Translations under genes and position numbers: made by a program
The notes under the pieces: generated by a model
Seen by the model: only the letters and a program-made list of their open reading frames with translations
What the model was told of the DNA's origin: nothing
Database searches by the model: none
NCBI GenBank assembly: GCA_023511835.1
Contig: JAIMAT010000008.1
Location: 1 to 48,811, forward strand
Source of the DNA: Bacillota bacterium
Lineage (GTDB): Bacteria; Bacillota; Sulfobacillia; JAIMAT01
DNA length: 48,811 nt
Reading direction: 5' to 3'
Part shown: positions 1 through 48,811 of the stretch, in pieces
Layout: every line of letters starts with the position of its first letter
Position numbering within the stretch: position 1 is the first letter of the stretch

Positions 1-1
1 C

Positions 2-997
2 GGCGCCACCGAGGCCGACAACCTGGCGCTGCTGGGCGGGGCCGCCGCCCGGCGCGGCTGGGGGCGGCGCATCCTGGTCAGCGCCGTCGAGCACGAAGCC
101 GTCCTGGAGCCGGCCGCCCGGCTGGCGCGGGAGGGCTGGCAGGTGGAGCGGATCCCCGTCGACCGGGAGGGGCGCGTCCGCCTCGAGCGGCTGGAGGAGA
201 TGCTGGGCGAGGACGTGGCCGTGGTCGCCGTGATGCTGGTCAACAACGAGCTGGGCACGGTCCAGCCCGTCGACCGCGTCGGCGCCCTCCTGGCCGGCCG
301 TTTCGGCCACCTGGCGCCGGCGCGCCGCCCGCTCTTCCACGTGGACGCGGTCCAGGCGCCGGGAAAGCTCCTCCTGCGGCCGCGGGCCTGGGGGGTGACC
401 TCCATGGCGCTCAGCGCCCACAAGCTGGGCGGCCCCAAGGGCGTGGGCGCGCTCTGGCTGGCGCGCGAGGCGCGCGTGGAGCCGCTCCTGCTGGGGGGCG
501 GCCAGGAGCGGGGCCTGCGCTCGGGGACCGAGAACACGCCGGGCATCGTGGCCTTCGCGCGGGTGGCCGGGCTGGCGGAGGCCGAGCGCGAGGAGGCGGT
601 GCCGCGCCTGGCTTCCTGGAGGCGGCGCCTGGCGGAGCAGCTGGAGAGGCTGGGCGGACAGCTCAACGGCCCGCGCGACGCCAGCGACGGCCACCGACTC
701 GAGGGCGCCGCCCCCCACATCCTCAACATCAGCTTCCCCGGCCTGCGCGGGGAGACGGTGATGCACGCCCTGGAACGCGAGGGCGTCTTCGTCTCCACCG
801 GCTCCGCCTGCACCGCCCGCCGCCCCGAGCCCAGCCACGTCCTGCTGGCCGCGGGCCTGGAGCGGCCTCGCGCCGAGGGGGCGGTGCGCATCAGCCTCTC
901 GCCCTGGGCGACCCGGGCCGAGGAAGTGGACGCCGCCGCGGAGGCTTTCCGCCGGGCGCTGGAGGACCTCCGGCGCGCCGGGGGGGTGCGGAGGTGA
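2..997 (+). CDS. Cysteine desulfurase (IscS/NifS family), 5' end cut by window edge
   Basis: PLP enzyme that takes sulfur from cysteine as an enzyme-bound persulfide, leaving alanine. The frame is open from base 2 and begins at a GATEADNLAL motif, so the true start lies before the window; 331 residues are visible of a usual 380 or so. The PLP lysine is in SAHKLGGPKG (AAG at 422-424). The sulfur-carrying cysteine is in STGSACTAR (TGC at 809-811). The stop overlaps the thiI start by 4 bases. A NifS-like desulfurase paired with thiI in Bacilli normally feeds sulfur to ThiI for tRNA 4-thiouridine and thiamine thiazole synthesis, so that role is inferred here from context. Confidence 0.95.
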   Translation, partial: GATEADNLALLGGAAARRGWGRRILVSAVEHEAVLEPAARLAREGWQVERIPVDREGRVRLERLEEMLGEDVAVVAVMLVNNELGTVQPVDRVGALLAGRFGHLAPARRPLFHVDAVQAPGKLLLRPRAWGVTSMALSAHKLGGPKGVGALWLAREARVEPLLLGGGQERGLRSGTENTPGIVAFARVAGLAEAEREEAVPRLASWRRRLAEQLERLGGQLNGPRDASDGHRLEGAAPHILNISFPGLRGETVMHALEREGVFVSTGSACTARRPEPSHVLLAAGLERPRAEGAVRISLSPWATRAEEVDAAAEAFRRALEDLRRAGGVRR

Positions 998-2259
998 GCG
1001 GGCGGCTTCACGACCCCTCTGCGGCGCCTGGCGGCCCGGTCGCCGGCGGCCTCCCCGGCGGCCGCCGCCTGCTTCTCCTGCGCTACGGCGAGATCGGCCT
1101 CAAGGGGAAGAACCGGCCGGCCTTCGAACGCCAGCTGCGCCGCCGCGTCGAGGAGGCGCTGGAGCGCGCCGGCTTCCCCGCCCTGGAGGTCTCCTGGCGG
1201 AACGGCCGCCTGCTGGTGGCGCCGCCGCCGGCGGAGGCGGAGCGCACCGCCGTGGAGCGCGCCCTCAGCCGCGTCTTCGGCGTCGTCTCGCTCAGCCCGG
1301 TCTGGGGCGTCCCGCCGGAGCCGGAGCGGATCGAGGCCGCGGCGCTGGCGGCGCTGGAGGAGGCGCTGGCCGCGGCCGCCTCCTCGGGGCGGCCGGCGCG
1401 GACCTTCAAGGTGGAGGCGCGCCGGGTGGACAAGCGCTTCCCGCTGGGCTCGCTGGAGATGAACGCGCGCCTGGGCGGCTTCCTCCACGCGGCCCACCCC
1501 GAGCTGGGCGTGGACGTCCACAGGCCGGACGTGCGGGTGCAGGTGGAGGTGCGGGAGCGGGAGGCCTACGCCTTCGCCCTGACGGTTCCGGGGCCCGGCG
1601 GGCTGCCGCTGGGTTCCAGCGGCCGCGCCATGCTCCTTCTCTCCGGCGGCATCGACAGCCCCGTGGCCGGCTGGATGGCCATGCGCAGGGGGATCGAGAT
1701 CGAGCCCGTCCACTTCGAGAGCTTCCCGTACACCAGCGAGCGCGCGCAGGAGAAGGTGCTGGAGCTGGCGCGGATCCTGGCCGGCTGGAGCGGCGGGCTG
1801 ACCGTCCACCTGGTCCACTTCACCGAGATCCAGACGGCCATCTACCGCGAGGCCCCGGCGGAGCTGGGCGTCATCCTCATGCGCCGGGCCATGTTCCGCC
1901 TGGCCGAGGCACTGGCCAGGCGGCGCGGCGCGCTGGCCACGGTGACCGGGGAGAACGTGGGCCAGGTGGCCAGCCAGACGCTGGAGAGCCTGGCGGTGAT
2001 CAACCGGGTGACCACGCTCCCCGTCCTCCGCCCGCTGATCACCATGGACAAGAGCGCCATCGTGGAGGAGGCGCGGCGGATCGGCACCTACGAGACGTCC
2101 ATCCTGCCCTACGCCGACTGCTGCACGCTCTTCGTCCCCGCTCACCCCGCCACGCGGCCGCGGGCGGAGGAGGTGGAGGAGGCCGAGGCGCGCATCGACT
2201 GGGAGCGTCTCCTGCCCGAGGCGCTGGAGGGGAGCCGCACGCTCTCCGTGCGGCCGTAG
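994..2259 (+). CDS. thiI: tRNA 4-thiouridine synthase ThiI
   Basis: Uses ATP to adenylate U8 of tRNA and exchanges oxygen for sulfur; it can also supply sulfur for thiamine. The 421 residues contain the ThiI N-terminal region ([11 protein letters not shown], about 29-39), a THUMP region (about 70-170) and a PP-loop SGGIDS at 217-222. The conserved cysteine region is DCCTLFVP (Cys376/Cys377). There is no C-terminal rhodanese domain, as in the short Bacillus-type ThiI, so the persulfide must come directly from the adjacent desulfurase. The GTG start overlaps the upstream TGA (GTGA). The first 25 or so residues are a Gly/Pro-rich extension; the true start could be slightly further in. Confidence 0.95.
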
Positions 2260-2266
2260 CGGCGGC

Positions 2267-2295
2267 TGGATCGGCCGCCCGGCCGGACGTATCAT
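2267..2295 (+). promoter_or_regulatory. Possible promoter of the remA-gmk-rpoZ-priA run
   Basis: A TATCAT -10-like element at 2290-2295 lies 17 bases after a poor -35 (TGGATC, 2267-2272). Transcription would begin near 2302, about 19 bases before the remA GTG, leaving room only for the ribosome site (GAAGGGGAGAG). This is the only non-coding gap (61 bases) between thiI and remA. The weak -35 keeps confidence low. Confidence 0.3.
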
Positions 2296-2320
2296 TCTGG
2301 CATCGAAGGGGAGAGGTGCG

Positions 2321-2635
2321 GTGGAGCTCAAGCTGATCAACATCGGCTTCGGCAACATCATCTCGGCCAACCGCGTGATCGCCATCGTCAGCCCCGAGTC
2401 GGCGCCGATCAAGCGGATGGTGGCCGAAGCGCGGGACGCCGGGCGGCTCATCGACGCCACCTACGGGCGGCGGACGCGGGCGGTGATCATCACCGACAGC
2501 GAGCACGTGGTGCTCTCGGCCATCCAGCCGGAGACGGTGGCCCACCGCATGCTGACCCACGAGGGCGGAGTCGAGCGCGAGGCGGCGGCCAGCCCGGCGG
2601 CGGAGGAGATCGCGGAGGTGGAGCAGGAGTCGTGA
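2321..2635 (+). CDS. remA: RemA/YlzA family regulator (DUF370)
   Basis: Small DNA-binding protein, 104 residues. In Bacillus RemA is a ring-forming activator of biofilm matrix and osmoprotectant genes. The N-terminal three-quarters match the family closely: [21 protein letters not shown] at the start, then SAPIKRM and [20 protein letters not shown]. The last 25 residues are an acidic Ala/Glu tail outside the conserved core. The start is GTG with a strong ribosome site (GAAGGGGAGAG). As in B. subtilis it sits immediately upstream of gmk, overlapping it by 4 bases. Its targets in this organism cannot be told from the window. Confidence 0.93.
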
Positions 2636-3330
2636 GCGCCGCAGCCGGTCCGCTGGAGAGTGCCGCCAGGCCCCGCTTCCCGGGGCTGCTCATGGTCCTC
2701 TCGGGCCCCAGCGGCGCGGGCAAGGGCTCGGTGCGCAAGGCCTGGCTGGCGCGCCACCCGGAGGTCCGCTTCGCGCCCTCGGTCACCACGCGCGCCCCGC
2801 GGGTGGGGGAGCTGCCGGGCGTCGACTACGTCTTCCTGGAGGAGAGCGCCTTCGAGGCCAGGCGGCGGTCGGGCGAGCTGGTGGAGTGGGCGCGCGTCTA
2901 CGACCACGCGTACGGCACGCCGCGCCTCCCCATGGAGGAGTGGCTGGGCCAGGGCGTGGACGTCGTGGTGGAGAAGGACGTGCAGGGGGCGATGAGCCTG
3001 AAGGCCGCCTATCCCGAGGCGGTCTTCGTCTTCATCCTCCCGCCCTCCTTCGAGGAGCTGCGCCGGCGCATGCTCCGGCGGGGGACCGAGGGACCGGAGG
3101 CGCGGGAGATCCGGCTGGCCAGCGCGGCCCGCGAGCTGAGCTACATGGGCGAGTACGACTACGCCGTGGTCAACGACGAGGTGGAGAGGGCGGCGGAGCT
3201 GCTGGAGGTGATCCGCCAGGCCGAGCACTGCCGCGCCTGGCGGCGCCTGGCCGGCGGCGAGCCGCTGCCCGGGCGGGAGCCGGGCGAGGCGCGCTCGCCG
3301 GCGCCGTCGCCGCCGCTGGGGAGGGAGTGA
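2632..3330 (+). CDS. gmk: Guanylate kinase
   Basis: Phosphorylates GMP to GDP with ATP in the cytoplasm. It has 232 residues. The P-loop GPSGAGKGS begins near residue 25, followed by the GMP-binding region [19 protein letters not shown] and [12 protein letters not shown]. The usual IDVQGA strand reads KDVQGAM here. The C-terminal 25 residues are a Pro/Gly/Ala-rich tail beyond the normal fold. The GTG start overlaps the remA stop (GTGA), so translation is probably coupled. Confidence 0.95.
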
Positions 3331-3336
3331 ATCCGC

Positions 3337-3546
3337 ATGGAAAGCCGTCTCGACCCGACGCTGGAAGAGGTGCTGGCGGCCATGCCGCGCAAGTACGCCG
3401 TGGTCAACGTGGCCGCCCAGAGGGCGCGCCAGCTCCTGGAGGGGGCCGCGCCGGCGGTGGCCAAGCAGGGTTCGAAACCCGTGGTGGTCGCCCTGAAGGA
3501 GATCGCCCAGAGCAAGGTGACCTACGAGGTGAACGGGACCGAGTGA
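3337..3546 (+). CDS. rpoZ: RNA polymerase omega subunit
   Basis: Small assembly subunit of RNA polymerase, 69 residues, normal for Gram-positive omega. Recognisable features are the N-terminal LDPTLEEVLAAMPRKYAVVNVAAQRARQL, equivalent to the conserved KY..V...A.RARQL helix, and KPVVVALKEIAQSKVTY near the end. It starts 6 bases after gmk and its stop overlaps priA. In B. subtilis coaBC lies between rpoZ and priA; that gene is absent here. Confidence 0.93.
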   Translation: MESRLDPTLEEVLAAMPRKYAVVNVAAQRARQLLEGAAPAVAKQGSKPVVVALKEIAQSKVTYEVNGTE

Positions 3547-5795
3547 ACCCCGGGGCGGGCGAGGCGCCGCGGGCGGCGGCCGTCGCCGTCGACATCGCCG
3601 CGGCCGCCACCGACCGCCTCTACGACTACTGGATCCCCTCCGAATGGATCGGCCGCCTGCAGCCCGGCTGGCGCGTCCGCGTCCCCTTCGGCCGCGGCCG
3701 GCGCGAGGGGTTCGTCGTCGAGCTGCGGGCGGAGCCCTCACTGCCTCCCGAACGCGTCCGGCCCATCGCCGAGGTGCTGGACCCCATGCCGGCCCTGACG
3801 CCGGAGGCGCTGGAGCTGGCGCGCTGGTGCGCCCGTGCCTACGGTTCGACGCTGGTGCAGGCGCTGCGCGTGATGCTGCCCGCCGGCCTGCGCGGCGACC
3901 GCGTGCGGCCGCGGACCGAGGAGCTGCTGGCGGCGACGCCCGCCCTCCTCTCCGGCAAGTGGGCGCAGGGCGCGGGCGGCGTTCGGGCGCCGGCGCGCCG
4001 GCGCGTGGCCGAGCTCCTCCGCCGCTCGCCGGGGCCGTGGCGGCGGCGCGACCTGGAGCGGGCCGCGGGCGTCGGCGCCGCCACGCTGCGGGCGATGGTG
4101 CGGGCGGGCCTGTTGGCCGTGGAACGGCGGGAGCGGGAGCGGGCTGCGTGGACGGAGCCGCCCGAACCCGACCGCAGGCCGGTGCTCAACCCCTTTCAGG
4201 AGGAGGCGGTGGCGGAGATCCGGCGCGCGGTGGAGGCCTCCGCCCATGCCGTCTTCCTCCTGCAGGGGGTGACGGGAAGCGGCAAGACCGAAGTCTACCT
4301 GCGCGCCCTGGAGGCGGTGCTGGCGGCGGGACGCCAGGCCATCGTGCTCGTGCCCGAGATCGCCCTCACGCCGCAGACGGTGGCGCGCTTCCGGGCGCGC
4401 TTCGGCGACCGCGTGGCCGTCTTCCACAGCGGGCTGGGCGAGGGCGAGCGCTACGACGCCTGGTGGCGGGTGCGGCGCGGCGAGGCGGCGGTGGTGGTGG
4501 GGGCGCGCTCGGCCGTCTTCGCCCCCTGCCAGCGCCTCGGCCTGATCGTGGTGGACGAGGAGCAGGAAGCCAGCTACAAACAGGAGGAGACGCCCCGCTA
4601 CCACGCCCGCTCGGTGGCGCTGGAGCGGGCGCGGCGCGCGGGCTGCCCGGTGCTGCTGGGCAGCGCCACGCCGGCGCTGGAGTCGCTGGCCGAGGCGGAA
4701 CAGGGCCGCTACCGGCGGCTGCGGCTGCCCCAGCGGGTGGGGGGCCGGCCGCTGCCGCTGGCCGAGGCGGTGGACATGCGGCGCGAGCTGGCCGAGGGGA
4801 ACCGCTCGCTCTTCAGCCGGGCGCTGGCCGAGGCGCTGGACGAGGTGCTGGCCCGGCGCGAGCAGGCGGTGCTCTTCCTCAACCGCCGCGGTTTCCACAC
4901 GTTCGTCCTCTGCCGGGAGTGCGGCCATGTGCTCCGCTGCCCCCAGTGCGCGGTCTCCCTGGCCTACCACGCCGACCAGGGGCTGCTCCGCTGCCACTAC
5001 TGCGGCTGGGCGGAGCGGCCGCCCGCCCGCTGCCCCGCCTGCGGAGGAAGCGCGCTGGGCTACCACGGCTCGGGCACGCAGCGCGTGGAGGAGGAGCTGG
5101 CCCGCCGCTGGCCGGCGGCACGGGTCCTGCGCATGGACGCCGACAGCACGGCGCGCAAGGGGGCGCACGAGGCCATCTACCGGCGCTTCCTGCGCGGGGA
5201 GGCGGACGTGCTGGTGGGGACGCAGATGGTGGCCAAGGGCTGGGACGTGGGCGGCGTCACCCTGGTGGGAATCGTCAACGCCGACACGGCGCTCAACCTG
5301 CCCGACTTCCGCGCCGCCGAGCGTACGTTCCAGCTGCTCACCCAGGCGGCGGGGCGGGCGGGGCGGGGCGGGAGGCCGGGGCGGGTGCTGGTCCAGAGCT
5401 ACGCCCCCGAGCACTACGCGATCCAGGCGGCGCTGCGCATGGACCCGGACGCTTTCGCCCGGGTGGAGCTGCCCATCCGCCGCGAGCTGGGCTATCCGCC
5501 CTATCGCCGACTGGTCCGGCTGCTGGCTCTGGCCCCCTCGCCCGCCGAGGCGGAGCGGGCGGCCCGCTTGGCGGCGGAGGAGCTGGCCCGGCGGCGGCCG
5601 GCGGGGGCGCGGCTGGTGGGGCCCAGCGAGGCTCCCCTGGGCAGGCTGAAAGGGCAGAGCCGCTGGCATCTCCTGCTGGGCGGCGAGCGCGTCGGTCCGC
5701 TCAGGGACGCGGCGCTGGCGGCGGCGGCGCGGGCCGGTCGCGAGCTGCCGGCGGCCCGCCTGGTGGTGGACGTCGACCCGGTATCGCTGCTCTAG
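3543..5795 (+). CDS. priA: Primosomal replication restart helicase PriA
   Basis: 3'-5' superfamily 2 helicase that reloads the replisome at stalled forks. It has 750 residues from a GTG start overlapping the rpoZ stop (GTGA). In order there are an N-terminal 3'-DNA-binding domain (DRLYDYWIP, RVRVPFGRGRREGFVV), Walker A GVTGSGKT near 242, a Walker B region reading DEEQ at 338-341, a helicase arm SYKQEETPRYHARS, a zinc-binding insert with four CxxC-type pairs at about 457-500, and the C-terminal helicase lobe (GTQMVAKGWD, AAGRAGR). PriA normally has DEEH; the Gln is noted as a finding. The gene is followed by a 66-base gap. Confidence 0.96.
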   Translation: MNPGAGEAPRAAAVAVDIAAAATDRLYDYWIPSEWIGRLQPGWRVRVPFGRGRREGFVVELRAEPSLPPERVRPIAEVLDPMPALTPEALELARWCARAYGSTLVQALRVMLPAGLRGDRVRPRTEELLAATPALLSGKWAQGAGGVRAPARRRVAELLRRSPGPWRRRDLERAAGVGAATLRAMVRAGLLAVERRERERAAWTEPPEPDRRPVLNPFQEEAVAEIRRAVEASAHAVFLLQGVTGSGKTEVYLRALEAVLAAGRQAIVLVPEIALTPQTVARFRARFGDRVAVFHSGLGEGERYDAWWRVRRGEAAVVVGARSAVFAPCQRLGLIVVDEEQEASYKQEETPRYHARSVALERARRAGCPVLLGSATPALESLAEAEQGRYRRLRLPQRVGGRPLPLAEAVDMRRELAEGNRSLFSRALAEALDEVLARREQAVLFLNRRGFHTFVLCRECGHVLRCPQCAVSLAYHADQGLLRCHYCGWAERPPARCPACGGSALGYHGSGTQRVEEELARRWPAARVLRMDADSTARKGAHEAIYRRFLRGEADVLVGTQMVAKGWDVGGVTLVGIVNADTALNLPDFRAAERTFQLLTQAAGRAGRGGRPGRVLVQSYAPEHYAIQAALRMDPDAFARVELPIRRELGYPPYRRLVRLLALAPSPAEAERAARLAAEELARRRPAGARLVGPSEAPLGRLKGQSRWHLLLGGERVGPLRDAALAAAARAGRELPAARLVVDVDPVSLL

Positions 5796-5861
5796 AAGGC
5801 GGGCACGGGGTCGGATCGGAGGGATCCCCCGGCGCCGGGGAAGGAGAGGGACGGGCAGGGC

Positions 5862-7346
5862 ATGGAGAGCGAGCGCGAGCAGGCCAACAAGGAGGCGCCG
5901 GCGGCGCGCGGCGAGCGCCGCCGGCCGGGGAGCGTGCGGCCCATCCTGGACAGCAGCCGCCCCGAGGTGCGTCGCAAGGCGCGCCCGGTGCGGCGCATCA
6001 CGCGCCAGATCGCCAGGCTGCTGGACGACATGGCCGCCACCATGTACGACGCCGACGGCGTCGGGCTGGCGGCGCCGCAGATCGGGGTCGACCTGCGCGT
6101 CATCGTGGTCGACGTGGGCGACGGGCTGATCGAGATGATCAACCCCGAGCTGCTCAAGAGCGAGGGGGAGCAGACGGGGTACGAGGGCTGCCTGAGCGTC
6201 CCCGGCTACGTGGGCGAGGTGACGCGGGCGCGCCACGTGCGCGTCACCGGCCTTGACCGCGAGGGGCGGCGCATCTGGGTGGACGCCGACGACTTCAAGG
6301 CGCGGGCCTTCCAGCACGAGCTGGACCATCTGGACGGGATTCTCTACGTGGACAAGGCGGAGCACGTGGTCCGCCTGCCGCCGGAGACCGCCTACCGACT
6401 GGTCTTCATGGGCACGCCCGAATTCGGGGTGACGGTGCTCCGGCGTCTTGCCCGCCATGGCTTCAAGCTGGCCGGCGTGGTGACGCAGCCCGACCGGCGG
6501 CGGGGTCGCGGCCAGGCGATCCTCCCCTCGCCAGTTAAGCGCCAGGCGCAGGAGTACGGCCTGACCATCCTGGAGCCGGAGAGCCCGCGGGACCCCGCCT
6601 TCGTGGAGGAGCTCCGCCGGCTGCGCCCGGACGTCCTGGTCACCGCTGCCTACGGCTTCGTCCTGCCGCCGGAGGTGCTGGCCGTGCCGGCGGTGGCCGC
6701 GCTCAACGTCCATCCCTCGCTCCTGCCGCGCTACCGCGGCCCCGCGCCCGTCGAGCGCGCCCTGATGGCGGGTGAGAGGGAGACGGGGGTCAGCATCATT
6801 CGCATGGCGGAGCGGGTGGACGCGGGCGAGGTGCTGGCGCAGCGGCGCATACCGATCGACGAGGAGGACGATGCCGGCTCGCTGGGGGCCAAGCTGGCGG
6901 CGGCGGGCGCCGAGCTGCTCATCGAGGTGCTCCACCGCATGGCCACGGGGGAGAGCGTGGAGGGACGGCCGCAGGAGGAGGCGGAGGCCAGCTACGCGCC
7001 CAAGATCCGCCCCGAGGAGGAGCGCCTGGAGTGGAGCCGGCCGGCGGCGGCGCTGGTCGACCAGATCCGCGCTCTCAGCCCGCGACCCGGCGCCTACACG
7101 CTCCACCGCGGCGAGCGACTGAAGGTTTTCCGCGCGCAGGCCCTGCCCGGCCCCGAGCCCCCCGCGACCGCGGCCGAGCCGGGCCGGGTGGTGGCGGTGG
7201 ACGCCCGTTCGCTGGTGGTCGCCTGCGGCCCGGAGGGGCAGGAGCGCGTCCGCCTCCTGGAGGTGCAACCGGCGGGGCGGCGGCGCATGTCCGTGGGTGA
7301 TTTTCTCCGTGGCAACCCGGTCGAGCCGGGGGAGCGACTTGCCTGA
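5862..7346 (+). CDS. Peptide deformylase / methionyl-tRNA formyltransferase fusion
   Basis: One 494-residue frame carries both enzymes. Residues 25-165 are peptide deformylase, which removes formate from nascent fMet chains. All three metal motifs are present: GVGLAAPQ (66-73), EGCLS (108-112, metal Cys110) and HELDH (152-156, metal His152 and His156). Residues 179-494 are Fmt, which formylates Met-tRNAi from 10-formyl-THF. It begins RLVFMGTPEF, has NVHPSLLPRYRG with Asn282 and His284, and VDAGEVL with Asp320, matching the Asn/His/Asp catalytic set, plus a C-terminal OB-like domain. Only about 13 residues join them. No ATG lies before the Fmt core. An in-frame GTG at 6366 behind a weak AAGG could start a separate 326-residue Fmt. 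In B. subtilis def and fmt are separate neighbours at this point. The start is ATG with AAGGAGAGGG upstream; the first 24 residues are a charged extension. Confidence 0.93.
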   Translation: MESEREQANKEAPAARGERRRPGSVRPILDSSRPEVRRKARPVRRITRQIARLLDDMAATMYDADGVGLAAPQIGVDLRVIVVDVGDGLIEMINPELLKSEGEQTGYEGCLSVPGYVGEVTRARHVRVTGLDREGRRIWVDADDFKARAFQHELDHLDGILYVDKAEHVVRLPPETAYRLVFMGTPEFGVTVLRRLARHGFKLAGVVTQPDRRRGRGQAILPSPVKRQAQEYGLTILEPESPRDPAFVEELRRLRPDVLVTAAYGFVLPPEVLAVPAVAALNVHPSLLPRYRGPAPVERALMAGERETGVSIIRMAERVDAGEVLAQRRIPIDEEDDAGSLGAKLAAAGAELLIEVLHRMATGESVEGRPQEEAEASYAPKIRPEEERLEWSRPAAALVDQIRALSPRPGAYTLHRGERLKVFRAQALPGPEPPATAAEPGRVVAVDARSLVVACGPEGQERVRLLEVQPAGRRRMSVGDFLRGNPVEPGERLA

Positions 7347-8709
7347 GAAGCCTCCGGGGCGGGCGGGCGGAGCGGCGGGCGCGCGGCGGGTGGCGCTCGG
7401 CGCCTGTCTGGCTGTGGAACGCGGGCAGCGGGCCAGGGAGGCGCTGGAGGCGGAGCTGGCCGCGGCGGGCGGACTCTCCGCGGCCGACCGCCACCTGGCC
7501 ACCGAGCTCCTCTACGGGACGGTGCGGCTGATGCGCCGCCTCGACTACCTGCTGGAACGCTTTTCGCGCCGGCCCCTCCGCCTTCTCCAGCCGGAGGTCC
7601 GCTGGGCCCTCCGCCTGGCGCTCTTCCAGCTGAGCGAGACCTCCGTCCCGGAGCACGCGGCGGTCTACGAGACGCTGGAGGCGCTGCGGGCGGCGGGCGG
7701 GAAAGCCGGAGTGGGCTACGCCAACGCCGTGTTGCGCCAGGCGCTGCGCCGCCGGGAGGAGTGGAGCCTGCCGGAGGGAGCGGAGGCGGAGGCGCTGGCG
7801 ATCCGCCACTCCTTCCCGGACTGGCTGGCCCGCCGCTGGGTGGAACGCTACGGGAGCGGGGAGGCGGAGCGGCTGATGCGCTACATGAACGAGCCACCGC
7901 CCTTGACGGTGCGCGTCAACCGCCTCCGCGCCCGCCCCGAGGAGGCGCTGGAGAGACTGCGGGCGGCCGGCCTGGAGGCGGAGCCGGGGCTGACGGGCGC
8001 GCAGGTGATCCGCCTGCGAGGGGGCTCCCCGGCCGAGCTCCCCGGCTGGTCGGAGGGCTGGTACCAGGTCCAGTCGGAGGCCTCCTTCCTGATCGGCCTG
8101 AGCGTGGGCGCCAAGCCCGGCGAGCGGATCCTGGACGTGGCCGCGGCGCCGGGCGGCAAGAGCACCCACCTGGCCGAGCAGACCGGCGACCGCGGGCTGG
8201 TGCTGGCCGTCGACGTGGACGCGGGGCGGCTCCGGCGGGTGAAGGAGAACGCGCGCCGCCTGGGTCTCCGCTCGATCCGCCTGCTGGCCGAAGACGCCCG
8301 CCGGCTCGCCGCGCGGCTGGAGCCGGGCTCTTTCGACCGCGTGCTGGTGGACGCGCCCTGCACCGGCACCGGCGTCCTCAACCGCCGCCCCGAGGCCCGC
8401 TGGAGGAAGCGGCCCGGGGACGTGGCGGCGGCCGCGCGCCTCCAGGCCCAGATCCTGGACGGCGTGGCGCCGCTGGTACGCCCGGGTGGGACGCTGGTCT
8501 ACTCCACGTGTACACTCGAACCGGAGGAGAACGCGGCCACCGTCGAGGCGTTTCTGCGCCGCTGGCCAACCTTCCGGCGGGAGGCGCTGGCGCCCTGGCT
8601 GCCGGAGCGACTGGCGGGGCGGGTGGAGCGGGAGGGCGAGATCCAGCTGCTCCCGCAGCGCGACGGGCTGGACGGGCACTACATCGCCCGCCTGGCCAGG
8701 GAGGCGTGA
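7339..8709 (+). CDS. rsmB: 16S rRNA m5C967 methyltransferase RsmB
   Basis: Methylates C967 of 16S rRNA with SAM. From the TTG at 7339 it is 456 residues. It has an N-terminal NusB-like helical domain (about 15-150), a SAM site DVAAAPGGKSTHLAEQ starting near 266, the DAPCTGTG motif with Cys341 and the STCTLEPEEN motif with catalytic Cys391. TTG was chosen because a GGGGGAG lies just ahead and it overlaps the fmt stop by only 8 bases; a GTG at 7390 is also possible, and an upstream ATG at 7297 inside fmt is less likely. Follows def-fmt as in B. subtilis. Confidence 0.94.
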   Translation: MPEKPPGRAGGAAGARRVALGACLAVERGQRAREALEAELAAAGGLSAADRHLATELLYGTVRLMRRLDYLLERFSRRPLRLLQPEVRWALRLALFQLSETSVPEHAAVYETLEALRAAGGKAGVGYANAVLRQALRRREEWSLPEGAEAEALAIRHSFPDWLARRWVERYGSGEAERLMRYMNEPPPLTVRVNRLRARPEEALERLRAAGLEAEPGLTGAQVIRLRGGSPAELPGWSEGWYQVQSEASFLIGLSVGAKPGERILDVAAAPGGKSTHLAEQTGDRGLVLAVDVDAGRLRRVKENARRLGLRSIRLLAEDARRLAARLEPGSFDRVLVDAPCTGTGVLNRRPEARWRKRPGDVAAAARLQAQILDGVAPLVRPGGTLVYSTCTLEPEENAATVEAFLRRWPTFRREALAPWLPERLAGRVEREGEIQLLPQRDGLDGHYIARLAREA

Positions 8710-8712
8710 GCG

Positions 8713-9807
8713 ATGGCGGGGAGCGAGCGGGTAGCGGGCGGACCGCCCGACCTGCGCGGGTTCGACCGCGAGGCGATGGAGGCCTTCGCGCTGGGCGAGG
8801 GCCAGCCGGCCTACCGCGGGCGGCAGCTGCTGCGCTGGATCCAGGGGCGCGCCGTCACCGACTTCGAGGCCATGACCGACCTGCCCGCCGCCTGGCGGGC
8901 GAGCCTCAAGGCTCGGATCCCGCTGGAGCCGGCGGAAGTGGTCCGCCGCCAGGCCGACCCGGAGGACGGGACGGTCAAGCTCCTTCTCCGGCTCGCCGAC
9001 GGCGAGCTGGTGGAGACGGTCCGCATGCGCTATCGTTACGGTTTCAGCGCCTGCATCTCCACGCAGGTGGGCTGCAACGTGGGCTGCCGCTTCTGCGCCT
9101 CCACCCTGGGCGGGAAGCGGCGCGACCTGACGGCGGCCGAGATGGCGGAGCAGGCGTTGGCCATCCAGCGCGAGCTGCTGCCCCGGGGGGAGCGCCTGAG
9201 CCGGCTGGTGCTGATGGGGATGGGCGAGCCGCTGGAGAACTACGCCGAGACGGTCCGCTTCCTGCGCCTGGCGCACGAGCCGGAGGGGCTGGCCATCTCG
9301 TACCGGCGCATGACGGTCTCCACCTCGGGGGTGGCGCCGGCCATCGAGCGGCTGGCGGAGGAAGGGCTCCCCGTCACGCTGGCCGTCTCGCTCCACGCCC
9401 CCAACGACGAACTCCGGCGGCGGCTGGTGCCGATGAACAACCGCTACCCCATCGCCCGCCTGATGGAGGCCGTCCGGCTGTACGCGGCGCGGACCGGACG
9501 GCGCCCCACCTTCGAGTACGTGATGATCGACGGGGTGAACGACGCGGCCGAGCATGCCCGCGAGCTGGCCGGCCTCCTGCGCGGGCTGCCCAACCACGTC
9601 AACCTGATCCCGCTCAACGAGTCGGGGAGGGGCTTGGCCAGCTCGCCACCGGAGCGCATCGAGGCCTTCCGGCAGGTGCTGGAGCGGGCGGGGGTGGAGG
9701 TGACGGTGCGCCGCTCCCTGGGGCGCCGCATCGACGCGGCCTGCGGCCAGCTGCGCCGGCGCGAGGTGGAGGCGGCGGCGCGGCCGCTGGTGCGGCTGGG
9801 CGAGTAG
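8713..9807 (+). CDS. rlmN: Dual-specificity 23S rRNA/tRNA adenine C2-methyltransferase RlmN
   Basis: Radical-SAM enzyme that makes 2-methyladenosine at A2503 of 23S rRNA and A37 of some tRNAs. It has 364 residues. The 4Fe-4S cysteines are in CNVGCRFC (Cys121, Cys125, Cys128). The conserved MGMGEPLENY motif follows. The methyl-carrying C-terminal cysteine is in DAACGQLRR (Cys344). The ATG sits 3 bases after the rsmB stop with GGGAGG ahead. Confidence 0.96.
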   Translation: MAGSERVAGGPPDLRGFDREAMEAFALGEGQPAYRGRQLLRWIQGRAVTDFEAMTDLPAAWRASLKARIPLEPAEVVRRQADPEDGTVKLLLRLADGELVETVRMRYRYGFSACISTQVGCNVGCRFCASTLGGKRRDLTAAEMAEQALAIQRELLPRGERLSRLVLMGMGEPLENYAETVRFLRLAHEPEGLAISYRRMTVSTSGVAPAIERLAEEGLPVTLAVSLHAPNDELRRRLVPMNNRYPIARLMEAVRLYAARTGRRPTFEYVMIDGVNDAAEHARELAGLLRGLPNHVNLIPLNESGRGLASSPPERIEAFRQVLERAGVEVTVRRSLGRRIDAACGQLRRREVEAAARPLVRLGE

Positions 9808-9874
9808 CAGGCGGCAGACGACGCCGGGGACGGGGGACGAGGCCGGCGCGGGGGCCGCGGGAGGGGGAGCGGGG

Positions 9875-10639
9875 ATGCGGGTCGATGCCGCCAGCGACGT
9901 GGGGCGAGTACGCGTACGCAACGAGGACGCCTGGCTCTGGCGGCGCCTGGGCGCGGCGGAGCTCCTGGCGGTGGCCGACGGGCTGGGCGGCCACCAGGCC
10001 GGCGATGTGGCCAGCCGCCTGGCCCTGCAGGCGCTGGCCGAGGCGCTGGGCGACGCCGGTCCGGGCGCGCTCCGCCGCCAGAGGCTGGAGGCGGCCTTCC
10101 ACCGGGCCAACGAGGCGGTCTGGCAGGCGGCCCAGCGCCGGCCCGACTGGAGCGGCATGGGCACCACCCTGACGGCGGCGCTGGTGGAGGCCGGCGAGCT
10201 GACCGTGGCCCACGTGGGCGACAGCCGGGCCTACCTCTGGCGGGGCGGCAGCCTGCGTCAGCTGACCTCCGACCACTCGCTGGTGCGGGCGCTGGTGGAG
10301 CGCGGCGCCCTGAGCGAGGAGGAGGCCGAGCGCCTCCCCGAACGGCATATTCTCACCCGCGCGGTGGGCACCGCGCCCGAGGTGGAGGTCGATGTCGTGG
10401 GGCTCCGGCTGGAGCCGGGAGACCGGCTGCTACTGGCCACCGACGGCCTGACGGCGGCGCTCAGCCTGGAGCAGGTGGTGGAGCTGCTGGCGCAGGGCGG
10501 CGACCGCCCGGCGCAACGCCTGGTGGAGGCCGCCAACCGCGGCGGGGCTCCCGACAACGTGACGGTCCTGGTGGCCGAGCTGGAGGCCGGGACCGAAGGC
10601 GACCGCGAGGCGGGTCTGGCCTCGGGTGGTCTGGGGTGA
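9875..10639 (+). CDS. prpC: PP2C-type Ser/Thr protein phosphatase (Stp/PrpC)
   Basis: Metal-dependent phosphatase that reverses the action of the adjacent PASTA kinase. It has 254 residues with the PP2C motifs in order: RVRNEDAW, ADGLGGHQAGD (metal Asp and Gly), GMGTTLTAAL, AHVGDSRAYLW, LLLATDGLT and APDNVTVLV. No membrane segment. A 67-base GC-rich gap separates it from rlmN, in which I see no promoter. It overlaps prkC by 4 bases, the standard phosphatase-kinase pair. Confidence 0.94.
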   Translation: MRVDAASDVGRVRVRNEDAWLWRRLGAAELLAVADGLGGHQAGDVASRLALQALAEALGDAGPGALRRQRLEAAFHRANEAVWQAAQRRPDWSGMGTTLTAALVEAGELTVAHVGDSRAYLWRGGSLRQLTSDHSLVRALVERGALSEEEAERLPERHILTRAVGTAPEVEVDVVGLRLEPGDRLLLATDGLTAALSLEQVVELLAQGGDRPAQRLVEAANRGGAPDNVTVLVAELEAGTEGDREAGLASGGLG

Positions 10640-12543
10640 TCGGACGCCTGCTGGGCGGTCGCTACGAGATCCTTCACCGCGTGGGCGGCGGCGGCATGGC
10701 CGTCGTCTACAAGGGGCTGGACCGCCTCCTCTCCCGCCCGGTGGCCGTCAAGGTCCTGCGCGAGCAGTACGCCACCGACCCCGAGTTCGTACGCCGTTTT
10801 CGCCGCGAAGCGCAGGCCGCGGCCATGCTCTCCCACCCCAACATCGTCAACGTTTACGACGTGGGCGACGACGGAGAGCTCCACTACATCGTGATGGAGT
10901 ACGTGGAGGGTCGCAGCCTCCGCCAGCTGCTCGACCAGGAGGGGGCGCTGGCGCCCGCGCGGGCGGCGCGCATCGCCGCCCAGATCCTGGACGCCCTGGA
11001 GGAGGCGCATCGCCACGGTGTCATCCACCGCGACATCAAGCCGGACAACATCCTCCTGACGCGCGACGAGCGGGTGAAGGTGGCCGACTTCGGCATCGCC
11101 CGCGCGGTCAGCCAGGCGACGCTGGTGCCCACCGGGGCCATCCTGGGCTCGGCGCACTACATCTCCCCGGAACAGGCGCGCGGCAGCCCTCTCGACGGGC
11201 GCTCCGACCTCTACTCGGTGGGCGTCCTTCTCTTCCAGCTGCTGAGCGGGGAGCTGCCCTACGACGGCGAGAGTCCGGTGGAGGTGGCGCTCAAGCGCTT
11301 CCAGGAAGAACCGCCCGACCTCGCCGCGCTGGCGCCCCAGGTTCCGGAGGCGCTGGCGCGGGTGGTGCGCAAGGCCATGGCGCGCCAGCCGGGCCGCCGC
11401 TACCCGGGCGCGGCCGCCATGGCGGAGGACCTGCGCGCCTTTCTGGCGGGCCGTCCGCTGCTGTATGCCGGGGAGGAGGAGACGCTCGACGGGGGCGCGC
11501 AGGACGAGCCGACGCTCGCCCTGGCGGCGGCCGCCGGCCGGGGGAGGCGCGACGGGGTGGATGCCGCCGCCGGCGAGCGCCCGGAACGGGAGGGGCGGCA
11601 CCGCCCGTGGCTCTGGGCGCTGGCCGGCCTCCTCCTGCTGCTGGGGGCGGCGGGCTACGGCGCGTGGGCACTGGCGCACTGGTTCGACGTGCCCACCGTC
11701 CGCGTGCCCAGGGTGGTGGGGCTCACCCTGAGCGAGGCGACGCGGGCCCTGCAGGACTCGCGCCTGACGCTGAGCGTTGCCGACCAGCGCTACAGTCAAC
11801 GGTACCCGGCCAACGTGGTCATCTCCCAGGAGCCGGCCCCGGGCGAGTCGGTCAAGGCCGGACAGCCGGTGCGCGTGGTCGTCTCCCAGGGACCGGAGCA
11901 GGTGACGGTGCCCGCGGTGACCAACATGCCCCAGCAGACGGCCCAGACGCTCCTCCAGGCACGGGGGCTGAAAGTGCAGGTGGTCCAGGAGTACAGCGAC
12001 TCCGTGGCCGCCGGCTACGTCATCGACCAGTCGCCCGCTCCGGGCTCCTCGCTGGGCCAGGGGGCCACGGTCACGCTGACCGTCAGCCAGGGGCCGAGCG
12101 TCAACCAGGTGGCGGTTCCGGCCCTGGTCGGGCTGGGGGTGGACGACGCGCTCAGCCAGCTGCGGGCGCAGCAGCTGGTCCCGGGGAAGATGACCTACCA
12201 GCTGGCGGGCTATCCGGCGGGGACGGTGGTCTCCACCTCGCCCGCCGCCGGCCAGATGGTGGCGCCGGGCAGCGCCGTCGACCTGGTGATCAGCCGCGGC
12301 TGCGTCAACCAGGCGCAGCCTACGCTGACCGTCCCCGGGCAGGGCAGCCAGCCGGTCCAGGTGCGGGTCGACTTGACCGACGCCGCGGGTACGCGGACGA
12401 TCTACCAGGCGACGCATCTCCCGGGCGACACCTTCCAGGTGGACGCCTGCTGGGGGAGCGGCGACGCCAGGCTGAAGGTCTACGAGGACGGTCAGCTGGT
12501 CAACCCGCCCGACGGGGATCTCCTGAAGGGAGGAGCGCCTTGA
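10636..12543 (+). CDS. prkC: Membrane Ser/Thr protein kinase with PASTA repeats (PrkC)
   Basis: Senses cell-wall fragments outside and phosphorylates cytoplasmic proteins. It has 635 residues. The kinase domain (1-270) has the glycine loop GGGGMAVVYKG, the ATP lysine in VAVKVL (Lys39), HRDIKPDN with catalytic Asp133, and ADFG with Asp151. An acidic linker leads to one membrane helix (about 322-345). Three PASTA repeats follow, starting near residues 356, 428 and 495. The last 70 or so residues form an extra extracellular segment. The GTG start overlaps prpC (GTGA). In Bacillus the kinase acts in spore germination, cell wall and ribosome dormancy control. Confidence 0.95.
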   Translation: MIGRLLGGRYEILHRVGGGGMAVVYKGLDRLLSRPVAVKVLREQYATDPEFVRRFRREAQAAAMLSHPNIVNVYDVGDDGELHYIVMEYVEGRSLRQLLDQEGALAPARAARIAAQILDALEEAHRHGVIHRDIKPDNILLTRDERVKVADFGIARAVSQATLVPTGAILGSAHYISPEQARGSPLDGRSDLYSVGVLLFQLLSGELPYDGESPVEVALKRFQEEPPDLAALAPQVPEALARVVRKAMARQPGRRYPGAAAMAEDLRAFLAGRPLLYAGEEETLDGGAQDEPTLALAAAAGRGRRDGVDAAAGERPEREGRHRPWLWALAGLLLLLGAAGYGAWALAHWFDVPTVRVPRVVGLTLSEATRALQDSRLTLSVADQRYSQRYPANVVISQEPAPGESVKAGQPVRVVVSQGPEQVTVPAVTNMPQQTAQTLLQARGLKVQVVQEYSDSVAAGYVIDQSPAPGSSLGQGATVTLTVSQGPSVNQVAVPALVGLGVDDALSQLRAQQLVPGKMTYQLAGYPAGTVVSTSPAAGQMVAPGSAVDLVISRGCVNQAQPTLTVPGQGSQPVQVRVDLTDAAGTRTIYQATHLPGDTFQVDACWGSGDARLKVYEDGQLVNPPDGDLLKGGAP

Positions 12544-13436
12544 GCCGGACCGGGCGGGTCGTCAAGGTCCTCAACCAGTGGTACGAGGTGCAGACGGAAG
12601 AGGGCGTCCTGGCGGCGCGGCCCCGCGGCCGCCTCCGGCGGGAGGGGGAGGGAGCACCCCTGGCCGGGGACATGGTGGAGGTACTGCCGGCGCCCGACGG
12701 CACCGCGCGCATCGAACGGATCCTCCCGCGCCGGAACCGGCTCGATCGCCCGCCCGTGGCCAACGTCGACCGGCTGCTGGTGGTGGCCTCCTGGCGCGAG
12801 CCCGAGATCGTGCCGGAACTGGTGGACCGGGCGCTGCTGGAGGCGGAGCGCCGCGGGATCCCGGCGGCGTTGGTGCTGAACAAGGTGGACCGCATCGCGG
12901 GGCAGCCCGGGCTCCTCGAGGAGGCCCGGCGCTTTCTCGAGCCCTACCGGAAGGCGGGCTACCCCGTCCTCCTGACCGCCGCGCTGGACGGGACCGGCCT
13001 GGAGGAGCTGCGTGCGCTGCTGGCGGGCGGCCTGACGGTGCTGGCGGGCGCCAGCGGGGTGGGGAAGTCCAGCCTGCTCAACGCCCTCCTGCCCGGCGCG
13101 CGCCTGCGTACGGGAACGCTCAGCCGCGCCGAGCGCGGCATGCACACCACGCGTCACGTGGAGCTGCTGCCGCTCCCGGACGGCGGCTGGGTGGCCGACA
13201 CTCCCGGCTTCGTCCGCCTGGAACCGGCGGGGCTGGAGGACCCGCGGGAGGTGCGCGACGCCTTTCCCGAGCTGGCTCGTGCGGGAGGCTCCTGCCGCTT
13301 CCGCGACTGCCTGCACCAGGACGAGCCGGGCTGCGCGGTCCGCGAGGCGGTGGCGCGGGGCGAGATCGACGCCGGCCGCTATGCGCGCTACCGGGCGCTC
13401 CTGGAGGAGGTCCGGCAGGCGGCCGGGAGACGCTGA
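12540..13436 (+). CDS. rsgA: Ribosome small-subunit biogenesis GTPase RsgA
   Basis: Circularly permuted GTPase that checks late 30S maturation. It has 298 residues from a TTG overlapping the prkC stop (TTGA), with a strong ribosome site GAAGGGAGGA 5 bases ahead. There is an N-terminal OB fold (residues 1-75). The permuted order is visible: G4 NKVD at 114-117 comes before G1 GASGVGKSS at about 170, then G3 DTPGF. A C-terminal zinc site follows in CRFRDCLHQDEPGC. Position after prkC matches B. subtilis. Confidence 0.95.
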   Translation: MSRTGRVVKVLNQWYEVQTEEGVLAARPRGRLRREGEGAPLAGDMVEVLPAPDGTARIERILPRRNRLDRPPVANVDRLLVVASWREPEIVPELVDRALLEAERRGIPAALVLNKVDRIAGQPGLLEEARRFLEPYRKAGYPVLLTAALDGTGLEELRALLAGGLTVLAGASGVGKSSLLNALLPGARLRTGTLSRAERGMHTTRHVELLPLPDGGWVADTPGFVRLEPAGLEDPREVRDAFPELARAGGSCRFRDCLHQDEPGCAVREAVARGEIDAGRYARYRALLEEVRQAAGRR

Positions 13437-13477
13437 AGGAGGGCGCCGCGGGCGCCCGTCGCCGAGGAGGAGTGCAC

Positions 13478-14200
13478 ATGCCGATCGTGGCGCCTTCGGT
13501 GCTCTCCGCCGACCTCTCCGACCTGGCCGCCTTCGCGCGGCGCATGGAGGGCGCCGGGGCGCGCCGTCTCCACCTGGACGTGATGGACGGGCACTTCGTG
13601 CCCAACCTGACCTTCGGGCCGCCGGTGGTGACGGCGCTGCGCCGCCACACGCGGCTGCCCTTCGACGTCCACCTGATGGTGGAGGAGCCCGAGGCCCTGC
13701 TGGAGGCGTTGCGGCCGGCGCAGCCGGCGACGGTGGTGGTCCACGCCGAGAGCAGCCGCCACCTGCACCGCCTCCTGGCGGGCGCGCGCGAGCAGGGCTT
13801 CCGCACCGGGCTGGCGCTCAACCCGGCGACGGGCACCGAGGTCGTCCGCTGGCTCTGGCCGCTCGTCGACCAGGTGCTGGTGATGAGCGTCAACCCGGGA
13901 TGGGGCGGGCAGCGCTTCCTGGCGCTGGCGCTGGAGAAGCTCCGCCGGCTGGCCGGCGAGGCGCCGGCGGGATGGGCGGGCGAGCTGGCGGTGGACGGCG
14001 GGATCGGCGAGGCGGTGGCGGCCGAGGCGGTGGCGGCGGGGGCCGAGGTGCTGGTGGCGGGTGCGGCGGTGGCCGGGGCGGAGGATCCCGCGGCCGCCCT
14101 GCGCCGTCTGGCGGAGATCGCGGAGCGGGCGGCGGGGCTGCGAAGCGCGGGCCGGGAGGCGCCGGCGCCGGGAGAGGGGGGGACGGGATGCTCTACCTGA
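13478..14200 (+). CDS. rpe: Ribulose-phosphate 3-epimerase
   Basis: Interconverts ribulose-5-phosphate and xylulose-5-phosphate in the pentose phosphate pathway. It has 240 residues in a TIM barrel. Motifs: APSVLSADLSDL at the start, HLDVMDGHFVPNLTFGP (metal and catalytic Asp/His), DVHLMVEEPE, SVNPGWGGQRF and VDGGI. The last 25 residues are a Gly/Ala/Pro tail whose coding sequence runs 13 bases into the next gene. ATG with GAGGAGG ahead. In B. subtilis thiN follows; here a different gene does. Confidence 0.95.
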   Translation: MPIVAPSVLSADLSDLAAFARRMEGAGARRLHLDVMDGHFVPNLTFGPPVVTALRRHTRLPFDVHLMVEEPEALLEALRPAQPATVVVHAESSRHLHRLLAGAREQGFRTGLALNPATGTEVVRWLWPLVDQVLVMSVNPGWGGQRFLALALEKLRRLAGEAPAGWAGELAVDGGIGEAVAAEAVAAGAEVLVAGAAVAGAEDPAAALRRLAEIAERAAGLRSAGREAPAPGEGGTGCST

Positions 14201-15453
14201 GCCGGCTGCTGGGCAGCCGCGTCTACGCCCAGGAGTCGGAGGGCTCGGTGGTGCTGGGCCGGCTGGAAGACGTGGTCATCCAGGCCGGACAGTCCAACCC
14301 GCTGGCGCGCGGCTTCATCCTGCGCGGCCGGAGGGGCGACGCCTTCTGGGTGCCCAGCGGCCAGCTCCTCCCGGAGGCCGACGGCCGCCTGGTCGTCCGC
14401 TCGCCCCAGCGCTCCATCCGCCTCTTTCTGCCCGAGACGCGCACCATCCGCCTGGGACTGGACGTGCTGGACAAGCAGGTGATCGACATCATGGGCCACA
14501 AGGTGGTGCGCGTCAACGACGTGCAGGTGGCCTGGGCGGGCGAGGCGTTGCGCATCGTGGCCGTCGACGTCGGCTGGACCGGCTTCCTGCAACGGCTGGG
14601 ACTGGGAGGGCTGGTCGGTCTGCTGCGGCGGCTGGGCTTCCACCCGCGCGAGCGGGTGATCCCCTGGGCGCTGGTGGAGCCTCTGGGCTCGCCGGCCTCG
14701 CCGCTCAAGCTCTCCATCGCCTGGAACAAGCTGCGCGGCTACCATCCCGCCGACCTGGCCTCGCTCCTGCCCGACCTCGACCCGGAGGAGCAGGTGGCGC
14801 TCCTCCGCTCCCTCGACCTGCGCGACGCGGCCGAAGTGGTCTCGCGCATCGAGGAGGCGCCGCTGCGGCGCGCCATCCTGGAGCGGCTGCCCAAGGAGCT
14901 GGCCTCGGACCTCTTGGAGCGCATGGCGCCCGACGACGCCGCCGACGTGCTGGCCGAGCTGCCGCGCGACGACCAGGAGGCCATCGTGGGCGGCATGGAG
15001 AAGGCCCAGCGCTCGGACGTGGAGCGCCTGATGCGCTACGGGCCGCACTCCGCCGGCGGCCTGATGACCACCGACTTCATCGCCTTTCCGGAGCGCCTGA
15101 CCGCCCAGGAAGCCATCGACCGCCTCCGCGTCCTCGCGCCCGACGCCGAGACCATCTACTACCTCTACGTGGTGGCGGAGGACGGGCGCCTGGTGGGCAC
15201 GCTGACGTTGCGCGACCTGATCGTCGCCCCGCCCGACCGGCCGCTGGGCGCCGTGATGCACCGGCGCGTCATCTCGGTGCCGCTGGAGGCGGACGAGGAG
15301 CGCGTGGTGGACGTGATGGCGCACTACGACTTCCTCGCGCTCCCGGTGGTCGACGACGAGGGCAGGCTGCAGGGCATCATCACCTATGACGACGTGATGG
15401 ACGTGGTCCTGGAGCGGGGCGGCTGGAAGCGGCGGCTGCGCGCGCGCGACTGA
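14188..15453 (+). CDS. Soluble PRC-barrel / MgtE N-domain / CBS protein
   Basis: 421 residues with no transporter helices. Residues 1-165 look like two PRC-barrel-type beta units (GRLEDVVI; DKQVIDIMGHKVVRVNDVQV). Residues 185-290 match the MgtE intracellular N domain, with its repeated short helices (DLASLLPDLDPEEQVALLRSLD; LERMAPDDAADVLAELP) and the RYGPHSAGGLMTTDF junction. Residues 290-410 are a CBS pair (VVAEDGRLVGTLTLRDLI; LPVVDDEGRLQGIITYDDVMDVV). In MgtE these parts sense Mg2+ and gate the pore; the pore domain is missing. It may sense Mg2+ or nucleotides for another protein; its partner is unknown. It occupies the place of thiN between rpe and spoVM and overlaps rpe by 13 bases. Confidence 0.85.
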   Translation: MLYLSRLLGSRVYAQESEGSVVLGRLEDVVIQAGQSNPLARGFILRGRRGDAFWVPSGQLLPEADGRLVVRSPQRSIRLFLPETRTIRLGLDVLDKQVIDIMGHKVVRVNDVQVAWAGEALRIVAVDVGWTGFLQRLGLGGLVGLLRRLGFHPRERVIPWALVEPLGSPASPLKLSIAWNKLRGYHPADLASLLPDLDPEEQVALLRSLDLRDAAEVVSRIEEAPLRRAILERLPKELASDLLERMAPDDAADVLAELPRDDQEAIVGGMEKAQRSDVERLMRYGPHSAGGLMTTDFIAFPERLTAQEAIDRLRVLAPDAETIYYLYVVAEDGRLVGTLTLRDLIVAPPDRPLGAVMHRRVISVPLEADEERVVDVMAHYDFLALPVVDDEGRLQGIITYDDVMDVVLERGGWKRRLRARD

Positions 15454-15510
15454 CGCGCGTGCGGCGGAGCGGAAGGCGGCTCCAGGCGGCACCCCCGGGC
15501 GGTGCGGCCA

Positions 15511-15549
15511 CATAGAGTGGAGTTCGCCCGGGCAGGCGGCCCGGGCGAA
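15511..15549 (+). promoter_or_regulatory. spoVM leader: perfect hairpin and weak sigma-E-like -10
   Basis: TTCGCCCGGG (15523-15532) and its exact reverse complement CCCGGGCGAA (15540-15549) flank a 7-base loop. The right arm ends at the start of the spoVM ribosome site (GAAGGGGGTGG, from 15547), so folding could hide part of it. Just upstream CATAGAGT (15511-15518) partly resembles a sigma-E -10 (CATAnnnT); a start 6-8 bases later would put the hairpin at the 5' end of the mRNA. No matching -35 is clear. The hairpin is seen directly; the promoter is only a suggestion. Confidence 0.4.
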
Positions 15550-15563
15550 GGGGGTGGCCCGGA

Positions 15564-15629
15564 ATGCGGTTCATCATCATCCGGCTGCCGGCCTGGTTGC
15601 GGCCCATCCTGCGACGCCTGGCGGGCTGA
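15564..15629 (+). CDS. spoVM: Stage V sporulation protein M (21 residues)
   Basis: A tiny gene beginning MRFIIIRLPAWLRPILRR and ending two to three residues later. B. subtilis SpoVM (26 residues) begins MKFYTIKLPKFLGGIVR. The pattern basic-F-x-x-I-basic-L-P is shared at the same positions, including Pro9, which is needed for recognising the convex forespore membrane. It is an amphipathic helix that marks the forespore surface and anchors SpoIVA for coat assembly. Its place, after the rpe block and before a reverse-strand rpmB, is the B. subtilis place. The ATG has GAAGGGGG about 8 bases ahead. It is shorter than the Bacillus protein at the C terminus. The gene is easily missed because of its size. 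Confidence 0.85.
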   Translation: MRFIIIRLPAWLRPILRRLAG

Positions 15630-15680
15630 GCGGGCGGAGCGGGAGGGCGCGGCCGGCCGGAAGCGGAGCGGGGGTCGAGG

Positions 15681-16571
15681 GTGCGTCCATCCAGCCTGGT
15701 GCGCGCGGTGGGAGCTGACGGGCGGCTACGGGTGATGGCCGCCGACACCTCGGCGGTCGTCGACGAGGCCGCCCGCCGTCACGACACCTGGCCCACGGCC
15801 ACGGCGGCCCTGGGCCGCCTCCTGACGGCCACCGCCTTTCTGGCGGCGGACGCCAAGCACGGTTCGGTCACCGTCCGGCTGGCGGGGGATGGGCCGCTGG
15901 GCGGCGCGGTGGCCGTGGGAGAGGCGGACGGGCGCCTGCGCGGCTACGTGGGCGAACCGCACGTGGACCTGCCGCTCAACGCGGCCGGCAAGCTGGACGT
16001 GGGAGGCGCCGTGGGCCGGCAGGGCTTCCTGTACGTGACCTACCAGCCCGAGCGGGGGCGTCCCTACACGGGTTCGGTGCCATTGGCCAGCGGCGAGGTG
16101 GGCGACGACGTCAGCGAATTCCTGCGCCGCTCCGCGCAGCGGCCCGCCGCGGTGGGGGTGGGCGTCCTGGTCGGACCGGGTGGCGAAGTGCGCGCCGCCG
16201 GCGGGTTGCTGGTGGAGGTGCTGCCCGGCGCGCTGGACGAGCTGGGCGCCGATGTCGAGGCCAACCTGGAGCGGATCGGAAGCATCAGCCGGCTGGTGGA
16301 GGCCGGCGCGGGTCCGCGGGAGCTGGCGGCCGAGGCGCTGCGGGGATGGTCCTGGCGGATCGAGGGCGAGCCGCTGCCGCTGCGCTTCCGCTGCAGCTGC
16401 TCGCGGGAGCGCGTGGAGGCCGCGCTGCTGGCGCTGGGAGAGGACGAACTGCGGGGGATGGAGGCGGAGGGGCGCGCCGAGGTGCGCTGCCACTTCTGCA
16501 ACGCCCGCTACACCTTCACCCGGGAGGAGCTGGCCCGCCTGGCGGCGCAGGCCGCCGCTGCGGGCGGCTAG
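15681..16571 (+). CDS. hslO: Redox-regulated chaperonin Hsp33
   Basis: Holding chaperone activated by oxidation: four zinc-bound cysteines form disulfides and expose a binding surface. It has 296 residues. The N-terminal domain (1-230) has ADTSAVVDEA, TATAALGRLLTATAFLA and the GYVGEPHVDLPLNAAGKLDVGGAVG strand region. The redox switch is CSC at Cys238/Cys240 and CHFC at Cys270/Cys273. The start is GTG. It sits between spoVM and rpmB, a place where B. subtilis has no such gene, so it is an insertion into a conserved neighbourhood. Confidence 0.95.
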   Translation: MRPSSLVRAVGADGRLRVMAADTSAVVDEAARRHDTWPTATAALGRLLTATAFLAADAKHGSVTVRLAGDGPLGGAVAVGEADGRLRGYVGEPHVDLPLNAAGKLDVGGAVGRQGFLYVTYQPERGRPYTGSVPLASGEVGDDVSEFLRRSAQRPAAVGVGVLVGPGGEVRAAGGLLVEVLPGALDELGADVEANLERIGSISRLVEAGAGPRELAAEALRGWSWRIEGEPLPLRFRCSCSRERVEAALLALGEDELRGMEAEGRAEVRCHFCNARYTFTREELARLAAQAAAAGG

Positions 16572-16759
16572 ACCGCTCGCGCCACGCGTCCCGAGCGGAG
16601 GCAGCGGGTGCAGACGCGCAGGCGGCGCCGGCCCTCCGCTCTCTCCACGCGCACCGTCTGCAGGTTGGGCCGCCAGAGGCGGTTGCTCTTCCGGTTGGAA
16701 TGGCTGACGGCATGGCCGAAGGCGACTTCGCGACCGCAGATATCGCAGCGTCGGGCCAC
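16568..16759 (-). CDS. rpmB: 50S ribosomal protein L28 (zinc-binding form)
   Basis: 63 residues from a GTG at 16759-16757, which has AAGGGA ahead on the reverse strand. Features are RRCDICGREVAFGHAVSHSNRKSNR and LRVCTRCLRSGRV. The CDIC and CTRC pairs make this the zinc-dependent (C+) form. It lies opposite to its neighbours and its 3' end meets the end of hslO; reverse orientation here is also found in B. subtilis. A longer frame with an upstream ATG exists, but the added residues are not L28-like. Confidence 0.95.
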   Translation of the reverse strand: MARRCDICGREVAFGHAVSHSNRKSNRLWRPNLQTVRVERAEGRRRLRVCTRCLRSGRVARAV

Positions 16760-16797
16760 TGGGATCCCTTCCCCCGCGAGATGAAGTGGGCAGAGGC

Positions 16798-16826
16798 ATG
16801 CTAGCATCCGCCCGCGGCGGGCGCAA
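16798..16826 (-). promoter_or_regulatory. Likely rpmB promoter
   Basis: On the reverse strand TTGCGC (-35, 16826-16821) is followed after 17 bases by TAGCAT (-10, 16803-16798), preceded by TGC, an extended -10. Transcription would begin near 16791, leaving a leader of about 30 bases before the GTG at 16759. Confidence 0.5.
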
Positions 16827-16853
16827 CCGCCGCCCCGCGCCCCGCGGGGCGGC
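16809..16853. repeat. Two adjacent perfect hairpins between rpmB and asp23
   Basis: First, CGCCCGC (16809-16815) and GCGGGCG (16817-16823) around one central base. Second, GCCGCCCCGC (16829-16838) and GCGGGGCGGC (16844-16853) around a 5-base loop. They lie between divergent promoters: the first overlaps the rpmB -35 to -10 spacer. They may act as operators or insulators; nothing in the window identifies a binding protein. Confidence 0.6.
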
Positions 16854-16873
16854 CGGATGACGCACCCGGGCTA

Positions 16874-16882
16874 TGCTATCAT
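16874..16882 (+). promoter_or_regulatory. Likely extended -10 promoter for asp23-fakA-recG
   Basis: TGCTATCAT (TGC at 16874-16876, TATCAT at 16877-16882) is an extended -10; an overlapping TATGCT lies at 16872-16877. I see no good -35. Start would be near 16889, about 49 bases before the asp23 ATG. Confidence 0.45.
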
Positions 16883-16937
16883 TTCTGCGTCGTGCGGGGG
16901 GCGCGCGGCGGAGCCGGTGCGGGCGGGGTGGTGGCGG

Positions 16938-17318
16938 ATGGGCCGCGAGTTGGAGACCGGACTGGGCACGGTCAGCATCAGCGAAGAGGTGGTGGCGGCG
17001 CTGGCTGCGCACGCGCTGGAGCGCTGCTACGGCGTCACCGGGCTGGCCAGCCGGGGGCTCGAGGGGCTGGCGGGCGTCCTGGGCATCGGCAATCCCGGCC
17101 GCGGCGTCACCGTCCGCCTGGACGAGAAGCACTTGGCCATCGAGGTGGCCATCGTCGTCGGCTACGGCACCCGCATCTCCGAAGTCGCCCAGAACGCGCG
17201 CGAGCAGATCCGCTACGGCGTGGAGCAGGCGACCGGGCTGAAGGTGGACCAGGTGACCGTGGAGGTGGCGGGGATCCGGCTGGACGGTCAGGGCCGCGGC
17301 GCCAGGGGCCGCCGCTGA
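16938..17318 (+). CDS. Asp23/Gls24 family envelope stress protein (YloU)
   Basis: 126 residues of the Asp23 family: ELETGLGTVSISEEVVAALAAHA at the start, then YGVTGLASRG, GVTVRLDEKHLAIEVAIVVGYGTRISEVAQNAREQI, and VDQVTVEVAGIRL. The family is linked to cell envelope homeostasis and, next to fakA, to fatty acid use. No membrane segment. The Arg/Gly tail is outside the conserved core. Order asp23-fakA is conserved across Bacillota. Confidence 0.92.
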   Translation: MGRELETGLGTVSISEEVVAALAAHALERCYGVTGLASRGLEGLAGVLGIGNPGRGVTVRLDEKHLAIEVAIVVGYGTRISEVAQNAREQIRYGVEQATGLKVDQVTVEVAGIRLDGQGRGARGRR

Positions 17319-17329
17319 GCCGCGGGGGG

Positions 17330-19003
17330 ATGGAGTTGGAACTGCGCGAGTTGGACGGGCCCGCGCTGCTGGCCGCGGCCGAGGCCGCGGCGGAACGGCT
17401 GGCGCTGCACGAGGCCGAGGTGAACGCCCTCAACGTCTTCCCCGTGCCCGACGGGGACACCGGCAACAACATGAGCCAGACCGTGCAGGGAGCCTTGCGC
17501 GAGGCGCATCGCGCCGGCCCGGCGCTGGGCGAAGTGGCGCGCGCGCTCGCCCAGGGCGCGCTGATGGGCGCCCGGGGCAACTCGGGGGTCATCCTCTCCC
17601 AGCTGTTGCGCGGTTTCGCGGAGGCGCTCCGGGGCCGCGAGCGGGCGGGCGCCAGCGAGGTGGCGGCCGCCATGGAGCGCGGGGTGGAGACCGCCTACAG
17701 GGCCGTCATGAAGCCGGTGGAAGGGACCATCCTGACCGTGGCGCGGCGGGCGGCAGAGGCCGCCGTGGCCGCGGCGGGGGGCGGCGCGGGCCTGGCGGGC
17801 GTGCTGCGCGAGGCGCTGGCCGCCGCCCGGGAGGCGTTGGCGGAGACGCCGCGCCAGCTGGAGGTGCTGGCGCGGGCGGGAGTGGTCGACTCGGGCGGCC
17901 AGGGGCTCGTCTACCTCCTGGAGGGCGCCGCGGAGCGGATGGGTACCGGGCGCCCGAGCGAGACCGGGCTTCCCTCCGCGGCAGGGCCCGCGGTGGTACC
18001 GGCGGCGGTGCCGGAGCCCGCAGCGCCGCCGGCCGGCTACCGGGAGGAGGCGCTGGAGAGCCTGAAGGAGCCGTACGAGACGGAGTTCTTTCTCGTGCCG
18101 GCCGTCGCACCCGACTTCGCCGGCTGGCGCCGGGAGCTGGCCGGGATGGGCTCCAGCCTCGTGGTGGTGGAGGGCGACCGGCTGGCGCGCGTCCACATCC
18201 ACACCGCCGATCCGGGACGCGTGCTCAGCTGGGCGGTGGCGCGGGGCGAGCTGCGCGATGTCAGCGTGGTCAACCTGCGCCTGCAGGGGGAGGCCTATGC
18301 GCGCGAGAACGGCCTCGCCCCCGCTCCCGCCGTTTCGGCCGAGGCGCCCCGGGTGGCGGTGGTGGCCGTCGTCCAGGGCGACGGGATGGAGCATCTCTAC
18401 CGCTCGCTGGGCGCGAGCGCGCTGGTCCGCGGCGGGCCCTCCATGAACCCCAGCACGGAAGAGATCCTGTCCGCCCTGCGACAGGTGCCCGGCGAGGGCG
18501 TCATCCTCCTGCCCAACCACGCCAACATCTTCCTGGCCGCCCAGCAGGCCGCGCGCCTGGCGGGGCGGCGCGTGGAGGTCGTGCCCACGCGCGACATGGC
18601 CCAGGGGATGGCGGTGTTGATGAGCTTCGCCCCCGGGCGCGACCTGGAGGCCGAGGCGGCGCGGATGAAGGACGTGCTGGCGGAGGTGCGCACGGGGATG
18701 GTGACGCGGGCGGCCCGCGACGCGGTGCTGGACGGGGTACGCGTGCGGGAGGGGGATTTCCTGGCGCTGCGCGGCGAGGAGCTGGTCCACGCCGGCCCCG
18801 GCCTGGAGGAGGCGGTGGTCGCCCTGGTGGAGCGCCTGGCCGGGGAGGAGGCGCGGGCGGTGACGCTCATCTACGGCGACGGCGTGGAAGAGGTCGGCGC
18901 CCGCCAGCTGGCGGAGCGGTTGGAGAGCCTGAAGCCGGGGTGCGAGGTCCGGCTGGAGAGGGGCGACCAGCCCTTCTACCCCTTCCTGGTGGCCGTCGAG
19001 TAG
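17330..19003 (+). CDS. fakA: Fatty acid kinase ATP-binding subunit FakA (DAK2/YloV)
   Basis: Phosphorylates fatty acids held by FakB, letting exogenous fatty acids enter phospholipid synthesis. It has 557 residues. The DhaL-like kinase domain (1-200) has NVFPVPDGDTGNNM, with Mg-binding aspartates at 41-43, and GARGNSGVILSQLLRGF. A Pro/Ala linker (about 205-235) leads to a central domain with ETEFFLV and VHIHTADPG, and a C-terminal EDD-like domain (VAVVAVVQGDGMEHLYRSLG). No fakB is in the window. The ATG follows asp23 by 11 bases with a G-rich ribosome site. Confidence 0.93.
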   Translation: MELELRELDGPALLAAAEAAAERLALHEAEVNALNVFPVPDGDTGNNMSQTVQGALREAHRAGPALGEVARALAQGALMGARGNSGVILSQLLRGFAEALRGRERAGASEVAAAMERGVETAYRAVMKPVEGTILTVARRAAEAAVAAAGGGAGLAGVLREALAAAREALAETPRQLEVLARAGVVDSGGQGLVYLLEGAAERMGTGRPSETGLPSAAGPAVVPAAVPEPAAPPAGYREEALESLKEPYETEFFLVPAVAPDFAGWRRELAGMGSSLVVVEGDRLARVHIHTADPGRVLSWAVARGELRDVSVVNLRLQGEAYARENGLAPAPAVSAEAPRVAVVAVVQGDGMEHLYRSLGASALVRGGPSMNPSTEEILSALRQVPGEGVILLPNHANIFLAAQQAARLAGRRVEVVPTRDMAQGMAVLMSFAPGRDLEAEAARMKDVLAEVRTGMVTRAARDAVLDGVRVREGDFLALRGEELVHAGPGLEEAVVALVERLAGEEARAVTLIYGDGVEEVGARQLAERLESLKPGCEVRLERGDQPFYPFLVAVE

Positions 19004-19025
19004 GCGGCGCGTCGGCCGGGGAATC

Positions 19026-21473
19026 ATGGCGGAGTCGGCGGTCGAGCAGGTGGCCCGCGAGCTGCGGGCCATCCTGCGCCAGGAGAGCAGGGACGGCTTC
19101 CGCGACCGGACGGTGGTCGGCGGCCTGGAGGCGTACGCGCGCCGGCGGTTGGAGCCGATGCTCGCGCCGCCGGGGGGTGGGGGCCCGGAGGAGCCCGGGA
19201 CCGCCTGGCTGGCGGAGGCCAGGGAGGTTCTGCGCGCCTACGGCGCGGCCTCCCCCGAAGGGCGGCGGGAGCTGGCGGCGGCGCTCCTGCGCCGGCTGGG
19301 GGCGCCGGTGGCCGGGGCCCCGGGGAAAGCGCCCGCCGGACCGGAGGGGGTCGGGCCGGCGGCAGCCGTGCCGGACCTGGCGGAGCCGGTCACCCGGCTT
19401 CGCGGCGTGGGCGGGCGCCAGGCCGCGGCGCTGGCGCGTCTCCAGATCCGGACCGTGGGCGACCTGCTCGCCCACCTTCCCCTGCGTTACGAAGACTGGC
19501 GCCGGCCGGTGCCCATCGCCCGCCTGCAGGCCGGCTCGGAACAGCTGGTGGCCGGGACGGTGGTGGCCGTGCGGCGCTGGCAGGCCCGGCGCGGCCTGGA
19601 GCTGGTGGACGCCGTCCTGCGGGACGCCAGCGGAAGCCTCGTCCTGCGCTGGTTCAACCAGCCCTACCGCGAAAGGCAGCTGGCCGCGGGCCGGCCGCTG
19701 GCGGCCTATGGCCGCGTGGAAGAGTTCCAGGGGCGCTGGCTGATGCAGAGCCCGGAGGTGGAGGAGCCGGGTGAAGCGGAGGGGCGCGTGGGCCGTCTGG
19801 TGCCCGTCTACCCCGCGGGGCGGGGGCTGTCGCAGGGCTTCCTGCGCCGGGCCTGCCGGCGGGCGCTGGAGGGGCGGGAAGGAGTCGCCGGCCTCGTGCC
19901 CGAGGCGAGCCGGAGGCGCCTCGGGCTTCTGCCGACGGGGGAGGCGTGGCGGGCCGTGCACGCGCCGCGCTCGCCGGAGGAGGCGGAGCTGGGCCGGCGC
20001 AGCCTGGCCTTCGAGGAGCTCTGGCTGCTGGAGCTGGCGCTCGGCCTCCTGCGCCGCCGTGCTCGGCAGGGACTGCCGGGCGTCCGCCACGCGCCGGACG
20101 GCGAGCGCCTGCGCCGCTTCCGCGACTCCCTGCCCTACCGGCTGACGGACGGCCAGGAGTCCGCCTGGCGCGAGATCGAGGCCGACATGGAGGGGCCGCT
20201 CAGCATGAACCGGCTCCTGCAGGGCGACGTCGGCTCGGGGAAGACCGTACTGGCGGCCATGACGCTGCTGAAGAGCGTGGACTCCGGCTACCAGGCGGCG
20301 CTGATGGCCCCGACCGAGATCCTGGCCGAGCAGCACTGGCTCGGCCTGGCCCCCCGCTTCCGCGCGCTGGGCGTGGAGACGGGCCTGCTGCGGGGCGGCA
20401 TGGCGCCGGGGGAGCGGCAGGAGCTTCTCGACCGGCTGGCCGACGGCAGCCTGCCGGTGGTGGTCGGGACGCACGCCCTCCTCCAGCCCGACGTCCGTTT
20501 CGCGCGCCTGGGCTCGGTGGTCATCGACGAACAGCACCGCTTCGGCGTGGAGCAGCGGGCCGCCCTGCAGCGGAAGGCCGCGCACATGGGTGTGCGCCCG
20601 GACGTGCTGGTGATGACCGCCACGCCCATCCCGCGCACCTTGGCCCTCACCCTCTACGGCGACCTCGACCTCTCGCTGCTGCGCGGCCTGCCCCAGGGGC
20701 GGGGCCGGATCGAGACGCGCCTCTTCCCGCCGGAAGGGCGGGAGGCCGCCTACCGGCGGCTGGGGGAGCACCTGCGCGCCGGTCACCGCGCCTACGTCGT
20801 CTGCCCGCGGGTCGGCGGAGAGGAGGGGGAGGAAGGGGGCGACGAGGCGGAGGAGGCGGTGTCCGGCGAGGCGCTGCCCGGCGCGGTGGCGGTGGCGCGC
20901 GAACTGGCGCGGAGGCATCCGGACTGGCGGGTAGGCCTGCTCCACGGCCGCCTGCCGGTCCGCGAGAAGGCGGCGGTGATGGAGGCCTTCGCGCGCGGCG
21001 AGGTGCGGGTGCTGGTGGCCACCACGGTGGTGGAGGTGGGGGTGGACGTGCCCGAGGCGACCGCCATCCTGGTGGAGGCGGCGGAGAGCTTCGGACTGGC
21101 CCAGCTCCACCAGCTGCGGGGGCGGGTCGGGCGCGGCCCCTTCGCGTCCGAGTGCCTCCTGGTCGCTTCGAGGGAGGACGGCCCGGGACGGGAGCGGCTC
21201 GAGCGGCTGGCGCGCACGGAGGACGGCTTCGCGCTGGCGGAGGCCGACCTGGAGCTGCGCGGGCCGGGCGACTTTCTCGGGAAGCGGCAGCATGGCCTGC
21301 CCCAGCTGCACGTGGCCGACCCCGTGGGTGACCGCGAGCTGCTGGAGCTGGCCCGGATCGAGAGCGAGCGCCTTCTGGAGAGGGATCCGGAGCTGGAGCG
21401 GCCGGAGTCCCGCCGGCTGCGGGAGGAGCTGGCGAGCCGCTTCCCGCAGCTCGATCTCTTCTTCGTCGGCTAG
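19026..21473 (+). CDS. recG: ATP-dependent DNA helicase RecG
   Basis: Branch-migration helicase that reverses stalled forks and Holliday junctions. It has 815 residues, longer than the usual 680-700, because of a helical N-terminal extension of about 115 residues (also seen in Thermotoga RecG). The wedge/OB domain follows (TRLRGVGGRQAAALARLQI to about 280). Walker A is GDVGSGKT (400-407), Walker B is DEQH (501-504) in VVIDEQHRFGVEQR, and the TATPIPRTLA motif follows. The second helicase lobe has HGRLPVREK, VGVDVPEA and QLHQLRGRVGRG. It is the last gene of the conserved block. Confidence 0.96.
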   Translation: MAESAVEQVARELRAILRQESRDGFRDRTVVGGLEAYARRRLEPMLAPPGGGGPEEPGTAWLAEAREVLRAYGAASPEGRRELAAALLRRLGAPVAGAPGKAPAGPEGVGPAAAVPDLAEPVTRLRGVGGRQAAALARLQIRTVGDLLAHLPLRYEDWRRPVPIARLQAGSEQLVAGTVVAVRRWQARRGLELVDAVLRDASGSLVLRWFNQPYRERQLAAGRPLAAYGRVEEFQGRWLMQSPEVEEPGEAEGRVGRLVPVYPAGRGLSQGFLRRACRRALEGREGVAGLVPEASRRRLGLLPTGEAWRAVHAPRSPEEAELGRRSLAFEELWLLELALGLLRRRARQGLPGVRHAPDGERLRRFRDSLPYRLTDGQESAWREIEADMEGPLSMNRLLQGDVGSGKTVLAAMTLLKSVDSGYQAALMAPTEILAEQHWLGLAPRFRALGVETGLLRGGMAPGERQELLDRLADGSLPVVVGTHALLQPDVRFARLGSVVIDEQHRFGVEQRAALQRKAAHMGVRPDVLVMTATPIPRTLALTLYGDLDLSLLRGLPQGRGRIETRLFPPEGREAAYRRLGEHLRAGHRAYVVCPRVGGEEGEEGGDEAEEAVSGEALPGAVAVARELARRHPDWRVGLLHGRLPVREKAAVMEAFARGEVRVLVATTVVEVGVDVPEATAILVEAAESFGLAQLHQLRGRVGRGPFASECLLVASREDGPGRERLERLARTEDGFALAEADLELRGPGDFLGKRQHGLPQLHVADPVGDRELLELARIESERLLERDPELERPESRRLREELASRFPQLDLFFVG

Positions 21474-21526
21474 ACCGGAACGGCGCCGGACGCCGGGTGG
21501 GGCAGCGGTGGCCCCGCGCCGGCGGG

Positions 21527-21551
21527 CCCGCGCCCCGGGAAGGGGCGCGGG
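21527..21551. terminator. Shared hairpin between convergent recG and lipoprotein gene
   Basis: CCCGCGCCCC (21527-21536) and GGGGCGCGGG (21542-21551) form a perfect 10-bp stem with a 5-base loop. It lies between two genes that end toward each other and could stop transcription from both sides. There is no T-run on either strand, so termination efficiency is uncertain. Confidence 0.55.
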
Positions 21552-21575
21552 CGGCGGCGGGGGCCCGGCCGCCTT

Positions 21576-22598
21576 TCAGCGGATGACCGAGGGGTCGACG
21601 AAGTAGACGTGCTGCGACCAGAGGAAGCGGCCCTGGGTGGGGTCGTAAGCCGGCATGCTGGGCTCCTGGTCGTAGAAGCCCTGCCAGCCGTTCCCGGTCT
21701 GGTCGGTGGGGAAGTTCCCCGCCACCGCCACCACATGCCCCGCCTTATCCGTCATCAGTACGATGCCCGGCCCGGGGTGGCCGTAGTGCTGGCCCATGCC
21801 CGGCACGAAGGGGCCCATCTTCTGCAGCGTGCCGAGCCGGGGATTGTAGCGCGTCAGCGTCGCGAGGTTGGCCAGGCCGTAGGCGGCGCCGGTGGTGGCC
21901 ACCGGGGCGTTGCCGGCCGTGTTGGGCCAGGCCGTTCCCGGCGCGCCCGGCGGGGGCGGCGTTCCCGGCATGGCGCCGCCGGGCGTCGCCGGGGCGGTGC
22001 GCGTGGCCCCGCGGTTGGCGGGCGTGGTGGAGGTCCCCGGCGAGGTGGCCGGCGGCGTGGTGGCGGTGGTGCCGGGCGTCGCCGGGGTGGTGGCGGCGGC
22101 GCCTGCCGCGGTGCCGGCCGTCGGCACCAGGTAGAGCGTCTGCGTCACCCAGCTCTTGCCGCCCGCCCCGGCCGTGGTGCCGGGGTCGAACCAGGGCTGC
22201 TGCCCGGCCGAGGCCGGCATGCGCGCCCGGATGCCGACGACGTTGCCGGCGCGGTCGACCAGGAACTGAAGGGCCGCGATGTCCTTCCTGGGCGTGTAGA
22301 CGCGGGCGGCGCGCGGGTCGTTGCTGGGCTGGGCCACGTAGCCCGCCAGCTTGGGGTTGCCCTTCACCAGCGTGGCCCAGGCCACGGGACGGGCGAGCGC
22401 GCTGGGGTCGAAGAGGCTGGCCGGCAGCACGGAGACGCCCACGGTGGCGCCCGGGGTGAGCTGGGCCCGGCTCGTGCCGGTCGGTCCCGGGGTGGAACGG
22501 CGGGCGGTCCCGCCCGGGCCGGCGCAGGCCGAGCTGACCAGCGCGCCCGAGACGAGGAGCACGAGCACCCCTAGGGCGTGTCGACGGATCTTGTCCAT
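21576..22598 (-). CDS. Predicted lipoprotein with duplicated unknown domain
   Basis: 340 residues from the ATG at 22598, with GGAGGGGA ahead. The signal peptide has a basic start and a hydrophobic core, ending in an atypical lipobox SSAC (Cys25). The mature part has two similar halves (about 60-165 and 240-340). NPKL, VDRAGNVVGIRARMP, QPWFD and WVTQTLYLVP in the first correspond to NPRL, TDKAGHVVAVAGNFP, WQGFYD and LWSQHVYFVDP in the second. A Thr/Pro/Ala/Gly-rich tether of about 70 residues joins them. I do not recognise the family and assign no function. Confidence 0.8.
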   Translation of the reverse strand: MDKIRRHALGVLVLLVSGALVSSACAGPGGTARRSTPGPTGTSRAQLTPGATVGVSVLPASLFDPSALARPVAWATLVKGNPKLAGYVAQPSNDPRAARVYTPRKDIAALQFLVDRAGNVVGIRARMPASAGQQPWFDPGTTAGAGGKSWVTQTLYLVPTAGTAAGAAATTPATPGTTATTPPATSPGTSTTPANRGATRTAPATPGGAMPGTPPPPGAPGTAWPNTAGNAPVATTGAAYGLANLATLTRYNPRLGTLQKMGPFVPGMGQHYGHPGPGIVLMTDKAGHVVAVAGNFPTDQTGNGWQGFYDQEPSMPAYDPTQGRFLWSQHVYFVDPSVIR

Positions 22599-22643
22599 CA
22601 CGGCTTCCACTCCCCTCCGGCCCGGTCGGCACGGACTGGGAAG

Positions 22644-22690
22644 CCTTCCGGGCGGCACTTCGAATGCCGCGGCCTAGTATTCCCGGAAGG
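22644..22690. repeat. Nested inverted repeat between metal transporter and lipoprotein genes
   Basis: The outer arms CCTTCCGGG (22644-22652) and CCCGGAAGG (22682-22690) match perfectly. Inside them GCGGCA (22652-22657) and TGCCGC (22665-22670) enclose CTTCGAA. It lies 36 bases beyond the stop of the reverse-strand transporter gene and before the lipoprotein start. It could be a terminator for the first or a regulatory site for the second. Confidence 0.5.
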
Positions 22691-22725
22691 GTGGAGCGTG
22701 ATGGGCTCGCCGCACAGAGGGGAAC

Positions 22726-23439
22726 TCAGCCGAAGGCGGAGATGGCACGCGCGAGGGCGTAGGCCAGTGCGGCCGCGATGCCGCCCACCAGCGCCGTCTG
22801 CAGCGCCGAGCGCCCGGGCGCCACGCCGGTGACGCTTCCTTTGAGCCAGCCGAAGAGGAGGAGCGCGGCCAGGGTGACGACCGCCGAGAGGAGAAGCGCC
22901 CTCGGCACCGGCAGCGGCAGCAGGTAGGGCGCCAGCGGGATAATGCCGCCCGCCACGTAGCTGGCGCCGATGGTCAGCCCCGAACGGAGGGCGCGCGCCG
23001 GCTCCGGCTCCTCCAGGCCCAGCTCCTCGCGCATCATGAAGCGGACCCAGGCCTCGTGATCGGAGGCGATGGCCCCCACCGCCTGTTCCAGCGTGGCGCC
23101 GCGCAACCCGTAGCGCTCGAAGATCTCGCGCACCTCCTGGCGCTCCACCTCCGGCAGCTCCACCACCTCGCGCCGCTCGCGGGCCAGCTCGTTCCGGTAG
23201 GTGTCCAGCTCGCTCCGCGCCGCCAGGTAGCCGCCCAGCCCCATGCTGATGGCGCCGGCGACCAGCTCGGCGAAGCCGGCGACGATGATGAGGAAGTTCT
23301 GCGTCACCGCGCCGGAGATTCCGGCGGCCAGGGCGAAGGGAACGGTGAGGCCGTCGGACATGCCCAGGATGATATCGCGGATCCAGGCGCCGCCCGTGAA
23401 GTGCTGTTCCACGTGCTCCCGCTCGGCCGGCTTCGACAC
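22726..23439 (-). CDS. VIT1/CCC1-family Fe2+/Mn2+ transporter
   Basis: 237 residues. The N-terminal half has the family region IRDIILGMSDGLTVPFALAAG, FAELVAGAISMGLGGYLAARSE (helices 1 and 2) and a cytoplasmic metal-binding helical hairpin rich in Glu (about 80-140, including ELPEVERQEVREIFERYG). Three more membrane segments follow (about 150-235). Members move Fe2+ or Mn2+ out of the cytoplasm, often with proton exchange. The GTG start has an excellent GGAGGAGG site. A TATCAT -10-like element lies about 25 bases upstream on the reverse strand (23469-23464). The metal is inferred from the family only. Confidence 0.9.
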   Translation of the reverse strand: MSKPAEREHVEQHFTGGAWIRDIILGMSDGLTVPFALAAGISGAVTQNFLIIVAGFAELVAGAISMGLGGYLAARSELDTYRNELARERREVVELPEVERQEVREIFERYGLRGATLEQAVGAIASDHEAWVRFMMREELGLEEPEPARALRSGLTIGASYVAGGIIPLAPYLLPLPVPRALLLSAVVTLAALLLFGWLKGSVTGVAPGRSALQTALVGGIAAALAYALARAISAFG

Positions 23440-23530
23440 CGGTCCACCTCCTCCACGGGGAGGATGATAACCTACCAGGAGCGGCGCGGGCCTTGGTGCC
23501 GCATCGAGAGAAGGACGGGAGGTGCCGGGC

Positions 23531-24304
23531 GTGCGGCTGGAGGTGCTCGGCTTCTGGGGCGGCTACCCGGGTCCGGAGGGGGCCAGCGCCGGCTATCTGC
23601 TGCACGGTGAGCAAGGGGGCGAGCTGCTCCTGGACTGCGGTTCGGGCGTGCTCAGCCGCCTGCTGGAGAGCGCCGGGCTGGAGGGGTTGAGGCGGCTTGA
23701 GGCGGTCCTGCTGACGCATCTCCACCACGATCACGCCGCCGACCTGGGCGTCCTCTCCCAGGCGCTGGTGGTCGAGTCGTACCACGGCTTCGAACGCGCA
23801 CCCCTGCCGGTCTACGTCCCGGAGGGGGCGCTGGAGCGCGCCCGCTTCTACCTGGCCGGTGACCCCTGGAGCCGGCTTCGTCCCCTGCGCCCCGGCGAGG
23901 TCGTGACCGTCGGCGCCTTCCGGGTGGAGGCGGCGCCGGCCCGCCATCCCGTGCCGGCGCTGGCGCTCCGCGTGGAGGAGGGCGGGCGGCGCCTGGTCTA
24001 TACGGGCGACACGGCGGCCAGCGCCGAGGTGGAGGCGCTGGCGGCGGGGGCCGACCTGCTGCTGGCGGAGGCCTCCCACTACGAGGGCGAGGACGGCTCC
24101 CGCGCCGGCCACCTGACGGCGCCCGAGGCGGGCGCCATGGCGCGGCGCGCGGGCGTGGCGCGGCTCGTGCTCACCCACCTGCCGCACTACGGCGACCTGG
24201 AGGAGCTGGAGGAGCAGGCGCGGCGGGCCTTCGGCGGGCCGACGGGGCGCGCGCACAGCGGGCTGGTGGTCGAGGTGGGCGCCGGGGGCGGGAGGGCTTC
24301 CTGA
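23531..24304 (+). CDS. Metallo-beta-lactamase fold hydrolase (YhfI-like, RNase Z-related)
   Basis: 257 residues. It begins VRLEVLGFWGGYPGPEGASAGYLL, as in the B. subtilis YhfI group. The metal motif is THLHHDHAADLG, with further ligands in ARHPVPALALR, YTGDTAAS, EASHYEG, GHLTAPEAG and TGRAHSG. GTG at 23531 was chosen over the in-frame GTG at 23522 because GGGAGG (23517-23522) is 8 bases ahead and homologues start there. The substrate is unknown. It is divergent from the metal transporter. Confidence 0.88.
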   Translation: MRLEVLGFWGGYPGPEGASAGYLLHGEQGGELLLDCGSGVLSRLLESAGLEGLRRLEAVLLTHLHHDHAADLGVLSQALVVESYHGFERAPLPVYVPEGALERARFYLAGDPWSRLRPLRPGEVVTVGAFRVEAAPARHPVPALALRVEEGGRRLVYTGDTAASAEVEALAAGADLLLAEASHYEGEDGSRAGHLTAPEAGAMARRAGVARLVLTHLPHYGDLEELEEQARRAFGGPTGRAHSGLVVEVGAGGGRAS

Positions 24305-24312
24305 GGCGGGAG

Positions 24313-24324
24313 GGCGGCGCCGCC
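24313..24324. terminator. Palindrome between convergent MBL hydrolase and cydB genes
   Basis: GGCGGCGCCGCC is a perfect 12-base palindrome in a 31-base gap between the two stop codons. A flanking CTGAG/CTCAG pair adds to it. It may be a shared terminator; it is short and has no T-run. Confidence 0.3.
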
Positions 24325-24335
24325 TTGGCTCCTGC

Positions 24336-25367
24336 TCAGCCGGGGCCCGGGGCCGGGCTCTCTCCCTTGAACAGGGCGAAGAGCAGGGCCAGCGCGGGGA
24401 GGAGCAGGAGGAGGCCCCAGGGGAGCAGGACGAGCAGCTGGCGGAGGGCGGTTCGGGGCGCCGCGGCGGCCGCGGCGGTCAGCTCGCCCCAGACCAGCCA
24501 GGGCCAGGCCGAGGCGGCCCAGCCGGCCCAGAGCAGCAACACCAGGGCGGCCGTCCAGAGGCGCGCCAGCTCGGCGGCGCCCCGCGCCAGGGCGTGGGCG
24601 TCCAGGAGCGCCGCCCCGCCGGCGAGGAGGACGAAAGGCAGGCCGGGACCGCCCAGCAGGCGCGGGCCCAGCCAGGGCGCGGCCGCCCGGGCGAGCGGGA
24701 GGGCGAGGAGGGCGAGCAGGGCCAGGGCGGCCAAGGCGGCCCGGGCCCGGGCGAGAAAGTGCGCCCGCAACGCGCCCCGATTCTCCACGGCCAGGTAGGC
24801 GGCCGCCTCCAGCGCGCCGGCGGCCACCACGGCCAGGGCGACCACGAGGGCGAAGAGCGAGTGCCAGGCCAGCCGCGGCTGGGCCGTGGCCGCCAGGGCG
24901 AGCCCGAGGAAGAAGGGCGCGGCCAGGCTCCCCGCGCCGAAGGCGACCGCCCAGAGGCGGGGCGGGGCGTCACCCCCGGCGGCCTGCCGCCCCCGGGCGG
25001 CGAAGACGAAGGCCGCCCCGCGCAGGATGATGCCCGCCAGCGCCAGGTGGAGCGGGAGAAAGAGGCCGCTTCCCAGGCGGGCGAAGGCGGCGGGGAAGGC
25101 GGCGAGGAGGAGGACCAGGGCGAAGATCAGCCAGACGTGGTTGGCCTCCCAGACCGGCCCCATGCCGCGCGCTACCGCCCGGTGGACCGCCGCCGCCCGC
25201 GGGCCGCGCGCCGCAGCCAGGTCCCAGAGGCCCGCGCCGAAGTCGGCCAGCCCGAGGAGGGCGTAGAGGGCGAGAACGGCCGCCAGCAGGAGCGCCGCGG
25301 CGCGCACCGGCTCGGGCGCCGCGGGACCGGCGGCGGCCAACGCCCGGGAGGCGGTCTCAGGGTGCAT
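24336..25367 (-). CDS. cydB: Cytochrome bd-type quinol oxidase subunit II
   Basis: Membrane partner of CydA in the high-affinity oxidase that reduces O2 to water with quinol. It has 343 residues and eight or more hydrophobic segments. Family motifs: ALYALLGLADFGAGLWDL in the first helix and GPVWEANHVWLIFALVLLLAAFPAAF, corresponding to the CydB GPVWEgNeVWL motif. Its start overlaps the end of cydA by 11 bases, so the two are coupled. No cydC/cydD assembly genes are next to it. Confidence 0.9.
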   Translation of the reverse strand: MHPETASRALAAAGPAAPEPVRAAALLLAAVLALYALLGLADFGAGLWDLAAARGPRAAAVHRAVARGMGPVWEANHVWLIFALVLLLAAFPAAFARLGSGLFLPLHLALAGIILRGAAFVFAARGRQAAGGDAPPRLWAVAFGAGSLAAPFFLGLALAATAQPRLAWHSLFALVVALAVVAAGALEAAAYLAVENRGALRAHFLARARAALAALALLALLALPLARAAAPWLGPRLLGGPGLPFVLLAGGAALLDAHALARGAAELARLWTAALVLLLWAGWAASAWPWLVWGELTAAAAAAPRTALRQLLVLLPWGLLLLLPALALLFALFKGESPAPGPG

Positions 25368-26706
25368 CGTCCACCACCTCTGCCGCCAGCCCCTCTCCCG
25401 CGGGCTCCCCGGAGCCCCCCTCCGGCCGCGCCCCCGGCTCCGCCATGCGCCGCAGAAAGTAGACCAGGGCCGCGCTCAGACCGGCGTAGAGCAGGACGAA
25501 GCCGGCCAGGGAGACAGGGGTGCCCGCCGCCGGCGTCACCGCCCGGGCGGTGGGCAGGAGCCCGGCCACGGCCCACGGCTGCCGGCCGGACTCGCTGACC
25601 AGCCAGCCGCTCTCCAGCGCCACGAAGCCGAAGGGCGAGGCGACCAGCAGGAGGCGCAGCAGCCAGCGGGGCGGGCGGCCGCGCGCCGCGCGCAGCCAGT
25701 AGAGGAGTGTGCCGGCCAGGAGCACGAGCCCGCTGCCCACCATCACCTGGAAGCTGAGGTGGGTGAGCGTCACGTCCGGCCAGAGCGCCCGCGGCACGCT
25801 CTCCAGGCCGCGCACCACCGCCCCGGTCCGCCGGTAGGCCAGCCAGCTGAGCCCCCCCGGGATCTCCAGCGCCCACCGCACCGTCCTCCGGGCCACGTCC
25901 GGGAGACCGCCCACGTAGAGCGGCGCGGCGGCGCGGGTCGTGAAGCGCGCCTCCATGGCGGCCAGCTTGACCGGCTCCAGGGCGGCGACGACGCGGCCGC
26001 CGGCGTCGCCCGAGAGCGGCATGGCCACCGCCCCCACCAGGCCCAGCGCCATGGCCAGGCGGAGGCCGGCGGCATGCCGGGCGGCCTCCCGGGCGTGCGG
26101 CCGGCGGAGGAGCGACCAGGCCTCGCCCCCGGCCAGCGCGAAGGCGGCCGCCGTCCAGGCGGCCAGCGTCGAGTGGAGCGCCATCGGCCACCAGACCGGG
26201 TTCCGCATCACGGCCGCCAGGGGATCGGCCAGGGCGGCCATCCGCCCGCTGGGCAGCTGCATCCAGGCGTTGGCGGCGGTGACGAGGAGGCTGGAGGCGG
26301 AGCCGGCCGCGGCCACGAGAAGCCCGCTCGCCCAGTGCGCCCAGGCCGGCAGGCGCTCCCAGCCGTACAGGTAGAGGCCGAGGAAGACGGCCTCCACGAA
26401 GAAGGCGAAGCCTTCGAGAAAGAGGGCCACGCCCAGGACGGGGCCGGCCACGGCCATCAGCCGTGGCCAGAGGAGCCCCAGCTCGAAGGAGAGCGCCGTG
26501 CCGCTGACGGCGCCGATGGCGAAGAGCAGTCCGGTGGCCACGGACCAGCGCCGGGCCAGCTCCAGGTGAAGCGGCGAGCGGCGCAGCAGCCCGATGCCCT
26601 CGGCCGCCGCCGCCAGGAGCGGCAGGGTGACGCCGAAGGCGGCGAAGAGCATGTGCCAGCCCAGCGAGATGCCCATCTGCCAGCGGGCGGCCTCCAGCGT
26701 CTCCAG
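25357..26706 (-). CDS. cydA: Cytochrome bd-type quinol oxidase subunit I, probable CTG start
   Basis: Carries the haems and the quinol site. The first ATG (26676) would cut off most of the first helix. A CTG at 26706-26704 restores the family start (ETLEAARWQMGISLGWHMLF), puts the first haem histidine at residue 18 (19 in E. coli) and has GGGGGAGG 8 bases ahead; an in-frame TAG lies further upstream and no ATG, GTG or TTG is available between. From the CTG it is 449 residues with about nine helices. Visible features include the FELGLLWPRLM and EGFAFFVEAVFLGLYLYGWERL helices and a short Q-loop, as in the CIO/Gram-positive group. Confidence 0.88.
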   Translation of the reverse strand: METLEAARWQMGISLGWHMLFAAFGVTLPLLAAAAEGIGLLRRSPLHLELARRWSVATGLLFAIGAVSGTALSFELGLLWPRLMAVAGPVLGVALFLEGFAFFVEAVFLGLYLYGWERLPAWAHWASGLLVAAAGSASSLLVTAANAWMQLPSGRMAALADPLAAVMRNPVWWPMALHSTLAAWTAAAFALAGGEAWSLLRRPHAREAARHAAGLRLAMALGLVGAVAMPLSGDAGGRVVAALEPVKLAAMEARFTTRAAAPLYVGGLPDVARRTVRWALEIPGGLSWLAYRRTGAVVRGLESVPRALWPDVTLTHLSFQVMVGSGLVLLAGTLLYWLRAARGRPPRWLLRLLLVASPFGFVALESGWLVSESGRQPWAVAGLLPTARAVTPAAGTPVSLAGFVLLYAGLSAALVYFLRRMAEPGARPEGGSGEPAGEGLAAEVVDDAP

Positions 26707-26847
26707 CGGCCTCGCCTCCCCCGCCTAGTCTCCCCAGCTTCCCGGACGGAGCGCCGCCGCACCCCGGTTCGCGGCCCCTGCCCGCTCGGGCTAGACTGGG
26801 GGGCTGGAGGGGCGGCCGAGCCGTCTCTGCGCGGGGGAGGTGGGGGA

Positions 26848-27705
26848 TTGGCCGGGCTCTACGTGCGCCGCTCGGGGCCGCCCGGGGCGCCGCCCGGGAC
26901 GCCCGTGCTCCTGCTGCTCCCCGGGGCGGGGGCCGATCACCGCTCCTGGGGCGCGGAGATCGCCGACTGGGGGCGGAGCTGGCGGCTGCTGGCGCCCGAC
27001 CCGCCGGGCACCGGTGCCAGCGCGGGCCCGCCCCCGGCCGACTGGGAGGAGCTCCTGGCCGCCTACGGCCCGCTCCTGGAGGAGGCGCCCGGCGCGCCGC
27101 TGGTCCTGGTGGGCCTCAGCCTGGGCAGCCGGGCCGCGCTGGCGCTGGCGGCGCGCGCCGGGGCGCGGCTGGCGGCGATGGTGCTGATCCACCCCTGGCT
27201 GGAGGCGGACGCCGACCTGCGCCGCCGCCTGCGGGCCGTGCGCGAGCTGGTGCGCTGGGCGCCGGAGCCGGTCTACGCCGAGGTGCTGGCCTGGCTCCTG
27301 GGCTCGCGCCGGCTGGCGGAGGAGCCGGGCCGGATCGAGCGCATGGCCGAGGCTTGGCGGCCGCCCCTGGGCCCGTCGCGGGAGGTGCTGCTGGCCTACC
27401 TGGGGCTGGAGCCGGAGCCGCTGGCGCCGGAGCGCCTGCCGCGGGTCCCGGCGCTGGTGGTGGCCGGCGCGCAGGACCGGATGATCCCGCTCCGCTACAG
27501 CCGGAGGCTGGCGGAGCGGCTGCCGGGTGCGCGCCGCCTCTTCTTCCGCGGCCCCGGCAGCGGCCACCTGCTCCACGTGGAGCGCTCGGCGGAGTTCCGG
27601 CGGGCGGTGCGGAGCTTCCTGGAAGAGGTGCTGGCGGGCGGCGCGGCGGCGCCGCGGGAAGGGGGAGAGGCGGTTGGCCGACGGCCTGGCGGCGGATCCG
27701 GCTGA
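26848..27705 (+). CDS. Alpha/beta-fold hydrolase
   Basis: 285 residues from a TTG with GGGGGAGG 7 bases ahead. Canonical parts: LLLLPGAGADHRSWG (oxyanion region), GLSLGSRAAL with nucleophile Ser, AGAQDRMIPLRYS with the acid Asp, and GSGHLLHVE with the catalytic His. A helical cap (about 120-195) may set specificity. The substrate is unknown. The C-terminal 30 residues are low complexity and overlap the next gene by 32 bases, so the two are likely cotranscribed. Confidence 0.88.
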   Translation: MAGLYVRRSGPPGAPPGTPVLLLLPGAGADHRSWGAEIADWGRSWRLLAPDPPGTGASAGPPPADWEELLAAYGPLLEEAPGAPLVLVGLSLGSRAALALAARAGARLAAMVLIHPWLEADADLRRRLRAVRELVRWAPEPVYAEVLAWLLGSRRLAEEPGRIERMAEAWRPPLGPSREVLLAYLGLEPEPLAPERLPRVPALVVAGAQDRMIPLRYSRRLAERLPGARRLFFRGPGSGHLLHVERSAEFRRAVRSFLEEVLAGGAAAPREGGEAVGRRPGGGSG

Positions 27706-28402
27706 GGCGGCCTGGCGGGCCCACGTGGAGGCGGTGGTCGCCTGCCGGCTCTGCCCGCGGCTGGTGGCCTGGCGGGAGGAAGTGGCGCGGACCAAGGTGC
27801 GCCGCTTCCGCGACGAGAGCTATTGGGGCCGCCCGGTGCCGGGCTTCGGCGACCGGCGCGCCCGCCTCCTCCTCCTGGGGCTCGCCCCGGCCGCCCACGG
27901 TGCCAACCGGACCGGGCGCATGTTCACCGGCGACGACTCGGGCGACTTTCTCATGGCGGCGCTCCACCGCGCCGGACTCGCCAGCCAGCCCGTCAGCCGC
28001 TGGGCCGGCGACGGCCTGCGCCTGGAGGACTGCTTCCTGACGGCGCCGGTGCGCTGCGCCCCGCCCGACAACCGGCCCACGCGCGAGGAGCTGCGCGCCT
28101 GCCGGCCGCACCTGCGCCGCGAGCTGGCGCTCCTGCCCCGCGTCCGCGCGGTTCTGACGCTGGGGCGCGTGGCCTGGGAGGTGGCCCGCGAGGAGTGGGG
28201 CGCGGGCGAGAGCTGGCCGCCCTTCGCCCACGGCCAGGTGGCGCTGCCGCCGGGCGGGCCGGCGGTGGTGGCCAGCTACCACCCCAGCCGGCAGAACACG
28301 CGCACCGGCCGCCTCACCGCCCCCATGTTCGACCGGGCGCTCGCGCTGGCGCTCGAGCTGGCGCGCGGCGGGACCGAGCGCGCGGCGGGCGAGGCGCCGT
28401 GA
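27674..28402 (+). CDS. Family 5 uracil-DNA glycosylase (UDGb)
   Basis: Removes uracil, and in known members hypoxanthine, from DNA. It has 242 residues from a TTG with GGGGGAGAGG ahead. The motif GLAPAAHGANRTGRMFTGD is characteristic of family 5, which lacks the polar catalytic residue of other families. Cysteines CRLC near the start and CFLTAPVRC in the middle fit the 4Fe-4S cluster. SYHPSRQNT is the second active-site motif. Described members are mainly from thermophiles and high-GC bacteria, which fits this genome. Confidence 0.9.
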   Translation: MADGLAADPAEAAWRAHVEAVVACRLCPRLVAWREEVARTKVRRFRDESYWGRPVPGFGDRRARLLLLGLAPAAHGANRTGRMFTGDDSGDFLMAALHRAGLASQPVSRWAGDGLRLEDCFLTAPVRCAPPDNRPTREELRACRPHLRRELALLPRVRAVLTLGRVAWEVAREEWGAGESWPPFAHGQVALPPGGPAVVASYHPSRQNTRTGRLTAPMFDRALALALELARGGTERAAGEAP

Positions 28403-29319
28403 GGGCGCCGCGCGCAGGAAGCAAGGCCTGGCTGGAGGCCATCCTGGGTGAACCGGTGCTGGAGCGCCGACAGCTGGACCCCGACTACCAGCGGCACACC
28501 AACCGGCTCTGGGAGGTGCGGACGCCCACACGGCGGGTGGTGGTCCGCCTGCCGCGCCGGCAAGCCGGGCGGGTGGCGGGCTCGACCGCCTTCTGGCGGG
28601 GCGTCGGACGCCTCTTCGGTCTGCGGCCGGGCGACGTGCGCCGGGCGGCCGAGGCCTACCGCTGGCTGGCCGACCTGGGCTGCCTGCCGGTGCCGCGACC
28701 GCTGGCCGTCGGCCTGGGAGCGCGGGCGCACCTGGTGGTGGAGTGGCTTCCGGGCCGCATGGCCGCCTCGCTGGACGGCCTCGGCGCCGCCCTGGGCGAG
28801 GCGGTGGCCTGTCTCCACGCGCGGCGGGCGCCGGGCTGGGGGCCGCCCGGCCGCGCCTGCCAGCCGGCGGAGACGTTTCACCCGCGCCTCCTCGAGAGCC
28901 TGCGCTGGCTTGCCGGGCGGGGAAGCCCAAGGGCCGAGCCGCGCCTGGAAGAGGAGCTGAAGCAGGCGGAGGCGGCTCTCGGGCGGCTGCCTCCGCCCGC
29001 CTGGATGGCGCCGCTGCTCCTGGACTGGGACCACAGCCAGCTGGTGGCGGAGGACGGGAGGATCCTCGGCCTGGTCGACCTGGACGCGCTGGCCGTGGCT
29101 CCCCGCGAGCTGGACCTGGTGGGCTGGGAGCTGCTCCTGCCGGCCCGCGAGGCGGAGGCCTTCCGGGCGGCCTACCGGCGCAGGCTGCCCTGGCCGGAGC
29201 TGGGGGCCGTCCGACGGCCCTACCGCCTCTGGCTCCGCTGCATCGAGTTCCAGGGGCCCGTGCCGCTCGAGGCGTGGCTGGCACAGCCGGCCCGCTTCGC
29301 GGCGGCGGGGGGGTCGTGA
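28399..29319 (+). CDS. Aminoglycoside phosphotransferase-like kinase fold protein
   Basis: 306 residues, GTG start overlapping the glycosylase stop (GTGA). The fold is suggested by an N lobe (TNRLWEVRTPTRRVVVRLP; HLVVEWLPG hinge) and a C lobe with LLLDWDHSQLVAEDGRILGLVDLDALAVAPRELDLVGWE. In the family the catalytic loop is HGDxHxGN and the metal loop IDWD. Here the loop reads DWDHSQLV, so the His and Asn are replaced, while VDLD is kept. It may be an atypical small-molecule kinase or a non-catalytic relative. Assigning antibiotic resistance would be unfounded. Confidence 0.75.
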   Translation: MRAPRAGSKAWLEAILGEPVLERRQLDPDYQRHTNRLWEVRTPTRRVVVRLPRRQAGRVAGSTAFWRGVGRLFGLRPGDVRRAAEAYRWLADLGCLPVPRPLAVGLGARAHLVVEWLPGRMAASLDGLGAALGEAVACLHARRAPGWGPPGRACQPAETFHPRLLESLRWLAGRGSPRAEPRLEEELKQAEAALGRLPPPAWMAPLLLDWDHSQLVAEDGRILGLVDLDALAVAPRELDLVGWELLLPAREAEAFRAAYRRRLPWPELGAVRRPYRLWLRCIEFQGPVPLEAWLAQPARFAAAGGS

Positions 29320-29333
29320 GGGGAGGGGGCGCC

Positions 29334-29630
29334 GTGCCGCCCGTGGCCGTAGCGCGCGTCGAGATCAACCTGCCCGGCTCGCGCAGCCTGAAGGAGAAGC
29401 GCGCCGTCCTGAGGGCGCTCCTGGACCGCCTGCGGCGCCGTTTCAACGTTTCGGCGGCCGAGGTGGGCGTCCGGGACGCCCACCAGCTGGCCGAGATCGG
29501 GATCGCCGTGGTCAGCGACGAGGCGTCGGTGGCGCGGCGCCTGCTCGACGAGGCGGTCCACTTCCTGGAGACGAGCGTCGAGCTGGACGGTCGCGCCCGG
29601 GTGCTCCGCGTCGAGACGGGGCTCCGCTAG
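29334..29630 (+). CDS. DUF503 family protein (YlxP-like)
   Basis: 98 residues: ARVEINLPGSRSLKEKRAVLRALLDRLRRRFNVSAAEVG, then AEIGIAVVSDEASVARRLLDEAVHFLE. This is the YlxP/DUF503 family, often next to ribosome assembly genes and probably acting with RNA. Start taken at GTG 29334 behind GGGAGGGGG; a GTG at 29316 overlapping the previous stop is possible. It closes the rightward run 26848-29630. Confidence 0.88.
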   Translation: MPPVAVARVEINLPGSRSLKEKRAVLRALLDRLRRRFNVSAAEVGVRDAHQLAEIGIAVVSDEASVARRLLDEAVHFLETSVELDGRARVLRVETGLR

Positions 29631-29633
29631 CCG

Positions 29634-30035
29634 TCAGGGGTGCGGCACGCTCTCCTCGATCATCTCGGCGATGGTCCGCGTGGAGCTGACCGTGCGCACG
29701 CCGATGCGGCGGAAGATCTCTTCGTTGCGCGGGTCGTTGACCCGGGCGATGACGTGCGTGCCCGTCTTGAAGGCGGTGGCGATGCGGGAGATGGCGTAGT
29801 TGTCCTCGTCGTGGCCGCTGACCGCGATGACCACGTCGGCCCGCTCGATACCGCCCTCGCGCAGCGTCTCGGGGTTGGTCCCGTCGCCGCAGAGCACCGC
29901 GCCGCCCAGCAGGCGGGCGAGCCACTGGGCGCGCTCGGGCTGCTTCTCGATCAGCGTCACCTCGTGGCCGCTCTGGATCAGGTCGCGGGCCAGGGCGAAG
30001 CCGACCTTGCCGCCGCCGACCACCAGCAGGTACAT
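29634..30035 (-). CDS. TrkA-N (RCK) nucleotide-binding subunit, last of operon
   Basis: 133 residues, a lone Rossmann domain: MYLLVVGGGKVGFALARDLIQSGHEVTLIEKQ with GxGxxG-type glycines and Glu ending strand 2, then GDGTNPETLREGGIERADVVIAVSGHDEDNY. No TrkA-C or membrane part. Such proteins gate potassium channels or transporters by binding NAD(H) or ATP/ADP. ATG 30035 was chosen because AAGGGGGAGGAG lies just ahead. It is the last gene of a leftward operon with the other TrkA-N protein, Usp and the APC permease. Confidence 0.88.
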   Translation of the reverse strand: MYLLVVGGGKVGFALARDLIQSGHEVTLIEKQPERAQWLARLLGGAVLCGDGTNPETLREGGIERADVVIAVSGHDEDNYAISRIATAFKTGTHVIARVNDPRNEEIFRRIGVRTVSSTRTIAEMIEESVPHP

Positions 30036-30049
30036 CCGCTCCTCCCCCT

Positions 30050-30493
30050 TCAACGCCCGCCGGCCTCGGGACGGGAGCCGGCCGCCTGGCCGGCGACCGA
30101 GGCCGCGCAGAGCAGCGCCTTCTGCACGCCCAGCTCCACCGGGACGATCACGTCATAGCCGAAGCGCTGGTAGATCTCGCTGCCCTCGGCGTCGTTGACG
30201 ATCAGGAGGACGCGGCGGGTGCCGAGGAGGAGATGGGCCACGTCGGCCACCATCAGGTTGGCGTTGTCGTTCTCGGTGGCGGCGACGAGCAGGTCGGCCT
30301 CGGCGGCGCCCGCCCGCCGCAGGACTTCCTGGTCGAAGCCGAGCCCGGCCACCACGTGCACGCCGGGCAGCTCGGCCAGCTGCTCCAGCATGGCCGTCCG
30401 CCGGTCGACGACGGTCACCTCGTCCCCGCGCTCGGCGAAGGCGCGGGCCAGGCGTCGCCCGGTCCGCCCGCATCCGACGACGATGATCCGCAT
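30050..30493 (-). CDS. TrkA-N (RCK) nucleotide-binding subunit, second copy
   Basis: 147 residues: MRIIVVGCGRTGRRLARAFAERGDEVTVVDRR (glycine motif and Asp after strand 2), GLGFDQEVLRRAGAAEADLLVAATENDNANL, and a C terminus with YDVIVPVELGVQKAL. Also without TrkA-C. It differs clearly from its neighbour, so the pair could form a hetero-ring like other two-part RCK systems. Starts 4 bases after the Usp gene and ends 14 bases before the next. Confidence 0.88.
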   Translation of the reverse strand: MRIIVVGCGRTGRRLARAFAERGDEVTVVDRRTAMLEQLAELPGVHVVAGLGFDQEVLRRAGAAEADLLVAATENDNANLMVADVAHLLLGTRRVLLIVNDAEGSEIYQRFGYDVIVPVELGVQKALLCAASVAGQAAGSRPEAGGR

Positions 30494-30497
30494 CCGA

Positions 30498-31097
30498 TCA
30501 GAGCACCTCCGCCTCCAGCTGTCTCCGCGACCGTTCCGTGGCACGCGGCCGGATGATGATCACTTCGCAGCCTACCAGGGGCAGTTCCCGCAAGAGCCCC
30601 TCCAGCACCTCGCCGCGCTCGAAGGTCGACTCCTCGGCGACGCCCACGACGGCGATGGCCGCACGCAGGCGCCGGGCGAACTCGGCCGCCCCGTCCCAAT
30701 ACTGGCGGGAGGGGACCACCTGCGTCACGGGCCGCAGCTCCAGCGAGCGGAGCCCCTCGGCCAGCTCGGCCAGCATGCCGCGCTCGATCTCGTCCTGCTG
30801 GGCGGGGGGTACGCTGAGCGAGCGGGTGAAGGGGATGCGGACCAGGGCGGCGAGGATGATGTCGGCCTCCGTCGCCGCCGCCAGGCGGTGGGCCACCGCC
30901 ACGGCGGCCGGTTCCGGGTGGTAGGGGTCGAGAAAGACGACGATGCGCCGGCTGCCGCCCACCCTGCCCTCCGCCTCCGCCAGGGCGCGCGGGATGGGTC
31001 TGGGCACCCGGCTCATCCAGAGGAAGTTGAGGCTGGTCAGGAGGGCGATGACCAACGCGATCAGAATGCCGGCCCAGTGCTCCGCCAGGAAGCTCAC
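30498..31097 (-). CDS. Membrane-anchored universal stress protein-like protein
   Basis: 199 residues. The N terminus has one hydrophobic helix (SFLAEHWAGILIALVIALL), then a charged linker and a Usp-like Rossmann domain from residue 50 (RRIVVFLDPYHPEPAAVAVAHRLA; ATEADIILAALVRIP; AAIAVVGVAEES; GCEVIIIRP). Usp domains bind ATP or cyclic nucleotides and regulate transporters in several systems. The GTG start overlaps the permease stop by 4 bases, so it is translated with it. The function is inferred from context. Confidence 0.78.
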   Translation of the reverse strand: MSFLAEHWAGILIALVIALLTSLNFLWMSRVPRPIPRALAEAEGRVGGSRRIVVFLDPYHPEPAAVAVAHRLAAATEADIILAALVRIPFTRSLSVPPAQQDEIERGMLAELAEGLRSLELRPVTQVVPSRQYWDGAAEFARRLRAAIAVVGVAEESTFERGEVLEGLLRELPLVGCEVIIIRPRATERSRRQLEAEVL

Positions 31098-32683
31098 GGC
31101 TGGAAGCCCTCCGCTCTCTCCAGATGGGGGCCCGAGGCGGCCACCGCCTGCTCGTACTCCGCCAGCAGCTGGTACTCCTCGGCCGAGGCCAGGATCTCCT
31201 TCTGTTCGCCCACCCAGTCCCGCGGCAGCGTACGCAGCCCGAGTCCCGACCGCCGCCGGTAGTAGACGAAATAGACCAGCCAGCCCACCACCCAGATGGG
31301 GCCGAAGATCCGCCCTACGGCGTGCGTGTAGAGCACCTCGAAGAGGACGACCAGCACGCTGACGAAGCCGACGGCGCCCAGGACCGGGAAGAGGTAGGGC
31401 CGCCCGTCGCGGTTGCGCAGCCGCAGGTTGAGCGGCATCAGGAAGGGGCGCGGCACCTCCGGTTCCTTCCTGCGCAGCGCGATCAGCGCCATGAAGACCA
31501 CCACGTACCCCAGCGTGGCGCCGAAGGCGTACATGTTCCCCAGCGTGTCCATGACGCTGGGCGTGGCGAAGGCGAAGAGAGTCCAGACCAGGCCGATCCC
31601 GGAGAAGAAGAGGATGGTCCGCACGGGCGTGAAACGGCGCGGGTCCACGTAGTCGAACCAGCTGGAGAGCAGGTTGTGGTGGCTCATGGAGTAGGTGAGC
31701 CGCGAGACGCTCATCACGCCCGAGTTGGCCGAGATGGCCAGGATGGCCGCGCCCATCACCGCGGTCAGCGGCCCGGCGATGGGGCCGATGAAGGGCATGC
31801 GCCGAGCCAGGAGCGTCACCGAGTCCTGCTCGTGACCGGCGAAGGCGTTCCAGGGCAGCGTACCGTTGGCCAGGACCGAGTAGCCGATGCTGGTGATGAA
31901 AATGGTCAGGATGAGCGTCAGGGTGCTGCGCGGCAGGATGCGCGACGGATGCCGGGTCTCCTGCGCCGCCTGGGAGATGGACTCCAGCCCGACGAAGGAG
32001 ATGATGGCCAGCGACGAGCCGTACATGAACTGGTGGAGCGAGGGCATCTGGTGGGCGACCTGGCTGCCGAAGAGGCCCGGCGACCAGACGGTGACGAAAC
32101 CCAGCAGGAGCAGCAGCAGGTCGATGACCATGGTGGCCAGCCCGACCATCTGGTTGAACATGTTGGACTCGCGCATGCCGCGCACGTTGATCCACATCAG
32201 CGCCGCGATGAGCGCCAGCGCCTCCAGGAGCCAGACTGCCTGAACGTGGAGACCCAGCAGGGGGACCTTGATCGAGGTCAGGTCGACACCGCTGAAGAAG
32301 GCGATGAGCGCGTTCAGGTAGCCGGTGGAGGAGACGGCGAAGAGGGCGATGTCGATGGTGTAGTCCAGGATCAGCGCGCCGCCCGTGATCAGCCCCCAGA
32401 GGTCGCCCAGGCCGCGGGTGGCGAAATACTGGCCGCCTCCCGCCACCGGGAAGGCCGCCGCCAGCTCGGTGTAGGCCAGGCCGATCAGGACGTAGACCAG
32501 CCCGGCCAGGGCGAAGGCGGCCGGAGCGGCGCCCTGGGAGGCGACCGTCACAAGGCCGAGGCCCGCGAAGATGTCCGCTCCCACGTCGGAGAAGCCCCAC
32601 ATGTAGGAACCCCAGACACTCACCTCGCGCCGCAGCTGCGCCGGCGCCGCCCCGGCTTCGCTTCCCTTCGCGACCGTCGCCAC
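31094..32683 (-). CDS. APC superfamily permease
   Basis: 529 residues with about 12 membrane segments and a cytoplasmic tail of 60 residues. It begins VATVAKG with REVSVWGSYMWGFSDVGADIFAGLGLV (helix 1 with the unwound SDVGADIF region), then FPVAGGGQYFATRGLG, ALILDYTIDIALFA and ISFVGLESISQAAQETRHPSRILPRS. The fold transports amino acids or, in the KimA/KUP branches, potassium. The substrate cannot be read from sequence, but cotranscription with two RCK subunits and a Usp makes potassium a fair hypothesis. GTG start with GGAGAG ahead. Confidence 0.85.
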   Translation of the reverse strand: MATVAKGSEAGAAPAQLRREVSVWGSYMWGFSDVGADIFAGLGLVTVASQGAAPAAFALAGLVYVLIGLAYTELAAAFPVAGGGQYFATRGLGDLWGLITGGALILDYTIDIALFAVSSTGYLNALIAFFSGVDLTSIKVPLLGLHVQAVWLLEALALIAALMWINVRGMRESNMFNQMVGLATMVIDLLLLLLGFVTVWSPGLFGSQVAHQMPSLHQFMYGSSLAIISFVGLESISQAAQETRHPSRILPRSTLTLILTIFITSIGYSVLANGTLPWNAFAGHEQDSVTLLARRMPFIGPIAGPLTAVMGAAILAISANSGVMSVSRLTYSMSHHNLLSSWFDYVDPRRFTPVRTILFFSGIGLVWTLFAFATPSVMDTLGNMYAFGATLGYVVVFMALIALRRKEPEVPRPFLMPLNLRLRNRDGRPYLFPVLGAVGFVSVLVVLFEVLYTHAVGRIFGPIWVVGWLVYFVYYRRRSGLGLRTLPRDWVGEQKEILASAEEYQLLAEYEQAVAASGPHLERAEGFQP

Positions 32684-32707
32684 GCTCTCTCCAACCCCGG
32701 TCCGGAT

Positions 32708-32737
32708 TTCTCGAGGGCTCCCGCCCGCCTTCGAGAA
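32708..32737. promoter_or_regulatory. Inverted repeat at the start of the permease transcript
   Basis: TTCTCGA (32708-32714) and TCGAGAA (32731-32737) are perfect inverted arms 16 bases apart. With the predicted start near 32738 on the reverse strand, the repeat covers about +1 to +31. It could be an operator or a 5' hairpin. Confidence 0.45.
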
Positions 32738-32744
32738 CACGGCG

Positions 32745-32772
32745 ATTCTAGCACCGGCCCGCGCCCCGGCAA
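32745..32772 (-). promoter_or_regulatory. Promoter of the APC-Usp-TrkA operon
   Basis: On the reverse strand TTGCCG (-35, 32772-32767) and TAGAAT (-10, 32750-32745) are 16 bases apart, and TGC precedes the -10 (extended -10). Transcription would start near 32738, 55 bases before the GTG at 32683. It is one of the better promoters in the window. Confidence 0.6.
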
Positions 32773-32805
32773 CCCCCCGGCCGGGGGAGGGACCGGCCGC
32801 TCCGG

Positions 32806-32827
32806 TACAATATCTCCGCGCCGGAGA
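32806..32827 (+). promoter_or_regulatory. Possible hemQ promoter with dyad at start site
   Basis: TACAAT (32806-32811) is a good -10 but I see no -35. A perfect dyad TCTCCG (32813-32818) / CGGAGA (32822-32827) covers the predicted start point. It is divergent from the permease promoter. Confidence 0.4.
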
Positions 32828-32857
32828 GCGCGTAAAGCCTGGAGGGAGGCGAGGGCG

Positions 32858-33559
32858 ATGGGCGCGGAAGGCGGGAGGTCGGCGCCGGGCCGGCTGCCGG
32901 AGATCTTCACGCTGCACGCCGTCTGGCGGCGCGGCCCGGAGTGGGAGAGGATCGTGGAAGGGCAGCGTGAGCGGCTGGTCGACGAGGTGGAGGCGGCGCT
33001 CGGGGCCGAGCCCGGCGTGGAGGTGCGCGGGGTCTATTCGAGCGTCGGCTTCCGGCCGGACGCCGACATCCTCTTCTGGCTCCTCGCCCCGCAGGTGGAG
33101 AGCCTGCAGAGGACGGTGGTGGCGCTGCGCCACACCACCTTCGGCCGGGCCAGCGAGCTGAGCTGGTCCTTCCTGGGCGTGGCGCGGCCGCCGCAGTTCG
33201 TCGGCGATCATCTGGCCGCCTTCCAGCGTGGCATCCCGCCCAAGCGCTACGTGCAGGTCTACCCCTTCGTGCGCACGCCGGAGTGGTACCTGCTCCCCAC
33301 CGAGGAGCGCGCGCGCATGCTGCGCGAGCACGGCCGGCTGGGGGCCGAGTTCCCCGAAGTCTACACCAACAACGTCCAGGCCTTCGGTCTGGGCGACTAC
33401 GAGTGGATCCTGGCCTTCGAGACCGACGACTTCTCGCAGCTGGTCGACCTGATCCGGCGCCTGCGCGAGGCCGAGGCGCGGCGCTACACCAAGCTGGACG
33501 TGCCCTTCATCCTGGGCGTGCGGAAGCCGCTGGCGGAAGCGCTGGCCGACCTGGCCTGA
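32858..33559 (+). CDS. hemQ: Coproheme decarboxylase HemQ (chlorite dismutase family)
   Basis: Last enzyme of the coproporphyrin-dependent haem pathway of Gram-positive bacteria; it decarboxylates coproheme III to haem b using peroxide. It has 233 residues. Visible signature: YVQVYPFVRTPEWYLLPTEER with the reactive Tyr135, MLREHGRLG with the proximal haem His158, and NNVQAFGLGDYEWILAFE with the Gln typical of HemQ rather than the Arg of true chlorite dismutases. ATG with GGAGGGAGG ahead. A nearby haem-rich oxidase (cydAB) fits a need for haem, though they are separate transcripts. Confidence 0.92.
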   Translation: MGAEGGRSAPGRLPEIFTLHAVWRRGPEWERIVEGQRERLVDEVEAALGAEPGVEVRGVYSSVGFRPDADILFWLLAPQVESLQRTVVALRHTTFGRASELSWSFLGVARPPQFVGDHLAAFQRGIPPKRYVQVYPFVRTPEWYLLPTEERARMLREHGRLGAEFPEVYTNNVQAFGLGDYEWILAFETDDFSQLVDLIRRLREAEARRYTKLDVPFILGVRKPLAEALADLA

Positions 33560-33626
33560 GGGGGGCCGGCCGGCGCGGGCGCCCCGGCGCAGGCCCCGAA
33601 CCGCCCGCCGCCCCCGCGGCCGCCTC

Positions 33627-34643
33627 TCATCCGCCCGGCGACCACGCCAGGCGCCGGCCGAGCCCGCGCGCCTCGGCCGCCTCCACCGCCGCCTGGGCCG
33701 CGTAGAGGTCGAGCTCGGCGACGCCCACGCTCTTGAAGAAGCTGGCGCCTCGCGCCCGCCGGCCGGGCCGCGCCTCCGCCAGCAGCGCTCCCAGCGGGCG
33801 CAGCGAGGCCGGCTCCAGGAGCCCCGCCTCCACGGCGGCGATCAACTCGCCCGCCTCGGCCAGCGCAGCCTCCTCCTTCTCCACCCAGAGGCCGGCCTCG
33901 GCGGCGGCGCGGGCGGCCAGCTCCGGGGGTAGCTCGCGCATCTCGGGCGTGAAGCTGCCCACGCCGTTGACGTGCACGTCGGGCTCCAGCCAGGAGGCTT
34001 CCAGCACCGGCTCGCGCGCGGTGGTGGCGCAGACCACCAGGTCGGCGCCGCGCACGGCCTCTTCGGCCCGCGAGGCGATGCGCCAGGAGAGCCGGTCCAG
34101 CGCCCCCGGCGGCAGGAGCCTCTCCACGCGGGCGCGCAGGCGCTCCGCATGTTTGCGATGCGGGCTCCAGAGGCGGACTTCCTCCAGCTCGAGGACGGCC
34201 AGGGTGCAGGCCACCTGGTAGGCGGCCTGGGTGCCGCTTCCGATCATGGCCAGGACGCCCCGCCGCCGCGGGGCGAGGGCGCGCGCCGCGGCGGCCGCCG
34301 CCCCGCCCGTGCGCAGCCCGGTCAGCACGGTCCCGTCCAGGAGGGCGCGCGGGCTACCTGTGGCGCCGTCCAGGAGCAGGACCACCCCCTGGGTCCCCGG
34401 CAGGCCCCGCTCCGCGTTGCCCGGGACGACGGAGACCACCTTGACCGCCAGCTGGGCCGCCGAGGCGGGCATGACGAGGGCGCTTCCTCCCCCTGCCAGG
34501 CGCAGGTTGAGGCGCAGCGGCACCTCCGCCGTGCCCCGCCAGGCCTCCACCAGCGCCCGCGCCGCCGCCTCCACCGCCGCGGCCGGGGGCAGCGCCTCCC
34601 GGACGCCTTCCGCGTCCAGCCAGAGAACTTCCGTCGTCTCCAC
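33627..34643 (-). CDS. Ornithine cyclodeaminase / mu-crystallin family enzyme
   Basis: 338 residues from a GTG. Family features: SALVMPASAAQLAVKVVSVVPGN (substrate lysine region), GTQGVVLLLDGATGSPRALLDGTVLTGLRTGG, and the NAD-binding Rossmann motif MIGSGTQAAYQV followed by LWSPHRKHAERL. DVHVNGVGSFTPEMRELP is the second family motif. Members make proline from ornithine or reduce cyclic imino acids; this cannot be settled here. It is divergent from the branched-chain amino acid transporter. I see no convincing promoter in the 158-base gap between them. Confidence 0.87.
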   Translation of the reverse strand: METTEVLWLDAEGVREALPPAAAVEAAARALVEAWRGTAEVPLRLNLRLAGGGSALVMPASAAQLAVKVVSVVPGNAERGLPGTQGVVLLLDGATGSPRALLDGTVLTGLRTGGAAAAAARALAPRRRGVLAMIGSGTQAAYQVACTLAVLELEEVRLWSPHRKHAERLRARVERLLPPGALDRLSWRIASRAEEAVRGADLVVCATTAREPVLEASWLEPDVHVNGVGSFTPEMRELPPELAARAAAEAGLWVEKEEAALAEAGELIAAVEAGLLEPASLRPLGALLAEARPGRRARGASFFKSVGVAELDLYAAQAAVEAAEARGLGRRLAWSPGG

Positions 34644-34801
34644 CCCCCGGCTTGCTTCTCCCGCCCCCCGTCCCGAGCCTTCCCTGGCAAGTCTTTCTCC
34701 CGGCCCACCTTGCTTGGCCGGACAGGAGAAGCGCCCGGGGTCGAAAAATCTGTAGGGCATCGGGCCGCACTTCGATTCGATTAGGAAGGGAGCGAAGACA
34801 T

Positions 34802-35998
34802 TTGCGCGCGATCCGCAAGCTCCTCCTGGCCACGTCCCTCCCGCTCGCCCTGCTCGCGGCCGCCTGTGGCGGCGGCGGCGGGACGGCGCCCGCCGGAGGG
34901 GGCGGCAGCTCGGCGCAGGGTGGCATTCCGGCCGGGGACATCAAGATCGGCATCCAGGCCCCCCTGACGCGCGACTACGCCCTCGAGGGCCAGGGCTTCC
35001 AGAAGGCGATCCAGCTCCTGGCCGACCAGATCAACGCCCAGGGCGGCATCGACGGCCACAAGATCCAGGTCGTGGCCCAGGACGATCAGGGCACCGCCCA
35101 GCAGGCCGCGGTGGCCGCGCAGAAGCTGGTGACCGAGGGCGTGGTGGCGGTGGTGGGCGGCTACAACTCGACCGCCACCGAGGCCGCCCAGCCCATCTAC
35201 AACCAGAACAAGGTGATCCAGATCACCCCGGCCTCCACGGCCGTCCAGCTGAGCCAGAAGGGTTACAAGTACTTCTTCCGCACCGCGACGCTGGACAGCG
35301 CGCAGGGCAAGTTCGCGGCCGACCTGATGGTGAAGACGCTGGGCTTCCAGAAGATCGCCCTGCTCCACGACAACTCCACCTATGCCCTGGGCCTCGCCCA
35401 GGCGACGGAGCAGGCGGTCAAGGCCGACGGCGGGCAGGTGGTCTTCTTCGACGCCATCGTCCCCGGCTCCAACGACTTCGGCGCGGTCCTCACCCGGCTG
35501 AAGGCCCAGGCGCCGCAGGCGGTCTACTTCACCGGCTACTTCTCCGACGCAGGCCTTCTGCTCAAGCAGAGCCAAGCCATCGGCCTGAAGACGCAGTGGA
35601 TCGGCGGCGACGCCAACAACAACCCGCAGCTGATCCAGGTGGCGGGACCGGCGGCCGAAGGTTTCCTGGTGACGACGCCGCCGCAGCCGCAGGACCTGAA
35701 GACGCCCGAGGCGGAGCAGTTCGTCCAGCAGTACCAGCAGAAGTACGGCGAGATGCCGCCCAGTGTCTGGACCATCTCGGCGGCCGACGCCTTCCGCGTC
35801 ATTGTGGACGCCATCCAGAAGACGCACTCCACCGACCCCGACAAGCTGGCGGCCTACCTGCACCAGTTGAAGGACTTCCCCGGCTTCACGGGGCCCATCA
35901 GCTTCGCCGCCAACGGCGACCGCGAAGGGACGCTGCACAAGGCCTACATCGTCAAGGACGGGAAGTTCGTTCTCTACGACAAGCAGCCGAATGAGTGA
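34802..35998 (+). CDS. Branched-chain amino acid ABC transporter substrate-binding lipoprotein
   Basis: 398 residues from a TTG with AGGAAGGGAG 9 bases ahead. The signal peptide ends in a lipobox LAAAC (Cys22), then a Gly-rich tether. The type I periplasmic fold of the LivK group is clear: IKIGIQAPLTRDYALEGQGF, QGGIDGHKIQVVAQDDQ, VVGGYNSTATEAAQPIY, PASTAVQLSQKGYKYFFRT and LLHDNSTYALGLAQ. Ligand is probably a branched-chain or other hydrophobic amino acid. First gene of a four-gene transporter operon. Confidence 0.93.
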   Translation: MRAIRKLLLATSLPLALLAAACGGGGGTAPAGGGGSSAQGGIPAGDIKIGIQAPLTRDYALEGQGFQKAIQLLADQINAQGGIDGHKIQVVAQDDQGTAQQAAVAAQKLVTEGVVAVVGGYNSTATEAAQPIYNQNKVIQITPASTAVQLSQKGYKYFFRTATLDSAQGKFAADLMVKTLGFQKIALLHDNSTYALGLAQATEQAVKADGGQVVFFDAIVPGSNDFGAVLTRLKAQAPQAVYFTGYFSDAGLLLKQSQAIGLKTQWIGGDANNNPQLIQVAGPAAEGFLVTTPPQPQDLKTPEAEQFVQQYQQKYGEMPPSVWTISAADAFRVIVDAIQKTHSTDPDKLAAYLHQLKDFPGFTGPISFAANGDREGTLHKAYIVKDGKFVLYDKQPNE

Positions 35999-36019
35999 CC
36001 GGACCGGGGCGGGGGTGCG

Positions 36020-36928
36020 ATGAGCGGGTTCCTGGAGCTGCTGCTCAACGGGGTGACGCTGGGCTCGGTCTACGCGCTGGTGGCGCTGGGCTACACCATG
36101 GTCTACGGCGTCCTCCGGCTGATCAACTTCGCCCATGGTGACCTCTTCGCGCTGGGCGCCTACCTGGCCTTCAGCCTGATGACCGCCTCCGCGCTCTCCA
36201 GCCGGCTGGCCGGGCCGGGCGGGCTCGTGGTGGTGCTCCTGCTGGTGATGCTCTTCGTCGCCCTGGCGGGAGCGCTGACCGAGCGTATCGCCTACCGGCC
36301 GCTGCGCCGTTCCTCACGCCTGGCGCCGGTGGTCTCCGCGCTGGGAGTCTCCGTCTTTCTCGAGAACGCCATCATGCTGGTCTACGGGCCCGACTACCGC
36401 GTCTTCCCGCACGGCTTCCTGCCCCAGGTCGTCTGGTCATTGGGGGCCGGCGTCCACGTGGCGCTGGTCCAGCTGCTGATCATCGTGGTCTCGCTGGCGC
36501 TGATGGTGGCGCTCTACCTCTTCGTCCAGCGGACGACGGTGGGCGCCGCCATCCGCGCGGTGGCGCTCGACCACGACACGGCGCGCCTGATGGGGATCGA
36601 CGTCGACCGGATCATCCTGCTCGTCTTCCTTATCGGTCCGGCGCTGGGAGGCGCGGCCGGGCTGATGGTGGGCAGCTATTACGGTCAGATCAGCTTCCAG
36701 ATGGGCTGGGGCTACGGCCTCAAGGCGTTCACGGCGGCCATCATCGGCGGGATCGGGAACATTCCCGGCGCCATGGTGGGCGGCCTGCTGCTGGGCGTGC
36801 TGGAGGCGCTGGGCGCCGGCTACATCTCGTCGGCCTGGCAGGGGGCCATCACCTTTCTCGTGCTGATCCTGATCCTGATCGCCCGCCCCACCGGGCTGCT
36901 GGGCGAGCGGGTGGTGAGCAAGCTGTGA
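36020..36928 (+). CDS. livH: Branched-chain amino acid ABC transporter permease (LivH type)
   Basis: 302 residues, about eight helices. It begins LELLLNGVTLGSVYALVALG, then YTMVYGVLRLINFAHGDLFALGAY, the classical LivH start. Later it has AIRAVALDHDTARLMGIDVDR, the cytoplasmic loop that contacts the ATPase, and GLKAFTAAIIGGIGNIPGAM. It lies 21 bases after the binding protein and overlaps the next gene by 4. Confidence 0.95.
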   Translation: MSGFLELLLNGVTLGSVYALVALGYTMVYGVLRLINFAHGDLFALGAYLAFSLMTASALSSRLAGPGGLVVVLLLVMLFVALAGALTERIAYRPLRRSSRLAPVVSALGVSVFLENAIMLVYGPDYRVFPHGFLPQVVWSLGAGVHVALVQLLIIVVSLALMVALYLFVQRTTVGAAIRAVALDHDTARLMGIDVDRIILLVFLIGPALGGAAGLMVGSYYGQISFQMGWGYGLKAFTAAIIGGIGNIPGAMVGGLLLGVLEALGAGYISSAWQGAITFLVLILILIARPTGLLGERVVSKL

Positions 36929-38753
36929 GGGGGTGGAGCCCGGACCGGTGGTGGCGGCGGGCAGCCTGGGAGGAGCGGCTCGGCCTGCCCGCCCTCCTTC
37001 TCGCGCTGGTCCTGCCCTTCGCGCTCAACGCCTACTGGACCGACGTGGTCAATATCTTCCTGCTTTACCTGACGGCGGCCATCGGCCTCGACCTGATGGT
37101 GGGCCAGGCGGGCGTCTACAACTTCGGGCAGGCGGCCTTCTACGGAATGGGCGCCTACACGGCCGCCATCCTCTCCACGCGGCTGGGGATCCCCATCCTC
37201 TGGACCGTCCCCGCGGCCGTGGCGGTGGCGGCGGGGCTGGCGGCGCTGGTCACCTGGCCGGCCATCCACCTGCGCGGCGACTACCTCCTGATCGTCACCG
37301 TGGGGATCGGCGAGATCTTCCGCATCGCGGTGGTCAACAACCCCTTCGGGCTGACGGGCGGCGCCAACGGGATCCCCGGCGTCCCCCAGCCGCAGGTGCT
37401 GGGGCACGTGCTCTCCACGCCCGCGGGGTACTACTGGGTGGCGCTGGCGGGGTGCATCCTGGCCGTGCTCTTCTGGCGGCGGGTGGTCGACTCGCCCCTG
37501 GGGCGCACGTGGCGCATGGTGCGAGAGGACGAGGAGGCGGCCACGGCCATGGGGGTCAACCCGGGCCGGGCCAAGCTGCTCGCCGTAGCCGCGGGAGCAG
37601 GCGTGGCCGGCCTGGCCGGTGCGCTCTTCGCCGGCAAGCTGACCATCGTGGCGCCCGACAGCTTCACCTTCTGGGAGTCGACGGTGCTCTTCGCCATCGT
37701 CATCCTGGGCGGCCCCGGCTCCCTGCCGGGGCTTGTGGTGGGCGCGGTGGGGATGGAGATCCTGCCGGAGTTCTTCCGGGACTTCGCCCAGTACCGGATG
37801 GTGGTCTTCGGGGCGGCCATGGTGGCCATGATGATCTTCCGGCCCCAGGGCATCTGGCCGGCGAGGCCGTGGCGCTTCCGCGGGCAGGCGGCGGAGCCCG
37901 AAGCGGAGAGGCCCGCCGCCGCCGGGCCGGGCGAGGGAGCGGGCAGGCGCGAGCGCGGCGCCGCCGGCGGCGAGCTGCTCTCCGTGGAGGGCGTGGGCAA
38001 GGCCTTCGGAGGCGTCGTGGCCGTGGACGGGGTCAGCTTCCGCCTGCGGCGCGGCGAGATCCTGGGCCTGATCGGCCCCAACGGCGCCGGCAAGACGACG
38101 CTCTTCAACCTGATCACCGGCTTCAACCGTCCCGACCGCGGCAGCATCCGCCTGGAGGGCCGGCCGGTGGAAGGGTTGCCGGCCTACCGGGTGGCGGCGC
38201 TGGGCGTCTCGCGCACCTTCCAGACGATCCGCCTCTTCCCCGGGCTGACCGTGCTGGAGAACGTGCTGGCCGGGCGCCACCGTTTCGAGGAGCAGCGCTT
38301 CTGGCAAGTGCTGCTCCGGCCCGGGCGGACGCGGGCGCTCGAGGCGCGGCAGGTGGCGCTGGCCCGACGGCTCCTGGCCGAGATGGGGCTGGAGCGCTGG
38401 GAGGGCGAGCTGGCCCGGAACCTGCCCTACGGCGACCAGCGGCGGTTGGAGATCGCCCGCGCCCTGGCGGCCGAGCCGGTGCTGCTGGTCCTGGATGAGC
38501 CGGCGGCGGGGCTGAACGAGCAGGAGAGCGCCGAGCTGATGGAAGAGCTGCAGCGCATCCGCGCGGCCGGCATCACCCTCATCCTCATCGAGCACGACAT
38601 GTCGGTGGTCATGAACGTCTCCGATCGCGTCGTCTGCCTCGACCAGGGGAGGATGATCGCCGAGGGGACGCCGGCCGTGGTGCAGGCCGATCCGCGGGTG
38701 ATCGAGGCCTACCTGGGGGCGCCGGAGGCCGAGCTGAGCGGGGGGGAGAGCGC

Positions 38754-38757
<4 letters not shown>
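36925..38757 (+). CDS. LivM permease fused to LivG ATPase
   Basis: 610 residues. Residues 1-315 are the LivM permease (YLTAAIGLDLMVGQAGVYNFGQAAFYGMGAY; GLTGGANGIPGVP; REDEEAATAMGVNPGRAKLLA). A Glu/Ala/Pro/Gly linker (about 316-349) leads to the LivG ATPase from residue 350: Walker A GPNGAGKTT at 384-392, signature NLPYGDQRRLEIARAL, Walker B VLLVLDEPAAGLN, and the C-terminal GTPAVVQADPRVIEAYLG. The fusion fixes one ATPase to one permease. Similar fusions are annotated elsewhere. GTG start overlaps livH (GTGA). Confidence 0.95.
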
Positions 38758-39485
<728 letters not shown>

Positions 39486-39492
39486 CAGGGTC

Positions 39493-40335
39493 GTGGGCAG
39501 GCCGGCTTGGGCCGGGCGGCTGGCCGGCTGGGTGCTGGTCCTCCTCGCCCCGGTACTGACCGCCTTCCTGCCCAGCGGCTACCTGCTGGTCGAGCCGGGG
39601 CCCGCCCCGGCGGCAGCCACACTGGTCCACGTGGAGGAGGCCGCCCCCTCCGGGGGAGCGGCCTCCCCCTCCGCCGCCCGCGGCGATGGAACCGACTGCG
39701 GCGGGCCGAACATCCACCTGCTGACGGTGCGCGTCCGCCCTCTCCGCCTCGCCCAGCTGCCTGCTGCCTGGATGAGGCGCGGCGAGGCGAGGCTCTTGCC
39801 GGCCGAAAGGCTTCTCGGCGGCCGCTCCCTGGAGACGTACGCCGACGAGGCACGGCGGCAGATGGACGAGGCGGAGAGGAGCGCGGTGGAGGTGGCCACG
39901 GCGGCCTACGCCGGTGCGGGCCGTCCCGTCCCCGACGGCGGCGTCGCCGGGCGCTGGCGCTGGCGCGCGCCCGGCGGCCGGCTGCTGGAAATCCGCCTCT
40001 CGGACGGCGGCATCGCCGGCCCCTCGGCGGGCCTTGCCCTGGCGCTGGAGGTGGACCGGCAGATCGCTTGCCGGCTGGCGCGGATGCCCGCCAGGAGCCG
40101 AGCAGCCGGGCGGGTGGCGGTCAGCGGAAGCCTCGACGAAAGCGGGAGGGTGGGTCGCGTGGGCCAGGTGGCCCTGAAGGCGCTCTCGGCCCGCCGCCTC
40201 GGCGCTTCGCTCCTCCTCCTGCCGGCGGGGGAGACCGGGCAGGCGGAGGGCGCCTTCGGAGGGGCCGGGCGTCTGGCTGCCGTGCGCGACTTCGGCGAGG
40301 CGGCGCGGCTCCTCGGCCTTCCCGCGGCGCCCTGA
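39493..40335 (+). CDS. Secreted/membrane Lon-like Ser-Lys protease without PDZ (YlbL-like)
   Basis: 280 residues from a GTG 7 bases after livF. An N-terminal membrane helix (WAGRLAGWVLVLLAPVLTAFLP) is followed by GYLLVEPGPAPAA, as in YlbL/YlbL-PDZ proteases, so the body is outside. The C-terminal Lon domain (about 150-275) has the dyad: Ser178 in GGIAGPSAGLALALE and Lys229 in VGQVALKALSARRLGAS. YlbL (about 340 residues) has a PDZ domain between; here the middle (60-145) is short and I see no PDZ motif. In B. subtilis ylbL lies just upstream of the yceD-rpmF pair, as it nearly does here. Confidence 0.82.
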   Translation: MGRPAWAGRLAGWVLVLLAPVLTAFLPSGYLLVEPGPAPAAATLVHVEEAAPSGGAASPSAARGDGTDCGGPNIHLLTVRVRPLRLAQLPAAWMRRGEARLLPAERLLGGRSLETYADEARRQMDEAERSAVEVATAAYAGAGRPVPDGGVAGRWRWRAPGGRLLEIRLSDGGIAGPSAGLALALEVDRQIACRLARMPARSRAAGRVAVSGSLDESGRVGRVGQVALKALSARRLGASLLLLPAGETGQAEGAFGGAGRLAAVRDFGEAARLLGLPAAP

Positions 40336-40358
40336 GCCTCTCCGTGGCCCGGCGCGCG

Positions 40359-40378
40359 AGCCGCCCGCGCGGGCGGCT
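40359..40378. terminator. 20-base perfect palindrome between convergent genes
   Basis: AGCCGCCCGC (40359-40368) is followed directly by its reverse complement GCGGGCGGCT (40369-40378). It lies in the 55-base gap between the Lon-like gene and the folC paralogue, which end toward each other, so it may serve both. It can fold as an 8-bp stem with a GCGC turn. No T-run. Confidence 0.55.
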
Positions 40379-40390
40379 TCGCGGCCCCTC

Positions 40391-41764
40391 TCACCAGAGG
40401 TCGCGCAGGTCGACCGCGTAGAGGCGGAGCGCGTCGGCCACCAGCGACTGGGTGCCCACCACGAAGAGGCTGGCCGCGCCGGCGGCGCGGCCCCGGGCGA
40501 GCGCCTCCTCCAGTGTGGCGAAGACGGCGGCCGGGTGGCCCAGCCGGGCCGCCACGGCCCGGTCGCGCTCCAGGTCGAAGCGCAGGTGGGGGTTGCCCGC
40601 CCGCGTCAGGGCGAGCACCTCGCTCTCGGGCGCGAGCAGCGCCAGCGTGCCGGCCAGCTCCTTCCCCTGGGGCATGCCGACGATCAGCCAGCGCGGGCGC
40701 GGGGCGCGGCGGAGCGCCTCCAGGGCGGCGCTCGCGGCGAGCGGGTGGATGGCGCCGTCGACCACCACCAGCGGTCGCCGCTCCAGCACCTCCAGCCGCC
40801 CGTGCAGGCGGACGCGGGCCAGCGCGCGGCGCACCGTCCCGGCGGGCAGCGGCCCGCCGTACCAGCGCTCGGCGGCGCGGACGGCCACGGCGGCATTCTC
40901 GACCAGGAAGGGGGCCTGCCCCGGTACGACGAGCCCGGGATAGGCGGCCAGCGGCGTAAACAGGTCGAAGCGGAGCGCCTCGCCCGGCTCCCCCCCGCCG
41001 GCATGCAGGCGCCAGTGGAAGTCGCGGCCGGCCATGTCCACGGAGGCCGGCGGCCGCCCCTCCCGGCCCGCGGCGGCCTCCCGCTCCACCGCCTCCAGCA
41101 CCGCCGCCTCCTGGCGGGCCAGCACCGCCGCCTCGGTCTCGGGCCGGACCACGGCCGCCTTCTGCCAGGCGACCCGATCCAGCGTCCCCCCCAGCTCCTC
41201 GCGGTGCTCCACCATGACCGGCGTCAGGACGGCCCAGCGGTGCGGCACTTGGTTGACGTCGTCGAAGCGGGCGCCGCGACCGTGCTCCAGCACCACCGCA
41301 GCGGCGCCGCGCTCGCGGAACCAGAGGAGCGCCGCCAGGAGGGCGAGACCGACCGGGCTGGCGTAGACCGGCGGACGGAGGCGGAGCGCCTCCGCCGCGG
41401 GACGGACCCGCTCGAGCAGGAGCCGGGACAGCTCCTCCGGCGCGATGGCGCGCCCGTCCAGGCGGATGCGCTCGGTGTAGTCCACCAGGTCCGGGCCGGT
41501 GAAGAGGCCGGTGCGCGCGCCCAGCGCCGCCAGCAGCGAGGCCAGGAAGCTGGCCGTCGAGCCCTTCCCCTTGCTGCCGGCCACGTTGATGACGTCCATG
41601 CCACGCTCCGGATGCCCCAGGGCCTCCAGCAGCCGGCCCGTCACCTCGGGATGGCGCGCCACCTCGTCACGGCCGGCGCCGGGCGGCGCCTCCAGCCGCG
41701 CCACCAGCGGCTTCGCCTCGAGCCAGGAGGCGTAGAGCCAGTCGAGCGCCTCCTCCAGCCCCAT
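40391..41764 (-). CDS. Divergent FolC / Mur-ligase-family paralogue
   Basis: 457 residues with the FolC layout. The P-loop is VAGSKGKGST (61-70; usual AGTNGKGS), then a family omega-loop-like FTGPDLVDYTERI, the metal/ATP region VVLEHGRGARFDDVN (usual E.GLGGR.DATN), and the C-domain HGRLEVLERRPLVVVDGAIHPLAA (usual PGR.E.......DGAHNP). Several catalytic-context residues differ, so it may join a ligand other than glutamate to folate. True FolC makes dihydrofolate and its polyglutamates. ATG with GGGAGGTGGCGC ahead. Confidence 0.8.
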   Translation of the reverse strand: MGLEEALDWLYASWLEAKPLVARLEAPPGAGRDEVARHPEVTGRLLEALGHPERGMDVINVAGSKGKGSTASFLASLLAALGARTGLFTGPDLVDYTERIRLDGRAIAPEELSRLLLERVRPAAEALRLRPPVYASPVGLALLAALLWFRERGAAAVVLEHGRGARFDDVNQVPHRWAVLTPVMVEHREELGGTLDRVAWQKAAVVRPETEAAVLARQEAAVLEAVEREAAAGREGRPPASVDMAGRDFHWRLHAGGGEPGEALRFDLFTPLAAYPGLVVPGQAPFLVENAAVAVRAAERWYGGPLPAGTVRRALARVRLHGRLEVLERRPLVVVDGAIHPLAASAALEALRRAPRPRWLIVGMPQGKELAGTLALLAPESEVLALTRAGNPHLRFDLERDRAVAARLGHPAAVFATLEEALARGRAAGAASLFVVGTQSLVADALRLYAVDLRDLW

Positions 41765-41808
41765 GCGCCACCTCCCGCCGCCTCTCGCGAGGCCTTCCCT
41801 GTCGCGCT

Positions 41809-41814
41809 ATTCTA
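41809..41814 (-). promoter_or_regulatory. Likely -10 of the folC-paralogue promoter
   Basis: On the reverse strand TAGAAT (41814-41809) would start transcription near 41802, about 38 bases before the ATG at 41764. The -35 region (AAGCGC at the right distance) is poor. It is back-to-back with the yceD promoter. Confidence 0.4.
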
Positions 41815-41839
41815 GACCCGCCGTGCGGGGCGCGCTTCG

Positions 41840-41868
41840 TTGACGCCCCCCGGGGGCGAGGCTATACT
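41840..41868 (+). promoter_or_regulatory. Strong promoter of yceD-rpmF, start of a leaderless mRNA
   Basis: TTGACG (-35, 41840-41845) and TATACT (-10, 41863-41868) are separated by exactly 17 bases. The predicted start (about 41875) is within 2-3 bases of the yceD GTG at 41877. The spacer holds an inverted repeat, GCCCCC/GGGGGC around one C (41845-41857), which could be an operator. Confidence 0.75.
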
Positions 41869-41876
41869 CCGCGCGG

Positions 41877-42470
41877 GTGGTCGGGCTGAAGATCGACGTC
41901 TCGCAGCTGCGCAGGGAGGCGCCCGGGGCGCGCGCCCACGTGGAGGGCGAGGAGCGCTGGGCGCCGGGCGAGCGGCCCGAGGGAGTGCCCGAGCTGGCGG
42001 CGGGCGTCCGCTTCTCGGTGGAGCTGGAGCACCTGCCCCACCTCATCCTGGCGCACGTCCGCGCCGAGACGGTGGCGCTCCTGGTCTGCGACCGCTGCCT
42101 GGCCGAGTTCGCCCAGCCCGTCCACCTTGAGTACGCCGAGATCTACCAGACGCCCGAGGAGCACCAGCGCTGGCCGGAGCGCGGGCAGGACGAGCTGGAG
42201 CGGCCGACCCGGCTGCTCGACCCGGCCGGCACCACCATCGACCTGGAGGAAGGCTTCCGGGAGAACCTGCTCCTGGACCTGCCGCTCAAGCGCCTCTGCC
42301 GGCCCGACTGCCGGGGCCTCTGCCCCGTCTGCGGGGCCAACCGGAACGAGGTGGACTGCGGCCACGGCGAGCCGGCCGCACGCGACGCACGCTGGGCGGC
42401 CCTGGAGAGGCTCCGCCTGCCCGGATCACCCCCGGAGGGGGAGGGGAGGGAGAAGGATGGGCAATCCTAA
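41877..42470 (+). CDS. YceD family protein (DUF177), large rRNA accumulation
   Basis: 197 residues: GLKIDVSQLRREAPG at the start, VRAETVALLVCDRCLAEFAQPVHLEYAEIY, IDLEEGFRENLLLDLPLKRLCRPDCRGLCPVCGANRN at the end. The Cys pairs (CDRC; CRPDCRGLCPVC) suggest metal binding. In bacteria and plants the family supports 23S rRNA accumulation and is nearly always upstream of rpmF, as here. There is no ribosome site before the GTG; the promoter lies so close that the message would be leaderless. The C-terminal 30 residues are beyond the core and the frame overlaps rpmF by 14 bases. Confidence 0.9.
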   Translation: MVGLKIDVSQLRREAPGARAHVEGEERWAPGERPEGVPELAAGVRFSVELEHLPHLILAHVRAETVALLVCDRCLAEFAQPVHLEYAEIYQTPEEHQRWPERGQDELERPTRLLDPAGTTIDLEEGFRENLLLDLPLKRLCRPDCRGLCPVCGANRNEVDCGHGEPAARDARWAALERLRLPGSPPEGEGREKDGQS

Positions 42471-42636
42471 GCGCAGGTTCTCCAAGTCGCGCCGGGACAA
42501 GAGGGCGGCCCACTGGAAGCTGGCGGCGCCCAATCTCGTCCCCTGCCCGCACTGCCATGAGATGAAGATGCCGCACCGCGCCTGCCCCCACTGCGGCTAC
42601 TACGGGGAGCGCGAGGTGGTCCGCTCGGGCGAGTGA
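42457..42636 (+). CDS. rpmF: 50S ribosomal protein L32 (zinc-binding form)
   Basis: 59 residues: MGNPKRRFSKSRRDKRAAHWKL, then CPHC and CPHC pairs (PCPHCHEMKMPHRACPHCGYY) that bind zinc. ATG with GGAGGGAGAAGG ahead, overlapping the end of yceD. The usual MAVPKRR start reads MGNPKRR. Confidence 0.96.
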   Translation: MGNPKRRFSKSRRDKRAAHWKLAAPNLVPCPHCHEMKMPHRACPHCGYYGEREVVRSGE

Positions 42637-42664
42637 GCCCCGCGCCCGCCACTCGGTCCCGCCG

Positions 42665-42707
42665 GACCCGCCGCCCAGATCGAAGCGGGTCGGGGCGGGT
42701 CGTTGTT
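42665..42707 (+). terminator. Possible terminator after rpmF
   Basis: GACCCGCC (42665-42672) can pair with GGCGGGTC (42694-42701), followed by GTTGTT. A second, alternative partner for the left arm, GCGGGTC, lies at 42685-42691. It sits between the rpmF stop and the fapR promoter. Confidence 0.45.
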
Positions 42708-42721
42708 CGGCGGGCGCTGTC

Positions 42722-42753
42722 ATTGGGACCTGGTCTTAAGATCATGCTACAAT
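42722..42753 (+). promoter_or_regulatory. FapR operator overlapping the fapR-fab promoter
   Basis: ATTGGGACCTGGTCTTAAG (42722-42740) closely resembles the FapR box (TTAGTACCTAGTCTTAA type). TGCTACAAT follows (extended -10; TACAAT at 42748-42753). The operator covers the -35/spacer area, so bound FapR would block RNA polymerase; malonyl-CoA releases FapR. Start near 42760. A perfect hairpin GAGCCGCGC/GCGCGGCTC (42767-42775, 42782-42790) lies in the leader, directly before the ribosome site GAAGGAAGGT. Confidence 0.7.
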
Positions 42754-42802
42754 GGCCCGGAGCGCGGAGCCGCGCCGGTGCGCGCGGCTCGAAGGAAGGT
42801 CG

Positions 42803-43387
42803 ATGGCCGCGTTCACCCAGCAGCACCGCCGCCAGCGCCTGCGCGCGCTGCGCGAGTACCTGGAGCGGAATCCCTTCGTCACCGACGAGGAGCTGGCGCG
42901 CCACTTCCTGGTCAGCGTCCAGACCGTCCGCCTGGACCGCATGGCGCTGGGGATCCCCGAGCTGCGCCTGCGCCTGCAAGAGATGGCGCGCCGCGCCTAC
43001 GAGCGGCTGCGCAGCGTCGGCCGGGGCGAGGTGGTGGGCGAGCTGGTGGAGCTGGAGCTGGGCTCCCATGCCGTCTCGCTCCTGGAGACGGACGAGGCCA
43101 TGGCCTTCGAGCGCTCCCGCGTGGTGCGGGGGCAGCTGCTCTTCGCCCAGGCGGAGTCGCTCGCCCTGGCTGTCATCGACGCGCCGGCGGCGCGGACGCG
43201 CGTGGCCAACGCCAAGTTCAAGAGCGAGGTACGCGTCGGAGAGCGGGTGGTGGCCAGGGCCGAGGTGATCCGCCACCCTTCCTCCAGCGAGCACGTGGTG
43301 CTGGTGGAGAGCCGGGCCGGCCAGCGGCCGGTCTTCCGCGGCAAGTTCATGATCGTCGAAGAGCGGGGCGGGGGTGAGGCGCTTTGA
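42803..43387 (+). CDS. fapR: FapR, malonyl-CoA-responsive repressor of lipid synthesis genes
   Basis: 194 residues. The N-terminal helix-turn-helix (about 8-55) has QRLRALREYLERNPFVTDEELARHFLVSVQTVRLDRMALGIPELRLR, a strong FapR signature. The C-terminal hot-dog domain binds malonyl-CoA (VVGELVELELGSHAVSLLET; ANAKFKSEVRVGERVVARAEV; VFRGKFMIV). It represses fatty acid and phospholipid genes when malonyl-CoA is low. Its own promoter has a FapR box, so it regulates itself and the fab genes behind it. plsX, its usual next gene, is absent. Confidence 0.95.
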   Translation: MAAFTQQHRRQRLRALREYLERNPFVTDEELARHFLVSVQTVRLDRMALGIPELRLRLQEMARRAYERLRSVGRGEVVGELVELELGSHAVSLLETDEAMAFERSRVVRGQLLFAQAESLALAVIDAPAARTRVANAKFKSEVRVGERVVARAEVIRHPSSSEHVVLVESRAGQRPVFRGKFMIVEERGGGEAL

Positions 43388-44436
43388 CAGGCGTGACCAT
43401 CGGGGGGCTGGGCGTTTCGCTCCCGGAGGAGATCCGCACCAACGACGACCTGGCCGGCATGGTGGAGACGAGCCACGAGTGGATTCTGACCCGGACCGGC
43501 ATCGCCGAGCGGCGCATCGCCTCCACCGCCGTGGCCACCTCGGACCTGGCCGTGGCCGCGGCGCGCCAGGCGCTGGCGCACGCGGGCGTGGGGGCGGAGG
43601 AAGTCGACCTGATCATCGTCGCCACGGTCACTCCGGACATGCCCTTCCCGGCCACGGGCTGCCTCGTGCAGGAGGCGCTGGGCGCGCGGCGCGCGGCCTG
43701 CTTCGACCTGGAGGCGGCCTGCTCCGGCTTTCTCTACGGGGTGAGCGTAGGCGCCCAGTTCATCCGCACCGGCACCTACCGCCGGGTGCTGGTCATCGGC
43801 GCGGAGACGCTCTCGCGCATCGTCGACTGGAACGACCGCGCCACCTGCGTCCTCTTCGGGGACGGCGCCGGGGCGGCGCTGCTGGAGCCGGCGCCCGAGG
43901 GCGAGGGCCTTCTGGGCATCCTCCTGGGGGCCGACGGGGCCCACGCGGACCTGATCACCCAGCCGGCCGGCGGCTCTCGCCGCCCGGCCTCGCTGGAGAC
44001 GGTGCTGCAGGGCGAGCACGTCATCCGCATGAACGGACGCGAGGTCTTCCGCCTGGCGGTGCCGGCCATGGCCCGTGCCTCGGAGCGGGTGCTGGCGCAG
44101 GCGGGGCTCGGCCTGGAGGATGTCGACCTCTTCGTCCCCCACCAGGCCAACGCGCGCATCATCGACGCCGTGGGCGAGCGACTGGGCATCCCGCGCGAGC
44201 GAGTCTTCCTGAACATCGAGCGCTACGGCAACATCTCCTCGGCCTCCATCCCGGTCTCGCTCTACGATGCGGAGACCTCGGGCAGGCTGCGGCCGGGCGA
44301 CGTGGTGCTGACCGCCGCCTTCGGCGCGGGCCTCACCTGGGCCGCCGCGGTCTGGCGCTGGACGGGCGCGACCGGCCAGGAGCGGGCCCTGGGGCGCGTG
44401 CGCGGCCTGCTGGAACCGGGGGCGTGGGAGCCGTGA
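43384..44436 (+). CDS. fabH: 3-oxoacyl-ACP synthase III (FabH)
   Basis: Starts fatty acid synthesis by condensing acyl-CoA with malonyl-ACP. It has 350 residues with the full triad: Cys113 in EAACSGFLYG, His253 in VPHQANARI and Asn283 in RYGNISSASIP. TTG start overlaps the fapR stop (TTGA). Compared with family length (about 325) there is a C-terminal tail of about 25 residues. Here it takes the place plsX has in B. subtilis. Confidence 0.96.
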   Translation: MTGVTIGGLGVSLPEEIRTNDDLAGMVETSHEWILTRTGIAERRIASTAVATSDLAVAAARQALAHAGVGAEEVDLIIVATVTPDMPFPATGCLVQEALGARRAACFDLEAACSGFLYGVSVGAQFIRTGTYRRVLVIGAETLSRIVDWNDRATCVLFGDGAGAALLEPAPEGEGLLGILLGADGAHADLITQPAGGSRRPASLETVLQGEHVIRMNGREVFRLAVPAMARASERVLAQAGLGLEDVDLFVPHQANARIIDAVGERLGIPRERVFLNIERYGNISSASIPVSLYDAETSGRLRPGDVVLTAAFGAGLTWAAAVWRWTGATGQERALGRVRGLLEPGAWEP

Positions 44437-45383
44437 GCGCGGTGCCGGTGGCCTGGCTCTTCCCCGGGCAGGGCGCCCAGACGGTGGGCATGGGCCGCGA
44501 CCTCTGGCAGCGCTGGGCGGAGGCGCGGGAGGTCTTCGCGGCCGCCGACCGCGCCCTGGGCTGGCCGCTCACCCGCCTCTGCTTCGAGGGGCCGCAGGAG
44601 GAGCTGGACCGGACGGAGCGGACGCAGCCGGCGCTGCTGGCGGCCAGCGTGGCGGCGGCGCGGGTGCTGCGCGCCATGGGCCACCGGCCGGTGGCCGTGG
44701 CCGGGCTCAGCCTGGGCGAGTACTCGGCGCTGGTGGCGGCCGAGGCGGTCGGGCTGGAGGAGACACTCCGCCTGGTCGAGCACCGGGGCCGCTATATGCA
44801 GGAGGCCGTGCCCGAGGGCGAGGGCTCCATGGTGGCGGTGCTCGGCCTCGACCGGGAGCAGGTGGCCGCGGCCTGCCGTCAGGCCGCAGCCGGGGGCGGC
44901 GTGGTCGAGCCGGTCAACTTCAACTGCCCGGGCCAGGTGGTGATCGGCGGCGAGCGGGCGGCGGTCGAACGGGCGGTGGAGCTGCTGCGCGCGCAGGGTG
45001 CGCGGCGTCTGGTGCCCCTGCGCGTGAGCGCGCCCTTCCACTGCGCGCTGATGACGCCGGCGGCCCGGCGGCTGGAGCCGGAGCTGCGCGCGCTCGCCAT
45101 CGCCCGGCCGGCGGTGCCCGTCTACCAGAACGTGGACGCCCGGGCGCGGCGGTCGCCCGCAGCCATCCGCAACGCGCTCATCCGCCAGGTGGACCACCCG
45201 GTCTACTGGGAGGAGACGCTGCGGGCCATGTGGCGGGACGGGATCCGGCACTTCGTCGAGGTGGGCCCGGGGACGGCCTTGAGCGGTTTCGTGCGGCGGA
45301 CGCTGCCCGAGGCGGAGGTCAGCCACGTGGGCGAGGCGGCCGAGGCGGAAGCGTGGGCCGAGCGGATGGGGGTGGGCGGGTGA
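44433..45383 (+). CDS. fabD: Malonyl-CoA:ACP transacylase
   Basis: Moves malonyl from CoA to ACP. It has 316 residues: LFPGQGAQTVGMGRDL, nucleophile Ser93 in GLSLGEYSAL, NFNCPGQVVIGG, and the catalytic His in SAPFHCALM. GTG start overlaps fabH (GTGA). Confidence 0.96.
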   Translation: MSAVPVAWLFPGQGAQTVGMGRDLWQRWAEAREVFAAADRALGWPLTRLCFEGPQEELDRTERTQPALLAASVAAARVLRAMGHRPVAVAGLSLGEYSALVAAEAVGLEETLRLVEHRGRYMQEAVPEGEGSMVAVLGLDREQVAAACRQAAAGGGVVEPVNFNCPGQVVIGGERAAVERAVELLRAQGARRLVPLRVSAPFHCALMTPAARRLEPELRALAIARPAVPVYQNVDARARRSPAAIRNALIRQVDHPVYWEETLRAMWRDGIRHFVEVGPGTALSGFVRRTLPEAEVSHVGEAAEAEAWAERMGVGG

Positions 45384-46126
45384 GGGAGCTGGAGGGCGCG
45401 GTGGCGCTGGTGACCGGCGCCTCGCGCGGCATCGGCCGGGCCATCGCGCTGGAACTGGCGCGGGCCGGCGCGCGGGTGGCGGTCAACTTCCGGGGCCAGG
45501 CGGAGCGCGCGGCCGAGGTGGCCGAAGAGATCGAACGGCTGGGCGGCGAGGGGCTGACGCTGCAAGGCGACGTGGCCGAGCCCGCCACGGCCGCCCGCTT
45601 GGTGGCGGCGGTCCTGGAGCGCTGGGGTCGCCTGGACGTGCTGGTCAACAATGCCGGGGTGGCCCGCGACGACCTCCTGGTGCGCATGGACGAGGAGAAG
45701 TGGCGGGAGGTGCTGGAGACGGACCTGACGGCCGTCTACCGGCTCACGCGGGCGGCGCTGCGACCCATGCTGCGGCAGCGTTCCGGACGGATTGTCAACA
45801 TTGCCTCGGTGGCAGGAATCCTTGGCAACGTCGGCCAGGCGAACTATGCTGCAGCCAAGGCAGGCGTGATCGGCTTCACCCGGGCCGTGGCCCGCGAGGT
45901 GGCTTCGCGCGGGATCACGGTCAACGCCGTCGCCCCCGGGTACATCGAAACCGAGATGACTGCACCGCTGGCCGGGCGGCTGGAGGAGATGCTCCGGCAG
46001 GTTCCGCTGGGCCGGCCGGGGCGTCCGGAGGAGGTCGCCAGCGCCGTCCGCTGGCTGGCCGGTCCGGGCGCCTCCTACGTCACCGGCCAGACGCTGGCGG
46101 TGGACGGCGGAATGGCCATGCTCTGA
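45380..46126 (+). CDS. fabG: 3-oxoacyl-ACP reductase
   Basis: NADPH-dependent short-chain dehydrogenase of fatty acid elongation. It has 248 residues: TGASRGIGRAIA nucleotide motif, NNAG, catalytic Tyr156 and Lys160 in YAAAK, and IETEMT, AVDGG near the end. GTG start overlaps fabD (GTGA). Confidence 0.96.
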   Translation: MRELEGAVALVTGASRGIGRAIALELARAGARVAVNFRGQAERAAEVAEEIERLGGEGLTLQGDVAEPATAARLVAAVLERWGRLDVLVNNAGVARDDLLVRMDEEKWREVLETDLTAVYRLTRAALRPMLRQRSGRIVNIASVAGILGNVGQANYAAAKAGVIGFTRAVAREVASRGITVNAVAPGYIETEMTAPLAGRLEEMLRQVPLGRPGRPEEVASAVRWLAGPGASYVTGQTLAVDGGMAML

Positions 46127-46139
46127 CGGGGACGGAGGG

Positions 46140-47441
46140 ATGGTAGGGTTGGGCGGCAGCGTCCGGAACTCCGGAGGGCGGCGCCGCGTCTTCATCACGG
46201 GGGTGGGGATCGTCAGCCCTCTGGGCGGCGACCGGGAGAGCACCTGGGAGGCGCTGCTGGCGGGTCGCAGCGGGGTGGGCCCGCTGGACCGCTTCCCCAG
46301 CGAGGGGTACGGCGTCCGCATCGCCGCCCAGGTACGCGACCCGGCCGCGGAGGCGGTCGGGGAGGATCCCGAACTCGCGCGCTACGACCGTTTCATACGC
46401 TTCGCGGCGCGGGCGGCGCGCGAGGCGCTGGCGGACGCCGAGGCGCGCGGGGCACGGCCGCCGGCGCCGGAGCGGAGCGGGCTCTTTCTGGGGACGGGCC
46501 TGGGCGGCATCGAGACGCTGGGGCGCGGGGTGGCGCAAAGGCTCGGAGCGGAGGCGGACTTCGACGAGATGGAGATCCTCCGCACCTTCCCGGCCGTGAC
46601 CGCGCTCCGCTTCCTGGCCGGGCGGCACGGGCTCCGCGGGCCCGCGGCCAGCTTCTCCAGCGCCTGCGCCTCCAGCGCCCACGGACTGGGGGAGGCGCTG
46701 CGCGCCCTGCGCAGGGGCGAGGCGGACCGGCTCCTGGTGGTGGGCACCGAGGCCGCCATCGTTCCGCTGGCCGTGGCCGGCTTCGCCAACATGCGCGCCC
46801 TCTCCACCAGGAACGAGGAGCCCTGGCGGGCCTCGCGGCCCTTCGACGAGGAACGGGACGGCTTCGTCATCGGCGAGGGCGCGGCGGCGCTGGTGCTGGA
46901 CGGGGAGGAGCAGCTCTACGACGCGCGGCCCTATGCCGAGCTCGCGGGCTACGGCAGCAGCGAGGACGCCTTTCACCCCACGCTTCCCGACCCCGAGGGG
47001 CGGGGCGCGGAGGAAGCCATGCGGCGGGCGCTGGCCGACGCGGGCCTGGCGCCGGAGCGGATCGGCTACATCAACGCCCACGCCACCGGCACGCCGGCGG
47101 GCGACGAGGCGGAGGCCCGGGCCATCGCCGCCATCTTTGGGCGCTACACGGGCGACGACGGGAGGGCGCCCCGGGTCGGGGCGACCAAGGCCCAGACGGG
47201 CCACCTGCTGGGGGCGGCGGGTACGCTGGAGGCGGCACTGACCGCCCTGGGGCTGGAGCGCGGGGTTTTGCCCGGCACGGCCACCCTCGAGCGCCCACAG
47301 CCGGAGCTGGGTATCCGGCTCTTCCGCGACCCCGTGGCCGCGCGGCCGGAGGCCGCCCTCTCCAACAGCTTCGGCTTCGGAGGACAGAACGTGACGCTGG
47401 TCCTCGTCGCCGCGGAAGGAAACGGAGGCCCCGGCGCTTGA
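46140..47441 (+). CDS. fabF: 3-oxoacyl-ACP synthase II (FabF)
   Basis: Main elongating condensing enzyme. It has 433 residues: active Cys176 in SSACASSAHG, His314 in NAHATGTPAGDE, Lys350 and His355 in GATKAQTGHLLGAAG, and NSFGFGGQN near the end. The Lys/His region is slightly unusual (normally KSMTGHLLG) but keeps the catalytic residues. Only 13 bases separate it from fabG; the acyl carrier protein gene acpP that usually lies here is missing. Confidence 0.95.
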   Translation: MVGLGGSVRNSGGRRRVFITGVGIVSPLGGDRESTWEALLAGRSGVGPLDRFPSEGYGVRIAAQVRDPAAEAVGEDPELARYDRFIRFAARAAREALADAEARGARPPAPERSGLFLGTGLGGIETLGRGVAQRLGAEADFDEMEILRTFPAVTALRFLAGRHGLRGPAASFSSACASSAHGLGEALRALRRGEADRLLVVGTEAAIVPLAVAGFANMRALSTRNEEPWRASRPFDEERDGFVIGEGAAALVLDGEEQLYDARPYAELAGYGSSEDAFHPTLPDPEGRGAEEAMRRALADAGLAPERIGYINAHATGTPAGDEAEARAIAAIFGRYTGDDGRAPRVGATKAQTGHLLGAAGTLEAALTALGLERGVLPGTATLERPQPELGIRLFRDPVAARPEAALSNSFGFGGQNVTLVLVAAEGNGGPGA

Positions 47442-48253
47442 GAACGGCACGGCGGCTGCGAGCGGACTTCCCCGACTGGAAGCGCCTGGAGGCGATCCTG
47501 GGCTGGCCTCCCGAGCAGAGTCCGGTCTATGTGCGCGCGCTGATCCATTCCTCGTACGTCAACGAGCACCGGAACGAACGGCTCCTGACCGCCTCGGGCC
47601 GGCCGCTGCTCCACTTCGGTTCCAACGAGCGCCTGGAGTTCCTGGGCGACGCGGTCCTGGAGCTGGTGGTGAGCGAGGAGCTTTTCCGGCGCTACCCGGA
47701 CTGGCCCGAAGGAGAGTTGACCAAGCTGCGCGCGGCCGTGGTCTCCAGCGAGAGCCTGGCCCGCACCGCGGCGGAGATCGGCCTGGGCGAGCTGCTGCTC
47801 CTGGGGCGCGGCGAGGCGCTGAGCGGCGGCAAGACGCGGCCGAGCCTGCTGGAGGACGCCTTCGAGGCACTCTGCGGCGCCATCTACCTGGTGGAGGGCG
47901 AGCGCGGCCTGGAGCGAGCCCGCTCCTTCATCCTCCGCCACCTCGGCCCCCAGATCGAGCAGGCGGCGCGCGGCGGCGGGCTGCGCGACGCCAAGAACCG
48001 CCTGCAGGAGTGGGCGCAGCGCCAGGGGCTGACGGTCAACTATCGTCTCGTCGCCACCCGCGGCCCCGACCACGCCAAGGAGTTCGAGGTGGAGGTGGAG
48101 CTGGGAGGCCGGGTCCTGGGGCGGGGGATCGGCCATTCTAAGAAGGATGCCGAGCTCTTCGCCGCGCAGCAGGCGCTCCTGGCGGTGGGCGTCGGGGCGG
48201 ACGGCCACGGCCGGGCGGGCGGATGGCTCCGCCCGGCCGAGCGGCCCGGCTGA
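47438..48253 (+). CDS. rnc: Ribonuclease III
   Basis: Cuts double-stranded RNA during rRNA maturation and mRNA decay. It has 271 residues. The nuclease domain has the signature NERLEFLGDAVLELVVSE and DAFEALCGAIYL, with the acidic metal-binding residues kept. A C-terminal dsRNA-binding domain (about 180-250: DAKNRLQEWAQRQGLTVNY; GRGIGHSKKDAELFAAQQAL) follows. TTG start overlaps fabF (TTGA). In B. subtilis it follows acpA and precedes smc. Confidence 0.96.
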   Translation: MRTARRLRADFPDWKRLEAILGWPPEQSPVYVRALIHSSYVNEHRNERLLTASGRPLLHFGSNERLEFLGDAVLELVVSEELFRRYPDWPEGELTKLRAAVVSSESLARTAAEIGLGELLLLGRGEALSGGKTRPSLLEDAFEALCGAIYLVEGERGLERARSFILRHLGPQIEQAARGGGLRDAKNRLQEWAQRQGLTVNYRLVATRGPDHAKEFEVEVELGGRVLGRGIGHSKKDAELFAAQQALLAVGVGADGHGRAGGWLRPAERPG

Positions 48254-48353
48254 GGGGCCGGGCCGCTCGGCCGGGCCGCGGGCGAGGCGTGGAGGTTCCT
48301 GTTGAAAGTCGCCGAGGCGGCGGTGGAGGCCGACAGAAAGCAAAGCTTGACCG

Positions 48354-48422
48354 GCAGGGTTTCCCGGAAAGGCGCCGAATCACCCGATACCAATCGCAGC
48401 TGGGCCGGTGCTCTGGATTGGT
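48354..48422 (+). promoter_or_regulatory. spoVS leader: sigma-H-like promoter and hairpin
   Basis: The 219 bases 48254-48472 hold no gene. GCAGGGTTT (48354-48362), 13 bases, then CGAAT (48376-48380) resembles a sigma-H promoter (RWAGGAnnT - about 14 - HGAAT) with two mismatches and a spacer one base short. B. subtilis spoVS depends on sigma-H. A small palindrome TTTCC-C-GGAAA (48360-48370) lies inside it. ACCAATC (48389-48395) and GATTGGT (48416-48422) form a 7-bp hairpin that would start at about +1. Confidence 0.4.
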
Positions 48423-48472
48423 GCCTCTTGACTTGACGGCAGGGATCGTGCCTCAGAGGAGGGACTGACTCC

Positions 48473-48733
48473 ATGGAGGTACTCAAGGTTTCGGCGCAGT
48501 CCAGCCCGAAGTCGGTGGCCGGAGCGCTGGCTGCGGTGCTCCGCGAGAACGGCTCCGCGGAGGTGCAGGCGGTGGGAGCCGGCGCGGTCAACCAGGCGGT
48601 GAAGGCGATCGCCATCGCGCGGGGCTTCGTCGCCCCCAATGGCATCGATCTGGTGGCCATCCCCGCCTTCGCCGAGATCAACATCGACGGGGAGGAGCGG
48701 ACGGCGATCAAGTTCATCGTGGCGCCCCGCTAG
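48473..48733 (+). CDS. spoVS: Stage V sporulation protein S
   Basis: 86 residues, the exact family length: MEVLKVSAQSSPKSVAGALA, QAVGAGAVNQAVKAIAIARGFVAP, DLVAIPAFAEINIDGEERTAIKFIV. An Alba-like fold protein needed for stage V of sporulation in B. subtilis; homologues also occur in non-sporulating thermophiles. Strong ribosome site AGAGGAGGG. It is on its own transcript after rnc. Confidence 0.96.
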   Translation: MEVLKVSAQSSPKSVAGALAAVLRENGSAEVQAVGAGAVNQAVKAIAIARGFVAPNGIDLVAIPAFAEINIDGEERTAIKFIVAPR

Positions 48734-48764
48734 GAGCCTGTGCGAGTAATCCCGCCCAGGCCGG

Positions 48765-48781
48765 CAGGAGTTCGGCTCCTG
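48765..48781. terminator. Hairpin after spoVS
   Basis: CAGGAG (48765-48770) and CTCCTG (48776-48781) with loop TTCGG. It could terminate spoVS or belong to the leader of the next gene: an ATG at 48800 with GGGAG ahead may open a new frame cut by the window end (only four codons visible). Confidence 0.35.
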
Positions 48782-48811
48782 GCGCTTAATGGGAGCCCTA
48801 TGGAGAAGACA

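Follow-up and report, generated by a model that had tools for sequence, protein, structure and literature searches.

The window analysed here, a stretch of 48,811 nucleotides from a Bacillota bacterium of a high-GC lineage, carries on its forward strand, at positions 5862 to 7346, an uninterrupted frame of 494 codons that runs from an ATG to a TGA (7344-7346) with no internal stops. The frame encodes a complete peptide deformylase (Def), about 11 joining residues and a complete methionyl-tRNA formyltransferase (Fmt), and its product matches the Pfam families PF01327 (residues 26-168, E 4e-48), PF00551 (180-357, 1e-42) and PF02911 (381-485, 3e-23). It also exceeds the curated cut-offs of both NCBIfam equivalogs, TIGR00079 for def and TIGR00460 for fmt, scoring 281 bits against a cut-off of 201.5 for the latter. 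A preliminary description had read the locus as Def and Fmt in one chain of 494 residues, and the single frame and the two domain families bear this out.

Features and neighbourhood of the fused gene

The protein begins with an N-terminal extension of about 25 residues (5862-5936) that is not present in E. coli Def and is modelled with low confidence (pLDDT below 50 for residues 1-19); in congeners, the alignment of this part starts at residue 1 or 3. It is followed by the Def domain (5937-6365), in which motif 1, GVGLAAPQ (residues 66-73), lies at 6057-6080, motif 2, EGCLS (108-112, with the metal ligand Cys110), at 6183-6197, and motif 3, HELDH (152-156, with the metal ligands His152 and His156 and with Glu153), at 6315-6329. 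The join VVRLPPETAYR (6366-6398) leads into the Fmt catalytic domain (6399-6932), which begins about 12 residues past the Def core and contains Asn282 and His284 in the motif NVH (6705-6713) as well as Asp320 (6819-6821). The C-terminal tRNA-binding domain of Fmt occupies positions 7002-7316, and all of these features are on the forward strand. Comparison with E. coli Def and Fmt showed that all their catalytic positions are retained, and residues Q73, C110, H152, E153, H156, N282, H284 and D320 are invariant in an alignment of 33 diverse sequences, in agreement with the earlier statement that the metal motifs of Def and the Asn/His/Asp of Fmt are intact. With the Def motifs, the Fmt equivalog match, the catalytic Asn/His/Asp and the C-terminal tRNA-binding domain, the chain has the traits by which members of both families are recognised, and both activities are probably present in this protein, judging from these comparisons.

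The gene is part of a housekeeping cluster in the order gmk, priA, def-fmt, rsmB, rlmN, a PP2C phosphatase, a PASTA kinase and rsgA. The rsmB frame (7297-8709, forward strand) opens upstream of the stop codon of the fusion, so that rsmB either adjoins fmt directly or overlaps its end. The source assembly has 2.36 Mb in 156 contigs and is 96% complete. Stand-alone def or fmt genes, a search for which had been proposed, were not found in it: PF01327 has one match, the fusion, and PF00551 has two, the fusion and purN, which adjoins purM. Within the limits of the assembly, the fusion is the sole deformylase and the sole Fmt, and since it is the only deformylase found, it must perform this essential function while fused.

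Three known systems are close enough for comparison. In the stand-alone def-fmt-rsmB cluster of E. coli and of most bacteria that keep the adjacency, the order, the catalytic residues and the domains are the same, and rsmB is the next gene here too; however, that cluster makes Def and Fmt as separate proteins, the genes being divided by a stop codon and, as a rule, a ribosome site, whereas one chain is encoded here. ArnA, which joins a UDP-L-Ara4N formyltransferase to an oxidative decarboxylase, is likewise bifunctional and includes a formyltransferase domain, but there this domain is N-terminal and its partner is unrelated, and the fused Def-Fmt protein scores only 175.6 bits against the ArnA equivalog cut-off of 777. 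The closest counterpart is the def-fmt fusion of four Exiguobacterium genomes, each of which has a second deformylase according to the available text of the study (PMC12690207, Mol Biol Evol 2025). As in that fusion, a single open frame places Def N-terminal to Fmt, and the available text describes both activities as working while fused, the gene complementing an E. coli def-fmt deletion (PMC12690207). The differences are a separate origin and linker, taking the fused Bacilli described below to be this genus, and the second deformylase reported there, whereas none besides the fusion was found here. The preliminary description knew of no such fusion as a characterised enzyme, which no longer applies, since the Exiguobacterium fusion was characterised in November 2025 (PMC12690207). 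A search of the available literature found no paper connecting Thermaerobacter with deformylase.

One chain or two

To assess translation at the domain boundary, Shine-Dalgarno (SD) pairing at the Fmt start was compared between 59 unfused genes, 48 of them from the class of this bacterium, and 72 fused genes of the class. The median SD energy was -8.2 kcal/mol in the unfused genes and -2.4 kcal/mol in the fused ones, in which the mean of -2.9 equals that of control windows of the same genes (-3.0), and at the boundary of 39% of the 72 fused genes no start codon is accompanied by SD pairing. Because no internal start signal rises above background, the gene is best read as encoding one bifunctional chain, and a dedicated second start is unlikely from the sequences. 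The claim that the short join has neither a stop nor an ATG holds for the linker proper, but an ATG is present in the VFMGTP stretch of Fmt, and a candidate GTG start lies at 6366-6368 with the weak SD-like sequence AAGGCGGAG upstream. With an SD energy of -6.4 kcal/mol, this GTG could also give rise to a stand-alone Fmt, so that the cell would contain the fusion and free Fmt side by side; yet the signal is not kept in congeners, the equivalent position having -3.5 kcal/mol in G001 and a CTG codon in G002, and with boundary signals across the 72 fused genes no higher than in control windows we regard this as quite improbable.

The structure was modelled with AlphaFold2 on 33 colinear rows, for which separate neighbouring genes were read through the stop; these were chosen over separate Def-only and Fmt-only rows, whose alignment with the fusion put the Fmt rows in the wrong place, and loci from the genome search were excluded. 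The model has a mean pLDDT of 90.6 and is confident for both domains; it predicts a strand and not a helix at residues 168-171, and the linker has lower confidence (block mean 68). The pTM of 0.65 leaves the relative orientation of the domains unfixed, so the model says nothing on coupling. Among the best 60 of 151 matches to solved structures, none covers both domains. That one chain is made and then cleaved into Def and Fmt could be read from the linker being the lowest-confidence part of the folded region, but this clade has a short, conserved spacer, and we consider such processing very improbable.

An assembly error or frameshift artefact that joins two genes might be suspected in a draft genome of 156 contigs; the fusion, however, is also found without stops in two independent assemblies of the genus (85% and 80% identity) and in single-contig genomes of the class, and the linker is conserved in both sequence and length. 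Its presence in independent congeneric assemblies and in 72 class genomes means that it is not a sequencing error, and the chance of an artefact is close to nil. The reading we prefer, with a probability of roughly 0.87, is a genuine fusion of adjacent def and fmt genes by loss of a stop codon, giving one bifunctional polypeptide with a short linker and active sites that are likely independent. The N-terminal domain would remove formyl groups from nascent chains, and the C-terminal part with its two domains would formylate Met-tRNAi, the two sites most likely acting each on its own substrate. The protein probably remains one chain in the cell. The 1:1 ratio of activities put forward earlier is implied by the single chain, and supply in this ratio from a single translation start would be the main effect of the fusion.

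Distribution and origin of the fusion

A survey of the architecture across genomes together with a tree had been suggested, and both were carried out. We searched 154 genomes of the class (Sulfobacillia in the GTDB lineage) and read the def/fmt region directly in the 120 in which both domains are adjacent, finding 72 fused and 48 separate. The fused genomes belong to 25 family codes, and 58 of the 72, among them the single-contig genomes G024 and G043, have only one deformylase gene. A single contig of 2,844,696 bp bears the fusion, and class contigs of 3,566,135 bp and 3,472,898 bp have def and fmt unfused. Genome G017 (L033) has the fused gene in two pieces within the Def domain (query 16-87 and 84-493), which reflects either an assembly frameshift or a broken def. 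Genome G053, also of the class and 92% complete, gave no deformylase match and no Fmt match at 1e-30, either because sequence is missing or because formylation has been lost, which would be unusual.

Outside the class, no fusion was present among the best 80 named loci, and in a phylum sample of 299 genomes the full-length Def-Fmt matches outside the class all carry at least one stop. A sample of 399 Bacilli yielded about 37 genomes, of 2.6-3.4 Mb, with a stop-free full-length match; 13 of these loci were read directly, and they are fused. The fused Bacilli are presumably Exiguobacterium. Three further candidates (G444, G403 and G219) were rejected as fusions, as their open-frame length was misleading and direct reading revealed a stop.

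The tree was built from both domains with the linker excluded. In it, the fused Bacilli group together in a clade (100/100) that is nested within unfused Bacilli (100/99), which places the Bacilli fusion apart from that of the class. Common descent of the class fusion with the fused Bacilli genes is rejected, the constraint of all fused rows to one clade having an AU p of 0.001. As the fused Bacilli are nested apart and a single fused clade is rejected, the fusion arose at least two times. The fused state changes 10 times over the whole tree, several of these changes lying within the class, and a single clade of class fusions has an AU p of 0.16; a single origin within the class is therefore neither shown nor rejected, and gains are indistinguishable from losses.

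Many unfused relatives have def and fmt in-frame with one to three stops between them, and because such pairs are common, loss of a stop suffices for fusion. We infer that the fusion originated in this way: def and fmt would already have been operon neighbours, and the def stop codon would have been lost with at most a small change in spacing. In several genomes of the class (G004, L030; G038, L142; G113, L147; G076, L193; G050, L194; G077, L195; G078, L196), def and fmt share a reading frame and are parted by only a stop codon and 0-6 bases before the Fmt match. Such stop-parted in-frame pairs are one mutation from, or to, a fusion.

Linker, ribosome docking and significance

Counted from the first residue past HExxH up to where the xVFMG of Fmt begins, 35 fused class genomes (32 distinct sequences) share a spacer of exactly 23 residues, and a PPExxLR stretch is conserved in it (P in 27, E in 25, L in 24 and R in 22 of the 32). 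In the remaining fused lineages of the class, the spacer ranges from 21 to 83 residues and looks flexible or acidic, and the Bacilli linkers, for example LVEQEKPRVVFMG, LAVPRKGTDQRIVFMG and LVEQEKPR, look unrelated to that of the class.

E. coli Def docks to the ribosome via a basic C-terminal helix, as described in the available texts of PMC12690207 and PMC8712518, the former naming L149, K150, R153, K157, K160 and R163 as helix residues. This trait of type-1B enzymes was looked for in the fused protein and is not there. The preliminary description was right that the chain has no room for a helix of the E. coli type, but its absence cannot be put down to the fusion: the unfused Def tails (n=59, 48 from the class) are mostly acidic, with a median net charge of -5 against +6 in E. 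coli. Since a basic tail is missing from the unfused relatives as well, the lack of the helix need not be due to the fusion, and docking would differ whether or not the genes are fused. In unfused Symbiobacterium-like genomes (for example L159, L161, L149 and L157), the stand-alone Def has, beyond its catalytic core, a long, low-complexity, Glu/Ala-rich C-terminal tail of up to about 90 residues.

The product of deformylase is formate, and the formyl donor of Fmt is 10-formyl-THF. A cycling of formyl groups at the ribosome, as had been proposed, has no direct chemical route, because formate is released and Fmt needs 10-formyl-THF. Formate-THF ligase and FolD are encoded by separate genes elsewhere in the genome, so any recycling goes via the soluble pool; it is metabolic and not a transfer from active site to active site.

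The fusion might still couple the two reactions or anchor Fmt near the tunnel exit and have been selected for this, and the conserved, fixed-length spacer of 35 genomes and the at least two independent origins would fit such a role. We consider it doubtful, however: the spacers elsewhere in the class, with their range of lengths and flexible or acidic look, are ill-suited to precise geometry, formate is not a substrate of Fmt, class members without the fusion manage, and separation by one to three stops is common, so that neutral fixation is sufficient. A little more doubtful still is the idea that the PPExxLR linker sets a Def/Fmt geometry that is important in the cell, with formylation and deformylation physically coordinated in much of the class; under it, Def may, for instance, bring Fmt to the ribosome, or a new docking surface may replace the missing helix.

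This kind of fusion is already known and, by the available text of PMC12690207, functional in Exiguobacterium. What is new is its independent occurrence and breadth in another class, with a fixed linker and usually as the sole deformylase. The architecture was overlooked, as the survey published in 2025, which covered 5,042 reference genomes, in its available text reports it from Exiguobacterium alone (PMC12690207). Our findings indicate that the fusion is not the oddity of one genus; it has at least two origins and is a feature of much of another class. In the fused lineages, formylation and deformylation are not controlled separately and a ribosome-binding tail of the E. coli type is absent, which makes these lineages a natural experiment on whether the levels of the two activities have to be independent and on how a tail-less deformylase finds nascent chains.
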